From: Sinimarinibacterium sp. NLF-5-8
GTDB taxonomy: Bacteria; Pseudomonadota; Gammaproteobacteria; Nevskiales; Nevskiaceae
DNA: 64,000 nt
Assembly (NCBI RefSeq): GCF_010092425.1
Contig: NZ_CP048030.1
Location: forward strand, 1,499,501-1,563,500
Direction: 5' to 3'
The notes under the pieces are model-generated. The model was not told the origin of the DNA. It saw only the letters and a program-made list of their open reading frames with translations, and ran no database searches. Below, one piece after another: positions 1-64,000 of the stretch. Each line of letters opens with the position of its first letter. Position 1 is the first letter of the stretch. The translations under genes were made by a program, and so were the position numbers.

Positions 1-470
1 CCGGAGCGCGAAACAATACCGATCTTGCCCGGCTGGTGGATATGGCCGGGCATGATGCCGATCTTGCATTCGCCTGGTGTGATGACGCCGGGACAGTTGG
101 GCCCGATCAGGACGCTGTCAGGGTACTGCTGACGCAGCGTCGCCTTGACCTTGATCATGTCGTTGACCGGAATACCCTCGGTAATGCAAACGATCACTTT
201 GATTCCTGCGTCCGCCGCTTCCAGAATCGCGTCGGCGGCAAAAGGCGCCGGAACATAAATCATCGAGGCATCGGCGCCGGTCTGAGCCACGGCATCGTGG
301 CAGGTGTCAAACACCGGCAGATTCAGATGCTGCGAACCGCCCCGCCCCGGGGTGACCCCGCCGACCAGCTTGGTGCCATAGGCGATGCCTTGCTCGGAGT
401 GAAAAGTACCTTGTTTGCCGGTAAAACCCTGGCAAATCACCTTGGTGTTCTTGTTGATCAAAATGCTCAT
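1..470 (-). CDS. sucD: Succinyl-CoA ligase alpha subunit (partial, C-terminus off the window)
   Basis: The alpha subunit of succinyl-CoA synthetase binds CoA and carries the phosphohistidine that relays phosphate during the substrate-level phosphorylation step of the citric acid cycle. The visible part begins [21 protein letters not shown], the conserved N-terminal CoA-binding Rossmann region, and continues through the family signatures GGVTPGRGG and [11 protein letters not shown] before the window ends. About 156 of the usual 290 codons are present; the catalytic histidine lies beyond the edge. The ATG follows the sucC stop by 47 bases, so the two are almost certainly one operon. Cytoplasmic. 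Identification is secure. Confidence 0.96.
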
Positions 471-517
471 GAAATTCTCATCAATATCAAAAATATAGGA
501 GGCAAGCGAAAGAGACT

Positions 518-1681
518 TCAGCCCTTCGCCAATGCCACGACGGTCTTGGCCGCTTCGGTCAGGTCACCCACCGGGGTGATCTTCAGCCCCGACGCGCTGA
601 GCATTTCGCGTCCTTTTTCCATATTGGTGCCTTGCAGGCGGGCCACCACCGGAATCGTCAGCCCCACTTGCTTGCAGGCCTGGATGATGCCCTCGGCGAT
701 CAGATCGCAACGCACGATACCGCCAAAGATATTGATAAAAATCGCCTTGACTTCGCTGCTCTTGGTGATCAGCTTGAAGGCTTCGGTGACTTTTTCAGCT
801 GTGGTGCCACCACCAACGTCGAGGAAGTTTGCCGGTTGCCCCCCGTGGAGCTTGACGATGTCCATCGTCGCCATGGCCAGACCTGCGCCGTTGACCATGC
901 ACCCGATGTTGCCTTCAAGGGTGACGTAGTTGAGATCAAACTTGGAGGCTTCGCGTTCGCGCTCGTCCTCCTGCGAAGGATCGCGCATTTCCGCAATCGC
1001 TTTTTGCCGATACAGCGCATTGGCATCAAAGTTGAGCTTGGCATCCAGCGCCATCACGTTGCCTTCAGCGGTGACGATCAGCGGATTGATTTCAACCAGC
1101 GCGGCATCCAGATCGGTAAAGATGCGATACAGGCCATCCAGAATCTTGCTGAACTGGGCAACCTGCTCTTTGTTCAAATCCATGAAAAACCCGAGCTGGC
1201 GCGCCTGATACGGCTGCAAGCCTGCGGCGGGATTGACGTAAACGTGTTTGATTTTTTCCGGCGTGGTTGCCGCCACTTCTTCGATGTCCATGCCGCCTGC
1301 GGCAGACGCCATGAACACGATCTGCTCACGGGTACGATCCACCAGCGCCGAAACATACAGCTCGCGCGCGATGTTGGAGGGCTTTTCAACCCAAACGCTG
1401 TTGATCGGCAAGCCTTCGGCGCCGGTTTGCTTGGTCACCAATTGGGTGCCGAGCATTTTTTTGGCGGCTTCTTCAACGGCATCAAAACCTTCGACCAGCT
1501 TGACGCCACCCGCTTTGCCGCGCCCCCCCGCATGAACCTGCGCCTTGACGACAAACTTGTCGCCACCCAGTTGCTTGGCGGCCGCGCGCGCGGCTTCGGG
1601 GCTGGCGGCCAATTGGCCTTGAGGAACGCTGATGCCGTAGCGTGAAAAAATTTCTTTTGCCTGGTACTCGTGCAAATTCAT
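518..1681 (-). CDS. sucC: Succinyl-CoA ligase [ADP-forming] beta subunit
   Basis: ATP-grasp beta subunit of succinyl-CoA synthetase, partner of SucD in the citric acid cycle. The ATG at 1681 gives [16 protein letters not shown], the family's exact N-terminus; an in-frame extension upstream adds 32 unrelated residues and is rejected. The product is 387 aa against 388 in E. coli. Visible landmarks are the ATP-grasp lysine and glycine loop ([16 protein letters not shown], about residues 45-60), the metal-binding EINPL segment and the C-terminal ligase domain with FLDVGGGTT and [10 protein letters not shown]. sucD follows. Upstream is a divergent region of 136 bases shared with the small gene at 1818, where the promoter must lie. 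Confidence 0.97.
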
Positions 1682-1817
1682 GCGAATATCCTGTTTTCGG
1701 GAGCTTGATGTAAAACGCGCCGCATTCTCGCTCAGCGGGTCAATAGACGCAAAAGCGCAGCGCAACACGTTATGCAACCGTGACCAACCCTATTCATGCA
1801 ACCAAGAGTCCATCACG

Positions 1818-2033
1818 ATGAACATCCTGCGCTTGTTGATGCTGATTGCAGCGGGCTGGCTGGTCTGGCGTATTGTGCGCCAAGTCCGCAGCCAATGGCG
1901 TCCGCCGATTGGAGGAGCCCAAAATCCCGGTCAGCAGGATTACCAGGTGATGGCTCGCTGCCATCAGTGCGGCACTCATCTGCCTGCCCAGGCGCTCAGC
2001 AGCGATGGCCTCTGCGGACGCTGCCGCGAGTAA
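1818..2033 (+). CDS. Small PP0621-like membrane-anchored zinc-ribbon protein
   Basis: A 71-residue protein of unknown function. It has one N-terminal membrane helix (about residues 3-23, NILRLLMLIAAGWLVWRIVR) followed by a short loop and a C-terminal CxxC...CxxC knuckle (CHQCG and LCGRC) that probably holds zinc. The same kind of small protein sits just upstream of pilS in Pseudomonas (PP0621 family). Its 3' end overlaps the proposed pilS start by 29 bases, which suggests translational coupling. The link to PilS rests on conserved context only; no activity can be read from the sequence. Confidence 0.75.
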   Translation: MNILRLLMLIAAGWLVWRIVRQVRSQWRPPIGGAQNPGQQDYQVMARCHQCGTHLPAQALSSDGLCGRCRE

Positions 2034-3657
2034 CGTGGTGACTGCGGCGCTTTTCACGCCACGCAGCGAGGATTGGCGCGCGCTGGCCAGTCTGGTTCCC
2101 TATCGCCTGCTGCTGGTTGCGCTGTTGCTGACCCTGTACGGCAGCGGCTATGCACCTGAATTCTTGCTGCGCCTGCCGACTCCGGTCTTTTATTTGTGCT
2201 GCGCCGCCTACAGCGCCGCCGCACTCGTGCTGCTGGCCATCAACTATTACCGCCATCCGGGGCTGCCGGTGCAGGCACACATCAATCTTGGCGTGGATAC
2301 CACCGTCATCGGCGCCTTGGTGTGGAGTACCGGGGGGATCGCCAGCGGCCTGGGGGCGCTGCTTCTGCCATCGCTGATCGGCACCAGTCTGGTTCTGGCG
2401 CCTCGGCTGGCCTCGGTTCATGCAGCGGCCGCGACGCTGACCATGTTCGGGGCCGAAGCACTGAGCCAGCTCGCAGAGCAGCGCTGGAGCATCAGCGATT
2501 TTTCGCAGACCGGCCTGCTCGGCATGGTGTTTTTTGTTGTCACCCTGGTGGCCAGCTATGTGGGGCAGCGCGCGCGTCGCTCGGAAGCCGCCGCCGAACG
2601 CATGGGCAGCGAAAACATCAATCTTTCGGATCTGTCCGCCCACATCATCGAAGTCATCCACATGGGCGTTATCGTCGTTGATGCACAGGATCGCCTGCGC
2701 ATCAACAACCTTGCTGCCCTGCAACTGTTGGGTCGCAGCCTGCCGCCCAACCGACCGCTGCACGACGCCGCCCCAACCCTGAGCGCGGCGCTGCAACAGT
2801 GGCGTCTGCGCAAGCATGCGGCACCGATCCATCTGCGCGCCCCAGCTTCCGGAACCGAGCTGCAGATCCGCATCACCCAGCTCGGCCAACACCCCCACGC
2901 GCTGACGCTGATCCTGCTCGAAGACACCGCCCAGTTGCGCGAGCAGGCACAGCAGATCACGCTGGCTGCGCTGGGGCGGTTATCGGCCAGCGTCGCCCAC
3001 GAAATCCGCAATCCCCTGTCGGCTATCACCCAGGCAGGCCAGCTGCTGGCCGAATCCACGCAGATCGACGCGCAGAATCAGCGCCTTCTCGACATGATCC
3101 AGCGCCATGCCGGCCGCATCGAAAGAATCGTCCGCGACGTGCTGGATCTGTCCCGCCGTGACCCCTCGCACCAGCAGGTCTTTGCCCTGCGCCCGTGGCT
3201 GGTGCGCGCCATCGCGCTCTATCACGAGAGTCACCCCACCCAGATCCGCCCGATCGAGCTGACCGATATCGACGCCAACATTCGCGTACGCTTTGACCCC
3301 GAACACTTGCAGCAGATCGTCTTCAACCTTCTGGACAACAGCTTTGCTCATGGCCGTCACGCAGCACATCCGGTTCTGGTTCGCATTGCCGCCACGCCCG
3401 CCATCGACACGCGCGCGGTGACGCTGGAACTGCACGATAACGGCCCCGGTATCGACGTCGCCCTGGGCGAACGGATTTTTGAGCCGTTTTTCACCACCCA
3501 CGCCCACGGCACCGGATTGGGACTTTTTCTGTGCCGCCAGCTGTGTGAATACAATGGCGCGCACCTGACTCATGCGCGCAGCGCCACCGGCACCACCATG
3601 CAAATCCGTATGTCAGCCCGGCCGCCTGCCGATTCATCTACTGCCCCGGGAGTTTGA
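2005..3657 (+). CDS. pilS: PilS-type sensor histidine kinase
   Basis: Inner-membrane sensor kinase of the PilS/PilR pair, which in Pseudomonas controls type IV pilin expression. The 550-residue product has a cluster of hydrophobic helices at about residues 30-190, a PAS-like segment at about 205-310, the dimerisation H-box SASVAHEIRNPL with phospho-acceptor His332, an N-box around Asn441 (NLLDNSFAHG), and G-boxes at about 478-513 (DNGPGID and GTGLGL). The start at 2005 overlaps the previous gene; in-frame GTG codons at 2035 and 2038 are alternatives that avoid the overlap. pilR begins one base after the stop. No pilin or pilus assembly gene is in the window, so its target must be elsewhere. 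Confidence 0.9.
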   Translation: MASADAAASNVVTAALFTPRSEDWRALASLVPYRLLLVALLLTLYGSGYAPEFLLRLPTPVFYLCCAAYSAAALVLLAINYYRHPGLPVQAHINLGVDTTVIGALVWSTGGIASGLGALLLPSLIGTSLVLAPRLASVHAAAATLTMFGAEALSQLAEQRWSISDFSQTGLLGMVFFVVTLVASYVGQRARRSEAAAERMGSENINLSDLSAHIIEVIHMGVIVVDAQDRLRINNLAALQLLGRSLPPNRPLHDAAPTLSAALQQWRLRKHAAPIHLRAPASGTELQIRITQLGQHPHALTLILLEDTAQLREQAQQITLAALGRLSASVAHEIRNPLSAITQAGQLLAESTQIDAQNQRLLDMIQRHAGRIERIVRDVLDLSRRDPSHQQVFALRPWLVRAIALYHESHPTQIRPIELTDIDANIRVRFDPEHLQQIVFNLLDNSFAHGRHAAHPVLVRIAATPAIDTRAVTLELHDNGPGIDVALGERIFEPFFTTHAHGTGLGLFLCRQLCEYNGAHLTHARSATGTTMQIRMSARPPADSSTAPGV

Positions 3658-3658
3658 T

Positions 3659-4996
3659 GTGAGCACCGCCAACGTGCTGGTCGTTGACGACGAGCCGGAT
3701 ATCCGCGAGCTGGTCGAAATCGTGCTGGGACGAATGGGGCTGCACATCAGCAGCGCCGCCAATCTCGACGAAGCCCGCCAGCGCCTGCGTGAGCAAACCT
3801 TCGATCTGTGCATCACCGACATGCGCCTGCCTGACGGCACCGGCATCGAACTGGTTCATGAAATCCAGCAGCGCTGCCCCTACACGCCGGTTGCCGTGAT
3901 CACTGCCTATGGCAACGCCGAGGTGGCAGTGGAAAGCCTCAAGGCCGGCGCATTCGACTTCGTCGCCAAGCCGGTCGATGTCCCGGCGCTGCGCAAACTG
4001 GTCGACAGCGCCCTCAAGCTGCGCGAGCACAACACGGACAATCCAGAAAACGCGTCGCCCCCGTCTTCCGACGCCAGCACCGAGCTGCTCGGCACCCATC
4101 ACAGCATCCAGGCACTGCGCAACCTGATCGAGCGCCTTGCACGCAGTCAGGCACCCGTCCACATCAGCGGTGAATCCGGCACCGGCAAGGAGCTGGTGGC
4201 GCGGCAGATTCATCTGCGCGGCCCGCGCGCGCGCGCGCCATTTGTCGCCATCAACTGCGGGGCGGTGCCCAACGAGTTGATGGAAAGTGAATTTTTTGGC
4301 CACATCAAAGGCAGTTTCACCGGCGCGCACCGCGACAAGGCCGGCCTGTTCCAGGCCGCCGAAGGCGGCACCCTGTTTCTGGATGAAGTCGCGGAGCTGC
4401 CCCTGCACATGCAAGTCAAACTGCTGCGCGCGCTGCAGGAGCGCCGCGTCCGACCGGTGGGCGCATCACAGGAAATCGCCGTCAACGTGCGGATCATTTC
4501 TGCCACCCATGAAAATCTTGCCCAACGCGTCAGCAGCGGCCAGTTCCGCCAGGACCTGTTCTATCGGCTGGACGTGATCGCAGTACACACGCCCGCGCTG
4601 CGCGAACGCCCCGAAGACATCCCGCTGTTGACCGAACAGATCCTGCACCGCATCGCCGCGCGCACCGGCTACGCCGATGTCCCCGCCGTCGATGCCGCCA
4701 CCCTGCAAGCCCTGCAAGCCTATTCATTCCCCGGCAACGTGCGCGAGCTGGAAAACATCCTGGAGCGCAGCCTGACGCTGTGCGACGGCATCACCATTTA
4801 CCCGGCAGACCTGCAACTGCGCAGCGATTTTGCGATTGCCCCGCCGCCACCGCTCACCTTAACCGACCCCGCCCAGACCCCCGCCGAGGTCGAGCAGATC
4901 GAAGCGCGCGCTGCGCAAAAGCTCGGGATTTCCACCCGTGCGCTGCGCGAACGGCTCCGGAAACTGGGGATCCAGATCCCGGCCTCGCCCCCATAA
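3659..4996 (+). CDS. pilR: PilR-type sigma54-dependent response regulator with shortened HTH domain
   Basis: Response regulator and sigma54 activator paired with PilS. A GTG start at 3659 after the GGGAG at 3648-3652 is preferred; it begins VSTANVLVVDDEPDIREL. The receiver domain spans residues 1-120 with phospho-acceptor Asp54 (ITDMRLPDG). The AAA+ domain has Walker A GESGTGKE at 171-178, the sigma54-contact loop GSFTGA at 218-223 (serine instead of the commoner GAFTGA, as in other PilRs) and Walker B LFLDEVAE. The C-terminus ends in AAQKLGISTRALRERLRKLGI, the turn and recognition helices of a Fis-type HTH. The preceding helix, which in PilR normally reads roughly ALEETRWNRTA, is missing: PAEVEQIEAR runs directly into it. 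Product 445 aa. Confidence 0.9.
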   Translation: MSTANVLVVDDEPDIRELVEIVLGRMGLHISSAANLDEARQRLREQTFDLCITDMRLPDGTGIELVHEIQQRCPYTPVAVITAYGNAEVAVESLKAGAFDFVAKPVDVPALRKLVDSALKLREHNTDNPENASPPSSDASTELLGTHHSIQALRNLIERLARSQAPVHISGESGTGKELVARQIHLRGPRARAPFVAINCGAVPNELMESEFFGHIKGSFTGAHRDKAGLFQAAEGGTLFLDEVAELPLHMQVKLLRALQERRVRPVGASQEIAVNVRIISATHENLAQRVSSGQFRQDLFYRLDVIAVHTPALRERPEDIPLLTEQILHRIAARTGYADVPAVDAATLQALQAYSFPGNVRELENILERSLTLCDGITIYPADLQLRSDFAIAPPPPLTLTDPAQTPAEVEQIEARAAQKLGISTRALRERLRKLGIQIPASPP

Positions 4997-5020
4997 GCGC
5001 ACACATCGCACATGCAAATG

Positions 5021-5051
5021 TTTACGCCTTGGCTGCATGTGCCGCTATACT
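5021..5051 (+). promoter_or_regulatory. Possible sigma70 promoter of petABC
   Basis: TTTACG at 5021-5026 and TATACT at 5046-5051 with a 19-base spacer lie in the 172-base gap between pilR and petA. The -10 is good; the spacer is longer than ideal. The position, about 118 bases before the petA ATG, is sensible for the bc1 operon. Confidence 0.4.
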
Positions 5052-5168
5052 TTGGTGGTTAGACCTAGCGCGTCGTGCAGACAGGGGGTTTTTTGGACCA
5101 TTGGCACTCGCGCTTGTGTCTTGCATTTTCGTTTTTCCACATTTCTCACCTGCGAGGGGCTTCGTTCC

Positions 5169-5762
5169 ATGAGCAATCAAGGCGTGGATCCCGGTCGGCG
5201 CCGTTTCCTCACCCTGACAACAACCGTTGTTGGCGGTGCTGGTGCGGCTGCTGCGGCCTGGCCATTTCTGGCGTCGCTGAAACCCAGCGAACGCGCAAAG
5301 GCGCTGGGGGCGCCCGTCACCGTCGATATCAGCAAAGTCGAAGCTGGACAACGGATTACCGTTGCCTGGCGCGGCAAACCCGTCTGGGTCGTGCGCCGCA
5401 CGCCCGACATGCTGGCATCGCTGTCCAAAGTCACCGACGAACTGCGTGACCCCGACTCCAAAGAGCCACAGCAACCGAGCTACGCGCAAAACGAAGCCCG
5501 TGCAATCAAGCCGGACGTACTGGTCATGGTTGGCTCCTGCACCCACCTGGGCTGCTCGCCCACCTTCCGCCCGGATCATCCGGCACCCGACATCCACAGC
5601 AACTGGCAAGGCGGCTTCTTCTGCCCCTGTCATGGCTCGATGTTCGACCTGTCCGGTCGCGTCTACAAAGGCGTGCCTGCCCCGCTCAACCTGGTGGTGC
5701 CACCGCACCGCTACGAAGGCGACAGCACACTGGTCGTTGGCGAAGATCACGGAGCTGCATAA
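5169..5762 (+). CDS. petA: Ubiquinol-cytochrome c reductase, Rieske iron-sulfur subunit
   Basis: Carries the high-potential 2Fe-2S cluster that takes the first electron from ubiquinol in the cytochrome bc1 complex. The 197-residue product begins with a Tat-type N-terminus (GRRRFLTLTTTVVGGAGAA) that also serves as membrane anchor. The cluster ligands are in CTHLGC (Cys124, His126) and CPCHGS (Cys152, His155). The ATG at 5169 places the twin-arginine motif about ten residues in, as usual; longer in-frame starts would bury it. The stop codon shares one base with the petB start (TAATG), so the genes are translationally coupled. Confidence 0.96.
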   Translation: MSNQGVDPGRRRFLTLTTTVVGGAGAAAAAWPFLASLKPSERAKALGAPVTVDISKVEAGQRITVAWRGKPVWVVRRTPDMLASLSKVTDELRDPDSKEPQQPSYAQNEARAIKPDVLVMVGSCTHLGCSPTFRPDHPAPDIHSNWQGGFFCPCHGSMFDLSGRVYKGVPAPLNLVVPPHRYEGDSTLVVGEDHGAA

Positions 5763-7012
5763 TGGCGATCATTCCAAACCCGCATAAAACCACCGGCTTT
5801 CTCGGCTGGATCGATGATCGTTTTCCTCTCACAAAAATGTGGAAGGATCACCTCACCGAGTACTACGCACCGAAGAACTTCAACTTCTGGTACTTCTTCG
5901 GCTCTCTGGCGCTGCTGGTACTGGTCAACCAGATCTTTACCGGCATCTTCCTGACGATGCACTACAAGCCCGACGCTGCGCAGGCCTGGCACAGCGTGGA
6001 ATACATCATGCGCGATGTGCCCTGGGGCAACATCATCCGCTATCTGCATTCCACCGGCGCATCGGCGTTCTTCGTCGTCGTCTACCTGCACATGTATCGC
6101 GGCCTGCTCTACGGCTCCTATCGCAAGCCGCGTGAGCTGATCTGGATCTTTGGCATGTTGATCTTCTTCATGCTGATGGCCGAAGCCTTCGCTGGCTATG
6201 TGCTGCCCTGGGGTCAGATGTCCTACTGGGGCGCACAGGTGATCATCTCGCTGTTTGGCGCCATTCCGGTGATTGGCCCTGATCTGGTGGTCTGGATCCA
6301 GGGCGACTACATCCCCTCGGATGCCACGCTGAACCGCCTGTTCTCGCTGCACGTCATTGCCCTGCCGTTCGTCATCGTCGGGCTTGTGGTTGCGCACTTG
6401 CTGGCCCTGCACGAAGTCGGCTCCAACAACCCCGACGGCGTCGAGATCAAAAAGCACAAGGATCCCAAGACCGGCATCCCGCTCGACGGCATCGGCTTTC
6501 ACCCCTACTACACCGTCAAGGATCTGGTAGGCGTGGGCGTGTTCCTGCTGATCTTCCTCGGCATCGTGTTTTTTGCCCCGGATGGCGGCGGCTACCTGCT
6601 GGAGCGTCCCAACTTCCAGGAAGCCAACCCAATGGTGACGCCGGAGCACATCACCCCGGCCTGGTACTTTGGTGCGTTCTACGCAATCCTGCGCGCGATT
6701 CCCGACAAGCTGCTCGGCGTCGTCGGCATGGGCGGCGCAGTCGTGATCCTGTTTTTGTTGCCGTGGCTTGATCGTTCGCCGGTCAAATCCATTCGCTACA
6801 AAGGCCCGATCTTCAAAACCGCGCTGGCACTGTTCACCATCGCCTTCGTCGCCCTGTGCTATTTCGGCATGCAACCGCCTTCTGAAATCGGCACCTTGGT
6901 ATCGCGTATCGGCACCGTCATCTACTTTGGATTCTTCATCCTGATGCCGTTTTACTCGAAGATCGACAAAACCAAGCCCGTACCGGAGCGTGTGACCTAT
7001 GAAGCGCATTAA
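5762..7012 (+). CDS. petB: Cytochrome b of the bc1 complex
   Basis: Membrane subunit binding hemes bL and bH and forming the quinol oxidation and reduction sites. At 416 aa it is a full-length, unsplit cytochrome b. It shows the N-terminal amphipathic segment FPLTKMWKDHLTEYYAPKN, eight hydrophobic helices, paired histidines (HSVEY and FVVVYLHMYRG in the heme region) and the Qo-site motif PEHITPAWYFG. It overlaps petA by one base and petC by 14 bases, indicating tight operon packing. Confidence 0.97.
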   Translation: MAIIPNPHKTTGFLGWIDDRFPLTKMWKDHLTEYYAPKNFNFWYFFGSLALLVLVNQIFTGIFLTMHYKPDAAQAWHSVEYIMRDVPWGNIIRYLHSTGASAFFVVVYLHMYRGLLYGSYRKPRELIWIFGMLIFFMLMAEAFAGYVLPWGQMSYWGAQVIISLFGAIPVIGPDLVVWIQGDYIPSDATLNRLFSLHVIALPFVIVGLVVAHLLALHEVGSNNPDGVEIKKHKDPKTGIPLDGIGFHPYYTVKDLVGVGVFLLIFLGIVFFAPDGGGYLLERPNFQEANPMVTPEHITPAWYFGAFYAILRAIPDKLLGVVGMGGAVVILFLLPWLDRSPVKSIRYKGPIFKTALALFTIAFVALCYFGMQPPSEIGTLVSRIGTVIYFGFFILMPFYSKIDKTKPVPERVTYEAH

Positions 7013-7757
7013 TCTGTTGCTGCGCTCGCTGCTATTGGCTGGCGCAACCCTGGGCATGGCATCGGCGGCAAACGCCTCCGGTGGCCATGCAGACCTGCCG
7101 TACACCTTCAAAGCCGACACCGGCAACATGGCCTCGGTGCAACGGGGTGCCCGCAACTTCATGAACTACTGCTCGGGCTGCCACTCCATGCAGCACCTGC
7201 GCTATTCACGTCTGGGCGCCGATCTCGGCATTCCGGATGACCTGTTGGCGGAAAACCTCATGTTCACCTCGGACAAACCGGGGAATCCCATCGTCTCGTC
7301 ACTGCCGCATGACAAAGCGGCAAGCTGGTTCGGAGCTGCACCGCCCGATCTGAGCGTCACCTCACGGTTGCGCACCCCAACCTGGGTCTACAACTATCTG
7401 CTGACGTTCTACGTTGACGATAGCCGCCCCCTGGGAACCAACAACCTTGCACTGCCGGGCGCCTCCATGCCCAACGTGCTTGGCGCGTTGCAGGGTCAGC
7501 AGGTCTACACGCCCGCCGAAGGCGAAGCCGCCCACGGGGAGCACGCCGCGTCACCGTTCAAGCGCATCAGCCAGGGCAGCATGGACGAACGCGAGTTCCA
7601 GAAGTTTGTCGGCGACACCGTCAACTTCATGACCTACGCCGCCGAACCCGGCAAAGCCGCGCGCGTTTCCACCGGCTTCAAGGTTTCGGTGTTCTTGCTG
7701 ATCTTCTCGTTCCTCGCGTGGTTGCTCAAACGCGAATACTGGAAGGACGTGCACTAA
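6999..7757 (+). CDS. petC: Cytochrome c1 of the bc1 complex
   Basis: Periplasmic c-type cytochrome that receives electrons from the Rieske protein and hands them to soluble or membrane cytochrome c. The 252-residue precursor has a Sec signal peptide (MKRINLLLRSLLLAGATLG, then ASAANAS), one heme-binding CSGCH at residues 58-62 followed by SMQHLRYSRLG, and a C-terminal anchor helix (VSVFLLIFSFLAWLLK). It is last in petABC and is followed by a strong terminator. Confidence 0.96.
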   Translation: MKRINLLLRSLLLAGATLGMASAANASGGHADLPYTFKADTGNMASVQRGARNFMNYCSGCHSMQHLRYSRLGADLGIPDDLLAENLMFTSDKPGNPIVSSLPHDKAASWFGAAPPDLSVTSRLRTPTWVYNYLLTFYVDDSRPLGTNNLALPGASMPNVLGALQGQQVYTPAEGEAAHGEHAASPFKRISQGSMDEREFQKFVGDTVNFMTYAAEPGKAARVSTGFKVSVFLLIFSFLAWLLKREYWKDVH

Positions 7758-7780
7758 GCACATGCTCAAAGCAGTCAAAA

Positions 7781-7813
7781 ACGCCGGTCAGGATTTCCCG
7801 ACCGGCGTTTTTT
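7781..7813 (+). terminator. Rho-independent terminator of petABC
   Basis: A perfect nine-base-pair stem (ACGCCGGTC at 7781-7789 with GACCGGCGT at 7800-7808) with a ten-base loop is followed by a T run to 7813. It lies 23 bases after the petC stop and separates the bc1 operon from sspB. Confidence 0.9.
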
Positions 7814-7987
7814 ATGCCCGCATGCCTGGCATCAGCGACAGGCAAAAGGCACGCGCCGTACCGATCATTCGCGCGCACAGAAAACGGCGGACAACGCAGC
7901 CCCATCGCTCATCGAGGCGCGCGCCGCGCGCGGTGCTTTCGTACAATAGGGCGCAGTCATTTTCACCCGCCGTTAAAAAGAAATCTT

Positions 7988-8464
7988 ATGAGCCCCTCCC
8001 GCCGTCCTTACCTGATTCGCGCCATTCACCAATGGTGCAGCGATAACGGTCATACGCCCCACATCATGGTGGCGGCAGACTATCCCGGCGCCAATGTCCC
8101 AACGCAATATGTGCAGGATGGCCGGATCACACTCAACATCAGCTATAACGCGGTGCGTGACCTGCACCTGGACGACGATCTGATCTGGTTTTCAACCCGC
8201 TTTGCAGGGCGCGCGACCGATGTGCAATTTCCACCCGGCGCAGTGCTGGCGATCTTTGCCCGCGAAAATGGCGAAGGCGTGATGTTTGGCGAAGTCGAAG
8301 CCCGCACCGAACCCGAGGCCCAACCTGCCGCTGCTGCCACCGCGCGCCCGACCCTGAGCGCAGTCTCCTCCAGCAGCGAAGATCATGGTGATGGCACGCC
8401 GCCTGACGACACGCCACCACCGCCCCGCCCCAAAGGACGCCCCACGCTGCGGGTCATCAAGTAA
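7988..8464 (+). CDS. sspB: ClpXP protease specificity-enhancing factor SspB
   Basis: Adaptor that tethers ssrA-tagged proteins to ClpXP. The 158-residue product has the N-terminal substrate-binding fold (about residues 1-110: RRPYLIRAIHQWC, PGANVPTQYVQDGRITLNIS), an acidic, proline-rich linker, and the C-terminal ClpX-binding tail GRPTLRVIK, nearly identical to that of E. coli. The usual upstream partner sspA is absent; a terminator and 230 bases separate it from petC, so it needs its own promoter. A TACAAT at 7942-7947 is a possible -10 without a clear -35. Its last eight bases overlap the convergent transporter remnant. Confidence 0.94.
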   Translation: MSPSRRPYLIRAIHQWCSDNGHTPHIMVAADYPGANVPTQYVQDGRITLNISYNAVRDLHLDDDLIWFSTRFAGRATDVQFPPGAVLAIFARENGEGVMFGEVEARTEPEAQPAAAATARPTLSAVSSSSEDHGDGTPPDDTPPPPRPKGRPTLRVIK

Positions 8465-9482
8465 CCGACGAGCGCCTGAACGCGCGCGCGCACCCCAGCA
8501 ACAACGCCTGCACACTCACCAGTAACCAGGCCAGCAGTGCAAGCCGGGCGACCCACCGCGCCAACGCCTCCAACAACGGCAACGGCAAAATCGCCTCGGC
8601 AAGCGTAAACGTACAGACGCTGTACATGCCAAGCGGAAAAACCACGCTCCAGTGATCAACGTGATAGCCGATCGGCTGCCGCCCAACAACGTATTTCCAC
8701 ACCCCAAGCAACACCAGTAGCGGCACCCACCAACTGCCCAGCGCCCACAGCAGCACCGTCCAGCCGCGCACAAACGGCAAAACCCCGACCAGATCAGGTT
8801 GCCGTTCCAGCATCGCCGCCAACAGCCCACCGGCCAGCGTCGTGATCGCCAGCGCCCCCATATTGATCCAGTACGGCGAGGTAAACTGCTGCACCCGCAG
8901 CCGCTCGATCAGCAAACGCTGCATCAGCAACGTGATCAGAATCCCATACAGCGCCGAGCCGATCAGAAACAGACACAGGCTCAGAAACACCACATCGGCG
9001 CGCGCGCTCACACGCAGCAACATGATCGCCAGCCCCTGGGTTGCCACCACCAGCAACAGCCAACCGCCATGCAAGACCTCCACCACGGCAGGCTTTTGCA
9101 CTGCCGTGATCACCCGGGTCAAAAAGCCGTAACCGAGCAGCAGCCACAACAACGCCGTCTACCCCGCCAGAACCCCCGCAACGGCTGACGCCCCCCCATT
9201 CAAAACCCACTGCCCGCCCAACACTGCGGTGCCCGCAACAAGCGTCAGAAACCCCACGCCACGCTGTGGATCAGAAAAATCCGCCCAAACCCTGCGCGGC
9301 ACAGACGCCAGACGCAGCATCAACAACGCCAGCAAACCGCCGTACAGCAGCACATTGAGCCACAGCAACAGCCGCGCAGCCTGCAAAAAACCCTGCTGCT
9401 GCAACGCCGTACCGACGATGCCGGTGGCCATGACCGCCGCAAAGCTGCTCGGCGGCAGGCTTCGGATGGATTGCGCAATCAA
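8457..9482 (-). pseudogene. TehA/SLAC1 (TDT) family transporter interrupted by an in-frame TAG
   Basis: Two reading frames, 9482-9159 (107 codons) and 9152-8457, lie in the same phase and are separated only by TAG at 9161-9159 and two codons. Read through, they give one protein of about 341 residues with roughly ten hydrophobic helices. It starts MIAQSIRSLPPSSFAAVMATG, a typical TDT-family N-terminus (tellurite-resistance/dicarboxylate/SLAC1 anion transporters). The stop falls in a membrane helix (GVLAG, stop, TALLWLLLGYG). The upstream start is TTG at 9482, inside the TGA of the preceding gene (TTGA overlap). The downstream frame's only early start is TTG with no visible ribosome site. Most likely a recent nonsense mutation; amber readthrough or a sequencing error are alternatives. 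Confidence 0.8.
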
Positions 9483-10024
9483 CGCATGCCCCGTTTCAGC
9501 AGCTCAAAAAAGCCATACGAAGGATCATCTGCGCCGGGCTTGCCAATGAATGCACCGGACAAGAACGGATGATCCAGCCGAACCCGACTGGGATCGGCCG
9601 CATACGCCCAATCAGCCACAATCGAACGGTGTGCAAACTTCCAGACGCCATTGCGTTTCTGGTACTTGTCCAGATAACGCCCGCCGATCAGCACATCAAA
9701 CAACCCCTCGTCGGACTGCACCTGATGCATTGCGATCAAATACACCTCTCCCTCGGCACGGTCGCCCGCAAGTTTGAGATTGAGGGTGGTGATGTTGTGA
9801 TGCAGGATCGCCATCGGTGCCTGAATATCGGGCAATTTATCCAGAAAATCGCGCGCCAGCCCTCGGGAAAACTGCCCATGCTCATCAATGGCATCGTCGT
9901 GATAAAGCGCGCGCATCTTGGCAAAATCGTGCCGATCGGCCGCATTGCAATACGCATGGACCAACTCGGTAATGGCCTGCTTGTCGAGCAACTGCAACAG
10001 TTGATGTTCAAGTTCCGGATGCAT
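9479..10024 (-). CDS. NTF2/SnoaL-like domain protein
   Basis: A 181-residue soluble protein with an NTF2-like (SnoaL_4-type) fold, judged from LLDKQAITELVHAYCNAADRHDFAKMRALYHDDAIDEHG at the N-terminus and GGRYLDKYQKRNGVWKFAHR near residue 130. Relatives include small dehydratases, isomerases and ring-hydroxylating dioxygenase small subunits. The Tyr/Asp/His pattern could form an active pocket, but no substrate can be named. The ATG at 10024 follows AGGGAG. It is the first gene of a two-gene minus-strand unit with the broken transporter. Confidence 0.75.
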   Translation of the reverse strand: MHPELEHQLLQLLDKQAITELVHAYCNAADRHDFAKMRALYHDDAIDEHGQFSRGLARDFLDKLPDIQAPMAILHHNITTLNLKLAGDRAEGEVYLIAMHQVQSDEGLFDVLIGGRYLDKYQKRNGVWKFAHRSIVADWAYAADPSRVRLDHPFLSGAFIGKPGADDPSYGFFELLKRGMR

Positions 10025-10114
10025 CTTGTACTCCCTGAAAATCCGCCCGTCAGATTAACAGGCCGATGCCCGGGCAGATGAACGGGCACAACACGCAGCG
10101 CAGCGGGTTTTCCC

Positions 10115-10131
10115 TATACTCGCGCCCTATG
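10115..10131 (+). promoter_or_regulatory. -10 element placed for a leaderless or near-leaderless transcript
   Basis: TATACT at 10115-10120 ends only eight bases before the ATG of the RDD gene (10129). If it is the -10, transcription would begin within a few bases of the start codon. No Shine-Dalgarno sequence precedes the ATG, which fits a leaderless message. No convincing -35 is seen. Confidence 0.4.
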
Positions 10132-10668
10132 ACGACACTCCCCGCTCCAATCTGGCGACGCTTTGCCGCTGCTTTTTACGACGCCCTGCTGCTGCTCGGC
10201 GTATGGCTGGTTGCCCTGATCATTGATCTGATCATGCGCACACTGCTGGCGCTGCCGCGCGACTGGGTCATGCTGCGCGCCTATCTGTTTTTGGTAGGGC
10301 TGGCGTTCTTTGGCTGGTTCTGGACGCACGGCGGACAAACGCTGGGGATGCGGGCGTGGAAACTGCAAGTGCGCCGCATCAACGGCACACCCCTGCGCTG
10401 GCTCGATGCCGCCGCGCGCTACGGCCTGACACTGCTGTGCTGGAGCGCACTGCTCGCACCCGCACTGCTGCGCTTTCCCTCGCTGCAAAACACCCATCCG
10501 CTGCTGCCCAGTGTCTGCATCGGCGCGGGCATCGCCTCACTGATGGCGCTGTTGATGATGCGCCTGGACACGCAGCGCCGCGCCCCCCAGGACTGGCTGA
10601 GCCGAACCGAGGTCGTGCTTCTCAAGGCGCCGAAGCATCCGCACGCCGCACCTGTGGCTGAAGATTGA
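10129..10668 (+). CDS. RDD family membrane protein
   Basis: A 179-residue inner-membrane protein of the RDD family, function unknown (some members act in ion homeostasis). It starts APIWRRFAAAFYDALLLLGVW, where the family's Arg-Asp-Asp pattern appears as R..A..YD. A second signature, TLGMRAWKLQVRR, follows helix 2. There are about four hydrophobic segments. Upstream in-frame starts add no conserved residues, so ATG 10129 is chosen. Its 3' end overlaps the convergent lipoprotein gene by 47 bases. Confidence 0.85.
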   Translation: MTTLPAPIWRRFAAAFYDALLLLGVWLVALIIDLIMRTLLALPRDWVMLRAYLFLVGLAFFGWFWTHGGQTLGMRAWKLQVRRINGTPLRWLDAAARYGLTLLCWSALLAPALLRFPSLQNTHPLLPSVCIGAGIASLMALLMMRLDTQRRAPQDWLSRTEVVLLKAPKHPHAAPVAED

Positions 10669-11143
10669 GCCTGACATCCGCCGCATTGAACGCGCGCGTG
10701 TCCTGATCATTTTTGGCGCCCTTGAACATCACCACATCTGCCTGCGCCGCGTATTCGGTCTGCGTCTGCGTTGAAGAAACGCCAACGCTGAACGCCGGAT
10801 ACCAGTAGTAATAGCCATAACCAAAACCCGGATAGGCGCTCATGGTCTGCTGATAGCGGGTGTCTGCATCAGTCTGCCGGGAAGCCAGCACAAAATAGTC
10901 ATACCCCTGACTCAGCGTGACTTCTGCGGCGCGATACAACAAATAGTTTTCAACGATCTCGCGCGGGGTTGCACTGTTGCCGGCAAAAGTGATCCGGTAA
11001 CGGTTGGACTCGATCTTCTGCTCGCTGTAACCATGCCCACGGTCATTGCGTGGCTGATAAGGGGTTGCCGTCACGCACCCGGCCAGCGCCAGTGCCAGCA
11101 ATACCACCGGCCACCGCAAAAACATCCAGGAAGGCTCACGCAT
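10622..11143 (-). CDS. Putative outer-membrane lipoprotein (CC0125-like)
   Basis: A 173-residue predicted lipoprotein. The N-terminus MREPSWMFLRWPVVLLALALAGC is a class II signal with lipobox LAGC. The body has PYQPRNDRGHGYSEQKIESNRYRITFAGN and RAAEVTLSQGYDYFVL, typical of CC0125/CC1285-type lipoproteins of unknown role, then a Tyr/Gly-rich patch (PGFGYGYYYWYPAF). It is single-standing, with lptG downstream on the same strand after 77 bases. The C-terminus overlaps the RDD gene tail to tail. Confidence 0.75.
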   Translation of the reverse strand: MREPSWMFLRWPVVLLALALAGCVTATPYQPRNDRGHGYSEQKIESNRYRITFAGNSATPREIVENYLLYRAAEVTLSQGYDYFVLASRQTDADTRYQQTMSAYPGFGYGYYYWYPAFSVGVSSTQTQTEYAAQADVVMFKGAKNDQDTRAFNAADVRLNLQPQVRRADASAP

Positions 11144-11220
11144 CGCTTCACTCCGTCAATCAAAAAATTGCTGATTTGCTGCGCCAGATTGGATGCGGCC
11201 AATCTTTCAAAGTTCCGCCT

Positions 11221-12282
11221 TCAGCGCGCGCGGCGCATCCGCCACACCGCCAATAGCATCAGCAACGCCGTAGGCAGCGCCGCCGCCAAAGGCGCCGACC
11301 ATCCATACAACTGCCCCAGATTGGCGCTGACCTCATTGGTCACATAAAAACCCAGCCCCACCAGAATCCCCACCAAAAGGCGCTGGCCCGCCCCACCACT
11401 GCGCTGCGACCCCAGAACAAACGGCACCGCAAACAACATCATCACCATCACCGTCAGCGGCGCCACCAGCTTGCGCCACAACGACAACTCATACTGGCTG
11501 GCATCCAGGCCGTTGTGCTTCATGTACTGAATCAACCGCAGCAGCCCCGGTGCCGACACACTGTTGGCCTCCAGCACGAACAGCCGCAGCACCTCGGGCG
11601 ACAAACTGGCGCTGACCTCCAGCGTCGCATGACGCGAAGCCTGTACCGCCCCTTCGGCAAACTCGGTCTGTTCAACATCACTGAGCAACCACTGGCCGCC
11701 AACATACTCGGCGCGCGCGGCATGGATCACCCGCGCCACCGCCAGATCATCGGTCAACGTATAAATATCCACATTGGCAACATGGCGCTCATCACGCAGG
11801 GCGCGGATGTGCACGATGCTCGAACCATCGCGCAACCACAGCGGATGCTCGGTCACCCCGCCCTGCGCCGCATAACGCAGCTCACTTTTCAGTGATCGCG
11901 CCTGCATCGTCGCCATCGGCGCCAGCCAATCGCCCAACAGCAGCGCAAAACTGCCGATCAGCGCACCGGCGATCAGCGTTGCCGCACTGATCCGCAGCAA
12001 CGTCACCCCCGATGCACGCATCGCCGTCAACTCATTTTGTGCGGCCAGCGCCCCCAGCCCCATCAGCGTCCCCAGCAGCGCAATGATCGGCATCAGCGTA
12101 TGCACGCCCTCCGGCAACATCAGCAGCGTGTACCAGAGCAATTGCAGCATCGTAAAACCGCGCTGCGTCTCATCAATTTCGGCCACAAAACTGATAAAGG
12201 TAAAAATCGCCACCAGCGCCAACCCGGTCAGCGCGGTAAAACTCAGAATGGTCCGGATCAAATAACGATTGATCTGGCTCAT
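11221..12282 (-). CDS. lptG: LPS export ABC transporter permease LptG
   Basis: Inner-membrane subunit that with LptF and LptB extracts lipopolysaccharide and passes it to the LptC-A bridge. The ATG at 12282 (MSQINRYLIRTILSFTALTG) overlaps the lptF stop as ATGA; the longer in-frame extension is rejected. The 353-residue product has the family pattern: N-terminal helices, a large periplasmic beta-jellyroll region (about residues 120-265) and C-terminal helices ending in a basic tail. Second gene of lptFG. Confidence 0.93.
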   Translation of the reverse strand: MSQINRYLIRTILSFTALTGLALVAIFTFISFVAEIDETQRGFTMLQLLWYTLLMLPEGVHTLMPIIALLGTLMGLGALAAQNELTAMRASGVTLLRISAATLIAGALIGSFALLLGDWLAPMATMQARSLKSELRYAAQGGVTEHPLWLRDGSSIVHIRALRDERHVANVDIYTLTDDLAVARVIHAARAEYVGGQWLLSDVEQTEFAEGAVQASRHATLEVSASLSPEVLRLFVLEANSVSAPGLLRLIQYMKHNGLDASQYELSLWRKLVAPLTVMVMMLFAVPFVLGSQRSGGAGQRLLVGILVGLGFYVTNEVSANLGQLYGWSAPLAAALPTALLMLLAVWRMRRAR

Positions 12283-13367
12283 GCCCGCCTCCGCCACAGG
12301 TTCAGACGCAGTCCCACCAGATACACCGCCCAGACCAGCATCAGCGCATGCACCCACCACAGCCCGACCTCAACGGGAATCCTGCCCTTGGCCAGCCACG
12401 CCTGCCCCAGTCCCATCAACTGTGAATAAAGCAGATACGCCCCCACCCCCCAAACCACCTTGCCGTAGCGTCCCTGCCGTGGCGCGATATACGCCAGCGG
12501 AACCGCCAGCAGCGTCAAAATCAATACCGAAACCGGCGCGGCAACCCGCCACTCCAGCTCCGCGCGATCGGCCAGATCATCCGACCCCAGCAACTCCGCC
12601 ATCGTTGCCAGCTTGCGTTTGCTGCGCGTGTAATCAAACTCCGGCGGCGAAACCCGCGTGGCAAGCTCATCAAAGCGCATCACATCAAAACCAGCCTGTC
12701 CCGGAATCCCGCGATAGCGCCGCCCATCAAACAGGTGCACGCTGCGCTCCCCCGTCACCGGATCGGTATGCTGAGTTCCGCGCCGCGCCGTCACAAAACT
12801 GACGCCGCCCTGCGCCTCCTCGATCTGCGCAATCACCGTTTCCAGCTCAGCCCCGCCGGCACTCATCCGCTCGGTATAAAACACCGCGCGATCCTTCATC
12901 ACCGAAGTAAAACGCCCCTCCTCAAACGGATTGAACTGGATCAGACGCGCCGCATTCTTGATTGAATAATCCACCGTCCGCCCCGCCCACGGCCCCACCT
13001 GAAACGCCAGTGCCGCCGTCAGCAGCGCCAGCAAAATCCCCAGCAGCACAAACGGCCGATACAGCGCCACAAGCCCCACGCCACAGCCCGTCATCGCCGC
13101 AATCTCGTTATCCCGGTACAACCGCCCCAGCGACAGCATGATCGCCAGCATCAGCGACACCGGAATCAAAATCACCAGATATTGCAGGCTCGACAATGCC
13201 GCCACCTTGAACAACAGCTCGCGCGGCAACTCCCCCGCCGCCGCCTGCGCCAGAAAACGGGTAAAGCGCGTAGACAGCATGATCGCCAGCAACACCACCG
13301 TCACCGCCAGCCACGCCCCCCCCGCCTCGCGCAGCAGATAACGATCCAGAATCGTTGGTTTCATCAT
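12279..13367 (-). CDS. lptF: LPS export ABC transporter permease LptF
   Basis: Partner permease of LptG. The 362-residue product begins MMKPTILDRYLLREAGGAWLAV and has three N-terminal helices, GRLYRDNEIAAMTGCGVG (the cytoplasmic coupling-helix region that contacts LptB), a periplasmic jellyroll and C-terminal helices. Two adjacent ATG codons (13367, 13364) could start it. It is divergent from pepA across 235 bases, an arrangement conserved in gammaproteobacteria. Confidence 0.93.
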   Translation of the reverse strand: MMKPTILDRYLLREAGGAWLAVTVVLLAIMLSTRFTRFLAQAAAGELPRELLFKVAALSSLQYLVILIPVSLMLAIMLSLGRLYRDNEIAAMTGCGVGLVALYRPFVLLGILLALLTAALAFQVGPWAGRTVDYSIKNAARLIQFNPFEEGRFTSVMKDRAVFYTERMSAGGAELETVIAQIEEAQGGVSFVTARRGTQHTDPVTGERSVHLFDGRRYRGIPGQAGFDVMRFDELATRVSPPEFDYTRSKRKLATMAELLGSDDLADRAELEWRVAAPVSVLILTLLAVPLAYIAPRQGRYGKVVWGVGAYLLYSQLMGLGQAWLAKGRIPVEVGLWWVHALMLVWAVYLVGLRLNLWRRRA

Positions 13368-13432
13368 TCAACACTCAAAAAGACCGCGCGATTATGCCGC
13401 CGATCCAGCCAACATGGGCAACGCAACCCCGC

Positions 13433-13462
13433 TTCGGCACATCCCATCAAAGAATGTAGAAT
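13433..13462 (+). promoter_or_regulatory. Possible pepA promoter
   Basis: TTCGGC (13433-13438) and TAGAAT (13457-13462) with an 18-base spacer lie in the lptF-pepA divergent region, 140 bases before pepA. The match is moderate. Nothing else striking is visible in the 235-base gap. Confidence 0.3.
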
Positions 13463-13602
13463 CCAGCCCCATCCGCAGTCCTGCGCAACATTCCCGACTT
13501 CGGCAAAAATTGACCCATTCAATGCAAACACCCTTGAATGCGCGGATTTTTCAACCCGCAAACCCATCCCGCCCCAATCCGCCCATCTGCTGAGTAAACC
13601 TC

Positions 13603-15120
13603 ATGGAATATTTCGTCAAAAGCGGCAACCCCGAAAAACAGCGTGTCTCGTGCCTCATCGTTGGCGTATTCGAGCGCCGCACCCTCACCCCCATGGCCGA
13701 AATCATCGACCTCGCCAGCGACGGCCTGCTCAGCAGCGTCCTGCGGCGTGGCGACATGGACGGCAAACCTGGCACCACACTGGTGCTGCATAACGTCCCC
13801 GGCACCCTGGCCGACCGCGTGATGCTGGTCGGGCTGGGGCGCGAACGCAACCTTGACGAAGCCAGCTACCGCAAAGCCCTCGCCGCCTCATCCAAAGCCC
13901 TGCAAGCCACCGGCGCCATCGACGCCGCCTCCTACCTCACCCACCTGTCGATCAAAAACCGCGACTACCAGTGGAATGTCAAACAAGCCGTTCTGATCAG
14001 CCAGGACACGCTGTACCGTTTTGACGCCTGCCGGGGCGCCAAAGCGCGCGAAGAACTCTCCCCCTCCAAGCTGGAACGCTACACCTTTGACGTTCCCCGC
14101 CGCTCCGACCTGCCCGCTGGCGAAAGCGGCGCCAAAGAAGCCCTCGCCATTGCCCACGGCACCGCACTGGCCAAAACCCTCGCCAACCTGCCCGGCAACA
14201 TCTGCACCCCCGCCTACCTTGCCGAACAAGCCCGGCAACTGGCCGAAAACACCGGCAGCATCACCACCCGCGTGCTTGAACAAGCCGACATGCAAGCCCT
14301 TGGCATGGGCGCCCTGCTCGCCGTTGCCAGCGGCTCACGCCAACCGCCCAAGCTCATCATCATGGAATACCTGCACGGCGCAGCGGATGAAAAACCCATT
14401 GTCCTGGTCGGCAAAGGGCTCACTTTTGACGCCGGCGGCATCTCCATCAAACCCTCCGCCGCAATGGACGAAATGAAATTTGACATGTGCGGCGGCGCCA
14501 GCGTCTTTGGCACCCTGCAAGCCATCGCCGAACTCAAACTGCCGATGAACGTCGTCGGCATCGTCCCATCCTCGGAAAACCTGCCCGACGGGCAAGCCGT
14601 CAAACCCGGCGACATCGTCACCAGCATGTCCGGCCAAACCATCGAAGTGCTCAACACCGATGCCGAAGGCCGCCTCATCCTCTGCGACGCCCTCACCTAC
14701 GCCGAACAAACCTACGACCCCGCCTACTGCATCGACATGGCCACCCTCACCGGCGCCTGCGTCGTCGCCCTTGGCAGCATCGCCTCCGGCCTGATGAGCA
14801 ACCACTCCCCGCTGGGACGCGCCCTGCTCGCTGCGGGCGAACAGATTGGCGACCGCGCCTGGGAACTCCCCCTGTGGCCCGAATTTGATGAAAACCTCAA
14901 AAGCGAATTTGCCGACATCGCCAACATCGCCACCAAAGGCGCGCGCGAAGCCGGCGCCATCATCGGCGGCACCTTCCTGCACCGCTTCACCAAAAAAATG
15001 AAATGGGCGCATCTGGACATCGCCGGCACCGCATGGCAAGGCAAACGCGCCAGTGGCCGCCCGGTGCCGTTGCTGGTGCAATACCTGATCAACACCCAGG
15101 CCCGCCGCACCGACGAATGA
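13603..15120 (+). CDS. pepA: Leucyl aminopeptidase (M17), PepA
   Basis: Cytosolic dinuclear metal aminopeptidase that removes N-terminal residues; E. coli PepA is also a DNA-binding accessory factor. The 505-residue product has the N-terminal macro-like domain (about 1-165) and the C-terminal catalytic domain with VGKGLTFDAGGISIKP, MKFDMCGGA and the M17 signature NTDAEGRL. Length matches the family. holC follows after ten bases, the usual gammaproteobacterial pairing. Confidence 0.97.
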   Translation: MEYFVKSGNPEKQRVSCLIVGVFERRTLTPMAEIIDLASDGLLSSVLRRGDMDGKPGTTLVLHNVPGTLADRVMLVGLGRERNLDEASYRKALAASSKALQATGAIDAASYLTHLSIKNRDYQWNVKQAVLISQDTLYRFDACRGAKAREELSPSKLERYTFDVPRRSDLPAGESGAKEALAIAHGTALAKTLANLPGNICTPAYLAEQARQLAENTGSITTRVLEQADMQALGMGALLAVASGSRQPPKLIIMEYLHGAADEKPIVLVGKGLTFDAGGISIKPSAAMDEMKFDMCGGASVFGTLQAIAELKLPMNVVGIVPSSENLPDGQAVKPGDIVTSMSGQTIEVLNTDAEGRLILCDALTYAEQTYDPAYCIDMATLTGACVVALGSIASGLMSNHSPLGRALLAAGEQIGDRAWELPLWPEFDENLKSEFADIANIATKGAREAGAIIGGTFLHRFTKKMKWAHLDIAGTAWQGKRASGRPVPLLVQYLINTQARRTDE

Positions 15121-15130
15121 CACCCCAACG

Positions 15131-15592
15131 ATGACCCGCATCAACTTCTACATCCTCGCCAGCGGCAATGCACAAACGTTGCCTGCCGCCTGCGCGCTCT
15201 GCGAAAAAGCCGTTGATGCGGGTCTCAAAATCTACGCCCACCTGCCCAGTGCAGCCGTGGCCAGCGACTTTGACAGCGCCCTGTGGACGTTGCGCCAGGG
15301 CAGCTTCATCCCCCACGAGCACTACACCGGCAGCGCGCTTGAAATGCCGATTCCGCCCGTCCTGTTCGGGCAGGGCGAGCCGCCTGAAGACCATCATGAT
15401 GTTCTGATCAACCTCGGGCTTGAAGTGCCCGCGTTTTTCAGCCGCTTTACCCGCGTCCTCGAAGTGGTCAGCGGCATCCCCGAACAACGCAAAGCCTCAC
15501 GGCAACGCTACGCCTACTACCGCGAACGCGGCTACCCGCTGGCGCTGTACGAACAAACAACCAGCGGCGGCTGGGTCGAACGCAAAGGCTGA
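15131..15592 (+). CDS. holC: DNA polymerase III subunit chi
   Basis: Chi joins the clamp loader (through psi) to single-strand binding protein. The 153-residue product begins MTRINFYILASGNAQTLPAACALCEKA and contains LWTLRQGSFIPHEHY and PPVLFGQGEPPEDHHDVLINL, all typical of HolC. Downstream of pepA and likely co-transcribed. valS, which often follows, is replaced by the convergent TadG-like gene. Confidence 0.92.
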   Translation: MTRINFYILASGNAQTLPAACALCEKAVDAGLKIYAHLPSAAVASDFDSALWTLRQGSFIPHEHYTGSALEMPIPPVLFGQGEPPEDHHDVLINLGLEVPAFFSRFTRVLEVVSGIPEQRKASRQRYAYYRERGYPLALYEQTTSGGWVERKG

Positions 15593-15609
15593 GCCAAGAT
15601 CGTCCGGCG

Positions 15610-17634
15610 TCAATCGACCAGGGTTGCGCCGCCACCGTCGCAGGAGAGGTTGGCACCCAGGTCAGTAACAGCAAGATCGGCGCCTAAAGTGCCAAGCAGT
15701 GAGTCAAGGATGGGATCGAGCAATCCTGTGATGACATCCTCCAGCAAGTCCATCACTGCATTGACGACGCTGGCCGACAACGAAAGCGTGCCTTCGAGCA
15801 GTCCTCCGCCCAGCGGTCCCGACGCAGCGCTTCGATAAGGTTGCAGACTGTTACGCAAGGTAGTCCCCAATCCATTCAGAACCGCAGAGGACGGCACATC
15901 CTGAAAATCCGGCTGATCACTGATTTCGGGCGGATTGGTATACATCAGCGTGGGTGACGACGAACCACCGACAGGGCCATCTACTTTCAAACCCAAGCCA
16001 GCAAGTACATTTCGCTTGGCAGTACTTCTCCCATTGGTGAGCCAAGTGCCGTTTTCTTGCTTCCATTGCTCATCTTCACATGTTCCTATTCCAAGTAGCT
16101 TGAAGCATTTCCTCGGTCTTACCTCACGGTAACCCAGTTCTACGATGGGCGCAGCATTGACTGCCGGTATGTTATTTGAAAAAACGTCTGCTTCGCTCAT
16201 TGTCCCGGCTCGAAGGTAAGCAACCGAAGTTTCAGCGGAAGTCTCTAGAGATTTCTCATTTCCACAGCCGTAATCTGTTACCCATCCTGCGGCAGATGCT
16301 GCATCAAGGCTTATCTGGATCGGTTGGCTCAATGCTTCCGCGTACAGCGCATTTCTTGGTGAGCAATTATTGTCACATATGGTGAGCACAGCTTCGAATA
16401 CATCCTTAATTAGATCGCCCACTGCACCTAGAAGATTAAAACTGCTAAATCCTGCGGAATTCAGAAAATTTACAATTGGATTCAATAATGGCGACAGCGC
16501 ACTTGTAAGGTCATTGAGCAAGTTAGTCACCCCGCTGAGATTGATAGAAACCAATGTTCTGACTTGTGCGGTGCGAACAAAAATCTTGTCTGGCCCCAAG
16601 GGATCAGCAGCCGCCAGTGCTGGATTTCCGATCGCTGAAGGCTGCATGTTTTCAATGACTTTGGCTTTGACCGAAACGGTAGCAATCCCCGGAATACCCA
16701 CCGTGGGCAAATCAGCGGCAACCACGTTGTTACCGTTGGCCAACTGCGCACCGCCCTGCACCAACTGCAACAGATTCAACGGTACGTCGAGCGCAGACGA
16801 AGGAGCGTTACTATCAACGCCGATCAAATCTCCGAGGGTGATCAGCGGCAAATTGAGCGGTAGTGCAAGCAAGCCATTGAGCGCCACATCCGCATCATTC
16901 GCACTCTGATTGTTTGGCAGTGCATCAATGGCCGCACCCAACAATTGACCTACAGCAATCGGGGCGCTTAACACCTGATCGTAGTTACCCACACCAATAC
17001 CGGTACGCACGGCCAGTGCATCCAGAAACGTCAGCAGGTTGATGTCGGTATTGAGCAGGCCGTTCCATGCGGCAACTGGCAGGTTGATGTTGCCACCGAG
17101 CATGCCGCCGACAATGCCGTTGAGCAGTGCGCTTTGCTCGGTATCGACCGTTGCCAATGTGCTGCGAATCGTCAGTCGTGCCAGCGCATCGCCCGCCACA
17201 GCGGTGGCATATGCGGAGAGGGTTGCGCGATGGGTAAACGGTAAAAAATGCGGCGGCTGTCCGGAAACCACGGCGCGTACGGCATTGAGTTGCGGATCGT
17301 CAACGCCGGCAGACACAAACCCGGTTGCCGCGCGCCACTGACCGCAGTCGAGATCAGTCAGCGCGCCTTTGGTGCCCAGATTGAAGCCTGCGTTGGCTTG
17401 TGCGGCAGGCTCGGCGTTGCTGCACGCGCGCGTGCCATCGGCCGCCACCAGCGATTTTGCCCCGGCCATTGCGGCCAGATCAGCGGCTTTTTGATACTCG
17501 CGCTTGTAGTAATACATGAAGCCGATATCGGCCAGCGACAACAGAATCACGCCAATGCTGATCGCCAGCGCCGCAAGAATGATGACGGCACCGCGTTGAC
17601 GATCGGCCGCTTGAAAAGATCGTTGTTTTTTCAT
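15610..17634 (-). CDS. TadG-like pseudopilin-associated protein, cassette 1
   Basis: A 674-residue protein with the Tad/TadE-G N-terminal motif: RQRGAVIILAALAISIGVILL, a single membrane helix after a short basic leader, then the conserved YYYKREYQKAADLAAMAG. The remaining 600 residues are a secreted or periplasmic domain, rich in Leu, Asn and Gly with several cysteines, lacking an obvious von Willebrand A motif (no MIDAS DxSxS). It resembles the DUF2134/Tad_C class of Flp-pilus proteins. ATG 17634 follows AAAGGTG; longer in-frame forms are rejected. Third gene of a TadE-TadE-TadG cassette that recurs upstream at 18934-22288. Confidence 0.75.
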   Translation of the reverse strand: MKKQRSFQAADRQRGAVIILAALAISIGVILLSLADIGFMYYYKREYQKAADLAAMAGAKSLVAADGTRACSNAEPAAQANAGFNLGTKGALTDLDCGQWRAATGFVSAGVDDPQLNAVRAVVSGQPPHFLPFTHRATLSAYATAVAGDALARLTIRSTLATVDTEQSALLNGIVGGMLGGNINLPVAAWNGLLNTDINLLTFLDALAVRTGIGVGNYDQVLSAPIAVGQLLGAAIDALPNNQSANDADVALNGLLALPLNLPLITLGDLIGVDSNAPSSALDVPLNLLQLVQGGAQLANGNNVVAADLPTVGIPGIATVSVKAKVIENMQPSAIGNPALAAADPLGPDKIFVRTAQVRTLVSINLSGVTNLLNDLTSALSPLLNPIVNFLNSAGFSSFNLLGAVGDLIKDVFEAVLTICDNNCSPRNALYAEALSQPIQISLDAASAAGWVTDYGCGNEKSLETSAETSVAYLRAGTMSEADVFSNNIPAVNAAPIVELGYREVRPRKCFKLLGIGTCEDEQWKQENGTWLTNGRSTAKRNVLAGLGLKVDGPVGGSSSPTLMYTNPPEISDQPDFQDVPSSAVLNGLGTTLRNSLQPYRSAASGPLGGGLLEGTLSLSASVVNAVMDLLEDVITGLLDPILDSLLGTLGADLAVTDLGANLSCDGGGATLVD

Positions 17635-17656
17635 GGTGCACCTTTGATCCACGCCA

Positions 17657-18136
17657 TTACACCTGTGCAACGGCACAGCCCACCAGTGGCCGGTTACCCC
17701 AGCCCACCGTACCGACAACCGGCAGGGTGATGGCAGGCAACATGCCCCGATACGGAAAGTTCACTTGTATGCTGATCTGCTCGGCGCTGCCGACCGTGCA
17801 GCGGTCGCCGTTGACCAGCGCGTTGGTGCCCTCAGGCAAGACCGGATAAGTGGCGCGCAGGCTGTCCTGTGCCACGCTGTTGGCCTTTTCCTGTTGTGCG
17901 TTTTGGTCAGCACTTTTGGGCAGGGCGCTGACCGCGCGCGCGGCGTCGCTGGCGGCGCGGGTGACAACCATCTGGGTATAGAACAGATCGCCAAAGGTGA
18001 CGATGCCATACAGCAAGGCAATCAGGATGGGCAAAACCAGGGCAAATTCAATGGCTGCGGCACCCCGTTGTGCGGCACCTTGTTGCAGGTGATGCGCGCG
18101 CGCGCGCAAGTGGCAGCCTGTGGCAAGGGTGTTCAT
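17657..18136 (-). CDS. TadE-like pseudopilin, cassette 1 second gene
   Basis: A 159-residue TadE-family protein. RGAAAIEFALVLPILIALLYG is the diagnostic pseudopilin-like segment, with conserved Glu at the fifth position of the hydrophobic stretch. It continues FGDLFYTQMVVTRAASDAARA. A C-terminal cysteine pair (DRCT and VGCAVAQV) may form a disulfide. The ATG overlaps the previous gene's stop by four bases. Close paralogue of the gene at 21159-21677, with the same TFGDLFYTQM. Confidence 0.82.
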   Translation of the reverse strand: MNTLATGCHLRARAHHLQQGAAQRGAAAIEFALVLPILIALLYGIVTFGDLFYTQMVVTRAASDAARAVSALPKSADQNAQQEKANSVAQDSLRATYPVLPEGTNALVNGDRCTVGSAEQISIQVNFPYRGMLPAITLPVVGTVGWGNRPLVGCAVAQV

Positions 18137-18762
18137 AGCGTGAGCGCTCGTCCGTCGATCTGCAGACTGGCTCTGCCGATCAAGGTGCTGGGAATCAAAA
18201 TACCAAATCCGGGAACAGCGGGGATTACCGGACGCTCGCCATATTTATATTCAAGTTCCACCACAACCCGGCAGGCAGCGGCACCGCCGCTGCCGCACAC
18301 TGGCGCAGTGCCGGTCAGATCACACAGGGCAGTCTGACCCGATCCATGCAGCGCATCACATTTCACTTCTGCCGCTGCGCAGTTGCCACTGGCATCCATC
18401 TGGCAGATCGAAACCACAACCACCGGCGCGCCCCAGCCATCCATCCATGAAGCTTGCCGCTGGGCAACAAAATGTGCCTGCCCCATGCGCGCCTGGTATT
18501 GGAACTCACCACGTTCGGTGGCGCTGCAAGCCTCAGTTGCGGGCTTGCCCAGCGCCGCTTCACAAGCCTGCGCCGGATACCGCAGCGCCGCGCGCACGCC
18601 ATCTTCTGCCGCGTGTTGCAGCCCCATGCGCATCAAAAAGATCAGGCCATAGGTGATCAACGCATAAAAAAGGGCAAAGAACACCGTAAACACCAATGCA
18701 AACTCAACGGCGGTTGCGCCTTTTTGCGTGTGTTTGCGCGAATGTGTTGCGGGGGTCTGCAT
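18133..18762 (-). CDS. TadE-like pseudopilin, cassette 1 first gene
   Basis: A 209-residue TadE-family protein with KGATAVEFALVFTVFFALFYA as its pseudopilin-like helix, then ITYGLIFLMRMGLQHAAEDG, nearly identical to the paralogue at 21674-22288. The secreted part has many cysteines (about eight), suggesting disulfides in the periplasm or outside the cell. It opens the downstream cassette. The 171-base gap before it carries a large inverted repeat and a 12-base motif shared with the other cassette. Confidence 0.82.
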   Translation of the reverse strand: MQTPATHSRKHTQKGATAVEFALVFTVFFALFYALITYGLIFLMRMGLQHAAEDGVRAALRYPAQACEAALGKPATEACSATERGEFQYQARMGQAHFVAQRQASWMDGWGAPVVVVSICQMDASGNCAAAEVKCDALHGSGQTALCDLTGTAPVCGSGGAAACRVVVELEYKYGERPVIPAVPGFGILIPSTLIGRASLQIDGRALTL

Positions 18763-18933
18763 GGCCTGCTCCGTGACGGTATCCCTAGGCTTGCGCCCAA
18801 GTGGATAACCATAAGATGAAGCGTGGCGTGGCGTCGAGGCGGTTTATCCGCCCAGCGGTAGCCGCCGGGCGGGTAAGCGTGAAAGCACGCGCGCCTGCTG
18901 CCGTATGACAGAAAGGGATATGGCAGACGAAAG
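18763..18933. promoter_or_regulatory. Gap between the two Tad cassettes with stem-loop and shared 12-mer
   Basis: A long imperfect inverted repeat (TTATCCGCCC at 18844-18853 against GGGCGGGTAA near 18867-18876) encloses a smaller hairpin GCGG-TAG-CCGC. CCGCCCAGCGGT at 18848-18859 also occurs at 22420-22431, upstream of the other cassette. A second hairpin, GCGTGAAAGCACGC, is beside it. There is no T run, so this looks regulatory or processing-related rather than a simple terminator. Confidence 0.4.
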
Positions 18934-21162
18934 TTACTGCACCAAAGCACCGCCGCCACAGTCGATGGACAGCAATTCCACATCAGCACGTCCCAGCTCC
19001 AGACCCAGGATGTCTCGCAGTGCAACGTTGAGCAGTTCACCCAGCCCAACCAGTATCGGTTTGAGCAAGGCGACGATCGGCTTGAGCAGTACACACAGCG
19101 CGCCGTTGCAGGCAAGTGTAGTTTTGTTACGGTCGAGAATGTCATTGACGTTGGCATTGTCCATCACATATTGCGGATGTGATGTCAGCAGCTTGGTCAG
19201 GTTGTGTTTGACACAGCCGTTCCAGTTCAGCAGCGATGACAGTAAACCCGCGCAGGATTGATAGCCGTTGGGCAACGTCGTGATGCCCAGAAGATCGAGT
19301 AGACTCCCTGGCGTTCCTGCGTAAAACTTCATCGCCTCTGAAAATGTGCCGTCGCGCCATGGAGTGACATCGTTGTTCGGGCAAATGAACAGGCCACAAG
19401 AAACTGGAATACTGCGCGGCATCATCCAGTCTTGTGTTGCCAGCGGATCCAGCCCGCCGGAACCCGTCCCGTTCAAAACCGCATCGATCACTTTGTCGAT
19501 GTTGTAAAAACCATTGACTTTGGTTTCTTCCAGATAAGCCTCGGCCAATTGCTTGATCTGCTCGTTTTTGTTGGGGCCGTTGTAGTCCAAATCGTCGTTG
19601 CCAACGGTGGCAGGTGGTCTGAGCAAGCCGCTGAGCAGATTGAGCAGGCCATCGACGATGTTGTCTACGGTGTTGGCGAGTTTGACGCTGTTGACCTTGG
19701 TGGTGCGCACGTCACCTTGTTTCATGTTGAGGGCGCTGGTGTCGTCGGTGTCCACCAATGCCTGAATGTGGGTTTTACCGGACAGTACCGGAATGTGCAG
19801 CAGTTTGATCAGGGTGTCTTCCTCAACGTTGGCCTCGCAACCTGCGCTGGATGACCAACGGTGTGATGCCGGCATTTTGCCCACACAAACGTTGGCGATC
19901 TTTGAGGTGACGACGATGTCGGCCGTCGGTTCGCCGCGATCGCACATCAATTGATCCAACTCACCCGTGGAAGAAGTCACGTCGATGGAAACAGGCAGGT
20001 TGACGCGGACGCCGAGCAAAGCGGTCAGCGGACGCAGAATCCCGCCGAGCAGTTGATCGGTATCAATATTCAGATAGGCGCGTACTTGCGCACTGTGCGC
20101 TGTGGTGCCTACCGGGCCGATGGCAACCGTCGGCGGCTCAACAATCCCTGCTTCCAACTTGACGCCCCCGATCACATCGAGCCCGGGAATGACGACACTG
20201 CGCCCTTGTGCACCAATGGCAATCGCCGTTTTGACCAGCGAGGCCAGGCCGAGTTGTACGTCCAGTGCAGAGCCGATGGGATCGGTCTTGCCAATACCCA
20301 GGAAGGTGAACAGACCGGTCTGCCCGTCACTGCTCCCCAGCGGGATTTTGACGGCACCGAGCCCGGCTTTGAGCAGATCAACGCTCAGTGCTTCCAGTTG
20401 CGCCCGAAGTACAGAGTCAGTCACAACCTGCGCAGAAACTTCCAACAACCGGGCAACCGACACGTCGGCAAGATCAAGCAGCCCTTCAGGGGTCAGTAAT
20501 TCCAGATTGCCAATCCCCACGGGTGCCAGCAGTCCCAGCAAACCGGATGGAGTGATTTTGGCGTTGACCAGTCCGGCGTGATCGAGCACGGTGAGTTTGT
20601 TTGCATCCAAGCCGACGCCAGCGAGAATTCGTCCCAAGGGGGCGTTTCCGTTGAGCCGCAGCAGTTGTGAACCCACCGAGAATGCGGCAGTCGCTCGCCC
20701 CGATGTGGCAACCGCAGAGGCACTGATGCGCGAGCGTTTGAAGATGAACCACGGTGGATAGCCGCTGATGTCCACACGGACAGCATTGATCGGAGTCTGG
20801 GCTGCGTCAAAACCGCTGGCGGCTTCCCAGTGACCACAGCTCACACCAGGGTCAATCTGATGCCCAGGTAAATTGCGCATGGCAATAGCGCGCGCTTTGC
20901 CCGTTGCCTGTGCGCAACGTGATTCTTCCCAGAGTTCTGACGAACCCGCCATGGCACCGAGATCAGCGGCGCGTTGATATTCACGCTTGTAGTAGTACAA
21001 AAAACCAATATCAATGATGCCCAGCAGCACAACCGCAATGGTCATTGCCAGTGCACCGATGAGGATAATCGAGCCACGCTGACGGCGGGCATGGCCTGAT
21101 AATGAACGCGGCAACGGACGCGGTGATGACGGTGGAGTCAAGCAAGACATAGAAGCTCTCAT
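18934..21162 (-). CDS. TadG-like pseudopilin-associated protein, cassette 2
   Basis: A 742-residue paralogue of the gene at 15610-17634. The core motif is RQRGSIILIGALAMTIAVVLL followed by YYYKREYQRAADLGAMAGSS, aligning residue for residue with cassette 1. The secreted remainder diverges more but keeps LDVQLGLASL-type segments, where cassette 1 has LDVPLNLLQL. The start at 21162 overlaps the previous stop (ATGA); ATG 21150 is an alternative. It has an unusually long 40-residue cytoplasmic leader. No VWA MIDAS is apparent. Confidence 0.75.
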   Translation of the reverse strand: MRASMSCLTPPSSPRPLPRSLSGHARRQRGSIILIGALAMTIAVVLLGIIDIGFLYYYKREYQRAADLGAMAGSSELWEESRCAQATGKARAIAMRNLPGHQIDPGVSCGHWEAASGFDAAQTPINAVRVDISGYPPWFIFKRSRISASAVATSGRATAAFSVGSQLLRLNGNAPLGRILAGVGLDANKLTVLDHAGLVNAKITPSGLLGLLAPVGIGNLELLTPEGLLDLADVSVARLLEVSAQVVTDSVLRAQLEALSVDLLKAGLGAVKIPLGSSDGQTGLFTFLGIGKTDPIGSALDVQLGLASLVKTAIAIGAQGRSVVIPGLDVIGGVKLEAGIVEPPTVAIGPVGTTAHSAQVRAYLNIDTDQLLGGILRPLTALLGVRVNLPVSIDVTSSTGELDQLMCDRGEPTADIVVTSKIANVCVGKMPASHRWSSSAGCEANVEEDTLIKLLHIPVLSGKTHIQALVDTDDTSALNMKQGDVRTTKVNSVKLANTVDNIVDGLLNLLSGLLRPPATVGNDDLDYNGPNKNEQIKQLAEAYLEETKVNGFYNIDKVIDAVLNGTGSGGLDPLATQDWMMPRSIPVSCGLFICPNNDVTPWRDGTFSEAMKFYAGTPGSLLDLLGITTLPNGYQSCAGLLSSLLNWNGCVKHNLTKLLTSHPQYVMDNANVNDILDRNKTTLACNGALCVLLKPIVALLKPILVGLGELLNVALRDILGLELGRADVELLSIDCGGGALVQ

Positions 21163-21677
21163 AATTGCGCAGCGGCACAGGAAACCAACTGCGTGGGCAT
21201 CCACGACAAGGTGTCCCCGACGAGCGGCAGTTTGATCGGCGGCAGCATGCGTAATTGATCAAACGGATACGTCACGCGAACGTGAAAAAAGTACGCATCA
21301 TCGTCGGCACCGCTGCAATCGCCAGTGCCGATTTGCACCACTGAATCCGACAGATCACGGATGCGCTGCTGACGCTGCTCATAGTTGCCGCCGCCAAGTA
21401 CACCGGAGACAACCGATAGCGCCAGCGATCGAACCAGTTCCGTCTCGATCAGCGGACGCTGTGCTTCAAGGTTTTCAGGATCAACCTCGTGGCGAGGCAG
21501 CAGTGTCACTGCACGCGCGCCGTCACCCACTGCGCGCGAAAGCGTCATCTGCGTATAAAACAGATCGCCAAACGTGACGATGCCGTAAAGCATCACCAGC
21601 AGCAGCGGCAAGATAAAAGCAAACTCAATCGCTGCTGCGCCCTTCTGTGCGCAATGGCGTGCGGTGCGGTATCTCAT
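21159..21677 (-). CDS. TadE-like pseudopilin, cassette 2 second gene
   Basis: A 172-residue TadE-family protein with KGAAAIEFAFILPLLLVMLYG and FGDLFYTQMTLSRAVGDGARA, paralogous to 17657-18136. Its longer mid-region contains a polar helical stretch (NYEQRQQRIRDLSD). The C-terminus LVSCAAAQL resembles VGCAVAQV of the paralogue. Overlaps both neighbours by four bases, so the cassette is translationally coupled. Confidence 0.82.
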   Translation of the reverse strand: MRYRTARHCAQKGAAAIEFAFILPLLLVMLYGIVTFGDLFYTQMTLSRAVGDGARAVTLLPRHEVDPENLEAQRPLIETELVRSLALSVVSGVLGGGNYEQRQQRIRDLSDSVVQIGTGDCSGADDDAYFFHVRVTYPFDQLRMLPPIKLPLVGDTLSWMPTQLVSCAAAQL

Positions 21678-22288
21678 AGCAGCATCGCCTTGCCATCAAG
21701 CAACAGGCGTGCTTGTCCAACCAGATGGTCGGGCGTCATTGCCGCCATACCAAACACCCTCGGCAACACCGGTTTTTCACGGTAGTTATAACGCAGCGTC
21801 ACCAGTACCTGACACGCGCCTGCCAGTCCGCGCCCGCAAGCCGGAACGGTGGGCATGTTCACGTTCTCACAAGCCTCGTTCACACATAGCGGCGCGTCTT
21901 CATCGGCGACGCAATCCACGCCAGACGCGCAGATACGCACATCAACCTGCGGTGGCTGCCAACCATTCATCCACCCAGCCTGTTCCGCTGCCCGCGCATA
22001 GGCGCTCGACATTCGGCTGGCAATCTGGAATTCCACGCTCTGTTCAGCACTGCACGGCACATTACGGTTCCATGCCTGGCAGGATTGGGCAGGAAATATC
22101 AGCGCCGCGCGCGCGCCCTCCTCAGCCGCATGTTGCAAACCCATGCGCATCAAAAAAATCAGGCCATAGGTCAGCAGGCCGTAAAACAGCAGAAAAAACA
22201 CCGGAAAAACCAGTGCAAATTCCACCGCAGTGGCGCCTGTTTGTGCGCGCCGGGCGTGAACACGCCGGATGAGGGTTTGTAGACGCAT
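21674..22288 (-). CDS. TadE-like pseudopilin, cassette 2 first gene
   Basis: A 204-residue TadE-family protein: TGATAVEFALVFPVFFLLFYG, then LTYGLIFLMRMGLQHAAEEG. About ten cysteines lie in the secreted part. It opens the upstream cassette and is preceded by a perfect dyad at 22333-22353. Closest relative in the window is the gene at 18133-18762, which implies duplication of the whole three-gene unit. Confidence 0.82.
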   Translation of the reverse strand: MRLQTLIRRVHARRAQTGATAVEFALVFPVFFLLFYGLLTYGLIFLMRMGLQHAAEEGARAALIFPAQSCQAWNRNVPCSAEQSVEFQIASRMSSAYARAAEQAGWMNGWQPPQVDVRICASGVDCVADEDAPLCVNEACENVNMPTVPACGRGLAGACQVLVTLRYNYREKPVLPRVFGMAAMTPDHLVGQARLLLDGKAMLL

Positions 22289-22332
22289 GGCTCTTGGGGT
22301 TGTGACGGGGGGATCACAGAGTCAGGGCTTGA

Positions 22333-22353
22333 ATATTGAATGCGGTTCAATAT
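22333..22353. promoter_or_regulatory. Perfect 8-base dyad (possible operator) upstream of Tad cassette 2
   Basis: ATATTGAA at 22333-22340 and TTCAATAT at 22346-22353 flank a five-base spacer. The centre is about 55 bases upstream of the first cassette ATG, a typical operator position. It is AT-rich in a GC-rich background and has no adjacent T run, so operator is favoured over terminator. The binding protein is unknown. Confidence 0.45.
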
Positions 22354-22487
22354 CCGAAAGCACGATCTCCTTAAAGCACGAGCACTTTACGAGGCCATTG
22401 GGTTATAGCCTTATAACTGCCGCCCAGCGGTGCAGCGTCAGCCGATGAGCGCAGCTCCGAGCGGTGACAAGGGATGGTGTCCAGGCT

Positions 22488-22838
22488 TCAGGCGCCGCTG
22501 CCATCAAAAGCGTTTTTGATCCATTGCGGATCGGCGCTGCCCTCAAAAGCGACCACGTCAAAGCGCACGCTGCGCTGGGCGTGTTCGGGGTGTTTGGCCA
22601 AAAACCAGCGGGTGGCGGTGACAATATGGCTTTGCTTGCGCGCGGTAATGCTTTGCACGGCGTTGCCATAGCGGCTCTGGCGGCGCGCGCGCACTTCGAC
22701 GATGACGAGCACGCTGCCGTCGAGCATGACCAGATCGAGTTCGCCGCCGGGATAGCGGGCATTGCGCGCAATCAGCGTCAGGCCGTGCCGACGCAGCAGG
22801 TGCAGCGCGGCATCTTCGGCCTGTGCGCCGCGCGCCAT
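22488..22838 (-). CDS. yraN: YraN family (UPF0102) nuclease-fold protein
   Basis: A 116-residue protein of the restriction-endonuclease fold. It shows MARGAQAEDAALHLLRRHG, NARYPGGELDLVMLDGS and VIVEVRAR, matching the E...GE.D...EV(K/R) core of UPF0102. Biological role is not established. ATG 22838 shares a base with the lpoA stop; a longer frame overlapping lpoA is rejected. The lpoA-yraN order matches the E. coli yraM-yraN neighbourhood; the usual diaA and dolP do not follow. Confidence 0.9.
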   Translation of the reverse strand: MARGAQAEDAALHLLRRHGLTLIARNARYPGGELDLVMLDGSVLVIVEVRARRQSRYGNAVQSITARKQSHIVTATRWFLAKHPEHAQRSVRFDVVAFEGSADPQWIKNAFDGSGA

Positions 22839-24097
22839 CACGGCAGCGCGCGCAGTCCTTCGCGCTGAATCTGAACGCAATCCAGTTTGCGCGGGATGGC
22901 GCTGTTGCTGGTCCATTCAAGGGTGCCGCTGAGTCCGTCGATGACGCTGCCGGCTTGCAGGCGGTGCTCAAGGCGCGCGCTGGCCAGACGGTAGGCATCG
23001 GCACCCAGCGCGGCCAGACGCAATGCCTGTGCGGTTTGCGGCAAGCCTTGCAGCGCGGCGCGCTGCTGCCCCGGCGCGGTGTTGGCGGCGGCAATCATCA
23101 GCGGCATGTCGCAAAAGCGCAGCGTGACCAGCTCGCGGTCGATCTGGCCGTCGTAAACCAGTGCCGTGGCGTAATGCGGCAGTCCGACCGCGCCGTGAAA
23201 GCGCAGCTGTGGCAGCAGCATGCGGGCATCGGCGGCGCGCGCGGGCATAAAGACAAACTCGATGTCGCCCCGGCGTTGGGCGTCGAACTCGACACGCTCG
23301 CCCAGCGCGGCCAGCAGATCGCGGTGGCGCGCCTGTGCAGCGCCACCGCCCATGAGCTGTGCCACGAGTTTGGATTGGTCGCTGACGCCGGGACGGTAGC
23401 GCGCGGCGGCCACCACCTGGCCTTGCCACTGTTGCAGGCGCTCGGCAAAGGCATCCAGCACGCGCGCGCCCCAATCGCCCTCCGGCACCAGCGCAACGGC
23501 ATTGCGCAGGCCACGGGCTGCGGCATCGTCGGCTGCCGCGCGCGCTTCGTCCTCGGGCGCAAGTCCAAACTGGTAAAAATCTGCGGGCAGCGGCGCAGCG
23601 GCGTCCAGATAATTGAGCGCAATCACGGGGATGCGCGGGGTCTGTGCGGCCAACAGGCTGGCATCGTCCTTGGTCAGCGGGCCGATGATCAGCGCCGCAT
23701 CGTCGGCGCGCGCGCGCGCGTAGGCTTCTAGCAGGCCATCGGCACCGCTGTCGTATACCTGCACGCCCTGGGCATACGGCTGATCAAAATAAGCGCCGAT
23801 GATGCCGTCGCGCAGAGCCCCGGCAGGGGCGGCCAGTGCGCCGGTCAGCGGCAGCAAAACCGCAATCGGGCCGCTATGCGGCACTGCAAAGTTTTCGGGC
23901 GTGGGACGCTCAGGCGTCGATGCGGGTGCCGCCGTCGGCAACGCCACCGGGGCATTGACCGGCGCAGGCGGCAGCGGCGCAGTGCCGATTCGGGAGACGC
24001 GCGCGGGGGCGGAACAGGCGCCAAGCGTCACGGCAACAAGGGCAATCAACGCCCATTGATGGACTCGCATTTGGGGCAAAAGGTATTTGGAAACCAT
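22838..24097 (-). CDS. lpoA: Penicillin-binding protein activator LpoA, short form
   Basis: Outer-membrane lipoprotein that activates PBP1A in E. coli. The 419-residue precursor has lipobox LGAC, a Pro/Ala-rich linker (about residues 35-75) and a periplasmic-binding-protein-like domain (PIAVLLPLTGALAAPAGALRDGI onward, ending near the C-terminus). E. coli LpoA is about 680 aa with an N-terminal TPR domain; here the linker joins the lipid anchor directly to the second domain, so the TPR part is missing. ATG 24070 is an alternative start that gives a more typical signal peptide. Head-to-head with rsmI. Confidence 0.85.
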   Translation of the reverse strand: MVSKYLLPQMRVHQWALIALVAVTLGACSAPARVSRIGTAPLPPAPVNAPVALPTAAPASTPERPTPENFAVPHSGPIAVLLPLTGALAAPAGALRDGIIGAYFDQPYAQGVQVYDSGADGLLEAYARARADDAALIIGPLTKDDASLLAAQTPRIPVIALNYLDAAAPLPADFYQFGLAPEDEARAAADDAAARGLRNAVALVPEGDWGARVLDAFAERLQQWQGQVVAAARYRPGVSDQSKLVAQLMGGGAAQARHRDLLAALGERVEFDAQRRGDIEFVFMPARAADARMLLPQLRFHGAVGLPHYATALVYDGQIDRELVTLRFCDMPLMIAAANTAPGQQRAALQGLPQTAQALRLAALGADAYRLASARLEHRLQAGSVIDGLSGTLEWTSNSAIPRKLDCVQIQREGLRALP

Positions 24098-24098
24098 A

Positions 24099-25010
24099 AT
24101 GCCAAGTATGACACGCTCTGCCTGGGTTGCCGCCTTGAATCACACCGCTGCTGCTACTGCCCCCGGCCACTTGTATGTGGTTGCCACACCGATCGGAAAC
24201 CTGGGCGATCTGTCCCCGCGCGCGCAGCAGGTGCTGGCCGAGGTGGACACGATTCTGGCCGAGGACACCCGCAACAGTCGGCAGATGCTCAACCACTTTG
24301 GCATCAGCCGCCCGTTGCTGGCGGTGCATGAACACAACGAAGGCGCCGTGGTGGACAAGCTGTTGCACACGCTGCGCGAAGGCGCGCGCCTTGCACTGAT
24401 TTCGGATGCGGGCACGCCGCTGGTTTCCGATCCGGGTTTTGTGCTGGTGCGTGCGGCGCGCGCGGCGGATATCCCCATCATCGCCATCCCCGGCCCTTGC
24501 GCGGCGATTGCTGCGCTGTCGATCTCCGGCCTGCCCAGTGATCGCTTTGCCTTTGAAGGTTTTTTACCGGCCAAGGCCAGCGCGCGTCGGCAGCGGCTGC
24601 AAACGCTGGCGCAGGCAGGCCATACCACCATCGTCTATGAGTCCAGCCACCGGATTGCCGACACCCTGGACGACATCGCCCAGACCCTGGGCGCGCGCGC
24701 GGTGGGGATTGCCCGCGAGCTGACCAAGCGCTACGAACAGTGCGAGGTGATGCCCGCCCGCGATCTGCCAGCCTGGCTGGCCGCCGACAGCAACCGCAGC
24801 CGGGGCGAGTTTGTGCTGCTGCTATCCGGCGCGCCCGAATCCGAAGGCGACGATCTGGGCGAGGCCACGCGCATTCTCAAGCTGTTGCTGCGCGAACTGC
24901 CAGCCTCGTCTGCCGCCAAACTCGCCGCCGACATCACCGGCGCGCGCAAAAAAGAGCTGTATGCGCTGGCTCTGGCGTTGCAGGACAAAGGCCCGGAAAA
25001 CACGGATTGA
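24099..25010 (+). CDS. rsmI: 16S rRNA (cytidine1402-2'-O)-methyltransferase RsmI
   Basis: SAM-dependent ribose methyltransferase acting on C1402 of 16S rRNA. It has HLYVVATPIGNLGDLSPRA, EDTRNSRQMLNHFGI, ISDAGTPLVSDPG and IPGPCAAIAALSISGLPSDRF, all signature blocks, and the C-terminal ITGARKKELYALAL helix. Start is ambiguous (ATG 24099 or 24108; an upstream TTG at 24087 is unlikely). Its start is beside that of the divergent lpoA, so their promoters must lie inside each other's 5' region. Confidence 0.95.
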   Translation: MPSMTRSAWVAALNHTAAATAPGHLYVVATPIGNLGDLSPRAQQVLAEVDTILAEDTRNSRQMLNHFGISRPLLAVHEHNEGAVVDKLLHTLREGARLALISDAGTPLVSDPGFVLVRAARAADIPIIAIPGPCAAIAALSISGLPSDRFAFEGFLPAKASARRQRLQTLAQAGHTTIVYESSHRIADTLDDIAQTLGARAVGIARELTKRYEQCEVMPARDLPAWLAADSNRSRGEFVLLLSGAPESEGDDLGEATRILKLLLRELPASSAAKLAADITGARKKELYALALALQDKGPENTD

Positions 25011-25151
25011 TCCAAAGCCGTTTTCGGCCTGCCGGGTCAAGACGCAGCCTTTGACGTTCAGCCGTCTCGATGCCGTGCCAGAACCCGGATTCCGGCTTTT
25101 TGCCGGAACGCAGGATTGATCAATATCTTGCTCAAAGTCCGGCGGCGCTTT
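25011..25151. repeat. Convergent gap with a perfect hairpin at 25090-25108
   Basis: TTCCGGC and GCCGGAA form a seven-base-pair stem around a TTTTT loop (25090-25108). It is preceded by GAACCCGGAT, also present in the palindromic element at 35071-35160, so it may be a relative or remnant of that repeat. It could terminate rsmI from one side and the GDYXXLXY gene from the other, though no T run follows. Confidence 0.4.
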
Positions 25152-25751
25152 TCAGCGCAAGGCGTCATCGGCAACCGTATCGGCGGCGGCCATGCGCGCG
25201 CGCACGAAGGTTTCGGCGTCCTGCCCGTCCACGATCAATTGCGCCAGACGCGCGCGGCCATCGAGGATGCGCACCTGCGCATAGGCCTGCGGTGGGTTGC
25301 GGCCACGCAGCAGGGTTTCCAGATGCGGGGCGAGGGTTTCGTTCATGTAATAACGATCAAACGGCAGGGTCAGCGTCAGCACGCGCGCGCCGCCTTCGTT
25401 ACGGCTCAGCGACTGCACGCGCGCGCGCAGGTAATCGCCATGATCGGGGCGCGCGCGGCGGGGGCTGCCCCACTGCGCTTGTCCGGCGTCGTTGTGCGAC
25501 AGCGGCAGATACAGCCGATCCCCGGCAGCAAAGTCAGCGTCGGCGTCACTGAGCGTCAATTGCTGCGCGGCAAAATGCAGTTGCACATAACGGCCACGAA
25601 AAGGGTCGATCGGATCGACCGGCACGGTGGCAAAACGGTAAACCGTGCCGTGCGTGAGCAGTTGCCGATCCTGCCAATAGCTGCCGCCCAGCACGCCCCA
25701 TTGCGCCAGCAACGCCGTGCCAAGAACCATCGCCTGAATGCGCGCGCTCAT
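25152..25751 (-). CDS. GDYXXLXY domain protein
   Basis: A 199-residue protein with one N-terminal membrane helix (IQAMVLGTALLAQWGVLG) and an outer domain containing DPFRGRYVQLHF, the variant of the GDYxxLxY motif (the first Asp of the motif is Arg here). A second half carries YYMNETLAPHLETLLR. Function unknown. ATG 25751 overlaps the DUF2157 stop as ATGA; the long in-frame extension upstream runs through that gene and is rejected. This pair commonly occurs together, suggesting one membrane complex. Confidence 0.8.
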   Translation of the reverse strand: MSARIQAMVLGTALLAQWGVLGGSYWQDRQLLTHGTVYRFATVPVDPIDPFRGRYVQLHFAAQQLTLSDADADFAAGDRLYLPLSHNDAGQAQWGSPRRARPDHGDYLRARVQSLSRNEGGARVLTLTLPFDRYYMNETLAPHLETLLRGRNPPQAYAQVRILDGRARLAQLIVDGQDAETFVRARMAAADTVADDALR

Positions 25752-26989
25752 GCCTTGATCCGGTTGCGTAAGCGCAGATGCGCCCATCCCAGCAGCGCGC
25801 CCATGCCGATGAACGCCAGTGCGCGCGCGGTGAGTGACCATTGGCTGTCCAAAAACCGCAGGGTGAGCAGCAGCGCCAGCAGTAACAGCCCCTGGGTGAT
25901 GTGCGGCAGGTGTTGGCGCAGCGTGCCGAGGCGCATCAGCGTCAGCGCGGCCAGCAGCAGCCACAGTGACAGAGCGAGGGTCATCAATCCGCCCCAATGG
26001 GCCGATGCCAGCACATTGGGCAGCAGCAACAGCAGTGCCGGTATGCCCCACAGCGCGCGCCAGCCTTCGCCGCGCTGGAGCCGGGTCATGTTCCAGAGCA
26101 GACCGGCGCTGCACAGCAGCAGCCCCAGCACGGCCACGCCCCAGGTGATGCCGCTGCGCACGGCCAGACCCTCGCGCCAGCCCAGATCCAGACTGCCGAT
26201 GACGGCTGCGGCGGTCACCGCCAGCGCCCCATAGCGATGCACGATCGGCAGCGCGTCGGCGCGGGCGGTGAAGGTCAGCGCGCCGAGGCTGGCCAGCCAC
26301 CACAGGCTCAGCGCGGCGCTGTCCATCAACGTCAGCCAGACGGCCAGCCCCAGCAGCGGCAGCACACTGCCCCACAGCCAGGCACTGCGCGCGCGGTGAT
26401 CGGCATGGCGATCCCTGTGCGCGCGCAGCAGCGGCCATAACGCGGCAAAACCGATCAGCACGCCCGGCAAGGCATCGGCTTGCGGGGTTTGGCTGGCCGC
26501 CCAAAAGCACAGCACAACGGCATAGAACACGCTGGTCAGCAGCGCCTGAAACAGCAGCGCCAGCGGCAACGTGACGGCGGCGCAGATCAGCAAAAACTGA
26601 TCCAGCTCGCCCGACCAGTGAAAGATCTGCGACAGCAGCGCCAGTGCGGCGGCAAACGCCAGCGCCGTCCACGCGCTGCTGGCTTCTCGCCACAAAACCG
26701 CGTCGCGGTGCGCGCGCCAGGTGATGACGCAGGCGATTTGGCCGATCAGCAGCGGCGTCAGGGCAAAGCCCAGGCGCGCGCCCAGCGGCAGTGCATCCCA
26801 GTTGTGCGCCACCAGCAAGATCAAGCCCAGCCCCACCAGCACCACGCTGATCAAGGCAAACCACGGCATCGGCGCGTGCGCGTGATCGGCGTAATGCGCG
26901 CGCAGGCGCTCGGCAGTCCGGGCGTCGATCAGCTCGGTGGACTGCCACTGTGGCAGTTGCTCCAAAAGCCAGCGGTGGTGTCGGGTCAT
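25748..26989 (-). CDS. DUF2157 multi-pass membrane protein
   Basis: A 413-residue protein with a 50-residue cytoplasmic N-terminus (WLLEQLPQWQSTELIDARTAERLRAHY, the DUF2157 pattern) and about a dozen hydrophobic segments. Typical conserved piece is LISVVLVGLGLILLVAHNWDALP near residue 75. Function unknown. ATG 26989 is chosen; the frame extends upstream into rlmH, where it has no family match. Translationally coupled to the GDYXXLXY gene. Confidence 0.82.
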   Translation of the reverse strand: MTRHHRWLLEQLPQWQSTELIDARTAERLRAHYADHAHAPMPWFALISVVLVGLGLILLVAHNWDALPLGARLGFALTPLLIGQIACVITWRAHRDAVLWREASSAWTALAFAAALALLSQIFHWSGELDQFLLICAAVTLPLALLFQALLTSVFYAVVLCFWAASQTPQADALPGVLIGFAALWPLLRAHRDRHADHRARSAWLWGSVLPLLGLAVWLTLMDSAALSLWWLASLGALTFTARADALPIVHRYGALAVTAAAVIGSLDLGWREGLAVRSGITWGVAVLGLLLCSAGLLWNMTRLQRGEGWRALWGIPALLLLLPNVLASAHWGGLMTLALSLWLLLAALTLMRLGTLRQHLPHITQGLLLLALLLTLRFLDSQWSLTARALAFIGMGALLGWAHLRLRNRIKA

Positions 26990-27011
26990 AACAGGATCGG
27001 GTGGCGCGACG

Positions 27012-27482
27012 TTACGCGCGGTGATAGGGATGATTGACCAGCAGGCTCCAGGCGCGGAACAACTGCTCGGCAACCAGGACGCGCACCAAAGGATGCGGCA
27101 GCACCAGACTGGACAGCGACCAGCGCGCGTGCGCGCGCGCCAGCACCTCGGCAGACAAGCCATCCGGCCCGCCGATCAACAGACAGGTATCGCGCCCGGA
27201 CTGCATCCAGTCCTTGAGCGCCTCACTCCACTGCACACTGGTGAGCGCACTGCCGCGCTCATCCAGGGCGATGACGTAATCGTCATGGCCAATGGCTTTG
27301 AGGATTTTTTCGCCCTCTTGCTGTTTGGCGCGCGCGATATCGCTGTTTTTACCGCGCTGGGCGGGGGCAATTTCAACCAGCTCGACGCGGCATTCATGCG
27401 GCAGGCGCGCGGCATAGTCGGCATGGGCGGTTTGCACCCAGTCCGGCATTTTGCTGCCCACGGCCAACATGCGGATGCGCAT
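27012..27482 (-). CDS. rlmH: 23S rRNA (pseudouridine1915-N3)-methyltransferase RlmH
   Basis: SPOUT methyltransferase that modifies pseudouridine 1915 in helix 69 of 23S rRNA. The 156-residue product begins MRIRMLAVGSKMPDWV and has the knot signatures LLIGGPDGLS and SLSSLVLPHPLVRVLVAEQLFRAW with C-terminal NHPYHR. Six bases after rsfS; conserved rsfS-rlmH pair. Confidence 0.96.
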   Translation of the reverse strand: MRIRMLAVGSKMPDWVQTAHADYAARLPHECRVELVEIAPAQRGKNSDIARAKQQEGEKILKAIGHDDYVIALDERGSALTSVQWSEALKDWMQSGRDTCLLIGGPDGLSAEVLARAHARWSLSSLVLPHPLVRVLVAEQLFRAWSLLVNHPYHRA

Positions 27483-27488
27483 GGCGGT

Positions 27489-28442
27489 TTATTTTTTGCG
27501 GGTAACGGTTTTCACCACGCGGCCAACGGTTTTGTCCACGGCGCCGCTAACGGTTTTGCTCACCACCCCACGCACCGCGCCCAGCAAGCCGCGTTTTTGC
27601 GGCTTGGCCGCCGGTGCCGGTGCTGAAACAGGCACAGCGACGGCAGCGGTTTGCGCAGCGGTCTTGCGCGGCGCTTTGGCCGCGGCTTTTTGAGCCGGGG
27701 CTTTTTCAGTGGTGGCTTGGGGCGCAGCGGTTTTGGCGGCAGCGGTTTTCTTCACGGCTGCTTTCTTCACGGCTGCTTTCTTCACCGCTGCTTTCTTCAC
27801 GGCTGCTTTCTTCACCGCTGCTTTTTTGACGGCTGCTTTTTTGGCCACAGTCTTTTTGACCGCGGGCGGCGCCGCTTCAACAGGTTCGGCGGGCGCGGGC
27901 GTCGGGATCGCTTTTTTGCGCGCGGCTTTGCTTGTCGCTGCCTTTGCCGCTGCCTTTTTCACAGCTTTTGTGGCGGCCTTTGCGGCGGCTTTTTCAACCG
28001 GAGCCTCGGGCGTTTGGCTCGGCGTCTCTGCCTCTGTCGCTTTGCGCGCGCGGGTTTTGCTCACGGCGGTCTGGGCCGGTTTTTCGGCGTCTGCTGGCGC
28101 GGGTTCGGTTTCGACCGCCCAGAGTTTTTCAAGCTGATAGTGCAGCCGCGCCTGCGCCTGCATGACATGCACCACCACATCGCCCAGATCGACCAGCACC
28201 CATTCGCCGCTGTCCTTGCCTTCGATGCTCAGCACTTTGTTTCCGGCTTTTTTGGCCTGATCCGCGACGTTTTGCGCCAGCGACGCCACATGCCGGTTGG
28301 AGGTGCCGGTGCAAATGATCATGGCATCGGTCACCGAGGTCAGCGCCTGCACGTCGAGCACGAGGATGTCTTTGCCTTTCATATCGTCCAGCGCGTCAAA
28401 CGCGAGCTTGGCCAGCGGCAGCATTTTGGGTTTACGAGCCAT
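27489..28442 (-). CDS. rsfS: Ribosomal silencing factor RsfS with long histone H1-like tail
   Basis: RsfS binds ribosomal protein uL14 and blocks subunit joining when nutrients are scarce. The canonical domain is residues 1-115: AFDALDDMKGKDILVLDVQ, TDAMIICTGTSNRHVASLAQNV, GEWVLVDLGDVVVHVMQAQAR and the YQLEKLW end. Normal RsfS stops there (105-120 aa). Here about 200 more residues follow, almost only Ala, Lys, Pro, Thr and Val, with the pentapeptide KKAAV in six tandem copies near residues 200-230 and a basic C-terminus (VGRVVKTVTRKK). The tail resembles bacterial H1-like and AlgP-like nucleic-acid-binding repeats. No stop or frameshift separates the parts. Confidence 0.9.
   Translation of the reverse strand: MARKPKMLPLAKLAFDALDDMKGKDILVLDVQALTSVTDAMIICTGTSNRHVASLAQNVADQAKKAGNKVLSIEGKDSGEWVLVDLGDVVVHVMQAQARLHYQLEKLWAVETEPAPADAEKPAQTAVSKTRARKATEAETPSQTPEAPVEKAAAKAATKAVKKAAAKAATSKAARKKAIPTPAPAEPVEAAPPAVKKTVAKKAAVKKAAVKKAAVKKAAVKKAAVKKAAVKKTAAAKTAAPQATTEKAPAQKAAAKAPRKTAAQTAAVAVPVSAPAPAAKPQKRGLLGAVRGVVSKTVSGAVDKTVGRVVKTVTRKK
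27756..27848. repeat. 15-base tandem repeat inside the rsfS tail
   Basis: The 15-base unit reads GCTGCTTTCTTCACG on the plus strand (variant ...CACC) and is repeated about six times, encoding KKAAV on the minus strand. Units are nearly identical at DNA level, so copy number could vary by slippage while staying in frame. Confidence 0.85.
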
Positions 28443-28476
28443 GATGTTCTCTTGATGAATGAATTGAAGGGGTTTT

Positions 28477-29133
28477 TTAAGATTGATCGGCGATCAGCGC
28501 CGCGCGATCGTCGGCGCTCAGGGTGTTCAAGATGACATCGGGAACCAGCGCGCGCACGGAGCGATCGTGGCGCAGCAGTTGCCGGATGCGGGTCGATGAT
28601 ATTTGCAGCAGCGGCAAGTCAAAGCTCATCCACAGCCCGCTGTTTTGCGCGCGCAGCTCGTCTGCCGCGCGCGCGCGCCGGGACGCTAAAAAGCCTTGGG
28701 TTTGCGCAGACGGCAGCAGCGCCGCGCCGGGGCGCGCGCAGACCAAAAGATGTGCCAGTGACAGCAATGCCTGCCAGCGATGCCAGGTGTGCAGCTGGGC
28801 AAAGGCATCGGCGCCAATCATCAGCAGCAGCGGCTGATCGGGGTAGCGCGCGCGCAAAGCCTCTACGGTGTGGTAGGTGTAGGACAGCCCCTGACGGCGC
28901 AGTTCGCAGTCATCCGCGATCAGGCCGACTTCGCCCTGGATGGCCGCTTCAATCCACGCCAGCCGCGTGGCTCCGGCCACGGCAGAGCCGCGACGGTGCG
29001 GCGGCTGCGCGGTGGGGATCAGGTGCACTCGATCCAAGCCCAGCTGATCGCGCGCTTCAATGGCCAATCGCAGATGGCCGTTGTGAAACGGCGCAAACGC
29101 GCCGCCAAAAACGCCGATCACAGGCCCTGGCAC
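28477..29133 (-). CDS. nadD: Nicotinate-nucleotide adenylyltransferase
   Basis: Adenylyltransferase of NAD biosynthesis. The 218-residue product has the nucleotidyltransferase motif GGAFAPFHNGHLRLA (usually GGTFDPIHxGH; Asp is replaced by Ala) and ISSTRIRQLLR near the C-terminus. The start is GTG at 29133, three bases after proA. proA-nadD-rsfS-rlmH order matches Pseudomonas. Confidence 0.94.
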   Translation of the reverse strand: MPGPVIGVFGGAFAPFHNGHLRLAIEARDQLGLDRVHLIPTAQPPHRRGSAVAGATRLAWIEAAIQGEVGLIADDCELRRQGLSYTYHTVEALRARYPDQPLLLMIGADAFAQLHTWHRWQALLSLAHLLVCARPGAALLPSAQTQGFLASRRARAADELRAQNSGLWMSFDLPLLQISSTRIRQLLRHDRSVRALVPDVILNTLSADDRAALIADQS

Positions 29134-29136
29134 CGG

Positions 29137-30429
29137 TCAGCGCGCGTGGCCATCACCCAGCACAATCCATTTGACCGTGGTCAGCCCTTCCAGACCCACC
29201 GGCCCGCGCGCGTGAAACTTGTCGGTGCTGATGCCGATTTCGGCACCCAGCCCGTATTCAAAGCCATCGGCAAAGCGGGTGGAGGCGTTGACCATCACCG
29301 AGGCAGAATCGACTTCGCGCATGAAACGGCGAATGCGGCTGTAGTGCTCCGAGACAATGGCATCGGTGTGGTGCGAGCCGTAGGTTTCAATGTGGTCGAT
29401 CGCCGCGTCCAGCCCCTCGACGATTTTGATCGACAGGATCGGCGCAAGATATTCGGTATGCCAATCGTCCTCGCTGGCGGCGATGGCTTGCGGAATCAGC
29501 GCGCAAGTGGCGGCATCTCCGCGCAGCTCCACACCGGCTTCCAGATAAATGTGCGCAAGCTCCGGCAACACGCGCTCGGCAATCGGCGCATCCACCAGCA
29601 GGGTTTCCATGGTGTTGCAAGTGCCATAGCGCTGGGTCTTGGCGTTGACGCAGACGGCCACGGCTTTTTCGATGTCGGCATCACGGTCGATGAACACATG
29701 GCAGACGCCGTCCAGATGCTTGATCACCGGCACCTTGGCCGCCGCCGAAACCGCCGCCACCAGCCCTTTGCCGCCACGCGGGATGATCACATCCACAAAC
29801 TCTGGCATCGCCACCAGCTCGGAGACGGTCTTGCGATCGGTGATGTCGAGCACCTGGATCGCATCGCGCGGCAGGTCGGCATCGGTGAGCGCGCGCTCGA
29901 TGCAGCGGGCAATCGCCAGATTGGAACGCAGCGCCTCGGAGCCGCCGCGCAGAATCGCGGCATTGCCGGACTTCAGGCACAGCGCCGCAGCATCGGCGGT
30001 AACGTTGGGACGCGACTCGTAAATGATGCCGACCACGCCCATCGGCACACGCATCTTGCCCACCTTGATCCCGGACGGGCGCTGTTTGACATCGGTGACC
30101 TCGCCCACCGGATCAGGCAGCGTCGCCACCTGGCGCACGCCATCGGCCATCGCGCGGATGCGCTCGGGCGTCAGTGCCAGCCGATCCAGCAAAGCCTCGT
30201 CCAGACCGGCGGCGCGGCCATCGCGCAGATCGGCATTGTTGGCGGCCTGGATGTCATCGGCCTGATCCAGAATGATTTGTGCCAGCGCAAACAGCGCGGC
30301 GTTTTTCATGCCGGCTTCGGCGCGCGCCAGTTGCCGCGCCGCAATGCGGGCTTTTTGCCCTTTGGCGCGCATGTAGGCAGCGATGGAATCGGCGGAGGGG
30401 ATGTTCTTGTCGGAGTGCGTCTGGCTCAT
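29137..30429 (-). CDS. proA: Gamma-glutamyl phosphate reductase
   Basis: Second step of proline synthesis: NADPH reduction of gamma-glutamyl phosphate. The 430-residue product has the catalytic cysteine in [34 protein letters not shown] and [12 protein letters not shown] 30429 overlaps the holA stop (ATGA), so it is coupled to holA; upstream in-frame codons are inside holA. Confidence 0.97.
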
Positions 30430-31451
30430 TGCGGTGGGGTTGAAATCAGCGCCGCACCACTTGCGGCAACGGTCAATGTTATCAATTCTTCCCACGCCGC
30501 AGAGTCTTGCCCGGTTTTGACCAGCTGATCGATGCGCGCGGCACGCTTGAGCCAGCTCAGGGCCACGCCCGCGCGCGTGCGCTGCATCGCCCGGATATAG
30601 CGATCCTGCTGAAAGCGACGGATGCCTGCCGCCTCACAGGCCGATTGCGCATCACGGCTGCGGCCATAGGCCAGCACGGCCTTGATCAACTGCCGCAATC
30701 CCCACATCAGCGCGCCCAGAATCTCCAGCGGCGTTGCGCCCTCCTCGCGCAGCCGCGCAAGGCTGCGCAGGGCAGCGGCGCCGTCGCCTTCGAGGATGCG
30801 ATCCATCAAATCAAACGCGGCAAAGCGCGCGCTATCGGCCACCGCATGCGCCAGGGCTTCGGCGCTGACGGCCTGATCGGGAAACAACAGGGCCAGCTTG
30901 GCCACGTCCTGCGCGGCGGCCAGCAGATTGCCCTCGGTGCGCTCGGCCAGAAGGCGCACGGCATCGGCATCGGCGCGCACACCGGCACTGCGCAGCCGCG
31001 CCTCCAGCCACGGCACGCAGTCGCGCCCCTTTACCGGCCAGGCGTACACCGTCACCCCGGCCTGATCGAAGGCGTTGAACCACGCGGCCTTGCGCGCGCG
31101 CGCATCCAGCGCCCCGCAGACCACGATCAGCAACACATCGGCACAGGTTTGCTGCGCCAGCGCCTGCAACGCCTTGGCACCGGCGGCGTCGGGGCCGGCA
31201 TTCATCCGCACTTCAACCATGCGCCGCTCGGCAAACAGCGACAGGCTGGCAAATGCCTCAAACACCTGCGACCAGTCAAAGCCGCGCTCCACATCCAGTA
31301 CCGTGCGCTCGGCAAAACCCTGCGCGCGCGCGCGCGCGCGGATGGCATCCAGGGTTTCCTGCACCAGCAGCGGCTCCTCGCCGGCCACCAGATACAGCGG
31401 CGCCAGCGTGGACTTGAGATGAGCAGCGATTTGTTGCGGTTTGAGTTGCAC
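30426..31451 (-). CDS. holA: DNA polymerase III subunit delta
   Basis: Delta is the wrench subunit of the clamp loader that opens the beta clamp. GTG 31451 starts [14 protein letters not shown], the family N-terminus, giving 341 aa (E. coli 343). It continues [22 protein letters not shown], a degenerate Walker region, and has the C-terminal collar helices. A 30-residue upstream extension overlapping coq7 is rejected. The usual leuS-lptE upstream are absent; instead coq7 diverges 78 bases away. Confidence 0.93.
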
Positions 31452-31529
31452 GGCCTGTGATGCGATGGACGGATTCAGGGCGGCCAGTGTAACGGGCTTG
31501 CGCGCGCAGGCCGAAGTAAACTGCGCGCC

Positions 31530-32171
31530 ATGCAACGTCAACTCTCTTTATTGGATCAGGCACTGGCCAAAATCGGCCAGGGGCTGGCGGCGGCTGCCGC
31601 GCCCAGCCCCACCGCCGCGATCAACTACCCCGCGCAAGGCAAAGCCGACAGCGCGCGCAGCGAGGCCGAGCGCCGCCACATTGCCGGACTCATGCGCATC
31701 AATCACACCGGCGAAATTGCCGCTCAAGCCCTGTATCACGGCCAGGCACTGGTCGCCACACAGCCGCACATCCGCGCGCACCTGCTCCAGGCTGCGCAGG
31801 AAGAACGTGACCATCTGGCCTGGTGTGAGCAACGGCTGACCGAATTGAACGACAGCCCCAGCCGCATCGGCCCGGCGTGGTACGTCGGCTCCTTTGCCAT
31901 TGGCGTGGTTGCGGGGCTGGCCGGGGATCGCTGGAGTCTGGGGTTTGTTGATGAAACCGAACGCCAGGTGGCCGAGCATTTGAGCGATCACCTCGCACAA
32001 ATCCCCGAAACCGATCAACGCAGCCGCGCGATCCTGGCGCAGATGCGCAGCGACGAGCAGCGCCACGGCCAACAAGCGCGCGACGCCGGCGGCCAAGCCC
32101 TGCCCGCGCGCATCAAAAGCGCCATGCGCGCGGTGGCCACGATGATGAAGATCGGCGCGTATCGGTTTTAG
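31530..32171 (+). CDS. coq7: 2-polyprenyl-3-methyl-6-methoxy-1,4-benzoquinol monooxygenase, Coq7 type
   Basis: Diiron hydroxylase for the last ring hydroxylation of ubiquinone synthesis. The 213-residue product shows the ferritin-like diiron ligands in RINHTGEIAAQALYHGQ, QEERDHLAWCEQRL, ETERQVAEHLSDHL and DEQRHGQQA. It is divergent from holA; the REP-like pair at 32191-32271 follows the stop. It supplies quinone for the bc1 complex encoded in this window. Confidence 0.96.
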   Translation: MQRQLSLLDQALAKIGQGLAAAAAPSPTAAINYPAQGKADSARSEAERRHIAGLMRINHTGEIAAQALYHGQALVATQPHIRAHLLQAAQEERDHLAWCEQRLTELNDSPSRIGPAWYVGSFAIGVVAGLAGDRWSLGFVDETERQVAEHLSDHLAQIPETDQRSRAILAQMRSDEQRHGQQARDAGGQALPARIKSAMRAVATMMKIGAYRF

Positions 32172-32190
32172 CGCGTGGGTCGTCGGCGGT

Positions 32191-32271
32191 CGCTTCGCGG
32201 CTTTAGCCGCGAATCAGGCGGCTACAAGAGCAAATTCAGAGCCTGTGGCAGCGGCTTTCAGCCGCGAAGCG
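32191..32271. repeat. REP-like inverted doublet
   Basis: CGCTTCGCGGCT (32191-32202) recurs inverted as AGCCGCGAAGCG (32260-32271). Each half also folds on itself: a perfect nine-base stem TTCGCGGCT/AGCCGCGAA at 32194-32213 and GCGGCT/AGCCGC at 32251-32265. The layout is that of a paired REP (BIME-like) element between convergent genes. A third copy of the core is at 35191. Confidence 0.7.
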
Positions 32272-32295
32272 ACGGGGCTGTTTTGTGCGCAGCAC

Positions 32296-32637
32296 TCACG
32301 CCTTCTTCATATACATGGCCTTGAGCATGTAGGGCGTGCCCTCGATCTTGCAGTCGATTTCATGGTCGCCGTCCACCAGGCGGATGTTTTTGATCTTGGT
32401 GCCGCCCTTGAGTGTGGTGGACGAGCCTTTGACGCGCAGATCCTTGATCAAAACCACGGTGTCACCGTCAGCCAGCGGGGTGCCGTGCGCGTCTTTGATG
32501 ATGCGTGCCTCGGGTTCGTTTGAGGCGGGCGCCTCACCCGGCACCCACTCATGGCCGCAATCGGCACAGATCAGCAGGTTGCCGTCGGGATAGGTGTTTT
32601 GCATTGCACACCGGGGACAGCTGTCGAGTTCGCTCAT
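32296..32637 (-). CDS. yjdM: YjdM/PhnA-like zinc-ribbon protein
   Basis: A 113-residue protein with an N-terminal zinc ribbon (CPRC...CADCGHEW, residues 7-30) and a C-terminal PhnA domain (DGDTVVLIKDLRVKGSSTTLKGGTKIKNIRLVDGDHEIDCKIEG). Historically annotated as alkylphosphonate utilisation, but no phn gene is nearby and the role is unclear. Twelve bases after the spermidine synthase-like gene. Confidence 0.9.
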   Translation of the reverse strand: MSELDSCPRCAMQNTYPDGNLLICADCGHEWVPGEAPASNEPEARIIKDAHGTPLADGDTVVLIKDLRVKGSSTTLKGGTKIKNIRLVDGDHEIDCKIEGTPYMLKAMYMKKA

Positions 32638-32649
32638 GAATATCCTGCC

Positions 32650-33432
32650 TCAGCAAAGCGTGTTGTGTGGGGTTGAAACTGCGCGCCGCTGCGCCCAGGC
32701 AAAAGTCCAGAGGTCACGATACGAGGGTACAAACAGGCTTTGCTCGCAGCGCCGCTCAAAGTGACGATCCAGGGCTTGGCGGATTTTGGGCAAGACTACC
32801 GCGCGGTCGGCACGATCATCCGCATCGCTCAAGCCGTGGCCGCAGCATTGCATGCTGATGATGCCGCCGGGTTTGAGCGCGCGCGCGATGCGCCCCATGA
32901 TGTGATCGATAAACTGCGCGCGGGTTTGACCTTCGCGCACCGGCTCCATGGTCAGGTCGTAAATCACGGCGTCGAGATCGCGCGCGGTATCGAGCCAGGC
33001 AAAGGCATCGCCGACGATGACCTCGGCGGCAGGATCGTCAAACGCATCGCCACACAGCGCGGGCAGGTGTTCACGCGACAACTGCATCACGCGCGCGTCG
33101 ATCTCGATCATCGTCAGCGACGCGGGCAGGCGCGCCAGCGCGCGAAAATGGCGCAGCGCCTCAAACAGCACACCGCCATCACCGCCCCCCAGAATCGCCA
33201 CGCGCGCACCAGCAGGCAGGCTCATCAACGGACTGACCATGGCCACGCCGTAAGCCGCATCCGATTCCGAGATTTGTAAATCACCGTCCAGATAGAGCTG
33301 GCCGCCAAACAGTGGATGGCGGCTGATCCCAATCCGTTGATAACGCGATTGCTCCTGATGCCGCCACTGCACCTGGGGATTGCGCGCGCGCGCCGCCAGC
33401 GGCGGCAAAGAGAGTGCGAATTGAGGGTTCAT
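32650..33432 (-). CDS. Spermidine synthase-like aminopropyltransferase
   Basis: A 260-residue spermidine/spermine synthase family protein. The cofactor loop is ILGGGDGGVLFEALRH, followed by IEIDARVMQLSREHLP and IVGDAFAWLDT. The catalytic-loop segment reads YDLTMEPVREG rather than the usual DSTDPxGP: the first Asp is kept, but the loop is altered, so polyamine product is uncertain. ATG 33432 is chosen over an upstream TTG. Whether it makes spermidine or an unusual polyamine cannot be told. Confidence 0.78.
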   Translation of the reverse strand: MNPQFALSLPPLAARARNPQVQWRHQEQSRYQRIGISRHPLFGGQLYLDGDLQISESDAAYGVAMVSPLMSLPAGARVAILGGGDGGVLFEALRHFRALARLPASLTMIEIDARVMQLSREHLPALCGDAFDDPAAEVIVGDAFAWLDTARDLDAVIYDLTMEPVREGQTRAQFIDHIMGRIARALKPGGIISMQCCGHGLSDADDRADRAVVLPKIRQALDRHFERRCEQSLFVPSYRDLWTFAWAQRRAVSTPHNTLC

Positions 33433-33850
33433 GGACAAACTATAGCTTAATTTCGGCTAATTGATGCCATCTTCTGCCAAAAAGTCAATTTCAACCAAGC
33501 CGAGACTGACCCCACCCGCCGTTCACGCTGTCGCCGTTGTGCTGCCACTTTGTGGATAAGTCTGTTTGAAACCCTTTGAAAAAGCTGTGTTCAAGCCGTG
33601 ATTGTCATCGGCATAACTTTTTGCCCGCACACAATATCTTGCGATTGATCAAGCACATCACCACTACCTGTAGTAAATCGACTTGACGCGCCGCACGCGG
33701 CAGCGCACTCTTGCAGTCCGCGCCGTTCAAAACCATCCAAGCCTGCTTTTGCCCAGCCTGCGCCTGTGTCTGCGCGCGCCCAAACGGATGAAAACCGCGC
33801 AACTCGTCAAAAAATGTCAGCCGTTGATTGAATCAGGAGAGACCCCCGCC
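33433..33850 (+). promoter_or_regulatory. nrdB control region with DnaA box and NrdR box pair
   Basis: This 418-base gap before nrdB contains no gene. A perfect DnaA box (TTATCCACA on the minus strand) lies at 33551-33559. Two NrdR-like boxes, ACACAATATCTTGCGA at 33629-33644 and CCACTACCTGTAGTAA at 33661-33676, are exactly 32 bases apart, the three-turn spacing known for NrdR pairs. A TTGATC at 33645-33650 between them could be part of a promoter. AGGAGAG at 33834-33840 is the nrdB ribosome site. Confidence 0.75.
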
Positions 33851-35029
33851 ATGCTCAATTGGGACGATACCCCCAGCACTGCCGCACAACCCGCAGCCGT
33901 TGCCCCCTCTGCCCCTTCATCTGCCCCGCATCCGGCGGTGGTCGAGCGCGCCGTGTCGCAAGCGGCCAGCGGCAAAGGTGCCACCGGCCTCGAAAATCTG
34001 GAAATGGGCGCGCGCCGGATTCATGTGGATGACAAAAAAATCATCAATTGCCGCGCCGACTTGAATCAACTGGTGCCGTTCAAATACCAGTGGGCGTGGG
34101 ACAAATACTTAAACGCCTGCAACAACCACTGGATGCCGCAGGAAATCAACATGTCGGCCGACATCGCCATGTGGAAAGACCCCAACGGTTTGACCGAGGA
34201 CGAGCGCACCATCATCAAGCGTTCGCTGGGCTTTTTTTCCACCGCCGATTCGCTGGTCGCCAACAACCTGGTGCTGGCGGTGTATCGCCACCTGACCAAC
34301 CCCGAATGCCGCCAGTATTTGCTGCGCCAGGCGTTTGAGGAGGCGATCCACACCCACGCCTATCAGTACTGCATTGAATCCTTGGGCCTGGATGAGGCCG
34401 AAGTGTTCAATATGTACCGCGAGATTCCGTCGATTCACGACAAAGCCGCGTGGGCGCTGCCGTACACGCAGAGTCTGGGCGATCCGAACTTTCACACCGG
34501 CACGCCGGAAACCGATCAGCGCCTGCTGCGCGACATGATTGCGTTTTATGTGATCGTGGAAGGGATTTTCTTCTACGTGGGCTTTGTCCAGCTGCTCAGC
34601 TTTGGCCGCCGCAACAAGATGGTGGGCGTCTCCGAGCAAATCCAATACATCATGCGCGACGAAGCCATGCACATGAACTTTGGCATTGACGTGATCAACC
34701 AGATCAAGCTGGAAAACCCGCACCTGTGGACGGCAGAGTTTCAGCAGCAAGCGCTGGACATGATCAAAGAAGCCACGGAGCTGGAAATCCGCTACGCCCA
34801 CGACACCATGCCGCGCGGCGTGCTGGGTCTGAACGCCAACATGTTCAACGAGTACATGAAGTACATCGCCAACCGCCGCTGCTCGCAGATCGGGCTGACG
34901 CCGCTGTACCCCGGCGCCGATAACCCGTTCCCATGGATGAGCGAAGTGCTGGATTTGAAGAAAGAGAAAAACTTCTTTGAAACCCGCGTGACCGAATACC
35001 AGACGGGCGGCGCGCTGAACTGGGATTGA
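33851..35029 (+). CDS. nrdB: Class Ia ribonucleotide reductase, beta subunit
   Basis: Small subunit that holds the diiron-tyrosyl radical for deoxyribonucleotide synthesis. The 392-residue product has a variable N-terminal 60 residues after MLNWDDTP, then [19 protein letters not shown]. Metal ligand helices are seen in [12 protein letters not shown] and [13 protein letters not shown]. It closes with [19 protein letters not shown], the C-terminal tail that docks on NrdA. ATG 33851 follows AGGAGAG; longer in-frame codons run into the control region. nrdA is not adjacent. Confidence 0.96.
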
Positions 35030-35070
35030 TCGCAGCCAATCTTTGCTGCAACAACCGCCATTCAAATCCC

Positions 35071-35160
35071 CCGTCATTGCGGCAAACGCCGCAATCCAGA
35101 AAAGCCTTCGGTGAATGGCCGAACCCGGATACTGGATCCTTGCTTGCGCAAGGATGACGG
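35071..35160. repeat. 90-base palindromic MITE-like element
   Basis: Ends are inverted: CCGTCATTG at 35071 and GGATGACGG ending at 35160. Two 29-base arms (35071-35099 and 35132-35160) share CCGTCAT at the outside and ATCCAG at the inside. Each arm is itself a hairpin (TTGCGG...CCGCAA; CCTTGC...GCAAGG). It has the look of a dispersed intergenic palindrome spread by transposition or a REP-type mechanism. Confidence 0.7.
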
Positions 35161-35343
35161 CTGGAGGGCTTTGCGCGTGCATCAGGCACAGCTTCGCGGC
35201 TCAAGCCGCGCCCACACAGCAAATCACCGTAGGCGCCTCACACAAGCCGCGCCCACAAAGATGGCTGTCCTGTGCAGGAGGCACGCCCCTGTGCCGATGG
35301 CTTGTGGGGCACAAGCGACCGCGCGCGGCTGTGACAAAAACCG
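35161..35343. repeat. REP-like cluster between nrdB and folA
   Basis: GCTTCGCGGCT at 35191-35201 matches the core of the doublet at 32191. CAAGCCGCGCCCACA occurs twice (35202-35216 and 35243-35257). Further imperfect hairpins (GGCACGCCCCTGTGCC) follow to about 35310. Together with the palindrome before it, the whole 314-base nrdB-folA gap is made of repeats; no gene is seen. Confidence 0.6.
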
Positions 35344-35880
35344 TCACCCCGCGCGTGTCAGGGTGATAAAGCGATAGCCAAACGCATGGCGCTCATCGGC
35401 GGCGTATGCTTCAAGCGCCCGTTCTTGCCACTGGCGGCGATCAAACGTGGGAAAAAAGGTGTCGCCGTCCAACGCTGCGTCCACTTCGGTCAAATACAGC
35501 GTGGTCGCCAGCGGCAGGGTCAAGGCAAACAACTCGGCACCGCCGATGATCATTTTTTCACCGCGCGCGGGGGTGTTGAGCATGGCGGTCAAGTCGTGAA
35601 AAACGCGCGCGCCTTCGGCGGCAAAGTTTTGATCGCGCGTGAGCACCCAGTTGTCCCGGTCGGGCAATGGCCGGCCGAGCGAGTCCCAGGTTTTGCGCCC
35701 CATCAGAACCGTGTTGCCAATGGTTAAGCGTTTGAAATGCTTTAAATCATTCGGCAGCCGCCACGGCAGATCACCGTTGCGGCCAATCAGCCGCCGTTGA
35801 TCCATTGCCACCACCAAAGCCAAGGGTGCGCGCGCGTTCAAGGGCAAAACTCCGTTTGCGATCGTGCCAAAAAACGTCAT
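35344..35880 (-). CDS. folA: Dihydrofolate reductase
   Basis: Reduces dihydrofolate to tetrahydrofolate, the partner reaction of ThyA (encoded 2.5 kb away). The 178-residue product has LALVVAMDQRRLIGRNGDLPWRLPNDLKHFK with the substrate Asp in the loop, VLMGRKTWDSLGRPLP and IIGGAELFALTLPLATTLYLTEVD. It has about 15 extra N-terminal residues (MTFFGTIANGVLPLN) relative to most homologues; no later ATG gives a full fold. Confidence 0.95.
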   Translation of the reverse strand: MTFFGTIANGVLPLNARAPLALVVAMDQRRLIGRNGDLPWRLPNDLKHFKRLTIGNTVLMGRKTWDSLGRPLPDRDNWVLTRDQNFAAEGARVFHDLTAMLNTPARGEKMIIGGAELFALTLPLATTLYLTEVDAALDGDTFFPTFDRRQWQERALEAYAADERHAFGYRFITLTRAG

Positions 35881-35898
35881 TGTGCCAGTTGCAGGACT

Positions 35899-37263
35899 TC
35901 ACACGCGCGCGGCGATGATCTCGGCCACCACCCGCTCTGCCGACTCCAGTGCGCCCTCCAGATAGCCGGCCCAGCGCGTTGCGGTTTCGGTGCCGGCCCA
36001 GTGAATACGGCCACAGGGCGCGCGCAAGGCCGGGCCGCAGGTGGTCAAGGTGCCGGGGGCGGCAATGCCGACATAACAGCCCTGACTCCACGGGTCTGAA
36101 ATCCAGTCTTTGTCCACATAGCCGATCGGCTGCGCGGCCGCGTCGCCAAAATAACGCTGCAACGCGCGTATTGCGGCATCGCGGCGGTGCTCAAGCGGCA
36201 TCCCCGCCAGCGCGCGGCTGTGATGACCATCGAAAAAGCCCACCAGAAAACCGTGTTCACTGCCAGGCGGCGTGGCGTCCATGACCGGCCCCAGGGCGCC
36301 CTGATCGCTGGCCACTTCGCCGGACAGCCCGCGTGCTTTCCAGAAAGGGCGCGGATAGGCAATCAGCGCTTTGATCACCGAGCCCATCGGCAGCCGCGAA
36401 TGCAGCTGGATGCGCGCGGCCGGCAGGGGCGAGGCAAACGCAATCCCGGCGGCCAGCGCCGGTGCCAGTGCAACCACCAGCCGATCGGCCTGCACCTGGC
36501 CGCGCGCGTGAACGATCTGCACGCCGGCCTCGGACGCTTCAACCGCGTGCACCGGCGCCCCCAGTTGCAGCACGCCCGCTGGCAGGCGCGCGGCCAGTCG
36601 CTGGGCCAGCTGAAAAGCGCCACCGGCTATTTTCAGATGCTGCGCGCCGTCGTCGAGCGTCTCGGCCAGGGTTTCGACCTTTCCGCCAGCGGCGGCCACA
36701 TAGCTGAAGAACTGCAACAGCGAGGCTTCATGCGCATCGCAGGTCAGCACGGCGCGAACGACGATGTCGATCAAGCTGCGCGCGCTCTGGGTGTACAGGG
36801 TTTGTTGCAGCCATTGGTCAATCGTCATCCGATCCCAGCGCGCGGCTTCGGCGGCTGCCCACGGTGCGGCTGGGTCGATCTGCGCGGCGGCGCGGTTGAT
36901 GCGGCGCAGCGCGCGGTCGGCGTCGAGCAGGGCAAACAGCGACATCCGCGGAATCGTGCCGCGATAGCGGCGCAGTTTGCCGCCCACTTCGATCAAGCGC
37001 TGACCTTGGCTGTATTGCGCATAGGTGCTCAGCCCCAGCTCATCACATAACCCCAGCGCGCGCGTCTGCGTCTTGCCCAGCCATTGCCCGCCGACGTCCA
37101 CGGCCTGACCGCACAGCACGCCGCCTTCGGTGCGCCCGCCCACCCGATCGCGCGCTTCAAGCACGCACACCCGCAAGCCGGCCTCGCAGAGCTGCTGCGC
37201 CGCGCGCAGACCCGCCAGCCCCGCGCCAATGACGCAAACATCCACCGTCTGTGGCGCGCTCAT
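35899..37263 (-). CDS. Flavin-dependent monoamine oxidase family protein
   Basis: A 454-residue FAD amine oxidoreductase. The N-terminal dinucleotide motif is VIGAGLAGLRAAQQL, followed by LEARDRVGGRTEG; the C-terminal flavin signature is GRIHWAGTETATRWAGYLEGALESAERV. It resembles putrescine/monoamine oxidases of the MAO family; substrate unknown. ATG 37263 preferred over an upstream TTG. The divergent TetR gene 98 bases away is likely its regulator. folA follows after 18 bases. Confidence 0.88.
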   Translation of the reverse strand: MSAPQTVDVCVIGAGLAGLRAAQQLCEAGLRVCVLEARDRVGGRTEGGVLCGQAVDVGGQWLGKTQTRALGLCDELGLSTYAQYSQGQRLIEVGGKLRRYRGTIPRMSLFALLDADRALRRINRAAAQIDPAAPWAAAEAARWDRMTIDQWLQQTLYTQSARSLIDIVVRAVLTCDAHEASLLQFFSYVAAAGGKVETLAETLDDGAQHLKIAGGAFQLAQRLAARLPAGVLQLGAPVHAVEASEAGVQIVHARGQVQADRLVVALAPALAAGIAFASPLPAARIQLHSRLPMGSVIKALIAYPRPFWKARGLSGEVASDQGALGPVMDATPPGSEHGFLVGFFDGHHSRALAGMPLEHRRDAAIRALQRYFGDAAAQPIGYVDKDWISDPWSQGCYVGIAAPGTLTTCGPALRAPCGRIHWAGTETATRWAGYLEGALESAERVVAEIIAARV

Positions 37264-37361
37264 GGCACGACTGCGCAAGACGCGCGGCGGGCGACGGAGA
37301 TCATCGGCAATGTCATCATGGTGTCCTCATTTAATTTGTATACGCGTAAATAATATTGCAC
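37264..37361. promoter_or_regulatory. Divergent control region with a palindromic site
   Basis: The 98 bases between the amine oxidase and TetR genes hold an AT-rich tract from 37327 to 37360 containing the palindrome TACGCGTA at 37341-37348 next to GTATAC. Such a short palindrome beside a TetR start is a reasonable operator candidate, but its arms are too short to be sure. Confidence 0.35.
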
Positions 37362-38024
37362 ATGAAACGATCCGTTGCCAAATCACGGGGACGACCACGC
37401 CAGCCTGTCCTGGACGAACAGCAGATGCGCGAGCGTATCGTCGCCGCCGCGCGCGATCTGTTTTTGCGCCAGGGGGTTGATGCGGTTTCGATGCGTAACA
37501 TCGCCAGCGCCGTGGGTTGTTCGGCCATGTGGCTCTATCGCTACTTCGACAGCAAGCAGGCGATTCTGTGGCAGGTCTGGGATATGTTTTTGCTGGAGTT
37601 GTCACAAAAGCTGGCACGGGTCAGCGCCACCAGCCCGCGCGCGCAACTGGAGCAGCTGGGACTGGTCTGGCTCGATTACTGGTTGCAATATCCCGAACGC
37701 TTTCTGATCGTTTTTTTGCAAAAAGACCTGCAACCGGATGCCACCCGCGATTATGTGGAGGGCTTCAATATCGTGGCGCGTTTTGAGCTGTTCACGCGCA
37801 CGGCAGAACAAGCCTTGATTCAGGGTGAGCTGGGCGGCGCGGATGCCAGCACCATCGCCGAAGGATTGCTGTGTGTGCTGCAAGGCGTGGCGCTGAACGT
37901 CATCACCATCGCCGGATACCCTTGGCACAACGCCGCCGCATTGGGGCATCTGACGGTGCAAAGCTATCTGGCAGGATTGACGCCCCGTGTCGGCGTATCC
38001 GCTACACCGCCACCGGCGCTTTGA
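37362..38024 (+). CDS. TetR family transcriptional regulator
   Basis: A 220-residue repressor-type protein. The HTH lies at residues 20-70: [47 protein letters not shown]. The C-terminal ligand domain is helical and not specific. ATG 37362 is used; TTG two codons upstream is less likely. Divergent from the amine oxidase, which it probably controls, perhaps in response to an amine. Its last 23 bases overlap thyA tail to tail. Confidence 0.92.
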
Positions 38025-38796
38025 TGTGCGGATGCGGCTCGTAGCCGCTTAAAGTGAAGTCATCGAACGTAAAGGCAAACAAATCACGCACTTCAGGGTT
38101 GAGCACTATCCGCGGCAGCGCGCGCGGGGTTCGCGTCAATTGCAACCGGGCTTGTTCCAGGTGATTGCGATACAGATGGCAGTCACCGCCCGTCCAGACA
38201 AAATCGCCAAGCTGCAAGCCACACACCTGCGCCACCATCATCGTCAGCAGGGCGTAGCTGGCGATGTTGAACGGCACGCCCAAAAAAATATCGGCGCTGC
38301 GTTGGTAGAGCTGGCAAGAGAGCTTGCCGTCGGCCACATAAAACTGAAACAGCGCGTGGCAGGGCATCAGCGCCATTTGCTCCAGCTCACCCACGTTCCA
38401 GGCCGAGACGATGATGCGCCGCGAGTCAGGGCTGGTTTTGATCTGCGCCAGAATCTGCTGGATTTGATCAATCTGGCGGCCATCGGCGGTGGGCCAGCTG
38501 CGCCACTGCTTGCCGTACACGGGCCCCAGATCGCCGTTTTCATCGGCCCATTCGTCCCAAATACTTACGCCATTGGCTTTTAAATAGGCGATGTTGGTTT
38601 CGCCTTTCAAAAACCACAACAGTTCGTGAATGATCGAGCGCAGGTGCAGTTTTTTGGTGGTGACCAGCGGAAAACCCTGGCTCAAATCAAAGCGCATCTG
38701 GTGACCAAATACCGAGCGCGTGCCGGTGCCGGTGCGGTCGGTCTTGTCGGTGCCGTGAGCCAGCACATGCTGCATGAGATCTAAATACTGGCGCAT
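38002..38796 (-). CDS. thyA: Thymidylate synthase
   Basis: Methylates dUMP to dTMP using methylene-tetrahydrofolate. The 264-residue product has the catalytic cysteine in [32 protein letters not shown] and the C-terminal [11 protein letters not shown]. One base separates it from lgt, a pairing conserved in gammaproteobacteria. Confidence 0.97.
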
Positions 38797-38797
38797 A

Positions 38798-39634
38798 TCA
38801 TCTGCCCTTGGGTCTGGTCTTTTTGACCGCGCGCGCGGTGGGTGCGGGTGCAGCGGGACCGCGATACGCCAGCACCATCAGCGCAATGCCGCCAAGCCAC
38901 ATCGGCGCCGACAGCACCATGCCCATCGTCAGCCACTCGGTGCCGAGCAAATAGCCGATTTGCGTATCGGGCAGGCGCACGGTCTCCACCAGCGTGCGAA
39001 ACACGCCATAGCCGATCAAGAACAGGCCGCTGACGGCCATGCGCGGACGCGGTTTGGCGGCAAAAAACCACAGGATCAAAAACAGCGCCAGGCCTTCCAG
39101 TCCCGCTTCATAGAGCATGGAGGGATGGCGCGGCTCTAGCCCGGCGTGCGGAAACACCATGCCCCACGGCAGGGTGGTCGGTGCGCCCCACAGCTCGCCA
39201 TTGATGAAGTTGCCGATGCGCCCGGTGAACAAACCCAGTGGCACCATCGGCGCGGCAAAGTCCGCCACCTGAAAAAAGCTTTGCTGGTAATTGCGACCAA
39301 ACCAGTAAAACGCCACCAGCACCCCGATCAGGCCGCCATGAAACGACATGCCGCCTTCCCAGATCTTGAAGATCGACAGCGGATCGGCCAGAAACACCGG
39401 CAGGTTGTAAAACAAGGTGTAACCGACGCGTCCCCCAACGATGACGCCCACCACGCCGTAAAACAGCAAGTCCGACACGCGCTCTTTGGGCCAGTTGATA
39501 AACGGTTTGGCGGCGCGGCGGCTGCCAAACCACCAAAAGCCTAAAAAACCCAACAGGTACATCAGGCCATACCAATGCACCGCCAGCGGGCCGATGCGCA
39601 GGGCGACAGGGTCAATGTGCGGATAGATCAACAT
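38798..39634 (-). CDS. lgt: Prolipoprotein diacylglyceryl transferase
   Basis: Inner-membrane enzyme that transfers diacylglycerol to the lipobox cysteine of prolipoproteins such as LpoA and FlgH of this window. The 278-residue product has seven hydrophobic segments, the signature [13 protein letters not shown] and [20 protein letters not shown]. It precedes thyA. Confidence 0.96.
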
Positions 39635-39654
39635 AAAAAGCTCGGTTGCAGCCG

Positions 39655-40842
39655 TCAGCCCGCCAGCGCGCGGCAGAAAAAGGCTTTGAGGTAGCGGGTT
39701 TCGTCAATCGCCGGATGAATCGGGTGATCGGCGCCCTGCCCGCCCTGCTCCAAAATCTGTAGGCGGCGGCCGCTGTGCCGTGCCTCGCGCAGCAACAGGC
39801 GTTGTAGCGTATCGGCCTGCATGTGATGCGAGCAGGAGCAGCTGACCAAAATGCCGTCTGCGGCCAGCAATTGCATAGCAGCGCGGTTGAGCGCGGCGTA
39901 GTGCTCGCTACCGGCTTCAAAGTCTTTGCGCCGTTTGATCAGCGCAGGCGGATCGACAATCACCACATCAAAACTGCGCCCTTGCGCGCGCAAGGCTTTG
40001 AGCCCGGCCAGTGCATCGTCACACAGGGTTTCCAGCGCAACATTGGCGGCTTGAGCCGCTGCGCGCGCGTGCGCCAGCGCCGGTTCTGATGAATCCAGAC
40101 ACACCACCTCGCGCGCGCCCGCTTGCGCCGCGTGCAGTGCCCAGGCACCCACATAACTGAAAACATCAAGCACGCGCGCGCCTTTGGCGTAACGCGCCAG
40201 GCGCGTGCGGTTATCGCGCTGGTCAAAGAAAAAGCCGGTTTTTTGGCCGCCTTTCAAATCGGCCTGCAATTGCACGCCTTCTTCAACCACGCGCACGACA
40301 TCGGGCACGTCGCCGATGATTTCAACCGCGCACGGCAAGCCTTCCACCTCGCGCGCGCTGCTGTCGTTACGCAGCACGATGCCGCGCGGTTTGAGCAGGT
40401 TATTGAGCGCCGCCAGCACCAGCGGCTTCAAGCGCTCCATGCCGGCGGTGGTGATTTGTACGCTGAGCACATCGTCGTAGCGATCCACGACCAATCCCGG
40501 CAGCGCATCGCCTTCGCCATGCACCAGTCGGTAATACGGCGCGGCATACAGGCGCGCGCGCAGTTCCAGCGCCGATTGAATCCGCCGCTGGATAAAGTTG
40601 AGATCGATCTGCGCGCGAATGTCGCTGCTGAGCAGGCGCACCGCAAGCAGTGTGTGCGGGTTGACGTAGCCCACGCCCAGCGGTTTGTCGCGGCTGTCGG
40701 TGAGCTTGCACAAGCTGCCGGGTTCGAGCGCGCGAAAGCTGGCATCGGTGTCCAGCTCGTTGGAATACGCCCACAAATGCCCGGCGCGCAGACGGCGTTC
40801 TTCGCGCGCCTTGAGTTTGAGGGTTGGCAGGGCGGCGCTCAT
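39655..40842 (-). CDS. rlmI: RlmI-like 23S rRNA (cytosine-C5) methyltransferase
   Basis: A 395-residue class I SAM methyltransferase with an N-terminal PUA domain (LKAREERRLRAGHLWAYSNEL), the fold of RlmI. The catalytic domain shows GGQKTGFFFDQRDNR, VLDVFSYVGAWALHAAQAGA, DVVIVDPPAL and the cysteine motif VSCSCSHHM. E. coli RlmI modifies C1962. ATG 40842 overlaps the PfkB stop as ATGA. Confidence 0.9.
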   Translation of the reverse strand: MSAALPTLKLKAREERRLRAGHLWAYSNELDTDASFRALEPGSLCKLTDSRDKPLGVGYVNPHTLLAVRLLSSDIRAQIDLNFIQRRIQSALELRARLYAAPYYRLVHGEGDALPGLVVDRYDDVLSVQITTAGMERLKPLVLAALNNLLKPRGIVLRNDSSAREVEGLPCAVEIIGDVPDVVRVVEEGVQLQADLKGGQKTGFFFDQRDNRTRLARYAKGARVLDVFSYVGAWALHAAQAGAREVVCLDSSEPALAHARAAAQAANVALETLCDDALAGLKALRAQGRSFDVVIVDPPALIKRRKDFEAGSEHYAALNRAAMQLLAADGILVSCSCSHHMQADTLQRLLLREARHSGRRLQILEQGGQGADHPIHPAIDETRYLKAFFCRALAG

Positions 40843-41768
40843 GCGAAGTCAAACCGGAATTCGCGTTTGAAGCGTTCGCGGAACTGCTCCAGCGTAAAGC
40901 GATGATTCTGGGTGCCGGGGCGTTCGATGTTGTAGGCGCCCATCAGCGAGGCAATGCGTCCGGATACGTCCCAATCCATGCCGTGTTCCAGCCCGTAAAT
41001 CAGCCCGGCGCGAAAGGCGTCGCCGCAGCCGGTGGGGTCGGTCAAGGAATCGGCCTTGGCGCAGGGGATTTCAAACACTTTGCTGGGGGTGTGAATGTGC
41101 GAGCCTTTGCCGCCGTGAGTGACGATCAGCGCCTGCACGCGGCTGGCCACGTCTTTGATCGTCCAGCCGGTACGCGACAGCAGCATTTCCAGTTCGTAAT
41201 CGTTCACCGCCACATAGGTGGCTTGTTCCACAAACTTTTTCAGCGCCTCGCCGCTGAACATCGGCATGCCCTGGCCGGGGTCAAAGATGAACGGAATCCC
41301 GGCTTCGGCAAATTGCTGCGCGTGCTGGACCATGCCTTCGCGGCCATCGGGCGAGATCGTGCCCAGAGTCACGCCAGCCGGCACCGCTTGGCTGTGGGCG
41401 TGGTTCATGGCGCCAGGATGAAAGGCGGTGATCTGGTTATCGTCCAGATCGGTGGTGATGTACGCCTGCGCGGTGTACGCCTCGGGGATGACCTTGATGT
41501 AATCGCGGCAAATCTCGTGCTTGTCCATCCACTGTGCGTAGGCGTCAAAGTCCTTGCCAACCGTGCCCATCGGCCACGGATCACCGCCCAGCAGCTTGAG
41601 GTTGTAGGCAATATTGCCGGAGGTACCGCCAAACTCATGGCGCAGCTGCGGCACTAAAAACGACACATTCAAAATGTGCACCTTGTCCGGCAGGATTTCA
41701 TTTTTAAAATGCCCCGGATACACCATGATGGTGTCAAACGCGAGCGAACCGCAGATCAATGCAGACAT
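40839..41768 (-). CDS. PfkB family carbohydrate/nucleoside kinase (adenosine kinase-like)
   Basis: A 309-residue ribokinase-fold kinase. Signatures are GGTSGNIAYNLKLLGG near residue 50 and the C-terminal LTDPTGCGDAFRAGLIYGL with the catalytic Asp. It resembles bacterial proteins annotated as adenosine kinase or carbohydrate kinase; substrate is not certain. ATG 41768 (MSALICGSLAFD) replaces a longer frame. Coupled to rlmI by a four-base overlap. Confidence 0.87.
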   Translation of the reverse strand: MSALICGSLAFDTIMVYPGHFKNEILPDKVHILNVSFLVPQLRHEFGGTSGNIAYNLKLLGGDPWPMGTVGKDFDAYAQWMDKHEICRDYIKVIPEAYTAQAYITTDLDDNQITAFHPGAMNHAHSQAVPAGVTLGTISPDGREGMVQHAQQFAEAGIPFIFDPGQGMPMFSGEALKKFVEQATYVAVNDYELEMLLSRTGWTIKDVASRVQALIVTHGGKGSHIHTPSKVFEIPCAKADSLTDPTGCGDAFRAGLIYGLEHGMDWDVSGRIASLMGAYNIERPGTQNHRFTLEQFRERFKREFRFDFA

Positions 41769-41806
41769 GACACTCAAAACCTGTAAAAGTGGAAGAGCGC
41801 GCGGCC

Positions 41807-42178
41807 TTAGCCGAACAAAATAAGCCCCCACATCAGGGGCACTTGCAACAAGGATAAATGAACTGCGGCCGAGCCGAGGTCTTTGGCGCGCCCCGACAGC
41901 ACATGATGCTCGGTGCCAATGCGATCAATCGCCACTTCCACGGCGGTGTTGAGCAGCTCCACCACCAGCACAAACAACACGCTGAACGCCAGCAGCGCTT
42001 TTTCAACGCCACTGTTGCCCAGCCATACCCCTACGGGAATCAGGATCGCCGCCAAAATCGCTTCGATCCTGAATGCTTCTTCTTCGCGCAGCGCCCAGCC
42101 CAAGCCCCAATACGACACCTTGGTGGCGCGCAGCAAGCGCGGCCAGCCCTTCATTCCATCAGCCATCTCATGATCCAT
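41807..42178 (-). CDS. dgkA: Diacylglycerol kinase
   Basis: Small trimeric membrane kinase that recycles diacylglycerol to phosphatidic acid. The 123-residue product has an amphipathic N-terminus, REEEAFRIE, three hydrophobic helices and the signature VELLNTAVEVAIDRIG. The ATG at 42178 begins right after the T run of a terminator; ATG 42166 or 42154 are alternatives. Confidence 0.94.
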   Translation of the reverse strand: MDHEMADGMKGWPRLLRATKVSYWGLGWALREEEAFRIEAILAAILIPVGVWLGNSGVEKALLAFSVLFVLVVELLNTAVEVAIDRIGTEHHVLSGRAKDLGSAAVHLSLLQVPLMWGLILFG

Positions 42179-42206
42179 AAAAAAAGCCGCTGCAATGCCA
42201 GCGGCT
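42179..42206 (-). terminator. Rho-independent terminator at the end of the flagellar run
   Basis: On the minus strand AGCCGCTG (42206-42199) pairs with CAGCGGCT (42192-42185) around a six-base loop, followed by seven T (42185-42179). It ends transcripts coming from fliD and abuts the dgkA ATG, so it may also attenuate dgkA. Confidence 0.88.
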
Positions 42207-42479
42207 GATCAATAATGCCTGAAACGCGCGTGTCTGAGGACGCCAAAAATCACCGTTTCGCGCTGCGCGACAACTATCAACAGGGATTTGTGGGTTGCAG
42301 TGACAACTGGCCTGCGCGCGCGACCACAAATTGGCCAACATTCGAGCACAAGCGCCACACTTTCGTCTTTACTTGCCTGCCGCCCTGTCACCGATGGACA
42401 CGCCAGAGACAGGGGCGACACGATCACGGTGCAGCAAATCGGGCGCTGCCTCCAATCTGTCACGAGTACCTTGAAAATC
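42207..42479. other. 273-base gap after fliD; no fliS
   Basis: No convincing gene is seen. fliS, the flagellin chaperone that usually follows fliD, is absent, and the only frame on the minus strand (about 84 codons) shows no FliS-like sequence. An inverted repeat CCCTGTC...GACAGGG with an 18-base loop lies near 42382-42414. Confidence 0.5.
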
Positions 42480-43802
42480 TCACATCATCTGCGCGAGACC
42501 AGCCAATTGTTGGGACAGAAAATTGCTGGTTGACGTCATCTGAGCCATTAACGTGTCGAGCGCCGAAAATTGTGCCTGATAGCGTGCTTCCACACGGCTC
42601 ATGCGCTCGTCCAGGCGTTCCTGATCCCGACTGATGCTGGTCTTTTGCGATTGCAGCGCATCATCCTTGGCCTTGATTTGCCCCTGACTTCCAAGCATGT
42701 CGGCGACTGTATCCGCCAACCGGAGAGCATAACCATCGTTACCTGCAAACAATTTTTCAACACTGGCGCGATCGTCGCTGAGCGCCTGAGACAACTTGTC
42801 ATTGTCAATTTTCAGCTGCCCATTGGTTTGCAGATCAATACCAATCTGCGACAGCATCTTGAAGGCGCCGCCTGAATCAGCAACGTTGCCCACAATACTT
42901 TGCAACGTCTGGCCAATCCCGCGCACCATGGCATCCCCTGCCAATGGCTGTGCTGTATTGGAGCCTGCGTCGTAGCGCGTGATCGAGTCCATCGTGCTGA
43001 CAACGGAGTTATAAGCTTTGACAAAGCCTTCGATTGCGGTTGTCATCGCCTTTTTATCGGCATCCACATTCAATGTCGCGGTGGTTCCCGCTTCGGCTTT
43101 GAGAAGATTGATGCTGACCCCATCAATGGCTTTATCGATGGTATTGCTTTGCGAAAAAACATCAAATCCATCGATGCGGACATGCGCGTCACTGGCTGCC
43201 TGGTTTTCACTGAAGCTCAACAAACTGCTGTTGACCGTGATTTGGGATTCAGTGCCTGCTTGACTGGATGTCAACATCAGGCGCGTCCCACCGGACTCGT
43301 TGATCAGCGTCGCGGTAACGCCTGGATTGTCGCCTGACTTGTTGATGGCATCGCGCAAGTCCGCCAGGGTATTTTTCGAAGACCCCAGTGAGACAGTGAA
43401 ACTTTTGTCGCCGACCGCAATTTCGACGTCCCCCGCACCCAGCGCACTGCTTCCGCTGGCAAATGCTCCGGAAGCAACCTTATGCGCTTGCGCAAGCGAA
43501 ACCACTTCTATATTGAAGCTCCCCGGATTCGCACCCTGGGCTGTCGAAGCCGTAAATAACTCCGGCTTGGACGACGTTGCCGCAAGCTTGCTCAGATCAC
43601 CACCGACCTTCAAAGCCTCAGCTGCAGTCTGCAGACTGGACAATGCCGAGCGAAATGTTCCCATCGCTGAAATCTGCGAGGTCACTTTACTTTCCTGCGT
43701 CTGCAGGCGCTGCGCAGAAGGTGCACGCTCTGCCGCAACAAGTTTGGCAACGATGCCAGCAACATCCAGCCCCGAACCAATCCCTGCCGATGAAAGCGCC
43801 AT
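42480..43802 (-). CDS. fliD: Flagellar filament cap protein FliD
   Basis: Caps the growing filament and folds flagellin subunits. The 440-residue product begins SSAGIGSGLDVAGIVAKLVAAER, the FliD N-terminus, and has the C-terminal coiled-coil region (RDQERLDERMSRVEARYQAQFSALDTLMAQM and TSNFLSQQLAG). ATG 43802 starts it; a longer frame is rejected. Follows flaG after 19 bases. Confidence 0.96.
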   Translation of the reverse strand: MALSSAGIGSGLDVAGIVAKLVAAERAPSAQRLQTQESKVTSQISAMGTFRSALSSLQTAAEALKVGGDLSKLAATSSKPELFTASTAQGANPGSFNIEVVSLAQAHKVASGAFASGSSALGAGDVEIAVGDKSFTVSLGSSKNTLADLRDAINKSGDNPGVTATLINESGGTRLMLTSSQAGTESQITVNSSLLSFSENQAASDAHVRIDGFDVFSQSNTIDKAIDGVSINLLKAEAGTTATLNVDADKKAMTTAIEGFVKAYNSVVSTMDSITRYDAGSNTAQPLAGDAMVRGIGQTLQSIVGNVADSGGAFKMLSQIGIDLQTNGQLKIDNDKLSQALSDDRASVEKLFAGNDGYALRLADTVADMLGSQGQIKAKDDALQSQKTSISRDQERLDERMSRVEARYQAQFSALDTLMAQMTSTSNFLSQQLAGLAQMM

Positions 43803-43821
43803 GGCGAACCTCCGTAAAAAC

Positions 43822-44259
43822 TTATGCCGTCTCGGCCAAAAATGAGCCTGACGGCGGATTACCCTGCTCTTGAACTTCGCGCAGATGCTTGGCGATGCGC
43901 AATGCTGCATCACCCGGAATCTGTCGCAGTACCTCACCACTTTTACGCGCGACCACCGAAACCACCGTTACGCCACTGTCATCGTCAATCCGAAAATTCA
44001 GATCCGCGCCGGACTGCCTCGCTGATTCGCGCATGGATTCCACCGCCTCATCCAATTGCTCACGATTATCCTGGTTGCGTTCGCGATTTTGGGCAATCAC
44101 TGCGGCTTGCTGCTGTTGCTGCCCTTGCATATCAAACGATTGCTGCTCAGACGTGCTGCCTTGCATCGAACCGGTCTGGACATCGACCTGCACGGGCGCA
44201 ACGACAATTTGACCACCCGTAAGGGCAGTCTGCGGAATATTTGGAATTGGAGAAATCAT
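43822..44259 (-). CDS. flaG: FlaG family flagellar protein
   Basis: A 145-residue FlaG protein, thought to affect filament length. The N-terminal 70 residues are variable and Gln-rich (MQGQQQQQAAVIAQ); the conserved domain is LNFRIDDDSGVTVVSVVARKSGEVLRQIPGDAALRI. ATG 44259 follows GGGAGGTG. Between fliC and fliD, its usual place. Confidence 0.92.
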   Translation of the reverse strand: MISPIPNIPQTALTGGQIVVAPVQVDVQTGSMQGSTSEQQSFDMQGQQQQQAAVIAQNRERNQDNREQLDEAVESMRESARQSGADLNFRIDDDSGVTVVSVVARKSGEVLRQIPGDAALRIAKHLREVQEQGNPPSGSFLAETA

Positions 44260-44288
44260 GTGCCACCTCCCGGCTGTATTCCGAGCCG

Positions 44289-44320
44289 AACCCGCTCCCT
44301 GCCAGAGCAAGGAGCGGGTT
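44289..44320. terminator. Stem-loop between fliC and flaG
   Basis: A perfect ten-base-pair stem (AACCCGCTCC at 44289-44298 with GGAGCGGGTT at 44311-44320) lies between the fliC stop and the flaG start. On the minus strand no T run follows, so it probably slows transcription or protects the 3' end of the abundant fliC message rather than ending all transcription. Confidence 0.55.
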
Positions 44321-44337
44321 TTCAAAGCCCGTTACGA

Positions 44338-45177
44338 TTAACGCAGTAAGCTCAACACGTTCTGCGGCAACTGATTGGCCTGAGCCAGCATGGCCACGCC
44401 TGCCTGCTGCAGAATCTGTGCACGCGTCATGTTTGCCGTTTCCGCTGCAAAATCGGTGTCCATGATGCGCGAACGTGACTGCGACAGGTTCTCACTGGTG
44501 GTATTGAGGTTCTCAATCACCATTTCAAAGCGACTTTGCTGTGCCCCCAGATTGGAACGCTCGGTACCAACAGTCTTCAGGGCCGCGTCCAGTGTCGTCA
44601 ACGCAGCACGCGCACCGCTACCCGTTGCACCTGAAATATCCAGGCTCGCGAGCGCCAGACCAGAAGCTGTCAGGTTGGCCACACCACCAAAGTTGATGGT
44701 ATCCACACCCGCAGTGGCGTTGGCACCGACCTGGAACACCGCTTTGCCGCTGTTGAATGAACCGTCAAGCAGATTCACACCGTTGAAATTGGTTTGCCCG
44801 GCAACACGCGTGATTTCATCACGCAGCGCATTGAACTCTTTCTGCAGCGCCGCACGATCCGATGAAAAGTTGGTGGCGTTGGCAGACTGCACAGCCAGAA
44901 CACGCATCCGCTGCAAGCTCTTGCTGATGCTGCCCATTGCGCCTTCCGCAGTCTGCGCCAGACTCACGGCGTCCTGCGCATTACGAGCCGCCTGATTCAG
45001 ACCGTTGATCTGCGAGGTGAAGCGTTCAGAAATCGCCAGACCGGCAGCATCGTCCTTGGCGCTGTTGATCCGCAGCCCCGATGACAGACGTTGCAGCGAT
45101 TGCGCCAGCGAACCCTGGGAGGTGCTGAGATTGCGCTGAGCATTCAGAGAGGCGACGTTGGTATTGATTACTTGCAT
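44338..45177 (-). CDS. fliC: Flagellin
   Basis: Structural subunit of the filament. The 279-residue product is short: N-terminal D0/D1 ([41 protein letters not shown]) to about residue 140 and C-terminal D1/D0 ([32 protein letters not shown]) flank only about 50 residues of variable domain (residues 142-190). That small exposed region is rich in Ser, Thr, Gly and Asn and is the likely modification surface. AGGAG precedes the ATG; a sigma28 promoter lies upstream. One flagellin gene only is in the window. Confidence 0.97.
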
Positions 45178-45246
45178 GATGAGCTCCTAGTGGATGTTAA
45201 CCAGAGCCGGGCTTGGCAGCTCCGGTCTATCGCAGCGGTCCCATCG

Positions 45247-45273
45247 AGGGTCAATCTTGCCGCTGTTGACCCT
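45247..45273 (-). promoter_or_regulatory. Stem-loop at the predicted 5' end of the fliC message
   Basis: AGGGTCAA (45247-45254) and TTGACCCT (45266-45273) form a perfect eight-base dyad with an 11-base loop. It starts directly downstream of the sigma28 -10, so the transcript would begin with or just within this hairpin. Such 5' stem-loops stabilise abundant messages; an operator role is also possible. Confidence 0.6.
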
Positions 45274-45300
45274 TTAACGGATGCCCGCCAAAAAACTTGA
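45274..45300 (-). promoter_or_regulatory. Sigma28 (FliA) promoter of fliC
   Basis: On the minus strand TCAAGTTT (45300-45293), an 11-base spacer and TCCGTTAA (45281-45274) match the sigma28 consensus TAAAGTTT-N11-GCCGATAA at most positions. It lies about 97 bases upstream of the flagellin ATG. Confidence 0.82.
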
Positions 45301-45385
45301 GTCTTTTTAACCCGAGTGGATAAACGGTGGAACGAGCAGAGACAAGCGGCCTTTGTCCTTCCCCGCGCGCGCCTGCATTGGGGAC

Positions 45386-46723
45386 TCAAACACGGGCAAT
45401 CACCCCTGTTTCTGCGGTGCTCATGAGCTTGGTTGCGACCAGGGCAACTTCGTATGGACTCAGCAGACTACGGGGGTCTTCATCGGCAAAATTATTGCGT
45501 CGCATGGCGGTATCGGTTCGTCCCGGGACAATGCAGTTGACACGAATCCGATCCGCCATCCATTCGTCCGCCAGCGCCTGCGTCATGTTGACGACACCGG
45601 CCTTGCACGCGGAATACACCGCGTATTCGGCACGACCTCGGGTAAATGACGAAGAGGAAAACTGCAAGAGCATCCCCTGGCTCTTTTGCAACGCCTGATA
45701 GCTTGCCTGCGCCACGTTAAACGCACCCAAAAGATTGACCGCGATTTGCTGCGCAACCTGATCGGATGGCTGTGCCGCCAACGCGCCTTTCACCAACAAA
45801 CCCGCAGTATTGACCACATGCGTCACCCGCCCCCAATCCGCACAGGCAGCATCTACGGCAGCACTGACTTGCGTCATTTGCGCAATATCACAGCCATTGC
45901 TGCGCGAAAGGCTGCGCGTCACACCGCCCGCTTCTTCAACGATTTGCACGATCGCGCGCCCAATGCCGCTGTGTCCACCAAAAACCAGCACATGCTGATC
46001 CCGAAAGTCGAGCCCGGTCATATGCGATGACAGGCGTTGCTGGCGAATACGAAACAGCTCATCGGCCAGCACCAAATCCACCGCATCAGTGATTTTGATA
46101 TTTTCAGAACTACCCTGAACGATCTTGATTGGACTGAGCGGATTGCAGGCCAGGTAAATGCCGCAATCGTCGGTATAACTGCCGATCCGATCGGCGCCGA
46201 GCTCTTCATAACACTGCACCAGCGCCGTGTACCGGAACGCTTGCGGCGTTTGCCCCCGATACAAATGGTCGCGCTTGGGAATGCTTTGAATCAGACCATC
46301 ACGCTCAACGATAATCGTATCCGCCGTTTTGATTGCAACATCCACAGCGTCGCAATAACGCAAAGCCTCAACCACATCATGCAAAATCTGCTGATCCAGA
46401 AATGGCCGTGCCGCATCATGCAAAACAACATAGTCAGGCACATCGGTTTTCAGATGTTGCAATGCCGCCCACGCAGAGGCCTGCCGGGAAGTGCCCCCCA
46501 CCACAACTTCTGCGTGCGTTCCGGCAAACATTTGCCGCACAAGATCCTGCGCATCGGCAGGCACCACAATCAAAATGCGCGCATCCGGTGCAAACGAGGC
46601 AATACAGGCAAAGCTGTGTTCCAGCACCGTTTTACCGGCAACCCGTACAAATTGCTTGGGAACCGGCGCCCCCAGGCGCGTCCCACTGCCGCCGGCCAGC
46701 AGCACATAAACCACCTCACTCAT
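45386..46723 (-). CDS. Bifunctional cytidylyltransferase / short-chain reductase (CDP-ribitol synthase type)
   Basis: A 445-residue fusion. Residues 1-230 are an IspD-like cytidylyltransferase: VLLAGGSGTRLGAPVPKQF, VVLHDAARPFLD, GQTPQAFRY and KITDAVDLVLAD. Residues 237-445 are a short-chain dehydrogenase with cofactor loop VFGGHSGIGRAI and catalytic YSACK. This architecture is that of Haemophilus Bcs1, which reduces ribulose 5-phosphate to ribitol 5-phosphate and activates it to CDP-ribitol, and of animal ISPD. It is unlikely to be the MEP-pathway IspD because of the fusion and location. ATG overlaps the upstream fukutin-like gene stop. Context: last gene of the flgL-fliC island. The exact polyol (ribitol or other) is inferred. 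Confidence 0.87.
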   Translation of the reverse strand: MSEVVYVLLAGGSGTRLGAPVPKQFVRVAGKTVLEHSFACIASFAPDARILIVVPADAQDLVRQMFAGTHAEVVVGGTSRQASAWAALQHLKTDVPDYVVLHDAARPFLDQQILHDVVEALRYCDAVDVAIKTADTIIVERDGLIQSIPKRDHLYRGQTPQAFRYTALVQCYEELGADRIGSYTDDCGIYLACNPLSPIKIVQGSSENIKITDAVDLVLADELFRIRQQRLSSHMTGLDFRDQHVLVFGGHSGIGRAIVQIVEEAGGVTRSLSRSNGCDIAQMTQVSAAVDAACADWGRVTHVVNTAGLLVKGALAAQPSDQVAQQIAVNLLGAFNVAQASYQALQKSQGMLLQFSSSSFTRGRAEYAVYSACKAGVVNMTQALADEWMADRIRVNCIVPGRTDTAMRRNNFADEDPRSLLSPYEVALVATKLMSTAETGVIARV

Positions 46724-48339
46724 GCCACGCCCCCTTCCTGAGATGTTTCAAGATACTTTTGCAATTCAGCGGCCGCCTGTAAAACCTGATCGCTCGCACC
46801 CTGCGCGCGCGCGCGGTGACGATGGGCATACTGCAAAGTGCGCGCAAAACGTTGCGGCTTGCGATCCTTGAGCGTCGTAAAAAACGACAACCGCAACACC
46901 AGCTGATAAACCGTCCCCCCCACCGCCATTGTCGAGGGTGATTCAATATGTGAAATATAGTCGGGATCAGACACCCGCCAATCACCAAAATTTTCTTGCA
47001 GATTTAATGCAAAATCCGCTGGCACATGAAAATCAATGCCCAAAAAAGAAACCCGCTTCAGCGAAAATGGCGTGAATGCAAACGTTTGAAGATAACCAAA
47101 CGCACTTTGAACCCCCGTCACATAACGGCCATCTTGTTCATGATAAATAAAAACATCAATCGAGGTTTGGGTGGGCAAATGCACACACGCCAAATGGTAA
47201 GTCTCCGCGCCCCGCAAATAATGGTATTTCACGTCGAATAAATCGCTGGCGCCCAATGCCTCAACAATATCAAACTGATTGCGCCATCCCAGCACCCCCA
47301 CATCAATATCCTTGTCATGTGACAGCAGCCCCCCTTCGCGCGCGTAACCCAAAAGCGTGCCTGAAACCAAAAACGGGCGCTGCCCAATCGACGCCAACAC
47401 TTTTTCCAGATCAACCAGTGCAACCGCAGCCTGCTGCGGATCAAAATGTGAAGATCCACCGGCGCTGCCCTGCACATCATCTCCGGTACCAAGCTCATAA
47501 AACTTGGCGCGCGCGATTTCATCTGTGCTGATCATGATCAGCAGCCGATCCAGCCAGGCGATGGACTCTGCGTGCTGCCCCAGATGGCAATGGCTTTCAG
47601 CCGCCAAAGCGCATTGATGCACGGCCACCTCAGGTGCGGTCAATAGCGTGCTGATGCTGAGCGCTTTTTCATAACAATCTGATTTGAGATAAAAATGCCC
47701 TGCACTTGCCGCCAAATACCCCAAGGCCTGCTGTAATGAATCCACGCCCACCAACTGTTGGCGAACGTACATGAAACTGGCCGCAAACGCTTCAAGGCGG
47801 GCCGAGCGACGCCGACCAAACTGCCGCTGCGTCATCATCTTGCCAATGGTCAGCCAATCCTCCGCCGTAAACGCATCGGGGTGATGCTCCAGCATCCCCA
47901 ACAAAAGATCGTAACGCTCGGTATCAATGGCCAATTCATAAGCCGCCATCCAATCGTATGTTGTACCTTGGCACGTTCTGAGTCGCGCAAACTCAGGTAA
48001 CTGATCCTCGGGGGCAATCACCGCGCGTAAAGCCCACTTGACCGGCCAGCGTTCCGGCAACTGTGCAAATGCAGCGGTTTGCGCGCGCGCGCTCAGCGCC
48101 TGATAAACGGCCAGCCATACGCGATGCTCATGAGAATCAGGGACGTTTTGCACACCCAAAGTGGCCAAATACACCACCAATCCACCCAGCCGCAGCGCGC
48201 GCGCGGTATTGAGCGTCTCCTCATCCATCAAGCCGTCATGCCAATGGGCAACAACCGCCGCTTCCAGGCTTTCAAAGTCATGGGCCAGCAACAACGCATT
48301 CATCTGAACGAGTCTTTGCAGGTTTTCCTGATGTGTCAT
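46720..48339 (-). CDS. Fukutin/LicD-like phosphotransferase with helical N-terminal domain (copy 1)
   Basis: A 539-residue protein. The C-terminal part (about residues 325-480) has the LicD/fukutin nucleotidyltransferase-fold core: PFLVSGTLLGYAREGGLL, the metal-binding HDKDIDVGV, TSIDVFIYHEQDGRYVTGVQ and HVPADFALNLQENFGDW. Members transfer phosphocholine or phosphoribitol from CDP carriers to glycans. The N-terminal 310 residues are largely helical, without a known domain, and are shared with the gene at 49254-50837 (RALRLGGLVVYLATLG against RALRLTAAVVYLATLG). ATG 48339 follows AAGGGTG. No membrane segment, so it is cytosolic. Base composition is more AT-rich than the flanks, especially 46930-47350. 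Confidence 0.83.
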   Translation of the reverse strand: MTHQENLQRLVQMNALLLAHDFESLEAAVVAHWHDGLMDEETLNTARALRLGGLVVYLATLGVQNVPDSHEHRVWLAVYQALSARAQTAAFAQLPERWPVKWALRAVIAPEDQLPEFARLRTCQGTTYDWMAAYELAIDTERYDLLLGMLEHHPDAFTAEDWLTIGKMMTQRQFGRRRSARLEAFAASFMYVRQQLVGVDSLQQALGYLAASAGHFYLKSDCYEKALSISTLLTAPEVAVHQCALAAESHCHLGQHAESIAWLDRLLIMISTDEIARAKFYELGTGDDVQGSAGGSSHFDPQQAAVALVDLEKVLASIGQRPFLVSGTLLGYAREGGLLSHDKDIDVGVLGWRNQFDIVEALGASDLFDVKYHYLRGAETYHLACVHLPTQTSIDVFIYHEQDGRYVTGVQSAFGYLQTFAFTPFSLKRVSFLGIDFHVPADFALNLQENFGDWRVSDPDYISHIESPSTMAVGGTVYQLVLRLSFFTTLKDRKPQRFARTLQYAHRHRARAQGASDQVLQAAAELQKYLETSQEGGVA

Positions 48340-48388
48340 ATTCACCCTTCCCACCGTGTTATTGCCGCTGACCCCCAAAGATCATGAC

Positions 48389-49192
48389 CTAACCTTCAGA
48401 AGGGGCGGACGGATGATCACCAAAATATAAATGACTCCGCAACATCACCTCCACGCCACGTGAAAAAATAACGTAGCGCTTACGCGGCCAGCCTCGATCA
48501 AAAGCGACCTGGGGCATTCTAAAATCAACCAGGCAGCCATTATCAACCGCCGTAATACCCAGCGCCAACGGCGTCCAATAAACCACATGCCCCTCGATAA
48601 ACGGATAGGTATGGGCACTCACGTTGCCGCCATCATAAATATTCGTGCTGCAAATCATGATGCCGTCATCAGGCAGCAAGCCCAGCAAGTGTTTAAAGTG
48701 CGCAGCGGGTTCTTCAAAATGCTCAATCACCTCACTGACAATCACAATCCGAGAAGGCGTGGCCTGTGAGACGGGCTCAAAATGCGCGACATCCTGCATG
48801 TTTTCCAGATCAACCAGTTTAATTTTAAGGCGTGGATATCGGTGCTGAACCCACTGCCAGTCCCGATTCGTTCCCGACCCAAAAAAGCTGATTTCACAGG
48901 CTTGATCTTGAATGATATCAATCGCCATCTGCGCCATATGAAACTCTCGCCCCGGACGCGCATCCGTAGCATTTCTCAAGCCTCTTAATTCGCCATCAAG
49001 TGTCTGTGGATTAATGTCCTTCGCAAAGCGCCCCACATTGGTGGGCAGCCGAATCAACCCACAATGCCGGCAGCGCGAAATCAGCAGCGTTTTGCCTTTA
49101 TAAGGAGCGTATTGACAAGTTTGCTTTTCAACGGCCGTTGGATGCCCACACACCACACACGGCTCAGGAGGATGCGGGTTTAATTCACGCAT
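48389..49192 (-). CDS. Zinc-ribbon class I SAM methyltransferase
   Basis: A 267-residue protein. The N-terminal CVVCG...CRHCGLIRLP knuckle (residues 12-50) is a zinc ribbon as in sugar-modifying methyltransferases. The rest is a Methyltransf_23-like domain: ISFFGSGTNRDWQW in the cofactor-loop position, KLVDLENMQDV, IVIVSEVIEHFEEPAAHF and LPDDGIMICSTNIYDGG. The glycine loop is atypical (FFGSGTN). Probably O- or C-methylates the carbohydrate or polyol made by its neighbours. It lies between the two fukutin-like genes, and the region is AT-rich. Confidence 0.8.
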   Translation of the reverse strand: MRELNPHPPEPCVVCGHPTAVEKQTCQYAPYKGKTLLISRCRHCGLIRLPTNVGRFAKDINPQTLDGELRGLRNATDARPGREFHMAQMAIDIIQDQACEISFFGSGTNRDWQWVQHRYPRLKIKLVDLENMQDVAHFEPVSQATPSRIVIVSEVIEHFEEPAAHFKHLLGLLPDDGIMICSTNIYDGGNVSAHTYPFIEGHVVYWTPLALGITAVDNGCLVDFRMPQVAFDRGWPRKRYVIFSRGVEVMLRSHLYFGDHPSAPSEG

Positions 49193-49253
49193 GATCGGTC
49201 TCTTTTAATCCATGAATAACGAGAATCATCATATTGTGTACACCAAAAGTTTT

Positions 49254-50837
49254 TCAAAACCCGGCACGCAATGCCTCAATCAATGCCAAAGACATGCCGC
49301 CGGGGCGACGATGATGCTGTTCAAGCAAATCAAGTGCGCGCGCGGCTTTAATAAAATGACCGTCCTCCAGCGCATGCAAGACCACACGCCGCCCCACCAA
49401 TTGATAAACCAAGCCGCCCACCGCCAGGGTTGACGGTGATTCCAAATGCGAAATGTATTCAGGGTCAGGAACCTGCCAAGCGCCATAGTTTTCAAACAAA
49501 TTATATTCGGGCGGGTCGGGGATATAAAAATCAATATCCAAAAACTGGATCTTGCGCAATTCAAAAGGCGTAAAAGCAAAGGTTTGGACAAAACCAAAGT
49601 CACTTTGCACCCCCGTGACCCAGCGATCGGCTTGCGCGTGATAAATAAACACGTCAATACTGATCCCGGTAAATAAATGCTGTACCGGAATATGATAGGG
49701 CCGCTCGCCGGTGGTGCGCACCTCGGCCCAAAACAGGTCACTGCCCAACAACGCATCGACAATACGCTGCGGATTTTCACCCGCAAAAACACCGACATCA
49801 ATATCTTTGTCGTGTGCAAGAAAATCCCGCTCACGCATATACCCCAGCAATGTGCCGGACACTAAGAAAATCGCCTGCCCTGCCGCCGACAGTACGCTCT
49901 GAAGATCCCGCAACGCCTGCGCCGCAGCATCCGGCGCAAATGGCTGCCCTCCCAGCTTGGCATGTTCCTCTGCTCTGAGTTGTTGTTGTGCTTGCAGCCA
50001 ATGGCGCCCGTCAACGGTCAACAAAGATTCCAAAAGCTGGTCAAGCAACGCAATGGATCGTGGCGTGTCACCGGCGTGGCATGCAATTTTTGCCAGGGCG
50101 CGGGTGCGCACAAATTGATGTGCCTCACCGCTGATTTGATGGGCAAATTGTTCGGCCTGTTCGTAGCAGCCCGACTTGAGAAAGCAGGCGCTGATCGGGG
50201 ACGCCAGCAGATTGCGAATGTCTTCAAACTGCTGCGTATTGGGCAAATGTTGGCGAATCATCGCCAGACTTCGCGCCAGCGGTTCAAGATCGTGCAGCCG
50301 CTTGACCAAGCCTTGCCGTCCGACGATGGCCTGTGCCAGCGCCAGAATTTCGGCCATTGGTGCTTTTCCTGCGAGCCGATGGCGAACCAGTTGCTCACAG
50401 AGTTTGAGCTGGTGCAGGTCAATGGACAGCTCAACGGCGTCAATCCAGTTTTGCTGCGTACCCCGGCAGCGTTTGAGCACGCTGACATCAAACCGCGAAC
50501 CCGGCGCTTTGAGTGCCTCCCGCAGCACCCAGGACACGGGCAGGCGCGCTGCGATCTGTAAAAACTCGGCGGTCAACCGACCTTGGGTCAGGCTTTGATA
50601 AACCGATAACCAGAATTTTCGATCATTGGGTTGCGCAAGATTTGCTGCGCCCAGCGTTGCCAGATACACCACTGCGGCGGTCAGACGCAGCGCGCGCGCC
50701 GCGCCAAAAGCAGCATCACCCAAAATCCCCAAAGGCGCTTGCGCGGTGATCAATTGTTCTGCGCTCAAATAATCCTGTGCCTGCAACAGCCGATCGAGCA
50801 ACAGCAGCCGTTGCCGCTCGTACTCCTCAATTTGCAT
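49254..50837 (-). CDS. Fukutin/LicD-like phosphotransferase with helical N-terminal domain (copy 2)
   Basis: A 527-residue paralogue of the gene at 46720-48339 with the same order of parts. Catalytic-domain pieces are IFLVSGTLLGYMRERDFL, HDKDIDVGVF, ISIDVFIYHAQADRWVTGVQ and FYIPDPPEYNLFENYGAW; the Asp pairs expected to bind metal are intact. The C-terminus PSTLAVGGLVYQLVGRR matches PSTMAVGGTVYQLVLR of copy 1. ATG 50837 follows AAAGGAG; a GTG one codon earlier is less likely. It starts 48 bases after flgL, so it likely shares the flagellar transcript. Confidence 0.83.
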   Translation of the reverse strand: MQIEEYERQRLLLLDRLLQAQDYLSAEQLITAQAPLGILGDAAFGAARALRLTAAVVYLATLGAANLAQPNDRKFWLSVYQSLTQGRLTAEFLQIAARLPVSWVLREALKAPGSRFDVSVLKRCRGTQQNWIDAVELSIDLHQLKLCEQLVRHRLAGKAPMAEILALAQAIVGRQGLVKRLHDLEPLARSLAMIRQHLPNTQQFEDIRNLLASPISACFLKSGCYEQAEQFAHQISGEAHQFVRTRALAKIACHAGDTPRSIALLDQLLESLLTVDGRHWLQAQQQLRAEEHAKLGGQPFAPDAAAQALRDLQSVLSAAGQAIFLVSGTLLGYMRERDFLAHDKDIDVGVFAGENPQRIVDALLGSDLFWAEVRTTGERPYHIPVQHLFTGISIDVFIYHAQADRWVTGVQSDFGFVQTFAFTPFELRKIQFLDIDFYIPDPPEYNLFENYGAWQVPDPEYISHLESPSTLAVGGLVYQLVGRRVVLHALEDGHFIKAARALDLLEQHHRRPGGMSLALIEALRAGF

Positions 50838-50885
50838 CACAGCTCCTTTGGGCGATCAGGCGACATGCAGCCTAGCGCCCGCACA

Positions 50886-51809
50886 TCAACGAATAAAGTC
50901 AAACAAACTCAATCGCTGGATTTGGGCAAATGAGCTTTGCGCAGCTTGCAGTGACATCAACTCCCGTTGCAAGCGACTGGCGGCTTCGGCCACGTCCACA
51001 TCGCGTAAATCCGAAAGCGTGGCCTGTGCCGATATGTTTTGCTGGCTCAGTGAATCCTGTGCATCCTGAACCACGCCCAGGCGCAGTCCCACACTGGCGC
51101 GCGTGTTTGAAAAGCGCGATTCGGCGCGCCCCAATTGCGATAGCGCATCGGAAAAATCGGCTTGATCGATCGGTGCACTGCCACTGTTGGCCATTGCCAC
51201 GAAACGGTCGATCAATGAAACGACATCATCATCGCCGCCTGCGGGCGCAAACACCGGCTGACCTGGCTGTCCCAAGGCGATGATGCGCGAAGAATCAATC
51301 GGCAAATCCATGGTGTCGTTGTTCCCGGCGTAAGCCAGCGCAGGCGCGTTGTTCGGGTCGTAGGCAAAGGGCTGGACATCATCCTGGGTGCCGCCAAACA
51401 AAAAGCGTCCCTTGCCGTCATCACGATTGCCAATGGACAGCAACTGATCGCGCAAACCCGCCAGCTCGACACCAATGGCCGAACGGCTTTCCGCACTCTG
51501 GGTGCCCGTATTCAGCTGGATCACCAGCGTTCGCACGCGCGCAAGGACATTGATTCCATCGGCCATCGCGTTTTCCTGCAATCCCAGCCGGTGCTGCGCC
51601 GAACTGGCATTGGCCTGATAGCGCTGGTTTTGTTCAAGCGCCTGATCCACCCCCATCGCCGCGCTCCAGTCACTCGGCGCATCGGCTGCCGATTGCATTT
51701 TCTGCTGGCTCGAAAGCTGGGTCTGGGTCTTGAGCAGCGACTGCATCTGCTGCTGCATGAGACCCACACCGTTCTGGTGCATCAGCGCGGTAGAAACTCG
51801 CATCATCAT
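50886..51809 (-). CDS. flgL: Flagellar hook-filament junction protein FlgL
   Basis: Second junction protein between hook and filament. The 307-residue product has flagellin-like ends: RVSTALMHQNGVGLMQQQMQ at the N-terminus and LSDLRDVDVAEAASRLQRELMSLQAAQSSFAQIQRLSLFDFIR at the C-terminus. Three ATG codons in a row (51809, 51806, 51803) follow AAAGGAGAG. 13 bases after flgK. Confidence 0.95.
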   Translation of the reverse strand: MMMRVSTALMHQNGVGLMQQQMQSLLKTQTQLSSQQKMQSAADAPSDWSAAMGVDQALEQNQRYQANASSAQHRLGLQENAMADGINVLARVRTLVIQLNTGTQSAESRSAIGVELAGLRDQLLSIGNRDDGKGRFLFGGTQDDVQPFAYDPNNAPALAYAGNNDTMDLPIDSSRIIALGQPGQPVFAPAGGDDDVVSLIDRFVAMANSGSAPIDQADFSDALSQLGRAESRFSNTRASVGLRLGVVQDAQDSLSQQNISAQATLSDLRDVDVAEAASRLQRELMSLQAAQSSFAQIQRLSLFDFIR

Positions 51810-51822
51810 GGTCGTCTCTCCT

Positions 51823-53460
51823 TTAGCGAACGGCTTGCAGGATGGTCTGGAACAGCGTGTCCGACACCTGGATCACCCGCGCAGCGGCCTGATACGCCTG
51901 CTGGTAGCGGATCAGATCGGCGGCTTCCTCATCCAGACTCACCCCTGCGACCGACTCCCGTTCGGCAAAGGTATTCTGGCTGATCGCGGTCTGCGCGCTC
52001 AGGTTTTGATTGGCGATCAGCGCGCGCTGACCGGCGTTTGCCACCAGATCAATGTGGGTCTTGTTCAGCGTGCCGCCATTTTTGAAGATGGCCTTGTTGC
52101 CGAGGTCAGCCAGTTCCAGTGCGGCACGGTTGTCACTGCTGTTGGCCAGACTGCCAGCCCCTGCGGCCGCCACCTGCGCCGGGTCGCTGATCAGCACCGA
52201 AATGCCGCCCGCAGCGCGGCTGCTCGGCTCGATCAGAAAACGGTCACCGGCACTGCCTGTGCCGCTGATCGACAGATCAAGCCCCATCGCCACCGGATCG
52301 ACTTCCTGGCCACTGCGCAGATCAAACAGTTTGGGGGTGGCAGGACTGCCTGAAAAACGCAGTTCAAAGGTGCTGTCACCCAGCTTTTGCAGATCATCGA
52401 TCGCCACACTCACCGTGGCATTGCCGGTGTTGCTGCTGGCGCCCACCACCGCAGGTGTATCGAGCGCCGACACGCTGCCCGGCGGCGTGCCAAAGCCAAA
52501 CAGCGCAGTCCCGGGGGCGCCGGTGGCATCGACCCCATTTTCGTGAACGGCATTGGCCGCCTCGGCCAGTCCCACGGCAATCCGCCCCAATTGCGCGCGC
52601 GCAGGATCGAGCACCTCGCGCCGCGCATCCAGCAGCCCGCCAATGGCCCCGCCGCTGAGCTCATTGGTGATATTGCTGCCAAGGTGGGTGATCTCCACAC
52701 GACCCGTGTTGTAGGGATCGCCGATCCCCAGCGGGGTGGACTCAAACCCCAGCACCAGCGGCTGACCGGTGGCCGTAAAGACATTGACCCCACCGCCATC
52801 CTGCGCCGCCGTGGTAATGCCGATGCGTGCCGAAATCTCGTTGAGCAGCTCATCGCGCTTATCGAGCAGATCATTGGGCGCATTGCCGCCCCCGCGCGCA
52901 TAACCGTCGGTAATCTGTCGGTTCACCTCGGCCAGCGCGCGCGTCATGCTGTTGAGTTCGTCAACGGTATTTCCCAGGCGGCTGCCGAGTTCGGCATCCA
53001 TGGCATCCAGTTGCGCCTGCGTGGCACCGAGCTTGCTCGTCAGCGCCTCGGCACCGCCCAGGAACTGCTGGCGCAGCGTCATGTTGCTGGGATCCTGGCT
53101 CAGCGCGTTGGCGGCATCAAAAAAGCCTTTGAGCTGGTTATTGATGCCGGTTGCAGGATCGGACAACAGCTGATCGACCCGCCCTGCGTAATTGGCATAC
53201 TGCTGCGCGCGCCCCAGTGCGGAAGCATCGGATTGCACGCGCACTTGCAGCAACGCATCGCCACTGCGGCTGATGGTCGCCACACGCACACCGTTGCCAA
53301 TGGTGCCCGCCCCGGTGGGCTGCCCCGCCTGCGTCACCAGCTCTGCACGCTGGCGGCTGTAGCCGGGCGTGTTGGCATTGGCAATGTTGTTACTGACGGT
53401 ATCCAGCGCGCGCTTGTACGACAGCAGCGCGGACGATCCTATGTTGAGCATATCGGGCAT
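51823..53460 (-). CDS. flgK: Flagellar hook-associated protein FlgK
   Basis: First junction protein. The 545-residue product begins MLNIGSSALLSYKRALDTVSNNIANANTPGYSRQ with the rod/hook-family motif NNIANANTPGYSR, and ends SLDEEAADLIRYQQAYQAAARVIQVSDTLFQTIL. Starts three bases after flgJ. Confidence 0.96.
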   Translation of the reverse strand: MPDMLNIGSSALLSYKRALDTVSNNIANANTPGYSRQRAELVTQAGQPTGAGTIGNGVRVATISRSGDALLQVRVQSDASALGRAQQYANYAGRVDQLLSDPATGINNQLKGFFDAANALSQDPSNMTLRQQFLGGAEALTSKLGATQAQLDAMDAELGSRLGNTVDELNSMTRALAEVNRQITDGYARGGGNAPNDLLDKRDELLNEISARIGITTAAQDGGGVNVFTATGQPLVLGFESTPLGIGDPYNTGRVEITHLGSNITNELSGGAIGGLLDARREVLDPARAQLGRIAVGLAEAANAVHENGVDATGAPGTALFGFGTPPGSVSALDTPAVVGASSNTGNATVSVAIDDLQKLGDSTFELRFSGSPATPKLFDLRSGQEVDPVAMGLDLSISGTGSAGDRFLIEPSSRAAGGISVLISDPAQVAAAGAGSLANSSDNRAALELADLGNKAIFKNGGTLNKTHIDLVANAGQRALIANQNLSAQTAISQNTFAERESVAGVSLDEEAADLIRYQQAYQAAARVIQVSDTLFQTILQAVR

Positions 53461-53463
53461 GGC

Positions 53464-54477
53464 TTAAACCTCCTGCATGAAAGGCTTAAGCAAAGGTCGT
53501 GCCTGAGATTGCTCCAGCGCGGTGTTGATGACGGTACCGTTGGCAATACGCATGATTTTTTCGGCATATGCAGGGTCCGTGGCATAGCCGGCTTGCTGCA
53601 AACCGCCAGTAAATTGGCGCGCATCCCCGCCATGCGCCAGCGCGCGCGCATAGCGCGGGTTGTCCTTCAGAAAGCGCACATAGTCATCAAACGCCGCCGA
53701 CAGCGACGGATACGCACGAAATTGCGCCTGCTGAGACTGCATCTCGCCGTTTTCAAATTCGTGGGTCATGGTCTGCACTCGTTCACCTTTCCAGCCCTTA
53801 TCGGCCTTGATCCCGAAAAGGTTGAATGTGTGACTGCCATCCGCGCGCCGCATGGCATGTTTGCCCCAGCCGGTTTCCAGCGCCGCCTGCGCCACCAGCA
53901 CCGATGCGGGGATGCCCAATTCTGCCGCCGCTTTTTCTGCGTGCGGCAGCACCGAATGCACAAAGGCTTCCGGCGAACTGGCCTGGGGCTGCGCAGCGGC
54001 AACGGCACTGCGCGGGGCGTAGCCCGAGGGCAGCTGTGGCCGACTGCCGGGTACCCCGGCAACCCCGCGCGCGCCCGCCGCGTAAGCATCGACTACAGCG
54101 GCGCGCGCACGGATGTCAAAACCTTGACGGTCTTGCGGCACGACGGAAAAACCATCCATCCCGATATCGGCCCGGTGCGAAGCGCCACCCTGGGTTGCCT
54201 GAAGCTGGCGCACCATCATGTCGGCCAGCCCCAGACCACGGCCGTTGGACAAATCCTTGGCCAACTGCTGGTCAAACATTTCCTGAAAAAACTGCACCTG
54301 TTCGCCGCCCAGCACATCGTCGCCAATGCTGGCGGCACGCATGCTCTTGAGCATCTGCTGAAGCATCAGCCCTTCAAACTGTTTGGCGGCCGCACGCAGG
54401 GCTTCGGGATCGTTTTGCTGCGCCTTGGCGCGCAACCCCGCGTATTGCGAAAAATCAGTGACGGCAGCGCTTTTCAT
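53464..54477 (-). CDS. flgJ: Flagellar peptidoglycan hydrolase and rod cap FlgJ
   Basis: A two-domain 337-residue protein: the N-terminal rod-cap scaffold (AAAKQFEGLMLQQMLKSMRAAS, FQEMFDQQLAKDL) and the C-terminal glucosaminidase/muramidase (about 170-320: SVLVAQAALETGWGKHAMRR, NLFGIKADKGWKG, GYATDPAYAEKIMRI) that opens peptidoglycan for the rod. The catalytic Glu is in ALETGWGK. Full length for the gammaproteobacterial dual-domain form. Confidence 0.95.
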   Translation of the reverse strand: MKSAAVTDFSQYAGLRAKAQQNDPEALRAAAKQFEGLMLQQMLKSMRAASIGDDVLGGEQVQFFQEMFDQQLAKDLSNGRGLGLADMMVRQLQATQGGASHRADIGMDGFSVVPQDRQGFDIRARAAVVDAYAAGARGVAGVPGSRPQLPSGYAPRSAVAAAQPQASSPEAFVHSVLPHAEKAAAELGIPASVLVAQAALETGWGKHAMRRADGSHTFNLFGIKADKGWKGERVQTMTHEFENGEMQSQQAQFRAYPSLSAAFDDYVRFLKDNPRYARALAHGGDARQFTGGLQQAGYATDPAYAEKIMRIANGTVINTALEQSQARPLLKPFMQEV

Positions 54478-54490
54478 CGCACACGGCCTC

Positions 54491-55639
54491 TTAGATCACC
54501 ACCAGCTCGGCGCGCAGTGCGCCGGCTTGCTTGAGCGCCTCAAGAATCGCCACCAGATCGCCCGGCGCCGCACCCACCTGATTGACCGCGCGCACGATAT
54601 CGTCCAGCGACACGCCGGCCTCAAACTTGAACATGCGCCCCTCACCGGCCTGGCTGACTTCGATCGACGACTGCGGCACCGCCACCGTCTGCCCGTCGGA
54701 AAACGGCTGCGGCTGGCTGATCTGCGCGCGCTCGGTAATGGTCACCGCCAGAGCGCCATGCGACACCGCCGCCGGACGCACCTGCACATGGTTGCCGATC
54801 ACCACCGTTCCGGTGCGCGAATTGATCACCACCCTGGCTGCCGCCTCGCCCGGCGTCAGTTCCAGGGTTTCCAGCGCCGCCATGAACGCCACCCGCTGAC
54901 GCTGATCCGCCGGGGCGGTGACGCTGACCGTGACCGCATCCTGCGCATCGGCAAAGTCGCCGCCCAGCGCAGTATTGATAGCCTCGGCCATGCGCGCAGC
55001 CGTGGTGAAATCGGGCGTGTGCAGGTTCAGGCGCAATTGCGGCGCGCTGGCAAAGCTGCTTTCAACGGTACGCTCCACCGTCGCGCCGTTGGGAATACGA
55101 CCCGCGCTGGGGACGTTGATCGACACCCGCGATCCATCCTTGCCCGAAACCCCCAGGCCACCGACAACGACATTGCCCTGGGCAATCGCATACACCTGAC
55201 CATCGGCACCGCGCAGTGCTGTCATCAGCAGTGAGCCTCCGCGCAAAGAACCGGCGTTGCCGATGGACGACACGGTGATGTCGATCCCCTGCCCGATCTT
55301 GGCAAACGGCGGCAGATCGGCATGAATCGCCACTGCCGCGACGTTTTTGAGCTGCGGATTGACATTGGCCGGCATTTCCACCCCCAACTGCCCCAGCATC
55401 GCGCGCAGGCTTTGTACGGTAAAGGGCGCCTGCGTGGTTTGATCGCCGGTGCCATCCAGCCCCACCACCAGGCCATAGCCGATCAGCTGGTTGCTGCGCA
55501 CCCCTTCGATGCTGGCCAGATCCTTGATCCGTTCGGCCTGCACAGGCGCGCTCAGCAAGGCTGCGAACGTCAAAATAATGACGCTCAGACCGTATCCCCA
55601 TGCGCGCGCGCGGCGCTGTTGTGCTGTGGTGATGCTCAT
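54491..55639 (-). CDS. flgI: Flagellar P-ring protein FlgI
   Basis: Forms the periplasmic P-ring. The 382-residue precursor has a Sec signal ([19 protein letters not shown]) and begins mature sequence with [30 protein letters not shown], characteristic of FlgI. Start at ATG 55639 after GAGGTG; a GTG three codons upstream overlaps the ribosome site. It follows flgH after 42 bases. Confidence 0.97.
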
Positions 55640-55681
55640 GACTTGCACCTCTTCAAACCTGCAAACACACCCGGCAGTGTC

Positions 55682-56350
55682 CTAGAACGGAAACCACCTG
55701 GAGTTGAAAAAACGTCCCAGCCAGCCCTGCGTATTGGCATCTGCCAGCGCCCCGGAGCCGCCATAGCGAATCCGCGCATTGGCCACCCGATCCGAACGCA
55801 CGCTGTTGTCAAAGCTGATGTCGGTGGGACGCACGATCCCTTCGATGAATACAACTTCCGTGCCACGGTTGATCTGGATTTCCTTTTCGCCGCGCACCAA
55901 CAGATTGCCGTTGGGCAAAACCTGGGTGACGATGACCGTCACCGCGCCAGTGAGCGTATTGGACTGCGAACTGCCGCCTGATCCGTTGAAGCTGTTATCG
56001 GTTTCCAGCCCCGAGTTGACGGAGTTGATCACCGAGTTGAACAGCGTCGGCGCCGGCAGATTCACGCTGGTCTTTTTCTGCGTGTTGGTTGCCGCCGATT
56101 TTTGCGCATCGGTGCGCTCCACCAACTGCACCGTCAGCACATCACCAATCTGATGCGCCTTGCGATCGGCAAACAAAGAAACGTGCTGGGCATGATTGAA
56201 AATGCTGCCGCTGCTGGGCGGCGGTGGCGTGGCGTAGGCCTCCGGCGGCAACTGATACGGATCCTGCCGGGGCGCTGACGCACATCCCGACACCCCTGCC
56301 AAAGACACCGCCGATCCAATCAACGCCAATAATTTGACAAATCGAGTCAT
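55682..56350 (-). CDS. flgH: Flagellar L-ring lipoprotein FlgH
   Basis: Outer-membrane L-ring lipoprotein. The 222-residue precursor has lipobox VSGC, then SLFADRKAHQIGDVLTVQL, TLTGAVTVIVTQVLPNGNLLVRGEKEI and EVVFIEGIVRPTDISFDNSVRSDRVANARI, all family signatures. It needs Lgt, encoded in this window. ATG 56350; longer frame rejected. Confidence 0.97.
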   Translation of the reverse strand: MTRFVKLLALIGSAVSLAGVSGCASAPRQDPYQLPPEAYATPPPPSSGSIFNHAQHVSLFADRKAHQIGDVLTVQLVERTDAQKSAATNTQKKTSVNLPAPTLFNSVINSVNSGLETDNSFNGSGGSSQSNTLTGAVTVIVTQVLPNGNLLVRGEKEIQINRGTEVVFIEGIVRPTDISFDNSVRSDRVANARIRYGGSGALADANTQGWLGRFFNSRWFPF

Positions 56351-56358
56351 GGCGCCCC

Positions 56359-57144
56359 TCACAAATTGTTGTTGATGTAACCCCACATCTGGTCGGATGT
56401 GGAAATGGCCTTGGAATTCATTTCATACGCGCGCTGGGTTTCAATCATGTTGACCAGCTCCTCAACCACATTGACGTTTGACGTTTCCAGCGACCCCTGC
56501 ATCAGCGTGCCCAGTCCCGACTGTGCGGGCGCACCGCTCTGCGGCGGGCCGCTGGCCGTGGTTTCTGAAAACAGGTTTTCGCCCAGCGCCTGTAACCCGG
56601 CCGGGTTGACGAAGTCGGTCAGCGTGATGCTGCCAACCTGTTGCGACGCGGCATTGCCGGGCATCTGCACGCTCACCGTGCCGTCCCGCCCCACGGTCAC
56701 ACTCAGCGCCCCGTCAGGGATATTGATCCCCGGCTGCAACAAAAAACCGCTGTTGGTCACCATCTGACCCTGACTGTCGAGCTGGAACGTCCCGTCGCGG
56801 GTATAGGCGGTGCTGCCATCCGGCATCTGGATTTCAAAAAAGCCACGGCCATTGATCGCAAGATCAAACGCGTTTTCGGTTTGAATGATGTTGCCTTCCG
56901 AAAAATTCTTGTCCGTCGCCACCACCCGCACGCCGGTGCCGAGCATCAGCCCAGTCGGCAGCTCGGTCTGCTGCGAGCTTTGCCCGCCCGGCTGGCGATG
57001 GTTTTGATAGACCAGATCCTCAAACGACGCCCGCCCTTTTTTAAAGCCCGTGGTACTGACGTTGGCGAGGTTGTTCGAAATCACGCTCATCCGCGTCTGC
57101 TGCGCATCCAAGCCTGTCTTGGCGACCCACATTGCCCGATTCAT
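56359..57144 (-). CDS. flgG: Flagellar distal rod protein FlgG
   Basis: Distal rod subunit. The 261-residue product begins [38 protein letters not shown] and ends [34 protein letters not shown], with ends typical of axial proteins. Length equals the family. CAGGAGG precedes the ATG. It heads the minus-strand flagellar run; flgF, which normally precedes it, is not here, and a sigma54 promoter lies 45 bases upstream instead. Confidence 0.97.
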
Positions 57145-57188
57145 GGTAGTGACCTCCTGCGGAACATCCGCATTACGGCGGGAATCAA

Positions 57189-57203
57189 GCAACTTACGTG
57201 CCA
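57189..57203 (-). promoter_or_regulatory. Sigma54 promoter of the flgG operon
   Basis: On the minus strand TGGCACG (57203-57197), four bases and TTGC (57192-57189) reproduce the sigma54 consensus TGGCACG-N4-TTGC. It is 45 bases upstream of flgG. An enhancer-binding activator of the FleQ type is expected to drive it; none is in the window other than PilR. Confidence 0.88.
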
Positions 57204-57280
57204 ATTACATTCGGCATGGCTGCCAAAATCCCGGCACACCGCCTAAACTCCAGCCTCCCCGCCCCACTTTCGATCCTGCC

Positions 57281-57961
57281 ATGATGCTGCGAATTGCCGA
57301 CGTACTGCCGCCCCCACAACTCCAGCAATGCCGTGACGCGCTGACGCACGCCGAATGGGTCGATGGCCGCAGCACCGCCGGCCACCTCGCCAGCCACGCC
57401 AAGCGCAATCTGCAATTACCGCTGGAACACCCGCTGACCCGGCAGATCGGCGAACTGATCGTCACCTGCCTGTTGCGCAACCCCGAGTTCATCGCCGCAG
57501 CGCTGCCCAACAAAGTGCTGCCCCCCCGCTTCAACCGCTATGAGGACGGCGGTGAATATGGCGACCACATCGACAATGCCATCTTTGCCGTCCCCGGCAG
57601 CGTCGAGCGGGTGCGCTCCGACCTTTCTGCCACGCTGTTTTTCAGCAGCCCGGACGAATATGACGGGGGCGAGCTGGTGGTGCAGGATCAGTTTGGCGAA
57701 CAGCGGGTCAAACTCCCGGCCGGGCATCTGGTGCTGTATCCCGGCACCAGCCTGCACCGGGTCACGCCGGTCACGCGCGGCACCCGTTACGCCGCTTTTT
57801 TCTGGATTCAGAGCCTGATCCGCGACGATGCGCGGCGCAGCCTGATGCTGGAGCTCGATCAATCCATCCAGGCGCTCGGCACCCGCCTTGCCAACGATCC
57901 TGCGCTGGTGCGCCTGACCGGCGTCTATCACAACCTGCTGCGGCAATGGGCCGAGGTCTAA
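57281..57961 (+). CDS. PKHD-type Fe(II)/2-oxoglutarate hydroxylase (PiuC/YbiX type)
   Basis: A 226-residue prolyl 4-hydroxylase-like dioxygenase. It starts [21 protein letters not shown] and has [20 protein letters not shown] with iron ligands His and Asp, [12 protein letters not shown], and [29 protein letters not shown] with the third histidine and 2-oxoglutarate arginine. Related PiuC genes sit beside iron-siderophore receptors, but none is here. Divergent from flgG; stand-alone. Confidence 0.9.
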
Positions 57962-58048
57962 AGCCGCAATCCGGGTCGATGACGGCACCGCTGCCGTCCT
58001 GATCCGGGCACGCCGCGTCACTGACGCCGCGCCGCCCCTTCCGGCTTT

Positions 58049-58876
58049 TCAGTCAAAGCGCCGGTGTGTCAGCACCGGAAAATGTTCACGCAGGGCGCGC
58101 TGGCGCAGCAGATCAATTTCGGCACAGGCAATACCCATGTGCGCGCCCGCATCGGCCAGCACATCGCCCCACGGCTCGACGATCAGGCTATGCCCCCAGG
58201 TCTGACGGCCATTGTCGTGGTAGCCACATTGGTTGGCAGCAAGCACATGGCAAAGATTTTCGACCGCGCGCGCGCGCAGCAAAAGCCGCCAATGCGCCTG
58301 CCCGGTGCGCGCGGTAAAAGCTGACGGCACGCACAAAACCTCGGCACCCTGCGCCGCCAGGGCGCGGTAAAGCTCGGCAAAACGCAGGTCATAACACACC
58401 GACAACCCCAGCCTGCCGATGGGGGAATCCACCACCACCGCGCGCACGGCGCCCGGCGCAATGCTGGCCGATTCACGGTAGTGCTCGGCATCGGCATCGG
58501 GCACCGCCACATCGAACAGATGCACCTTGTCGTAGCGCGCCACGCGCGCGCCCTGCGCGTTCCAGACGCCGCAGCTTGCGTATACGCGCGCAGCCTCGCC
58601 GGGCACCCGGATCGGCAGCGTTCCGCCAACGATCCACAGCCCAAGACGCTGCGCCATGCGCGCCAGAAAGTCCTGGATCGGCCCGGTGCCATCGGCCTCG
58701 GCCAAATCGACCTTGTCGCTTTCGCGCTGCCCCATCAGGGCAAAATTTTCCGGCAGCAGCGCCAGTGCAGCCCCGGCATCGGCGGCACGCTTCAAAAGAT
58801 CTTCGGCCTGGACCAGATTGGCTCGGTAATCACCGCCGGAGGTCATTTGAATCACCGCAGCATTGCCCTTGATCAT
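58049..58876 (-). CDS. Carbon-nitrogen hydrolase (Nit1/omega-amidase-like)
   Basis: A 275-residue nitrilase-superfamily hydrolase with the Glu-Lys-Cys triad: Glu in LALLPENFALMG, Lys in ARYDKVHLFDV and Cys in LGLSVCYDLRFAELYR. It matches the Nit1 branch, for which repair of deaminated glutathione has been described in other organisms. ATG 58876 (MIKGNAAVIQMTSGGD). Follows yhdP after 34 bases, the rng-yhdP-nit order known from Pseudomonas; tldD does not follow. Confidence 0.9.
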   Translation of the reverse strand: MIKGNAAVIQMTSGGDYRANLVQAEDLLKRAADAGAALALLPENFALMGQRESDKVDLAEADGTGPIQDFLARMAQRLGLWIVGGTLPIRVPGEAARVYASCGVWNAQGARVARYDKVHLFDVAVPDADAEHYRESASIAPGAVRAVVVDSPIGRLGLSVCYDLRFAELYRALAAQGAEVLCVPSAFTARTGQAHWRLLLRARAVENLCHVLAANQCGYHDNGRQTWGHSLIVEPWGDVLADAGAHMGIACAEIDLLRQRALREHFPVLTHRRFD

Positions 58877-58910
58877 GGTCGCCTCCCGATCATCACCTGA
58901 ACACAAGACC

Positions 58911-61900
58911 TCATTCGGCCCGGCTGACTTGCGGGCTGTCCCAGGGGCCGGTCACCCGATAGCTGAACTGCGTGACCTGCTCCAGCGGCTTGTTGAGCAG
59001 CTCCTGCGCCATCAACACCAGCGCGCCCACCGCCGGCCCGCCCAGCAGCGCCGCGCCCAGGGTCACCCCGGATGAAATGCTCGGATGCACATTGACCCAT
59101 TGATCGTAGTCGCGCGCGCGCAGTCCGACGCTGCCGCGCACATCCATTTGCAGCGAAGGCCCTTCGAGCTTCAGATTTTCCGTGATGGCGCGACCATCCC
59201 CCAAAGTGAAATGCCCGGTCACCCGATCAAAGGCCAGCCCCTCGCCCACCACGTCATCAAAATTCAGGGACAGCCGCCGTGGCAGTGTAAAAAAGCTGAT
59301 CAATCCCAGCGCGCGCGTGGCGCCCGGCTTGACCGCGCGCAGCACCCCTTGCTCAAAGCGCAGGTCAAGATCCCCCACGGCGTCTTCCCATTGCAGCCCC
59401 TGTGTGGCCGCTGGCCAGCGCAGGTCGGCGCGGATGTGACTGGCCTGCGCATCAACATTCTGGGCATAGCCAAACGCGCTCAGCAGTGCGCCGACATGGG
59501 GCGAGTCGATCTGAAACTGAAGATCGCCCTGTGATTGCTGCCCGCGCCGCTGCCAATGGCCGCTGGCGGCAAGCGTGGCATCGCCGCCTTCAATCACGAT
59601 CTGATCAAAAGACAAGCCATCGGTCACCGCCTTGGCAAACAGGCGCGCGCGCCCCAGCGCGACGCGCCCCATCGACAATGCCGCGACCTCAAGATCCAGC
59701 TGCGGCCAGTGCCCGGGCTGGGCAGGCGCAGCTGCAATGGCGGGCGCTGCGGCCACGGCAGGGGCAGTTGCAATGGCGGGCGCTGCGGCCAGCGGATTGA
59801 GCGTCAACCGCTCCAGCTGCGCGCGCAACTGCGCGCGAACACCACGCCGCCATTGCAACTGCCCCTGCCCGCCCTGGCCGGAAACGTCGATCCGCCATCC
59901 ACCCGGATCCGGCTGATACAGCAACTGCGTCGGCGGCAATGAAAACGCGCCCCAGACCACCCGCTCGGCCTCGATGGCGGCACTGTCGATGTGAAAATCG
60001 TCATCGTCGCCGGGATCGACCCCCGCCGGGTCATCGTCGCCCGCATGCAGCAGCACCTCCAGCCAGCGCGGCACGTCGAGGGTTTCCACCCGCCCGGCAA
60101 AAATGACCTTGCCCGGCTCGGCAATCGGCACCTGATTGACGTTCAGCCGCGCGCGCATGGCATCCACGCGCAGGCGGACAGCGCCATCGCCGGCGCCCGC
60201 ATCGGCCTGCGGCAGCAAGCCGATGTTGGCGGCAAAGCGGCTGTCGTAATCCAGTGCAATCCGCACATCGGCCTGTTCATCGCTGCTGATGCGAACCTGC
60301 AGCGGTGCGGGTTGCGCCGCCGGTTTGCCCAGCGGCTCCGGCAGATCGATCCGGGTGCCGGCAAGATCGCTGCGCAGCGTCAGCCCCACCTGCTCGGCGC
60401 GCAGCGGCAGCGCCAGCGTCCAGTTGCTGCTGCCCTGCAACCACGGCCGCAGCAGCCTGGGCAGGTAGGCCGACAGTCCCCGCCCCCCGACATCCGGGGC
60501 AAAGTCAAAGCGCCCCTTGATGAGGCCCAGCGTATCCTCGGCCTGTTCCACCCACAGCGCCATCGGCACGTCTGCGTAGCGCCCGGACAGTGCCTGCGCG
60601 GTGACGCCGTGTGCGTTGAATTGCAGCGTGCCGCGCAAATCCTCAAGCGGCAGCAGGGTGCCATAGCGCAAGGCCGCGCCATCCAGCACCACCTGCCCCG
60701 AAAACTGCGGATGATGCGCATCATGCAGCGGCAGGTTGAGCTTGAGCTCAACCCGGGCATCGCCCTGCGCCTCGGTTTTGTCGAGCAGCACATGCAGCGG
60801 CTCATGCAACGGCGAATCACGCAGCAGCGCGTAGTGATCGGGTAGCGCACCATCGACACTGGCCTGTACGGTGAGCTGGTGATCGTCAAAATCGGCAATG
60901 TCGGCCTGCGCGCGGCGCAGGCGGCTGCGCCGCAGGCGTCCCTGCTCGGCAACCACGCTCAAGCCATGCCGCGCCAGGGTCACGCGCGCGCGCAAATCTT
61001 CCAGCGGCGGCCAGCCTTCGGCGTAATCGAGCGTGGCATCGGCCACGTCCAGTGTCAGCTTCCATTCGCCCACGGGATTTTTGACAAACGGGTAATCCGC
61101 CAGCGGCCCGCGCAAAGTCAGCGCGCCCTTGGCCACCCGTCCGGCAACGATGCCGTGCTCCAGCCAGTGACGCAGTCCCTCGGACCAGAATCGGGGGATA
61201 TAGGGCTTGACCTCACGCAAGTCATCCGCGCTGAGCGTGGCATTCAGATCGATCACCGGCGATGCGCCCTGAACATCCGGCAGCAGCAAGTCCAGACGCC
61301 CCTGCGCGCGCACGCTGGCCAGCGCCAGCACAAACGGATCGGCCTGGATCTGCCAGCCTTGCGCCTGGCGCTGCCAGCGCAGCGGCGCGGTGAGCGTCTG
61401 CACCACCAGCGGAGCATCCAGAACCTGCGGCAGCTCCACATGCAGCGACGCCTGTTCGGCGGTTTGCGCGAGTTGCAGAAGCCCGCCGTTTTCATCGGCG
61501 CTCAAATCGCCGCTCAAACCCCGCAGGGTCAGCCGTCCGGGCAGATCCAGCCCCACCTGCTGCAAGCGCGCGCGCAGGGCATAGTGCGCGGTGTTTTCAC
61601 GGACGCCGTAACGCAGAACCAGCCCCTGCACATCGCCATGCAGCCGTTGCAGCACGCCCAGCGCCGGGCTGCTGCTGACCTGCCAGACACCCGACCACGG
61701 TGCCAGCCGCGCCAGATCCAGATGATCGGCTTCGATGTCGTAGGCGGTATCGCCGTCGCTGCGCGTGCGTCGCACCATGCCGCTGGCCACCGATTGGCCC
61801 TCCAGGCTCAAATCCTTGAGATCGATCCGCCAGCCTTGCGCCGTGCGCAGATAATCGGCGGTGAATGAGGAGCGTCGGGCACTGGCCAGAACACCGGCCT

Positions 61901-62759
61901 GTGCCAGCACCACGCCGCCGGAATGAAACATGGCGCGCGCATTCATCAGCTCGCCGGCGCTGATTTCGCCGGTGATCAACCCCGACAGATCGGCAGTGAT
62001 GACCTGGGTTCCCGGCAACAGCCATGCCCGCAGCCAGCCCTGGGGCTGCACGTCATTGAGGTTGAGTTCAAGCTGGCCATGCCATTGATGAGGGCGCGCC
62101 ACCGGCCCGTCGATCTGCGCCGACAGCACCACCTCGCCACCCCGATCAGGGGGCAGGCGCAGTTGCGCCACACTGGCAAAGCCCTGCTCGGTTTTCTCGA
62201 TGTCGAGGCGTTGCAGGCGCAGCACCGAGGGCTGATCACCCAGCAGGGGATGCTGAAGCCGCAGCTCGCAATCTTCGAGCACCACCCATTCGAAACGCTC
62301 CAGCTGGTCAACCCACGACTCACGCCCGCGCTTGCGCCGTCCCACTGCCGGATTGCTGAAGCCACCGATGCGCAGCTGACCATCTTCATCCACTTCTGCC
62401 GACATCCGCAGCCCTGCCAGCTCCAGACGCGAGGGCATCCAGCTGCCCCGGAGCAGGTTGCGCAGCCCCATGCCCAGGCTCAGCCGCTCAACGCTGAGGT
62501 CATCCTGGCCGTCCTCGCTGAACAGGGTCAGCCCATTGAGATCAAAGCGCGGCGCCAGCCCCCGCCAGGACAGGCTGATACCGTCGATCTGCACCGGACG
62601 CCCGGTGGCCTGGGTCACCCAATCGGCAAGATTTTCGCGGTATCCCGGCGCCAGCAGCACGGCAACCTGAAACGCACCGCTGAGCGCCGCCCCGGCAATG
62701 ACGGTGGCAGCAACAGCAGAAATCGCCCACGTCCACCAGCGGCGCTTTACACGTTCCAT
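58911..62759 (-). CDS. yhdP: YhdP family AsmA-like envelope protein
   Basis: A 1282-residue protein of the TIGR02099/YhdP family. One N-terminal helix (WAISAVAATVIAGAALSGAF, about 10-30) anchors it in the inner membrane; the rest is a periplasmic beta-rich groove. With TamB and YdbH, YhdP is implicated in moving phospholipids to the outer membrane in E. coli. The C-terminus has the DUF3971/AsmA_2 pattern (GHFTLGDGRAITENLKLEGPSLQMDVRGSVGLRARDYDQWVNVHPS). An Ala/Pro-rich insertion (about residues 985-1015) comes from a 36-base DNA duplication. Confidence 0.95.
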   Translation of the reverse strand: MERVKRRWWTWAISAVAATVIAGAALSGAFQVAVLLAPGYRENLADWVTQATGRPVQIDGISLSWRGLAPRFDLNGLTLFSEDGQDDLSVERLSLGMGLRNLLRGSWMPSRLELAGLRMSAEVDEDGQLRIGGFSNPAVGRRKRGRESWVDQLERFEWVVLEDCELRLQHPLLGDQPSVLRLQRLDIEKTEQGFASVAQLRLPPDRGGEVVLSAQIDGPVARPHQWHGQLELNLNDVQPQGWLRAWLLPGTQVITADLSGLITGEISAGELMNARAMFHSGGVVLAQAGVLASARRSSFTADYLRTAQGWRIDLKDLSLEGQSVASGMVRRTRSDGDTAYDIEADHLDLARLAPWSGVWQVSSSPALGVLQRLHGDVQGLVLRYGVRENTAHYALRARLQQVGLDLPGRLTLRGLSGDLSADENGGLLQLAQTAEQASLHVELPQVLDAPLVVQTLTAPLRWQRQAQGWQIQADPFVLALASVRAQGRLDLLLPDVQGASPVIDLNATLSADDLREVKPYIPRFWSEGLRHWLEHGIVAGRVAKGALTLRGPLADYPFVKNPVGEWKLTLDVADATLDYAEGWPPLEDLRARVTLARHGLSVVAEQGRLRRSRLRRAQADIADFDDHQLTVQASVDGALPDHYALLRDSPLHEPLHVLLDKTEAQGDARVELKLNLPLHDAHHPQFSGQVVLDGAALRYGTLLPLEDLRGTLQFNAHGVTAQALSGRYADVPMALWVEQAEDTLGLIKGRFDFAPDVGGRGLSAYLPRLLRPWLQGSSNWTLALPLRAEQVGLTLRSDLAGTRIDLPEPLGKPAAQPAPLQVRISSDEQADVRIALDYDSRFAANIGLLPQADAGAGDGAVRLRVDAMRARLNVNQVPIAEPGKVIFAGRVETLDVPRWLEVLLHAGDDDPAGVDPGDDDDFHIDSAAIEAERVVWGAFSLPPTQLLYQPDPGGWRIDVSGQGGQGQLQWRRGVRAQLRAQLERLTLNPLAAAPAIATAPAVAAAPAIAAAPAQPGHWPQLDLEVAALSMGRVALGRARLFAKAVTDGLSFDQIVIEGGDATLAASGHWQRRGQQSQGDLQFQIDSPHVGALLSAFGYAQNVDAQASHIRADLRWPAATQGLQWEDAVGDLDLRFEQGVLRAVKPGATRALGLISFFTLPRRLSLNFDDVVGEGLAFDRVTGHFTLGDGRAITENLKLEGPSLQMDVRGSVGLRARDYDQWVNVHPSISSGVTLGAALLGGPAVGALVLMAQELLNKPLEQVTQFSYRVTGPWDSPQVSRAE
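59719..59790. repeat. 36-base tandem duplication within yhdP
   Basis: The stretch GCAATGGCGGGCGCTGCGG appears at 59734 and again 36 bases on at 59770, with matching flanks. It encodes an Ala/Pro-rich linker on the minus strand and keeps frame. Confidence 0.75.
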
Positions 62760-62859
62760 GCAGAAAAATCAGTCGGTCGGATGAAATCCCAGGAGGGGCT
62801 ATTGTCGCCGCATCAAGGCACCAACTCCATTGGCGGCCGATCAGCGCGCGCGATCGCGG

Positions 62860-64000
62860 TCACAGTGGCACCACATCAAAGCTTTCCTGGGTATAGGCCG
62901 TCTCGGTCTGCACCCGCACCGGGCGCTCCAGCATTTCTTCGAGCAGGGCCAGGCGCTGCGGCTCTTCTTCCATGAAACGCCGTGCCACCTGCGGCGAGGC
63001 CAGCACCAGAAAACTGCGTGCCTCGAACTGACGCGCCGCCCGCTGCAACTCGCGCGCCACTTCATGGCACACCGTCTCAACGGTCTTGATGGTGCCGGTG
63101 CCATCGCAATGGGGACAGGGCTCGCTCAGGATCCGTCCCAGCGATTCGCGCGTGCGCTTGCGCGTCATTTCGATCAGCCCCAACGGCGAAAACGGATAAA
63201 CCTGGATGCGGGCATGATCCGGTGCCAGTGCACGCTCCAGCGCGCGCACCACCTGGGCACGGTGATCCTCGGATTTCATGTCGATGAAATCCAGAATGAT
63301 GATGCCGCCCAGATTGCGCAGCCGCAGTTGCCGGGCAATCGCCTGCGCCGCTTCCAGGTTGGTCTTGAGCACCGTTTCTTCGAGATTGCGGTGGCCGATA
63401 TACGCGCCGGTATTGACGTCGATGGTGGTCATCGCCTCGGTCTGGTCAATAACCAGATGCCCACCGGACTTGAGCTCCACCCGCCGCTCCAGCGCGCGGT
63501 TGATGTCGTCCTCCACGCCGTACAGATCAAAGATCGGCGCGGCGCCTTCGTACAGTTCGATCAGCGGCGCAGCCTGGGGGACGAACAACTGCGCAAATTG
63601 TTTGACGCGACGGCATTCTTCCTCGCAGTCGATGCGCACCCGCTCCACGTCGGTGCCGAGCAGGTCGCGCAGGATGCGCATCGACAGCGGCAAATCACCA
63701 TGAATCAGGCCACTGGGCTTGCTGACCTTGGCCTGCTCGCTGATCGCTTTCCACAGGCGCAGCAAAAAACTGACATCGGACTCCAGTGACGGTGCATCGG
63801 CGCCCTCGGCAGCGGTGCGTGCAATCAGGCCGAACTCGGGTGCCAGCCGTGCCTGCAGATCATCAAAAATGGTTTTGAGGCGCGCGCGCTCGGCCTCATC
63901 CTCGATGCGCGCAGAAACCCCCACATGCCGCTCATGCGGCAACAGCACCAGATAACGCGACGGGATCGACAGCAGCGTGGTCAGCCGCGCGCCCTTGCTG
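62860..64000 (-). CDS. rng: Ribonuclease G (partial, N-terminus off the window)
   Basis: Endoribonuclease of the RNase E/G family that matures the 5' end of 16S rRNA. About 380 C-terminal codons are visible, from SKGARLTTLLSIPSRYLVLLPHE at the edge. The catalytic DVNTG motif is in MTTIDVNTGAYIG and the second acidic site in GGIIILDFIDM. The zinc-link CPHCDGTG and C-terminal small domain are present. The N-terminal S1 domain lies beyond the window. yhdP follows after 100 bases. Confidence 0.96.
   Translation of the reverse strand, partial: SKGARLTTLLSIPSRYLVLLPHERHVGVSARIEDEAERARLKTIFDDLQARLAPEFGLIARTAAEGADAPSLESDVSFLLRLWKAISEQAKVSKPSGLIHGDLPLSMRILRDLLGTDVERVRIDCEEECRRVKQFAQLFVPQAAPLIELYEGAAPIFDLYGVEDDINRALERRVELKSGGHLVIDQTEAMTTIDVNTGAYIGHRNLEETVLKTNLEAAQAIARQLRLRNLGGIIILDFIDMKSEDHRAQVVRALERALAPDHARIQVYPFSPLGLIEMTRKRTRESLGRILSEPCPHCDGTGTIKTVETVCHEVARELQRAARQFEARSFLVLASPQVARRFMEEEPQRLALLEEMLERPVRVQTETAYTQESFDVVPL

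Follow-up and report, generated by a model that had tools for sequence, protein, structure and literature searches.

The window, by which we mean the whole 64-kb stretch of DNA analysed, contains a flagellar gene cluster encoded entirely on the minus strand; its genes run flgK-flgL-LicDa-MT-LicDb-IspD/SDR-fliC-flaG-fliD (Table 1). Every gene named in the original prediction is present: reading frames and Pfam matches confirm that a fused IspD-type cytidylyltransferase/SDR, two LicD-type proteins and a zinc-ribbon methyltransferase (MT) occupy the flgL-fliC interval in one direction. We read the upstream and downstream flagellin-domain genes that flank this island as FlgL and FliC, respectively; the names flgK, flaG and fliD are readings of the frames, with no family scan behind them. 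For LicDa, GTG 50840 and ATG 50837 are both possible starts, with AAAGGAG upstream; LicDb may start at ATG 48339 instead of TTG 48378. IspD/SDR and LicDb overlap by 4 bases, the remaining intergenic gaps from flgL to IspD/SDR measure 10-61 bases if the listed frames are taken, and a spacer of 208 bases lies between IspD/SDR and fliC. No exact match to the flagellar sigma-28 promoter pattern occurs within the 64-kb window. GC content is 51-56% in the island genes, 61-63% in flgJ and flgK, and 54-57% in fliC and fliD; since fliC and fliD are also low in GC, composition alone does not single out the island as horizontally acquired.

Table 1. Genes of the island and its two borders, with positions in the window.
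Feature	Position	Strand	Description
flgL, hook-filament junction protein, upstream border	50886..51809	-	307 aa; Flagellin_N 56.1 bits, Flagellin_C 34.6 bits
LicDa	49254..50837	-	527-528 aa; first ~300 residues helical and TPR-like, followed by an FKRP/LicD nucleotidyltransferase-fold domain
MT, zinc-ribbon class I methyltransferase	48389..49192	-	267 aa; Methyltransf_23 24.8 bits, below cut-off 27
LicDb, LicDa paralogue (40% identical)	46720..48378	-	552 aa from TTG, 539 aa from ATG 48339
IspD-SDR fusion, predicted CDP-ribitol synthase, Acs1/Bcs1 type	45386..46723	-	445 aa
fliC, flagellin, proposed acceptor	44338..45177	-	279 aa; Flagellin_N 156.1 bits, Flagellin_C 97.7 bits

The fusion protein matches the Pfam profiles IspD (160.9 bits, residues 1 to ~228) and adh_short (109.3 bits, residues ~237-445), and its SDR half keeps FGGxxGIG, Ser and YxxxK, as do 22 other aligned fusions. 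The best solved matches of the IspD half are two ribitol-5-phosphate cytidylyltransferases (6xhp, E 1.1e-31; 4jis, E 2.6e-31), whereas the proteobacterial MEP enzyme 3n9w, which we take to be E. coli IspD, scores 15 orders of magnitude weaker (E 6.8e-16). The host genome encodes a separate MEP-type ispD (G000:C1:775308) with matches in the opposite order (3n9w, 9.8e-57; 6xhp, 1.6e-14), and a MEP-pathway role for the fused IspD is therefore unlikely; a third, weak PF01128 match in this genome reaches 31.3 bits (L067). A full-length and equally fused relative, 39% identical, belongs to a capsule locus that also encodes a PF04464 phosphotransferase. The NCBIfam models for ispD (172.2 bits, cut-off 181.3) and for ribitol-5-phosphate cytidylyltransferase (146.9, cut-off 166) both score the IspD half below threshold. 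From the sequence, we predict that the fusion is a CDP-ribitol synthase of the Acs1/Bcs1 type. The CDP-ribitol of the original prediction thus agrees with the nearest solved enzymes, the separate ispD and the capsule-locus relative; other MEP-labelled structures (4kt7, 6.1e-28; 2vsh, 1.9e-27; 3okr, 7.7e-27) trail the ribitol enzymes by just 4-5 orders, so that ribitol is no more than the probable polyol.

Both LicD proteins carry the HDKDIDVG motif in complete form, as originally reported. With the Pfam LicD profile (PF04991, cut-off 22.6), LicDa scores above threshold (23.5 bits) and LicDb below (16.9); searching the host genome in six frames (E up to 0.001) returned no LicD match. The only sequence match of LicDa in the PDB at E up to 10 is FKRP (E 0.02), and the fukutin/FKRP-type C-terminal fold that had been proposed was recovered by structure prediction (pLDDT 91.5): human FKRP is the best fold match of the LicDa domain in this model (Z 16.4, rmsd 3.1, 156 residues aligned). 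The four catalytic Asp residues, D344, D346, D348 and D396 in LicDa (numbered from GTG 50840), are invariant in all 25 aligned rows, LicDa and LicDb included. In the FKRP structure paper the catalytic residues described as conserved are D362, D364 and D416, and the variants assayed are D360A, D362A, D364A and D416A (PMC6965139); their counterparts are the invariant Asp of the alignment, FKRP D416 pairing with LicDa D396 in our reading. In the LicDa model, 17 helices precede the LicD domain. Fold matches of this N-terminal part are led by TPR proteins, with a best Z of 12.9, a level attainable by the arrangement of helical repeats alone; Foldseek gave no match below E 0.001 and the Pfam scan of the island proteins no TPR profile above cut-off. 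We describe it, on the predicted structure only, as a putative TPR-like helical domain. As for the methyltransferase, its CxxC pairs and FFGSG motif are kept in six homologues (53-55% identity), all of which adjoin LicD and IspD/SDR within flagellar loci, and a search for solved relatives found none that convinces (two matches, E 0.1).

The flagellar link, initially drawn from one locus, is borne out by the strongest of the new evidence, which comes from other genomes: the search that had been suggested as a check retrieved related sets of LicD and predicted CDP-polyol-synthase genes in flagellar clusters. A GTDB contig scan with LicDa as lone query had given no loci; a scan with an alignment of four sequences gave 49. 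Flagellar gene clusters hold 22 of the 24 near-full-length homologues, as against none of the 25 partial homologues (Fisher p 5.6e-12, for rows that are not independent: the 24 include five from Hydrogenophaga and the near-duplicate pairs L019/L026 and L023/L030). The flagellar query set included FlhF and FlgE of L009, FliA of L010 and FlhA of L005, and the Hydrogenophaga loci therefore match partly by construction; FlgE was identified by Pfam FlgE_D2, SRP54 and sigma-70 domains were read as FlhF and FliA, and FlhA was identified through the Octadecabacter annotation. The contexts of L033-L057 were searched solely with the query proteins, and L053 and L032 are truncated by contig ends.

In all 22 loci in which that side is visible, the gene adjoining LicD is a predicted CDP-polyol synthase: 20 are IspD or IspD/SDR, counting L014, whose contig ends within the IspD part, and two are TagD-like (L013, and L031 on the opposite strand). 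A reverse search with IspD/SDR found matches in 3 of 397 other genomes and added a new case, G823, with LicD-IspD/SDR-MT beside fliA, flhF and flhA; G666 and L022 are probably one genome. Since the gene set recurs in other genomes, chance assembly or a single-genome artefact is ruled out. A plasmid search returned six records (Octadecabacter, four Paracoccus and Phaeobacter), and on the Octadecabacter plasmid, flagellin, a TagD-like cytidylyltransferase and a LicD transferase are consecutive. The plasmid-borne relatives carry hypothetical-protein annotation.

In the LicD tree, LicDa clusters with 24 other flagellar rows and with L019/L026, separate from the short rows (support 82/85), and the Actinobacillus and Bibersteinia relatives (L035, L047, L039) are placed with the short TagD-associated rows, away from the flagellar set (94/99, 82/85). 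The tree was built without the two motif-less LicD-like ORFs of L040, and without L057 (under the 40-bit limit), the own-genome copies, L059-L062 and L064. A single origin of the flagellar label is compatible with the tree (AU p 0.227), not demonstrated by it, and the label needs two changes on account of L019/L026. These near-identical loci have no flagellar match within the flank read, so their enzyme may have another acceptor; they contain a second, weakly LicD-like gene, an aminotransferase, a TagD-like gene and a methyltransferase, and their genomes include flagellin genes.

Acs1, also named Bcs1, has a reductase of the SDR type. Like the island fusion, Acs1/Bcs1 combines an IspD-type cytidylyltransferase with a reductase that converts ribulose 5-phosphate to ribitol 5-phosphate (PMC4873967); it serves the capsule, whereas the fusion adjoins fliC. 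The nearest capsule-locus fusion found is the 39% identical one. In humans, ISPD makes CDP-ribitol, from which LicD-domain transferases attach ribitol phosphate to a glycan carried by a protein (PMC4873967, PMC6965139). The island would share the CDP-ribitol route and the LicD-domain transferases with this ISPD-fukutin-FKRP system, which differs in that its enzymes reside in the Golgi and use an O-mannosyl glycan as acceptor, whereas the island would act in the cytoplasm on flagellin; FKRP has a stem domain and a zinc-finger loop, LicDa instead a TPR-like helical domain. By architecture, the closest characterised relative is Actinobacillus CpsC (Cps7C), a LicD-family glycerol-3-phosphate polymerase of the capsule linker that uses CDP-glycerol as donor and is predicted to have an N-terminal TPR and a LicD/FKRP-like domain, in which two Asp aligning with those of FKRP are crucial (PMC11666461). 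CpsC shares the LicD part, and perhaps the TPR part, with LicDa, but has 378 residues, a capsule locus and a capsule-linker product, against 528 residues and a flagellar locus for LicDa. LicDa also resembles Caulobacter FlmG in having an N-terminal TPR (TPR-like in LicDa) and a C-terminal transferase, which in FlmG is a GT-B glycosyltransferase (GT41-like) and in LicDa is FKRP-like. It is the TPR part of FlmG that contacts flagellin. FlmG works in the cytoplasm, and its interaction with flagellins was seen by two-hybrid assay (PMC7591256).

The original prediction knew of no described system of this type. Phosphodiester-linked groups with a proposed CDP-activated donor are in fact known on the flagellins of Clostridioides difficile (type A) and Pseudomonas aeruginosa PAO1 (b-type), whose clusters, like the island, include nucleotidyltransferase and methyltransferase genes (PMC10714395, PMC11833859). 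That donor is proposed to be CDP-(N-methyl)threonine, with a TagF-like or PA1091 phosphotransferase, and both systems include a ThrH-like phosphotransferase and a glycosyltransferase; by contrast, when the island's four proteins were scanned with Pfam (E up to 1), no ThrH-like enzyme, no TagF-like transferase and no glycosyltransferase family was matched. CD0244 of C. difficile is proposed to add the phosphate-linked group to a sugar on flagellin. The C. difficile cluster lies downstream of fliC (PMC10714395). The parts are thus known (Acs1/Bcs1, CpsC, FKRP, phosphodiester flagellin glycans), and what stands of the claim is that their combination was not found in the open-licence literature. 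There, the available portions of the papers retrieved for flagellin and LicD gave no account of flagellin modification by LicD enzymes; flagellin with CDP-ribitol or fukutin, and flagellar with LicD family and glycosylation, returned nothing; and for flagellin with ribitol phosphate, no title or abstract start among the matches listed concerned flagellin modification by ribitol.

Taken as a whole, the original interpretation is supported: the island probably serves polyol-phosphate modification of flagellin or of another filament part. We infer both the acceptor, flagellin or a sugar on flagellin, and the exact polyol. The island would act on flagellin in the cytoplasm, ahead of export. Judging by the families of its two halves, the SDR part of the fusion would reduce ribulose 5-phosphate to ribitol 5-phosphate, which the IspD half would couple with CTP to give CDP-ribitol. 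Location, fold and conserved catalytic residues suggest that the TPR-like helices of the LicD proteins would then hold flagellin or its complex while ribitol phosphate passes from CDP-ribitol to a flagellin hydroxyl or a pre-attached sugar, CMP being freed; the two paralogues could work sequentially, like fukutin and FKRP. In the step we hold least firmly, the methyltransferase might cap or tune the added group. Lineages in which a gene resembling glycerol-3-phosphate cytidylyltransferase (TagD-like) replaces the IspD/SDR fusion would add glycerol phosphate. Direct transfer to protein takes up about half of this reading and is put forward tentatively, and it is with similar reserve that we picture TPR-LicD enzymes placing one methylated ribitol phosphate or, where there are two paralogues, tandem ones straight onto flagellin Ser/Thr, in the cytoplasm and free of sugar.

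The evidence suggests a phosphate-and-sugar-alcohol decoration of the flagellum that is still undescribed. If so, polyol phosphates would join the known chemistry of flagellin decoration, LicD/FKRP enzymes would be found to act on a bacterial protein filament, and soluble bacterial models would become available for an enzyme group with human members that play a part in muscular dystrophy. The direct version would be a bacterial counterpart of ISPD-fukutin-FKRP acting on protein, with glycerol-phosphate variants in other lineages. A negatively charged phosphodiester coat could affect motility, phage attachment and recognition, and a testable function is provided for a family whose plasmid-borne members have none in their annotation.

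The strongest competitor, a serious one even if short of an even chance, is a two-step glycan, in which a glycosyltransferase encoded elsewhere glycosylates flagellin and the LicD enzymes then put polyol phosphate on that sugar, much as fukutin and FKRP work on dystroglycan. FKRP and CpsC use glycan or polyol-phosphate acceptors (PMC6965139, PMC11666461), and in the flagellin glycans of C. difficile (type A) and PAO1 (b-type) the phosphodiester sits on GlcNAc or a deoxyhexose (PMC10714395, PMC11833859). The absence of an ordinary glycosyltransferase, remarked on in the original prediction, holds for this island and argues against two steps, but among related loci, flanks read, GT41 genes occur nearby in L015, L017 and L018, the last with rhamnose genes as well, which fits a sugar acceptor more than protein. 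They are found in just 3 of 24 such loci, and the host genome has no GT41 match at E up to 0.001 in a search whose controls worked, with Caulobacter among those matched. Nor was the Maf glycosyltransferase PF01973 matched in it, a null of little weight because archaea were the only controls matched.

Rather unlikely, the remainder of the preferred reading being kept, is a donor other than CDP-ribitol, for example a CDP derivative of another pentitol or of a tetritol. The scores under both NCBIfam cut-offs indicate a full fit to neither family, the MEP-labelled structures come within 4-5 orders of the ribitol enzymes, and TagD-like genes serve as replacement in L013, L031 and Octadecabacter; against this stand the two nearest solved relatives, both ribitol enzymes, and the 39% identical fusion beside its PF04464 phosphotransferase. 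We consider it improbable that LPS, capsule or some other polymer of the envelope is what these enzymes decorate, with the flagellar operon serving for co-expression only: a TagD-like gene accompanies 18 of the 25 short relatives in their loci, the two plasmid records read (one Paracoccus, one Phaeobacter) are non-flagellar and lie among capsule-type genes, and L019 and L026 fall outside flagellar loci, yet the association with flagellar genes spans Burkholderiales, Alphaproteobacteria and Nevskiaceae, at sites that vary between the flgL-fliC interval and positions after fliC, after fliA or beyond fliT. A short teichoic-acid-like poly(ribitol phosphate) on flagellin, primed by one LicD protein and extended by the other, has the two paralogues and the polymerase activity of the TPR-and-LicD protein CpsC in its favour and is still decidedly improbable, since the narrow export channel of flagellin leaves little space for a polymer chain and a single LicD suffices elsewhere, none of the 24 near-full-length loci having a second LicD match of at least 30 bits in the flank read.

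The island stands alone in its genus: none of ten congeners has the LicD protein, and no island protein was matched in the ~10-kb stretches past flgL in these genomes, which reach fliC in six of the ten. Seven of ten proteins scanned from these stretches belong to families, namely usher, SCPU, PapD, outer-membrane transport, GDSL lipase and phosphodiester glycosidase/phosphatase.

The island lies between flgL and fliC and consists of LicDa, the zinc-ribbon methyltransferase MT, LicDb and the fused IspD/SDR, all four co-directional on the minus strand; reading frames and Pfam domains bear out the gene set of the original prediction. The two LicD/FKRP-type transferases differ in Pfam score (LicD domain above the cut-off in LicDa, below it in LicDb), MT has a methyltransferase domain scoring below the Pfam cut-off, and a single 445-aa protein carries both IspD and adh_short (Pfam). 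Since the intergenic gaps are short (10-61 bases) and LicDb overlaps IspD/SDR by 4 bases, the genes likely form one operon continuing from flgL; 208 bases precede the fliC start.

Recurrence near flagellar genes was examined in a GTDB contig scan, for which an alignment of four proteins served as query. The scan yielded 49 loci: 24 matching most of the protein (L009-L032) and 25 matching part of it, mainly the LicD domain (L033-L057). The flagellar neighbourhood anticipated by the original prediction is found at 22 of the 24 near-full-length loci versus none of the 25 partial ones (Fisher p 5.6e-12, with related rows), in several arrangements (table). The gene adjoining LicD is IspD or IspD/SDR in 20 loci and TagD-like in two (L013 and, on the opposite strand, L031), a count that leaves out L016 and L032, where the contig stops at LicD. 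On an Octadecabacter arcticus plasmid (L005), flagellin, cytidylyltransferase and LicD protein stand in a row, followed by a sulfotransferase-like gene. The TagD-like proteins score highest with glycerol-3-phosphate cytidylyltransferase, above the cut-off in L031 and below it in L013 and L005. Among the 25 partial loci, 18 have a TagD-like gene and none has an IspD or SDR match of at least 30 bits, with a weak IspD match in L056.

Features bordering the island, tad genes of the window, and position of LicD at flagellar loci
Locus	Feature	Position	Strand	Remark
Window	flgL	50886-51809	minus	flagellin domain (Pfam); upstream border of island
Window	fliC	44338-45177	minus	flagellin domain (Pfam); other border of island
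Window	TadE	17657-18136 and 21159-21677	minus	one in each tad set
Window	Tad_C, long proteins	15610-17718 and 18934-21204	minus	one in each tad set
L014, L015, L016, L017, L023, L024, L027, L028, L030	LicD			after at least one fliC copy
L018, L020, L022, L031, L032	LicD			divergent from fliC
L021	LicD			convergent with fliC
L009-L012, L025 (Hydrogenophaga)	LicD			after fliA
L029	LicD			downstream of flgK/flgL
L013 (Nevskiaceae MAG)	LicD			beyond fliT, other strand

The reverse search, with IspD/SDR as query (E up to 1e-45), matched three of 397 other genomes in a phylum sample: G823, in which LicD, IspD/SDR and MT adjoin fliA, flhF and flhA; G666, probably the same genome as L022; and G559, a capsule case without long LicD. 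The G559 fusion, 39% identical, is the nearest outside the flagellar set among those found, and its neighbours are ABC transporter, polysaccharide export, PF04464 and capsule-synthesis genes. In a LicD-domain tree of 55 rows, the 25 flagellar rows together with L019 and L026 lie on one side of a branch (support 82/85), and the 25 short rows form a separate group (94/99), with three long-branched rows outside. The flagellar label changes twice on this tree versus 18.4 times in shuffles; LicDa and LicDb fall inside the flagellar set, at positions without support. The system is rare among the genomes sampled: matches occurred in 3/85 genomes of the order, including the window's own and a weak match with stops (E 8.7e-4), and in 5/369 of the class sample, at full length in the window's own genome only.

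The LicDa model was built on an alignment of 25 proteins, namely the two window paralogues plus 23 homologues, and reaches a mean pLDDT of 91.5 and a pTM of 0.88; it has 17 helices across residues 6-295 and a mixed domain thereafter. As the fukutin/FKRP assignment originally proposed for the C-terminal domain would have it, the top structural match of this mixed domain is human FKRP (Z 16.4, rmsd 3.1, 156 residues, 20% identity), followed at Z 12-13 by aminoglycoside and lincosamide nucleotidyltransferases and MenT1; Foldseek, limited to E up to 0.001, returned 13 matches, each of them an FKRP chain. The conserved acidic residues of FKRP are reported as D362, D364 and D416, and the mutants D360A, D362A, D364A and D416A were assayed (PMC6965139). 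In the sequence alignment, with FKRP numbering of our own reading, LicDa D344-D348 lie opposite the FKRP DxDxD stretch, and D344, D346, D348 and D396 are invariant in all 25 rows. The N-terminal 300 residues, modelled separately (pLDDT 91.4), find their best fold matches in TPR proteins (LGN, Rap, MamA, kinesin light chain). As the top Z is just 12.9 and Foldseek gave no match with E <0.001 for this segment, TPR-like is the appropriate term for the modelled N-terminus.

For the IspD half, the best solved structures are ribitol-5-phosphate cytidylyltransferases (6xhp, 1.1e-31; 4jis, 2.6e-31), followed by MEP-labelled structures (3f1c, 1.3e-30; 4kt7, 6.1e-28; 2vsh, 1.9e-27; 3okr, 7.7e-27), of which some may bear old names of ribitol enzymes and others do not. 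The match to 3n9w, which we take to be E. coli IspD, is far weaker (6.8e-16). The genome's own MEP-type IspD, encoded about 770 kb from the island, gives the reverse order (3n9w, 9.8e-57; 4jis, 2.5e-22; 6xhp, 1.6e-14), so the island encodes an additional, diverged copy whose best matches are of the ribitol type. That proximity favours the CDP-ribitol synthase originally proposed, but the NCBIfam ribitol model is not passed (146.9, cut-off 166) and the ispD model gives more bits (172.2, cut-off 181.3); the predicted product is therefore a CDP-polyol, with ribitol as the leading candidate. The reductase half keeps glycine-rich and YxxxK motifs, as do 22 other aligned fusions, and H. influenzae Acs1 offers a bifunctional precedent (PMC4873967).

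All six MT homologues found (five from Hydrogenophaga and one from G823; 53-55% identical) adjoin LicD and IspD/SDR within flagellar loci, which links MT with this modification system for a subset of the family. In PAO1, threonine methylation is proposed to precede transfer (PMC11833859), a parallel for MT that is only an analogy.

Components of such a modification are known separately. CpsC of Actinobacillus, a TPR and LicD protein, can use a CDP donor to transfer glycerol phosphate (PMC11666461); FlmG, a TPR-containing enzyme, is a cytoplasmic flagellin modifier and an interaction partner of flagellin (PMC7591256); and flagellin can bear phosphodiesters in C. difficile (PMC10714395) and PAO1 (PMC11833859). 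With the gene content, folds, conserved catalytic residues and recurrence near flagellar genes established here, the island would join these ideas with CDP-ribitol-type chemistry, in a scheme whose donor, acceptor, step order and role of methylation we infer; there is a real chance that protein is ribitol-phosphorylated directly. We found no description of such a flagellar system in the open-licence literature searched, and regard the island as a variant form of flagellin phosphodiester modification not previously described there.

The near-identical loci L019 and L026 show no flagellar matches within the flank examined; their genomes do carry flagellins. Here (L019 10894-14430, with its counterpart in L026) the long LicD and IspD/SDR are accompanied by a second, weakly LicD-like protein, a class V aminotransferase, a TagD-like protein and a methyltransferase, possibly a further phospho-polyol or amino-alcohol pathway. 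GT41 enzymes lie near L015, L017 and L018, the last of which also has rhamnose genes, and L023 has sulfate-activation genes, so sugars or sulfate probably take part in some carriers. The GT41-type genes come after the LicD-IspD/SDR pair, with TPR in L015 and L017, and the L017 protein (1033 aa) also matches NodZ/O-FucT. Near flagellar LicD genes, sulfate-activation clusters (L023 10934-15406, the same in L030) and sulfotransferase-like genes (L015 11050-11931, L005 10120-10863) suggest sulfated forms of the modification. Related proteins of about 238 aa adjoin flagellar LicD genes in two alphaproteobacterial MAGs (L018 7008-7724, L029 7004-7714); a Pfam scan of the L018 copy, with an E limit of 0.01, found no family.

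Elsewhere in the window, two adjacent sets of tad pilus minor-subunit genes occupy 15610-22288 on the minus strand, each with a further TadE-like frame by our reading, as if the set had been duplicated.
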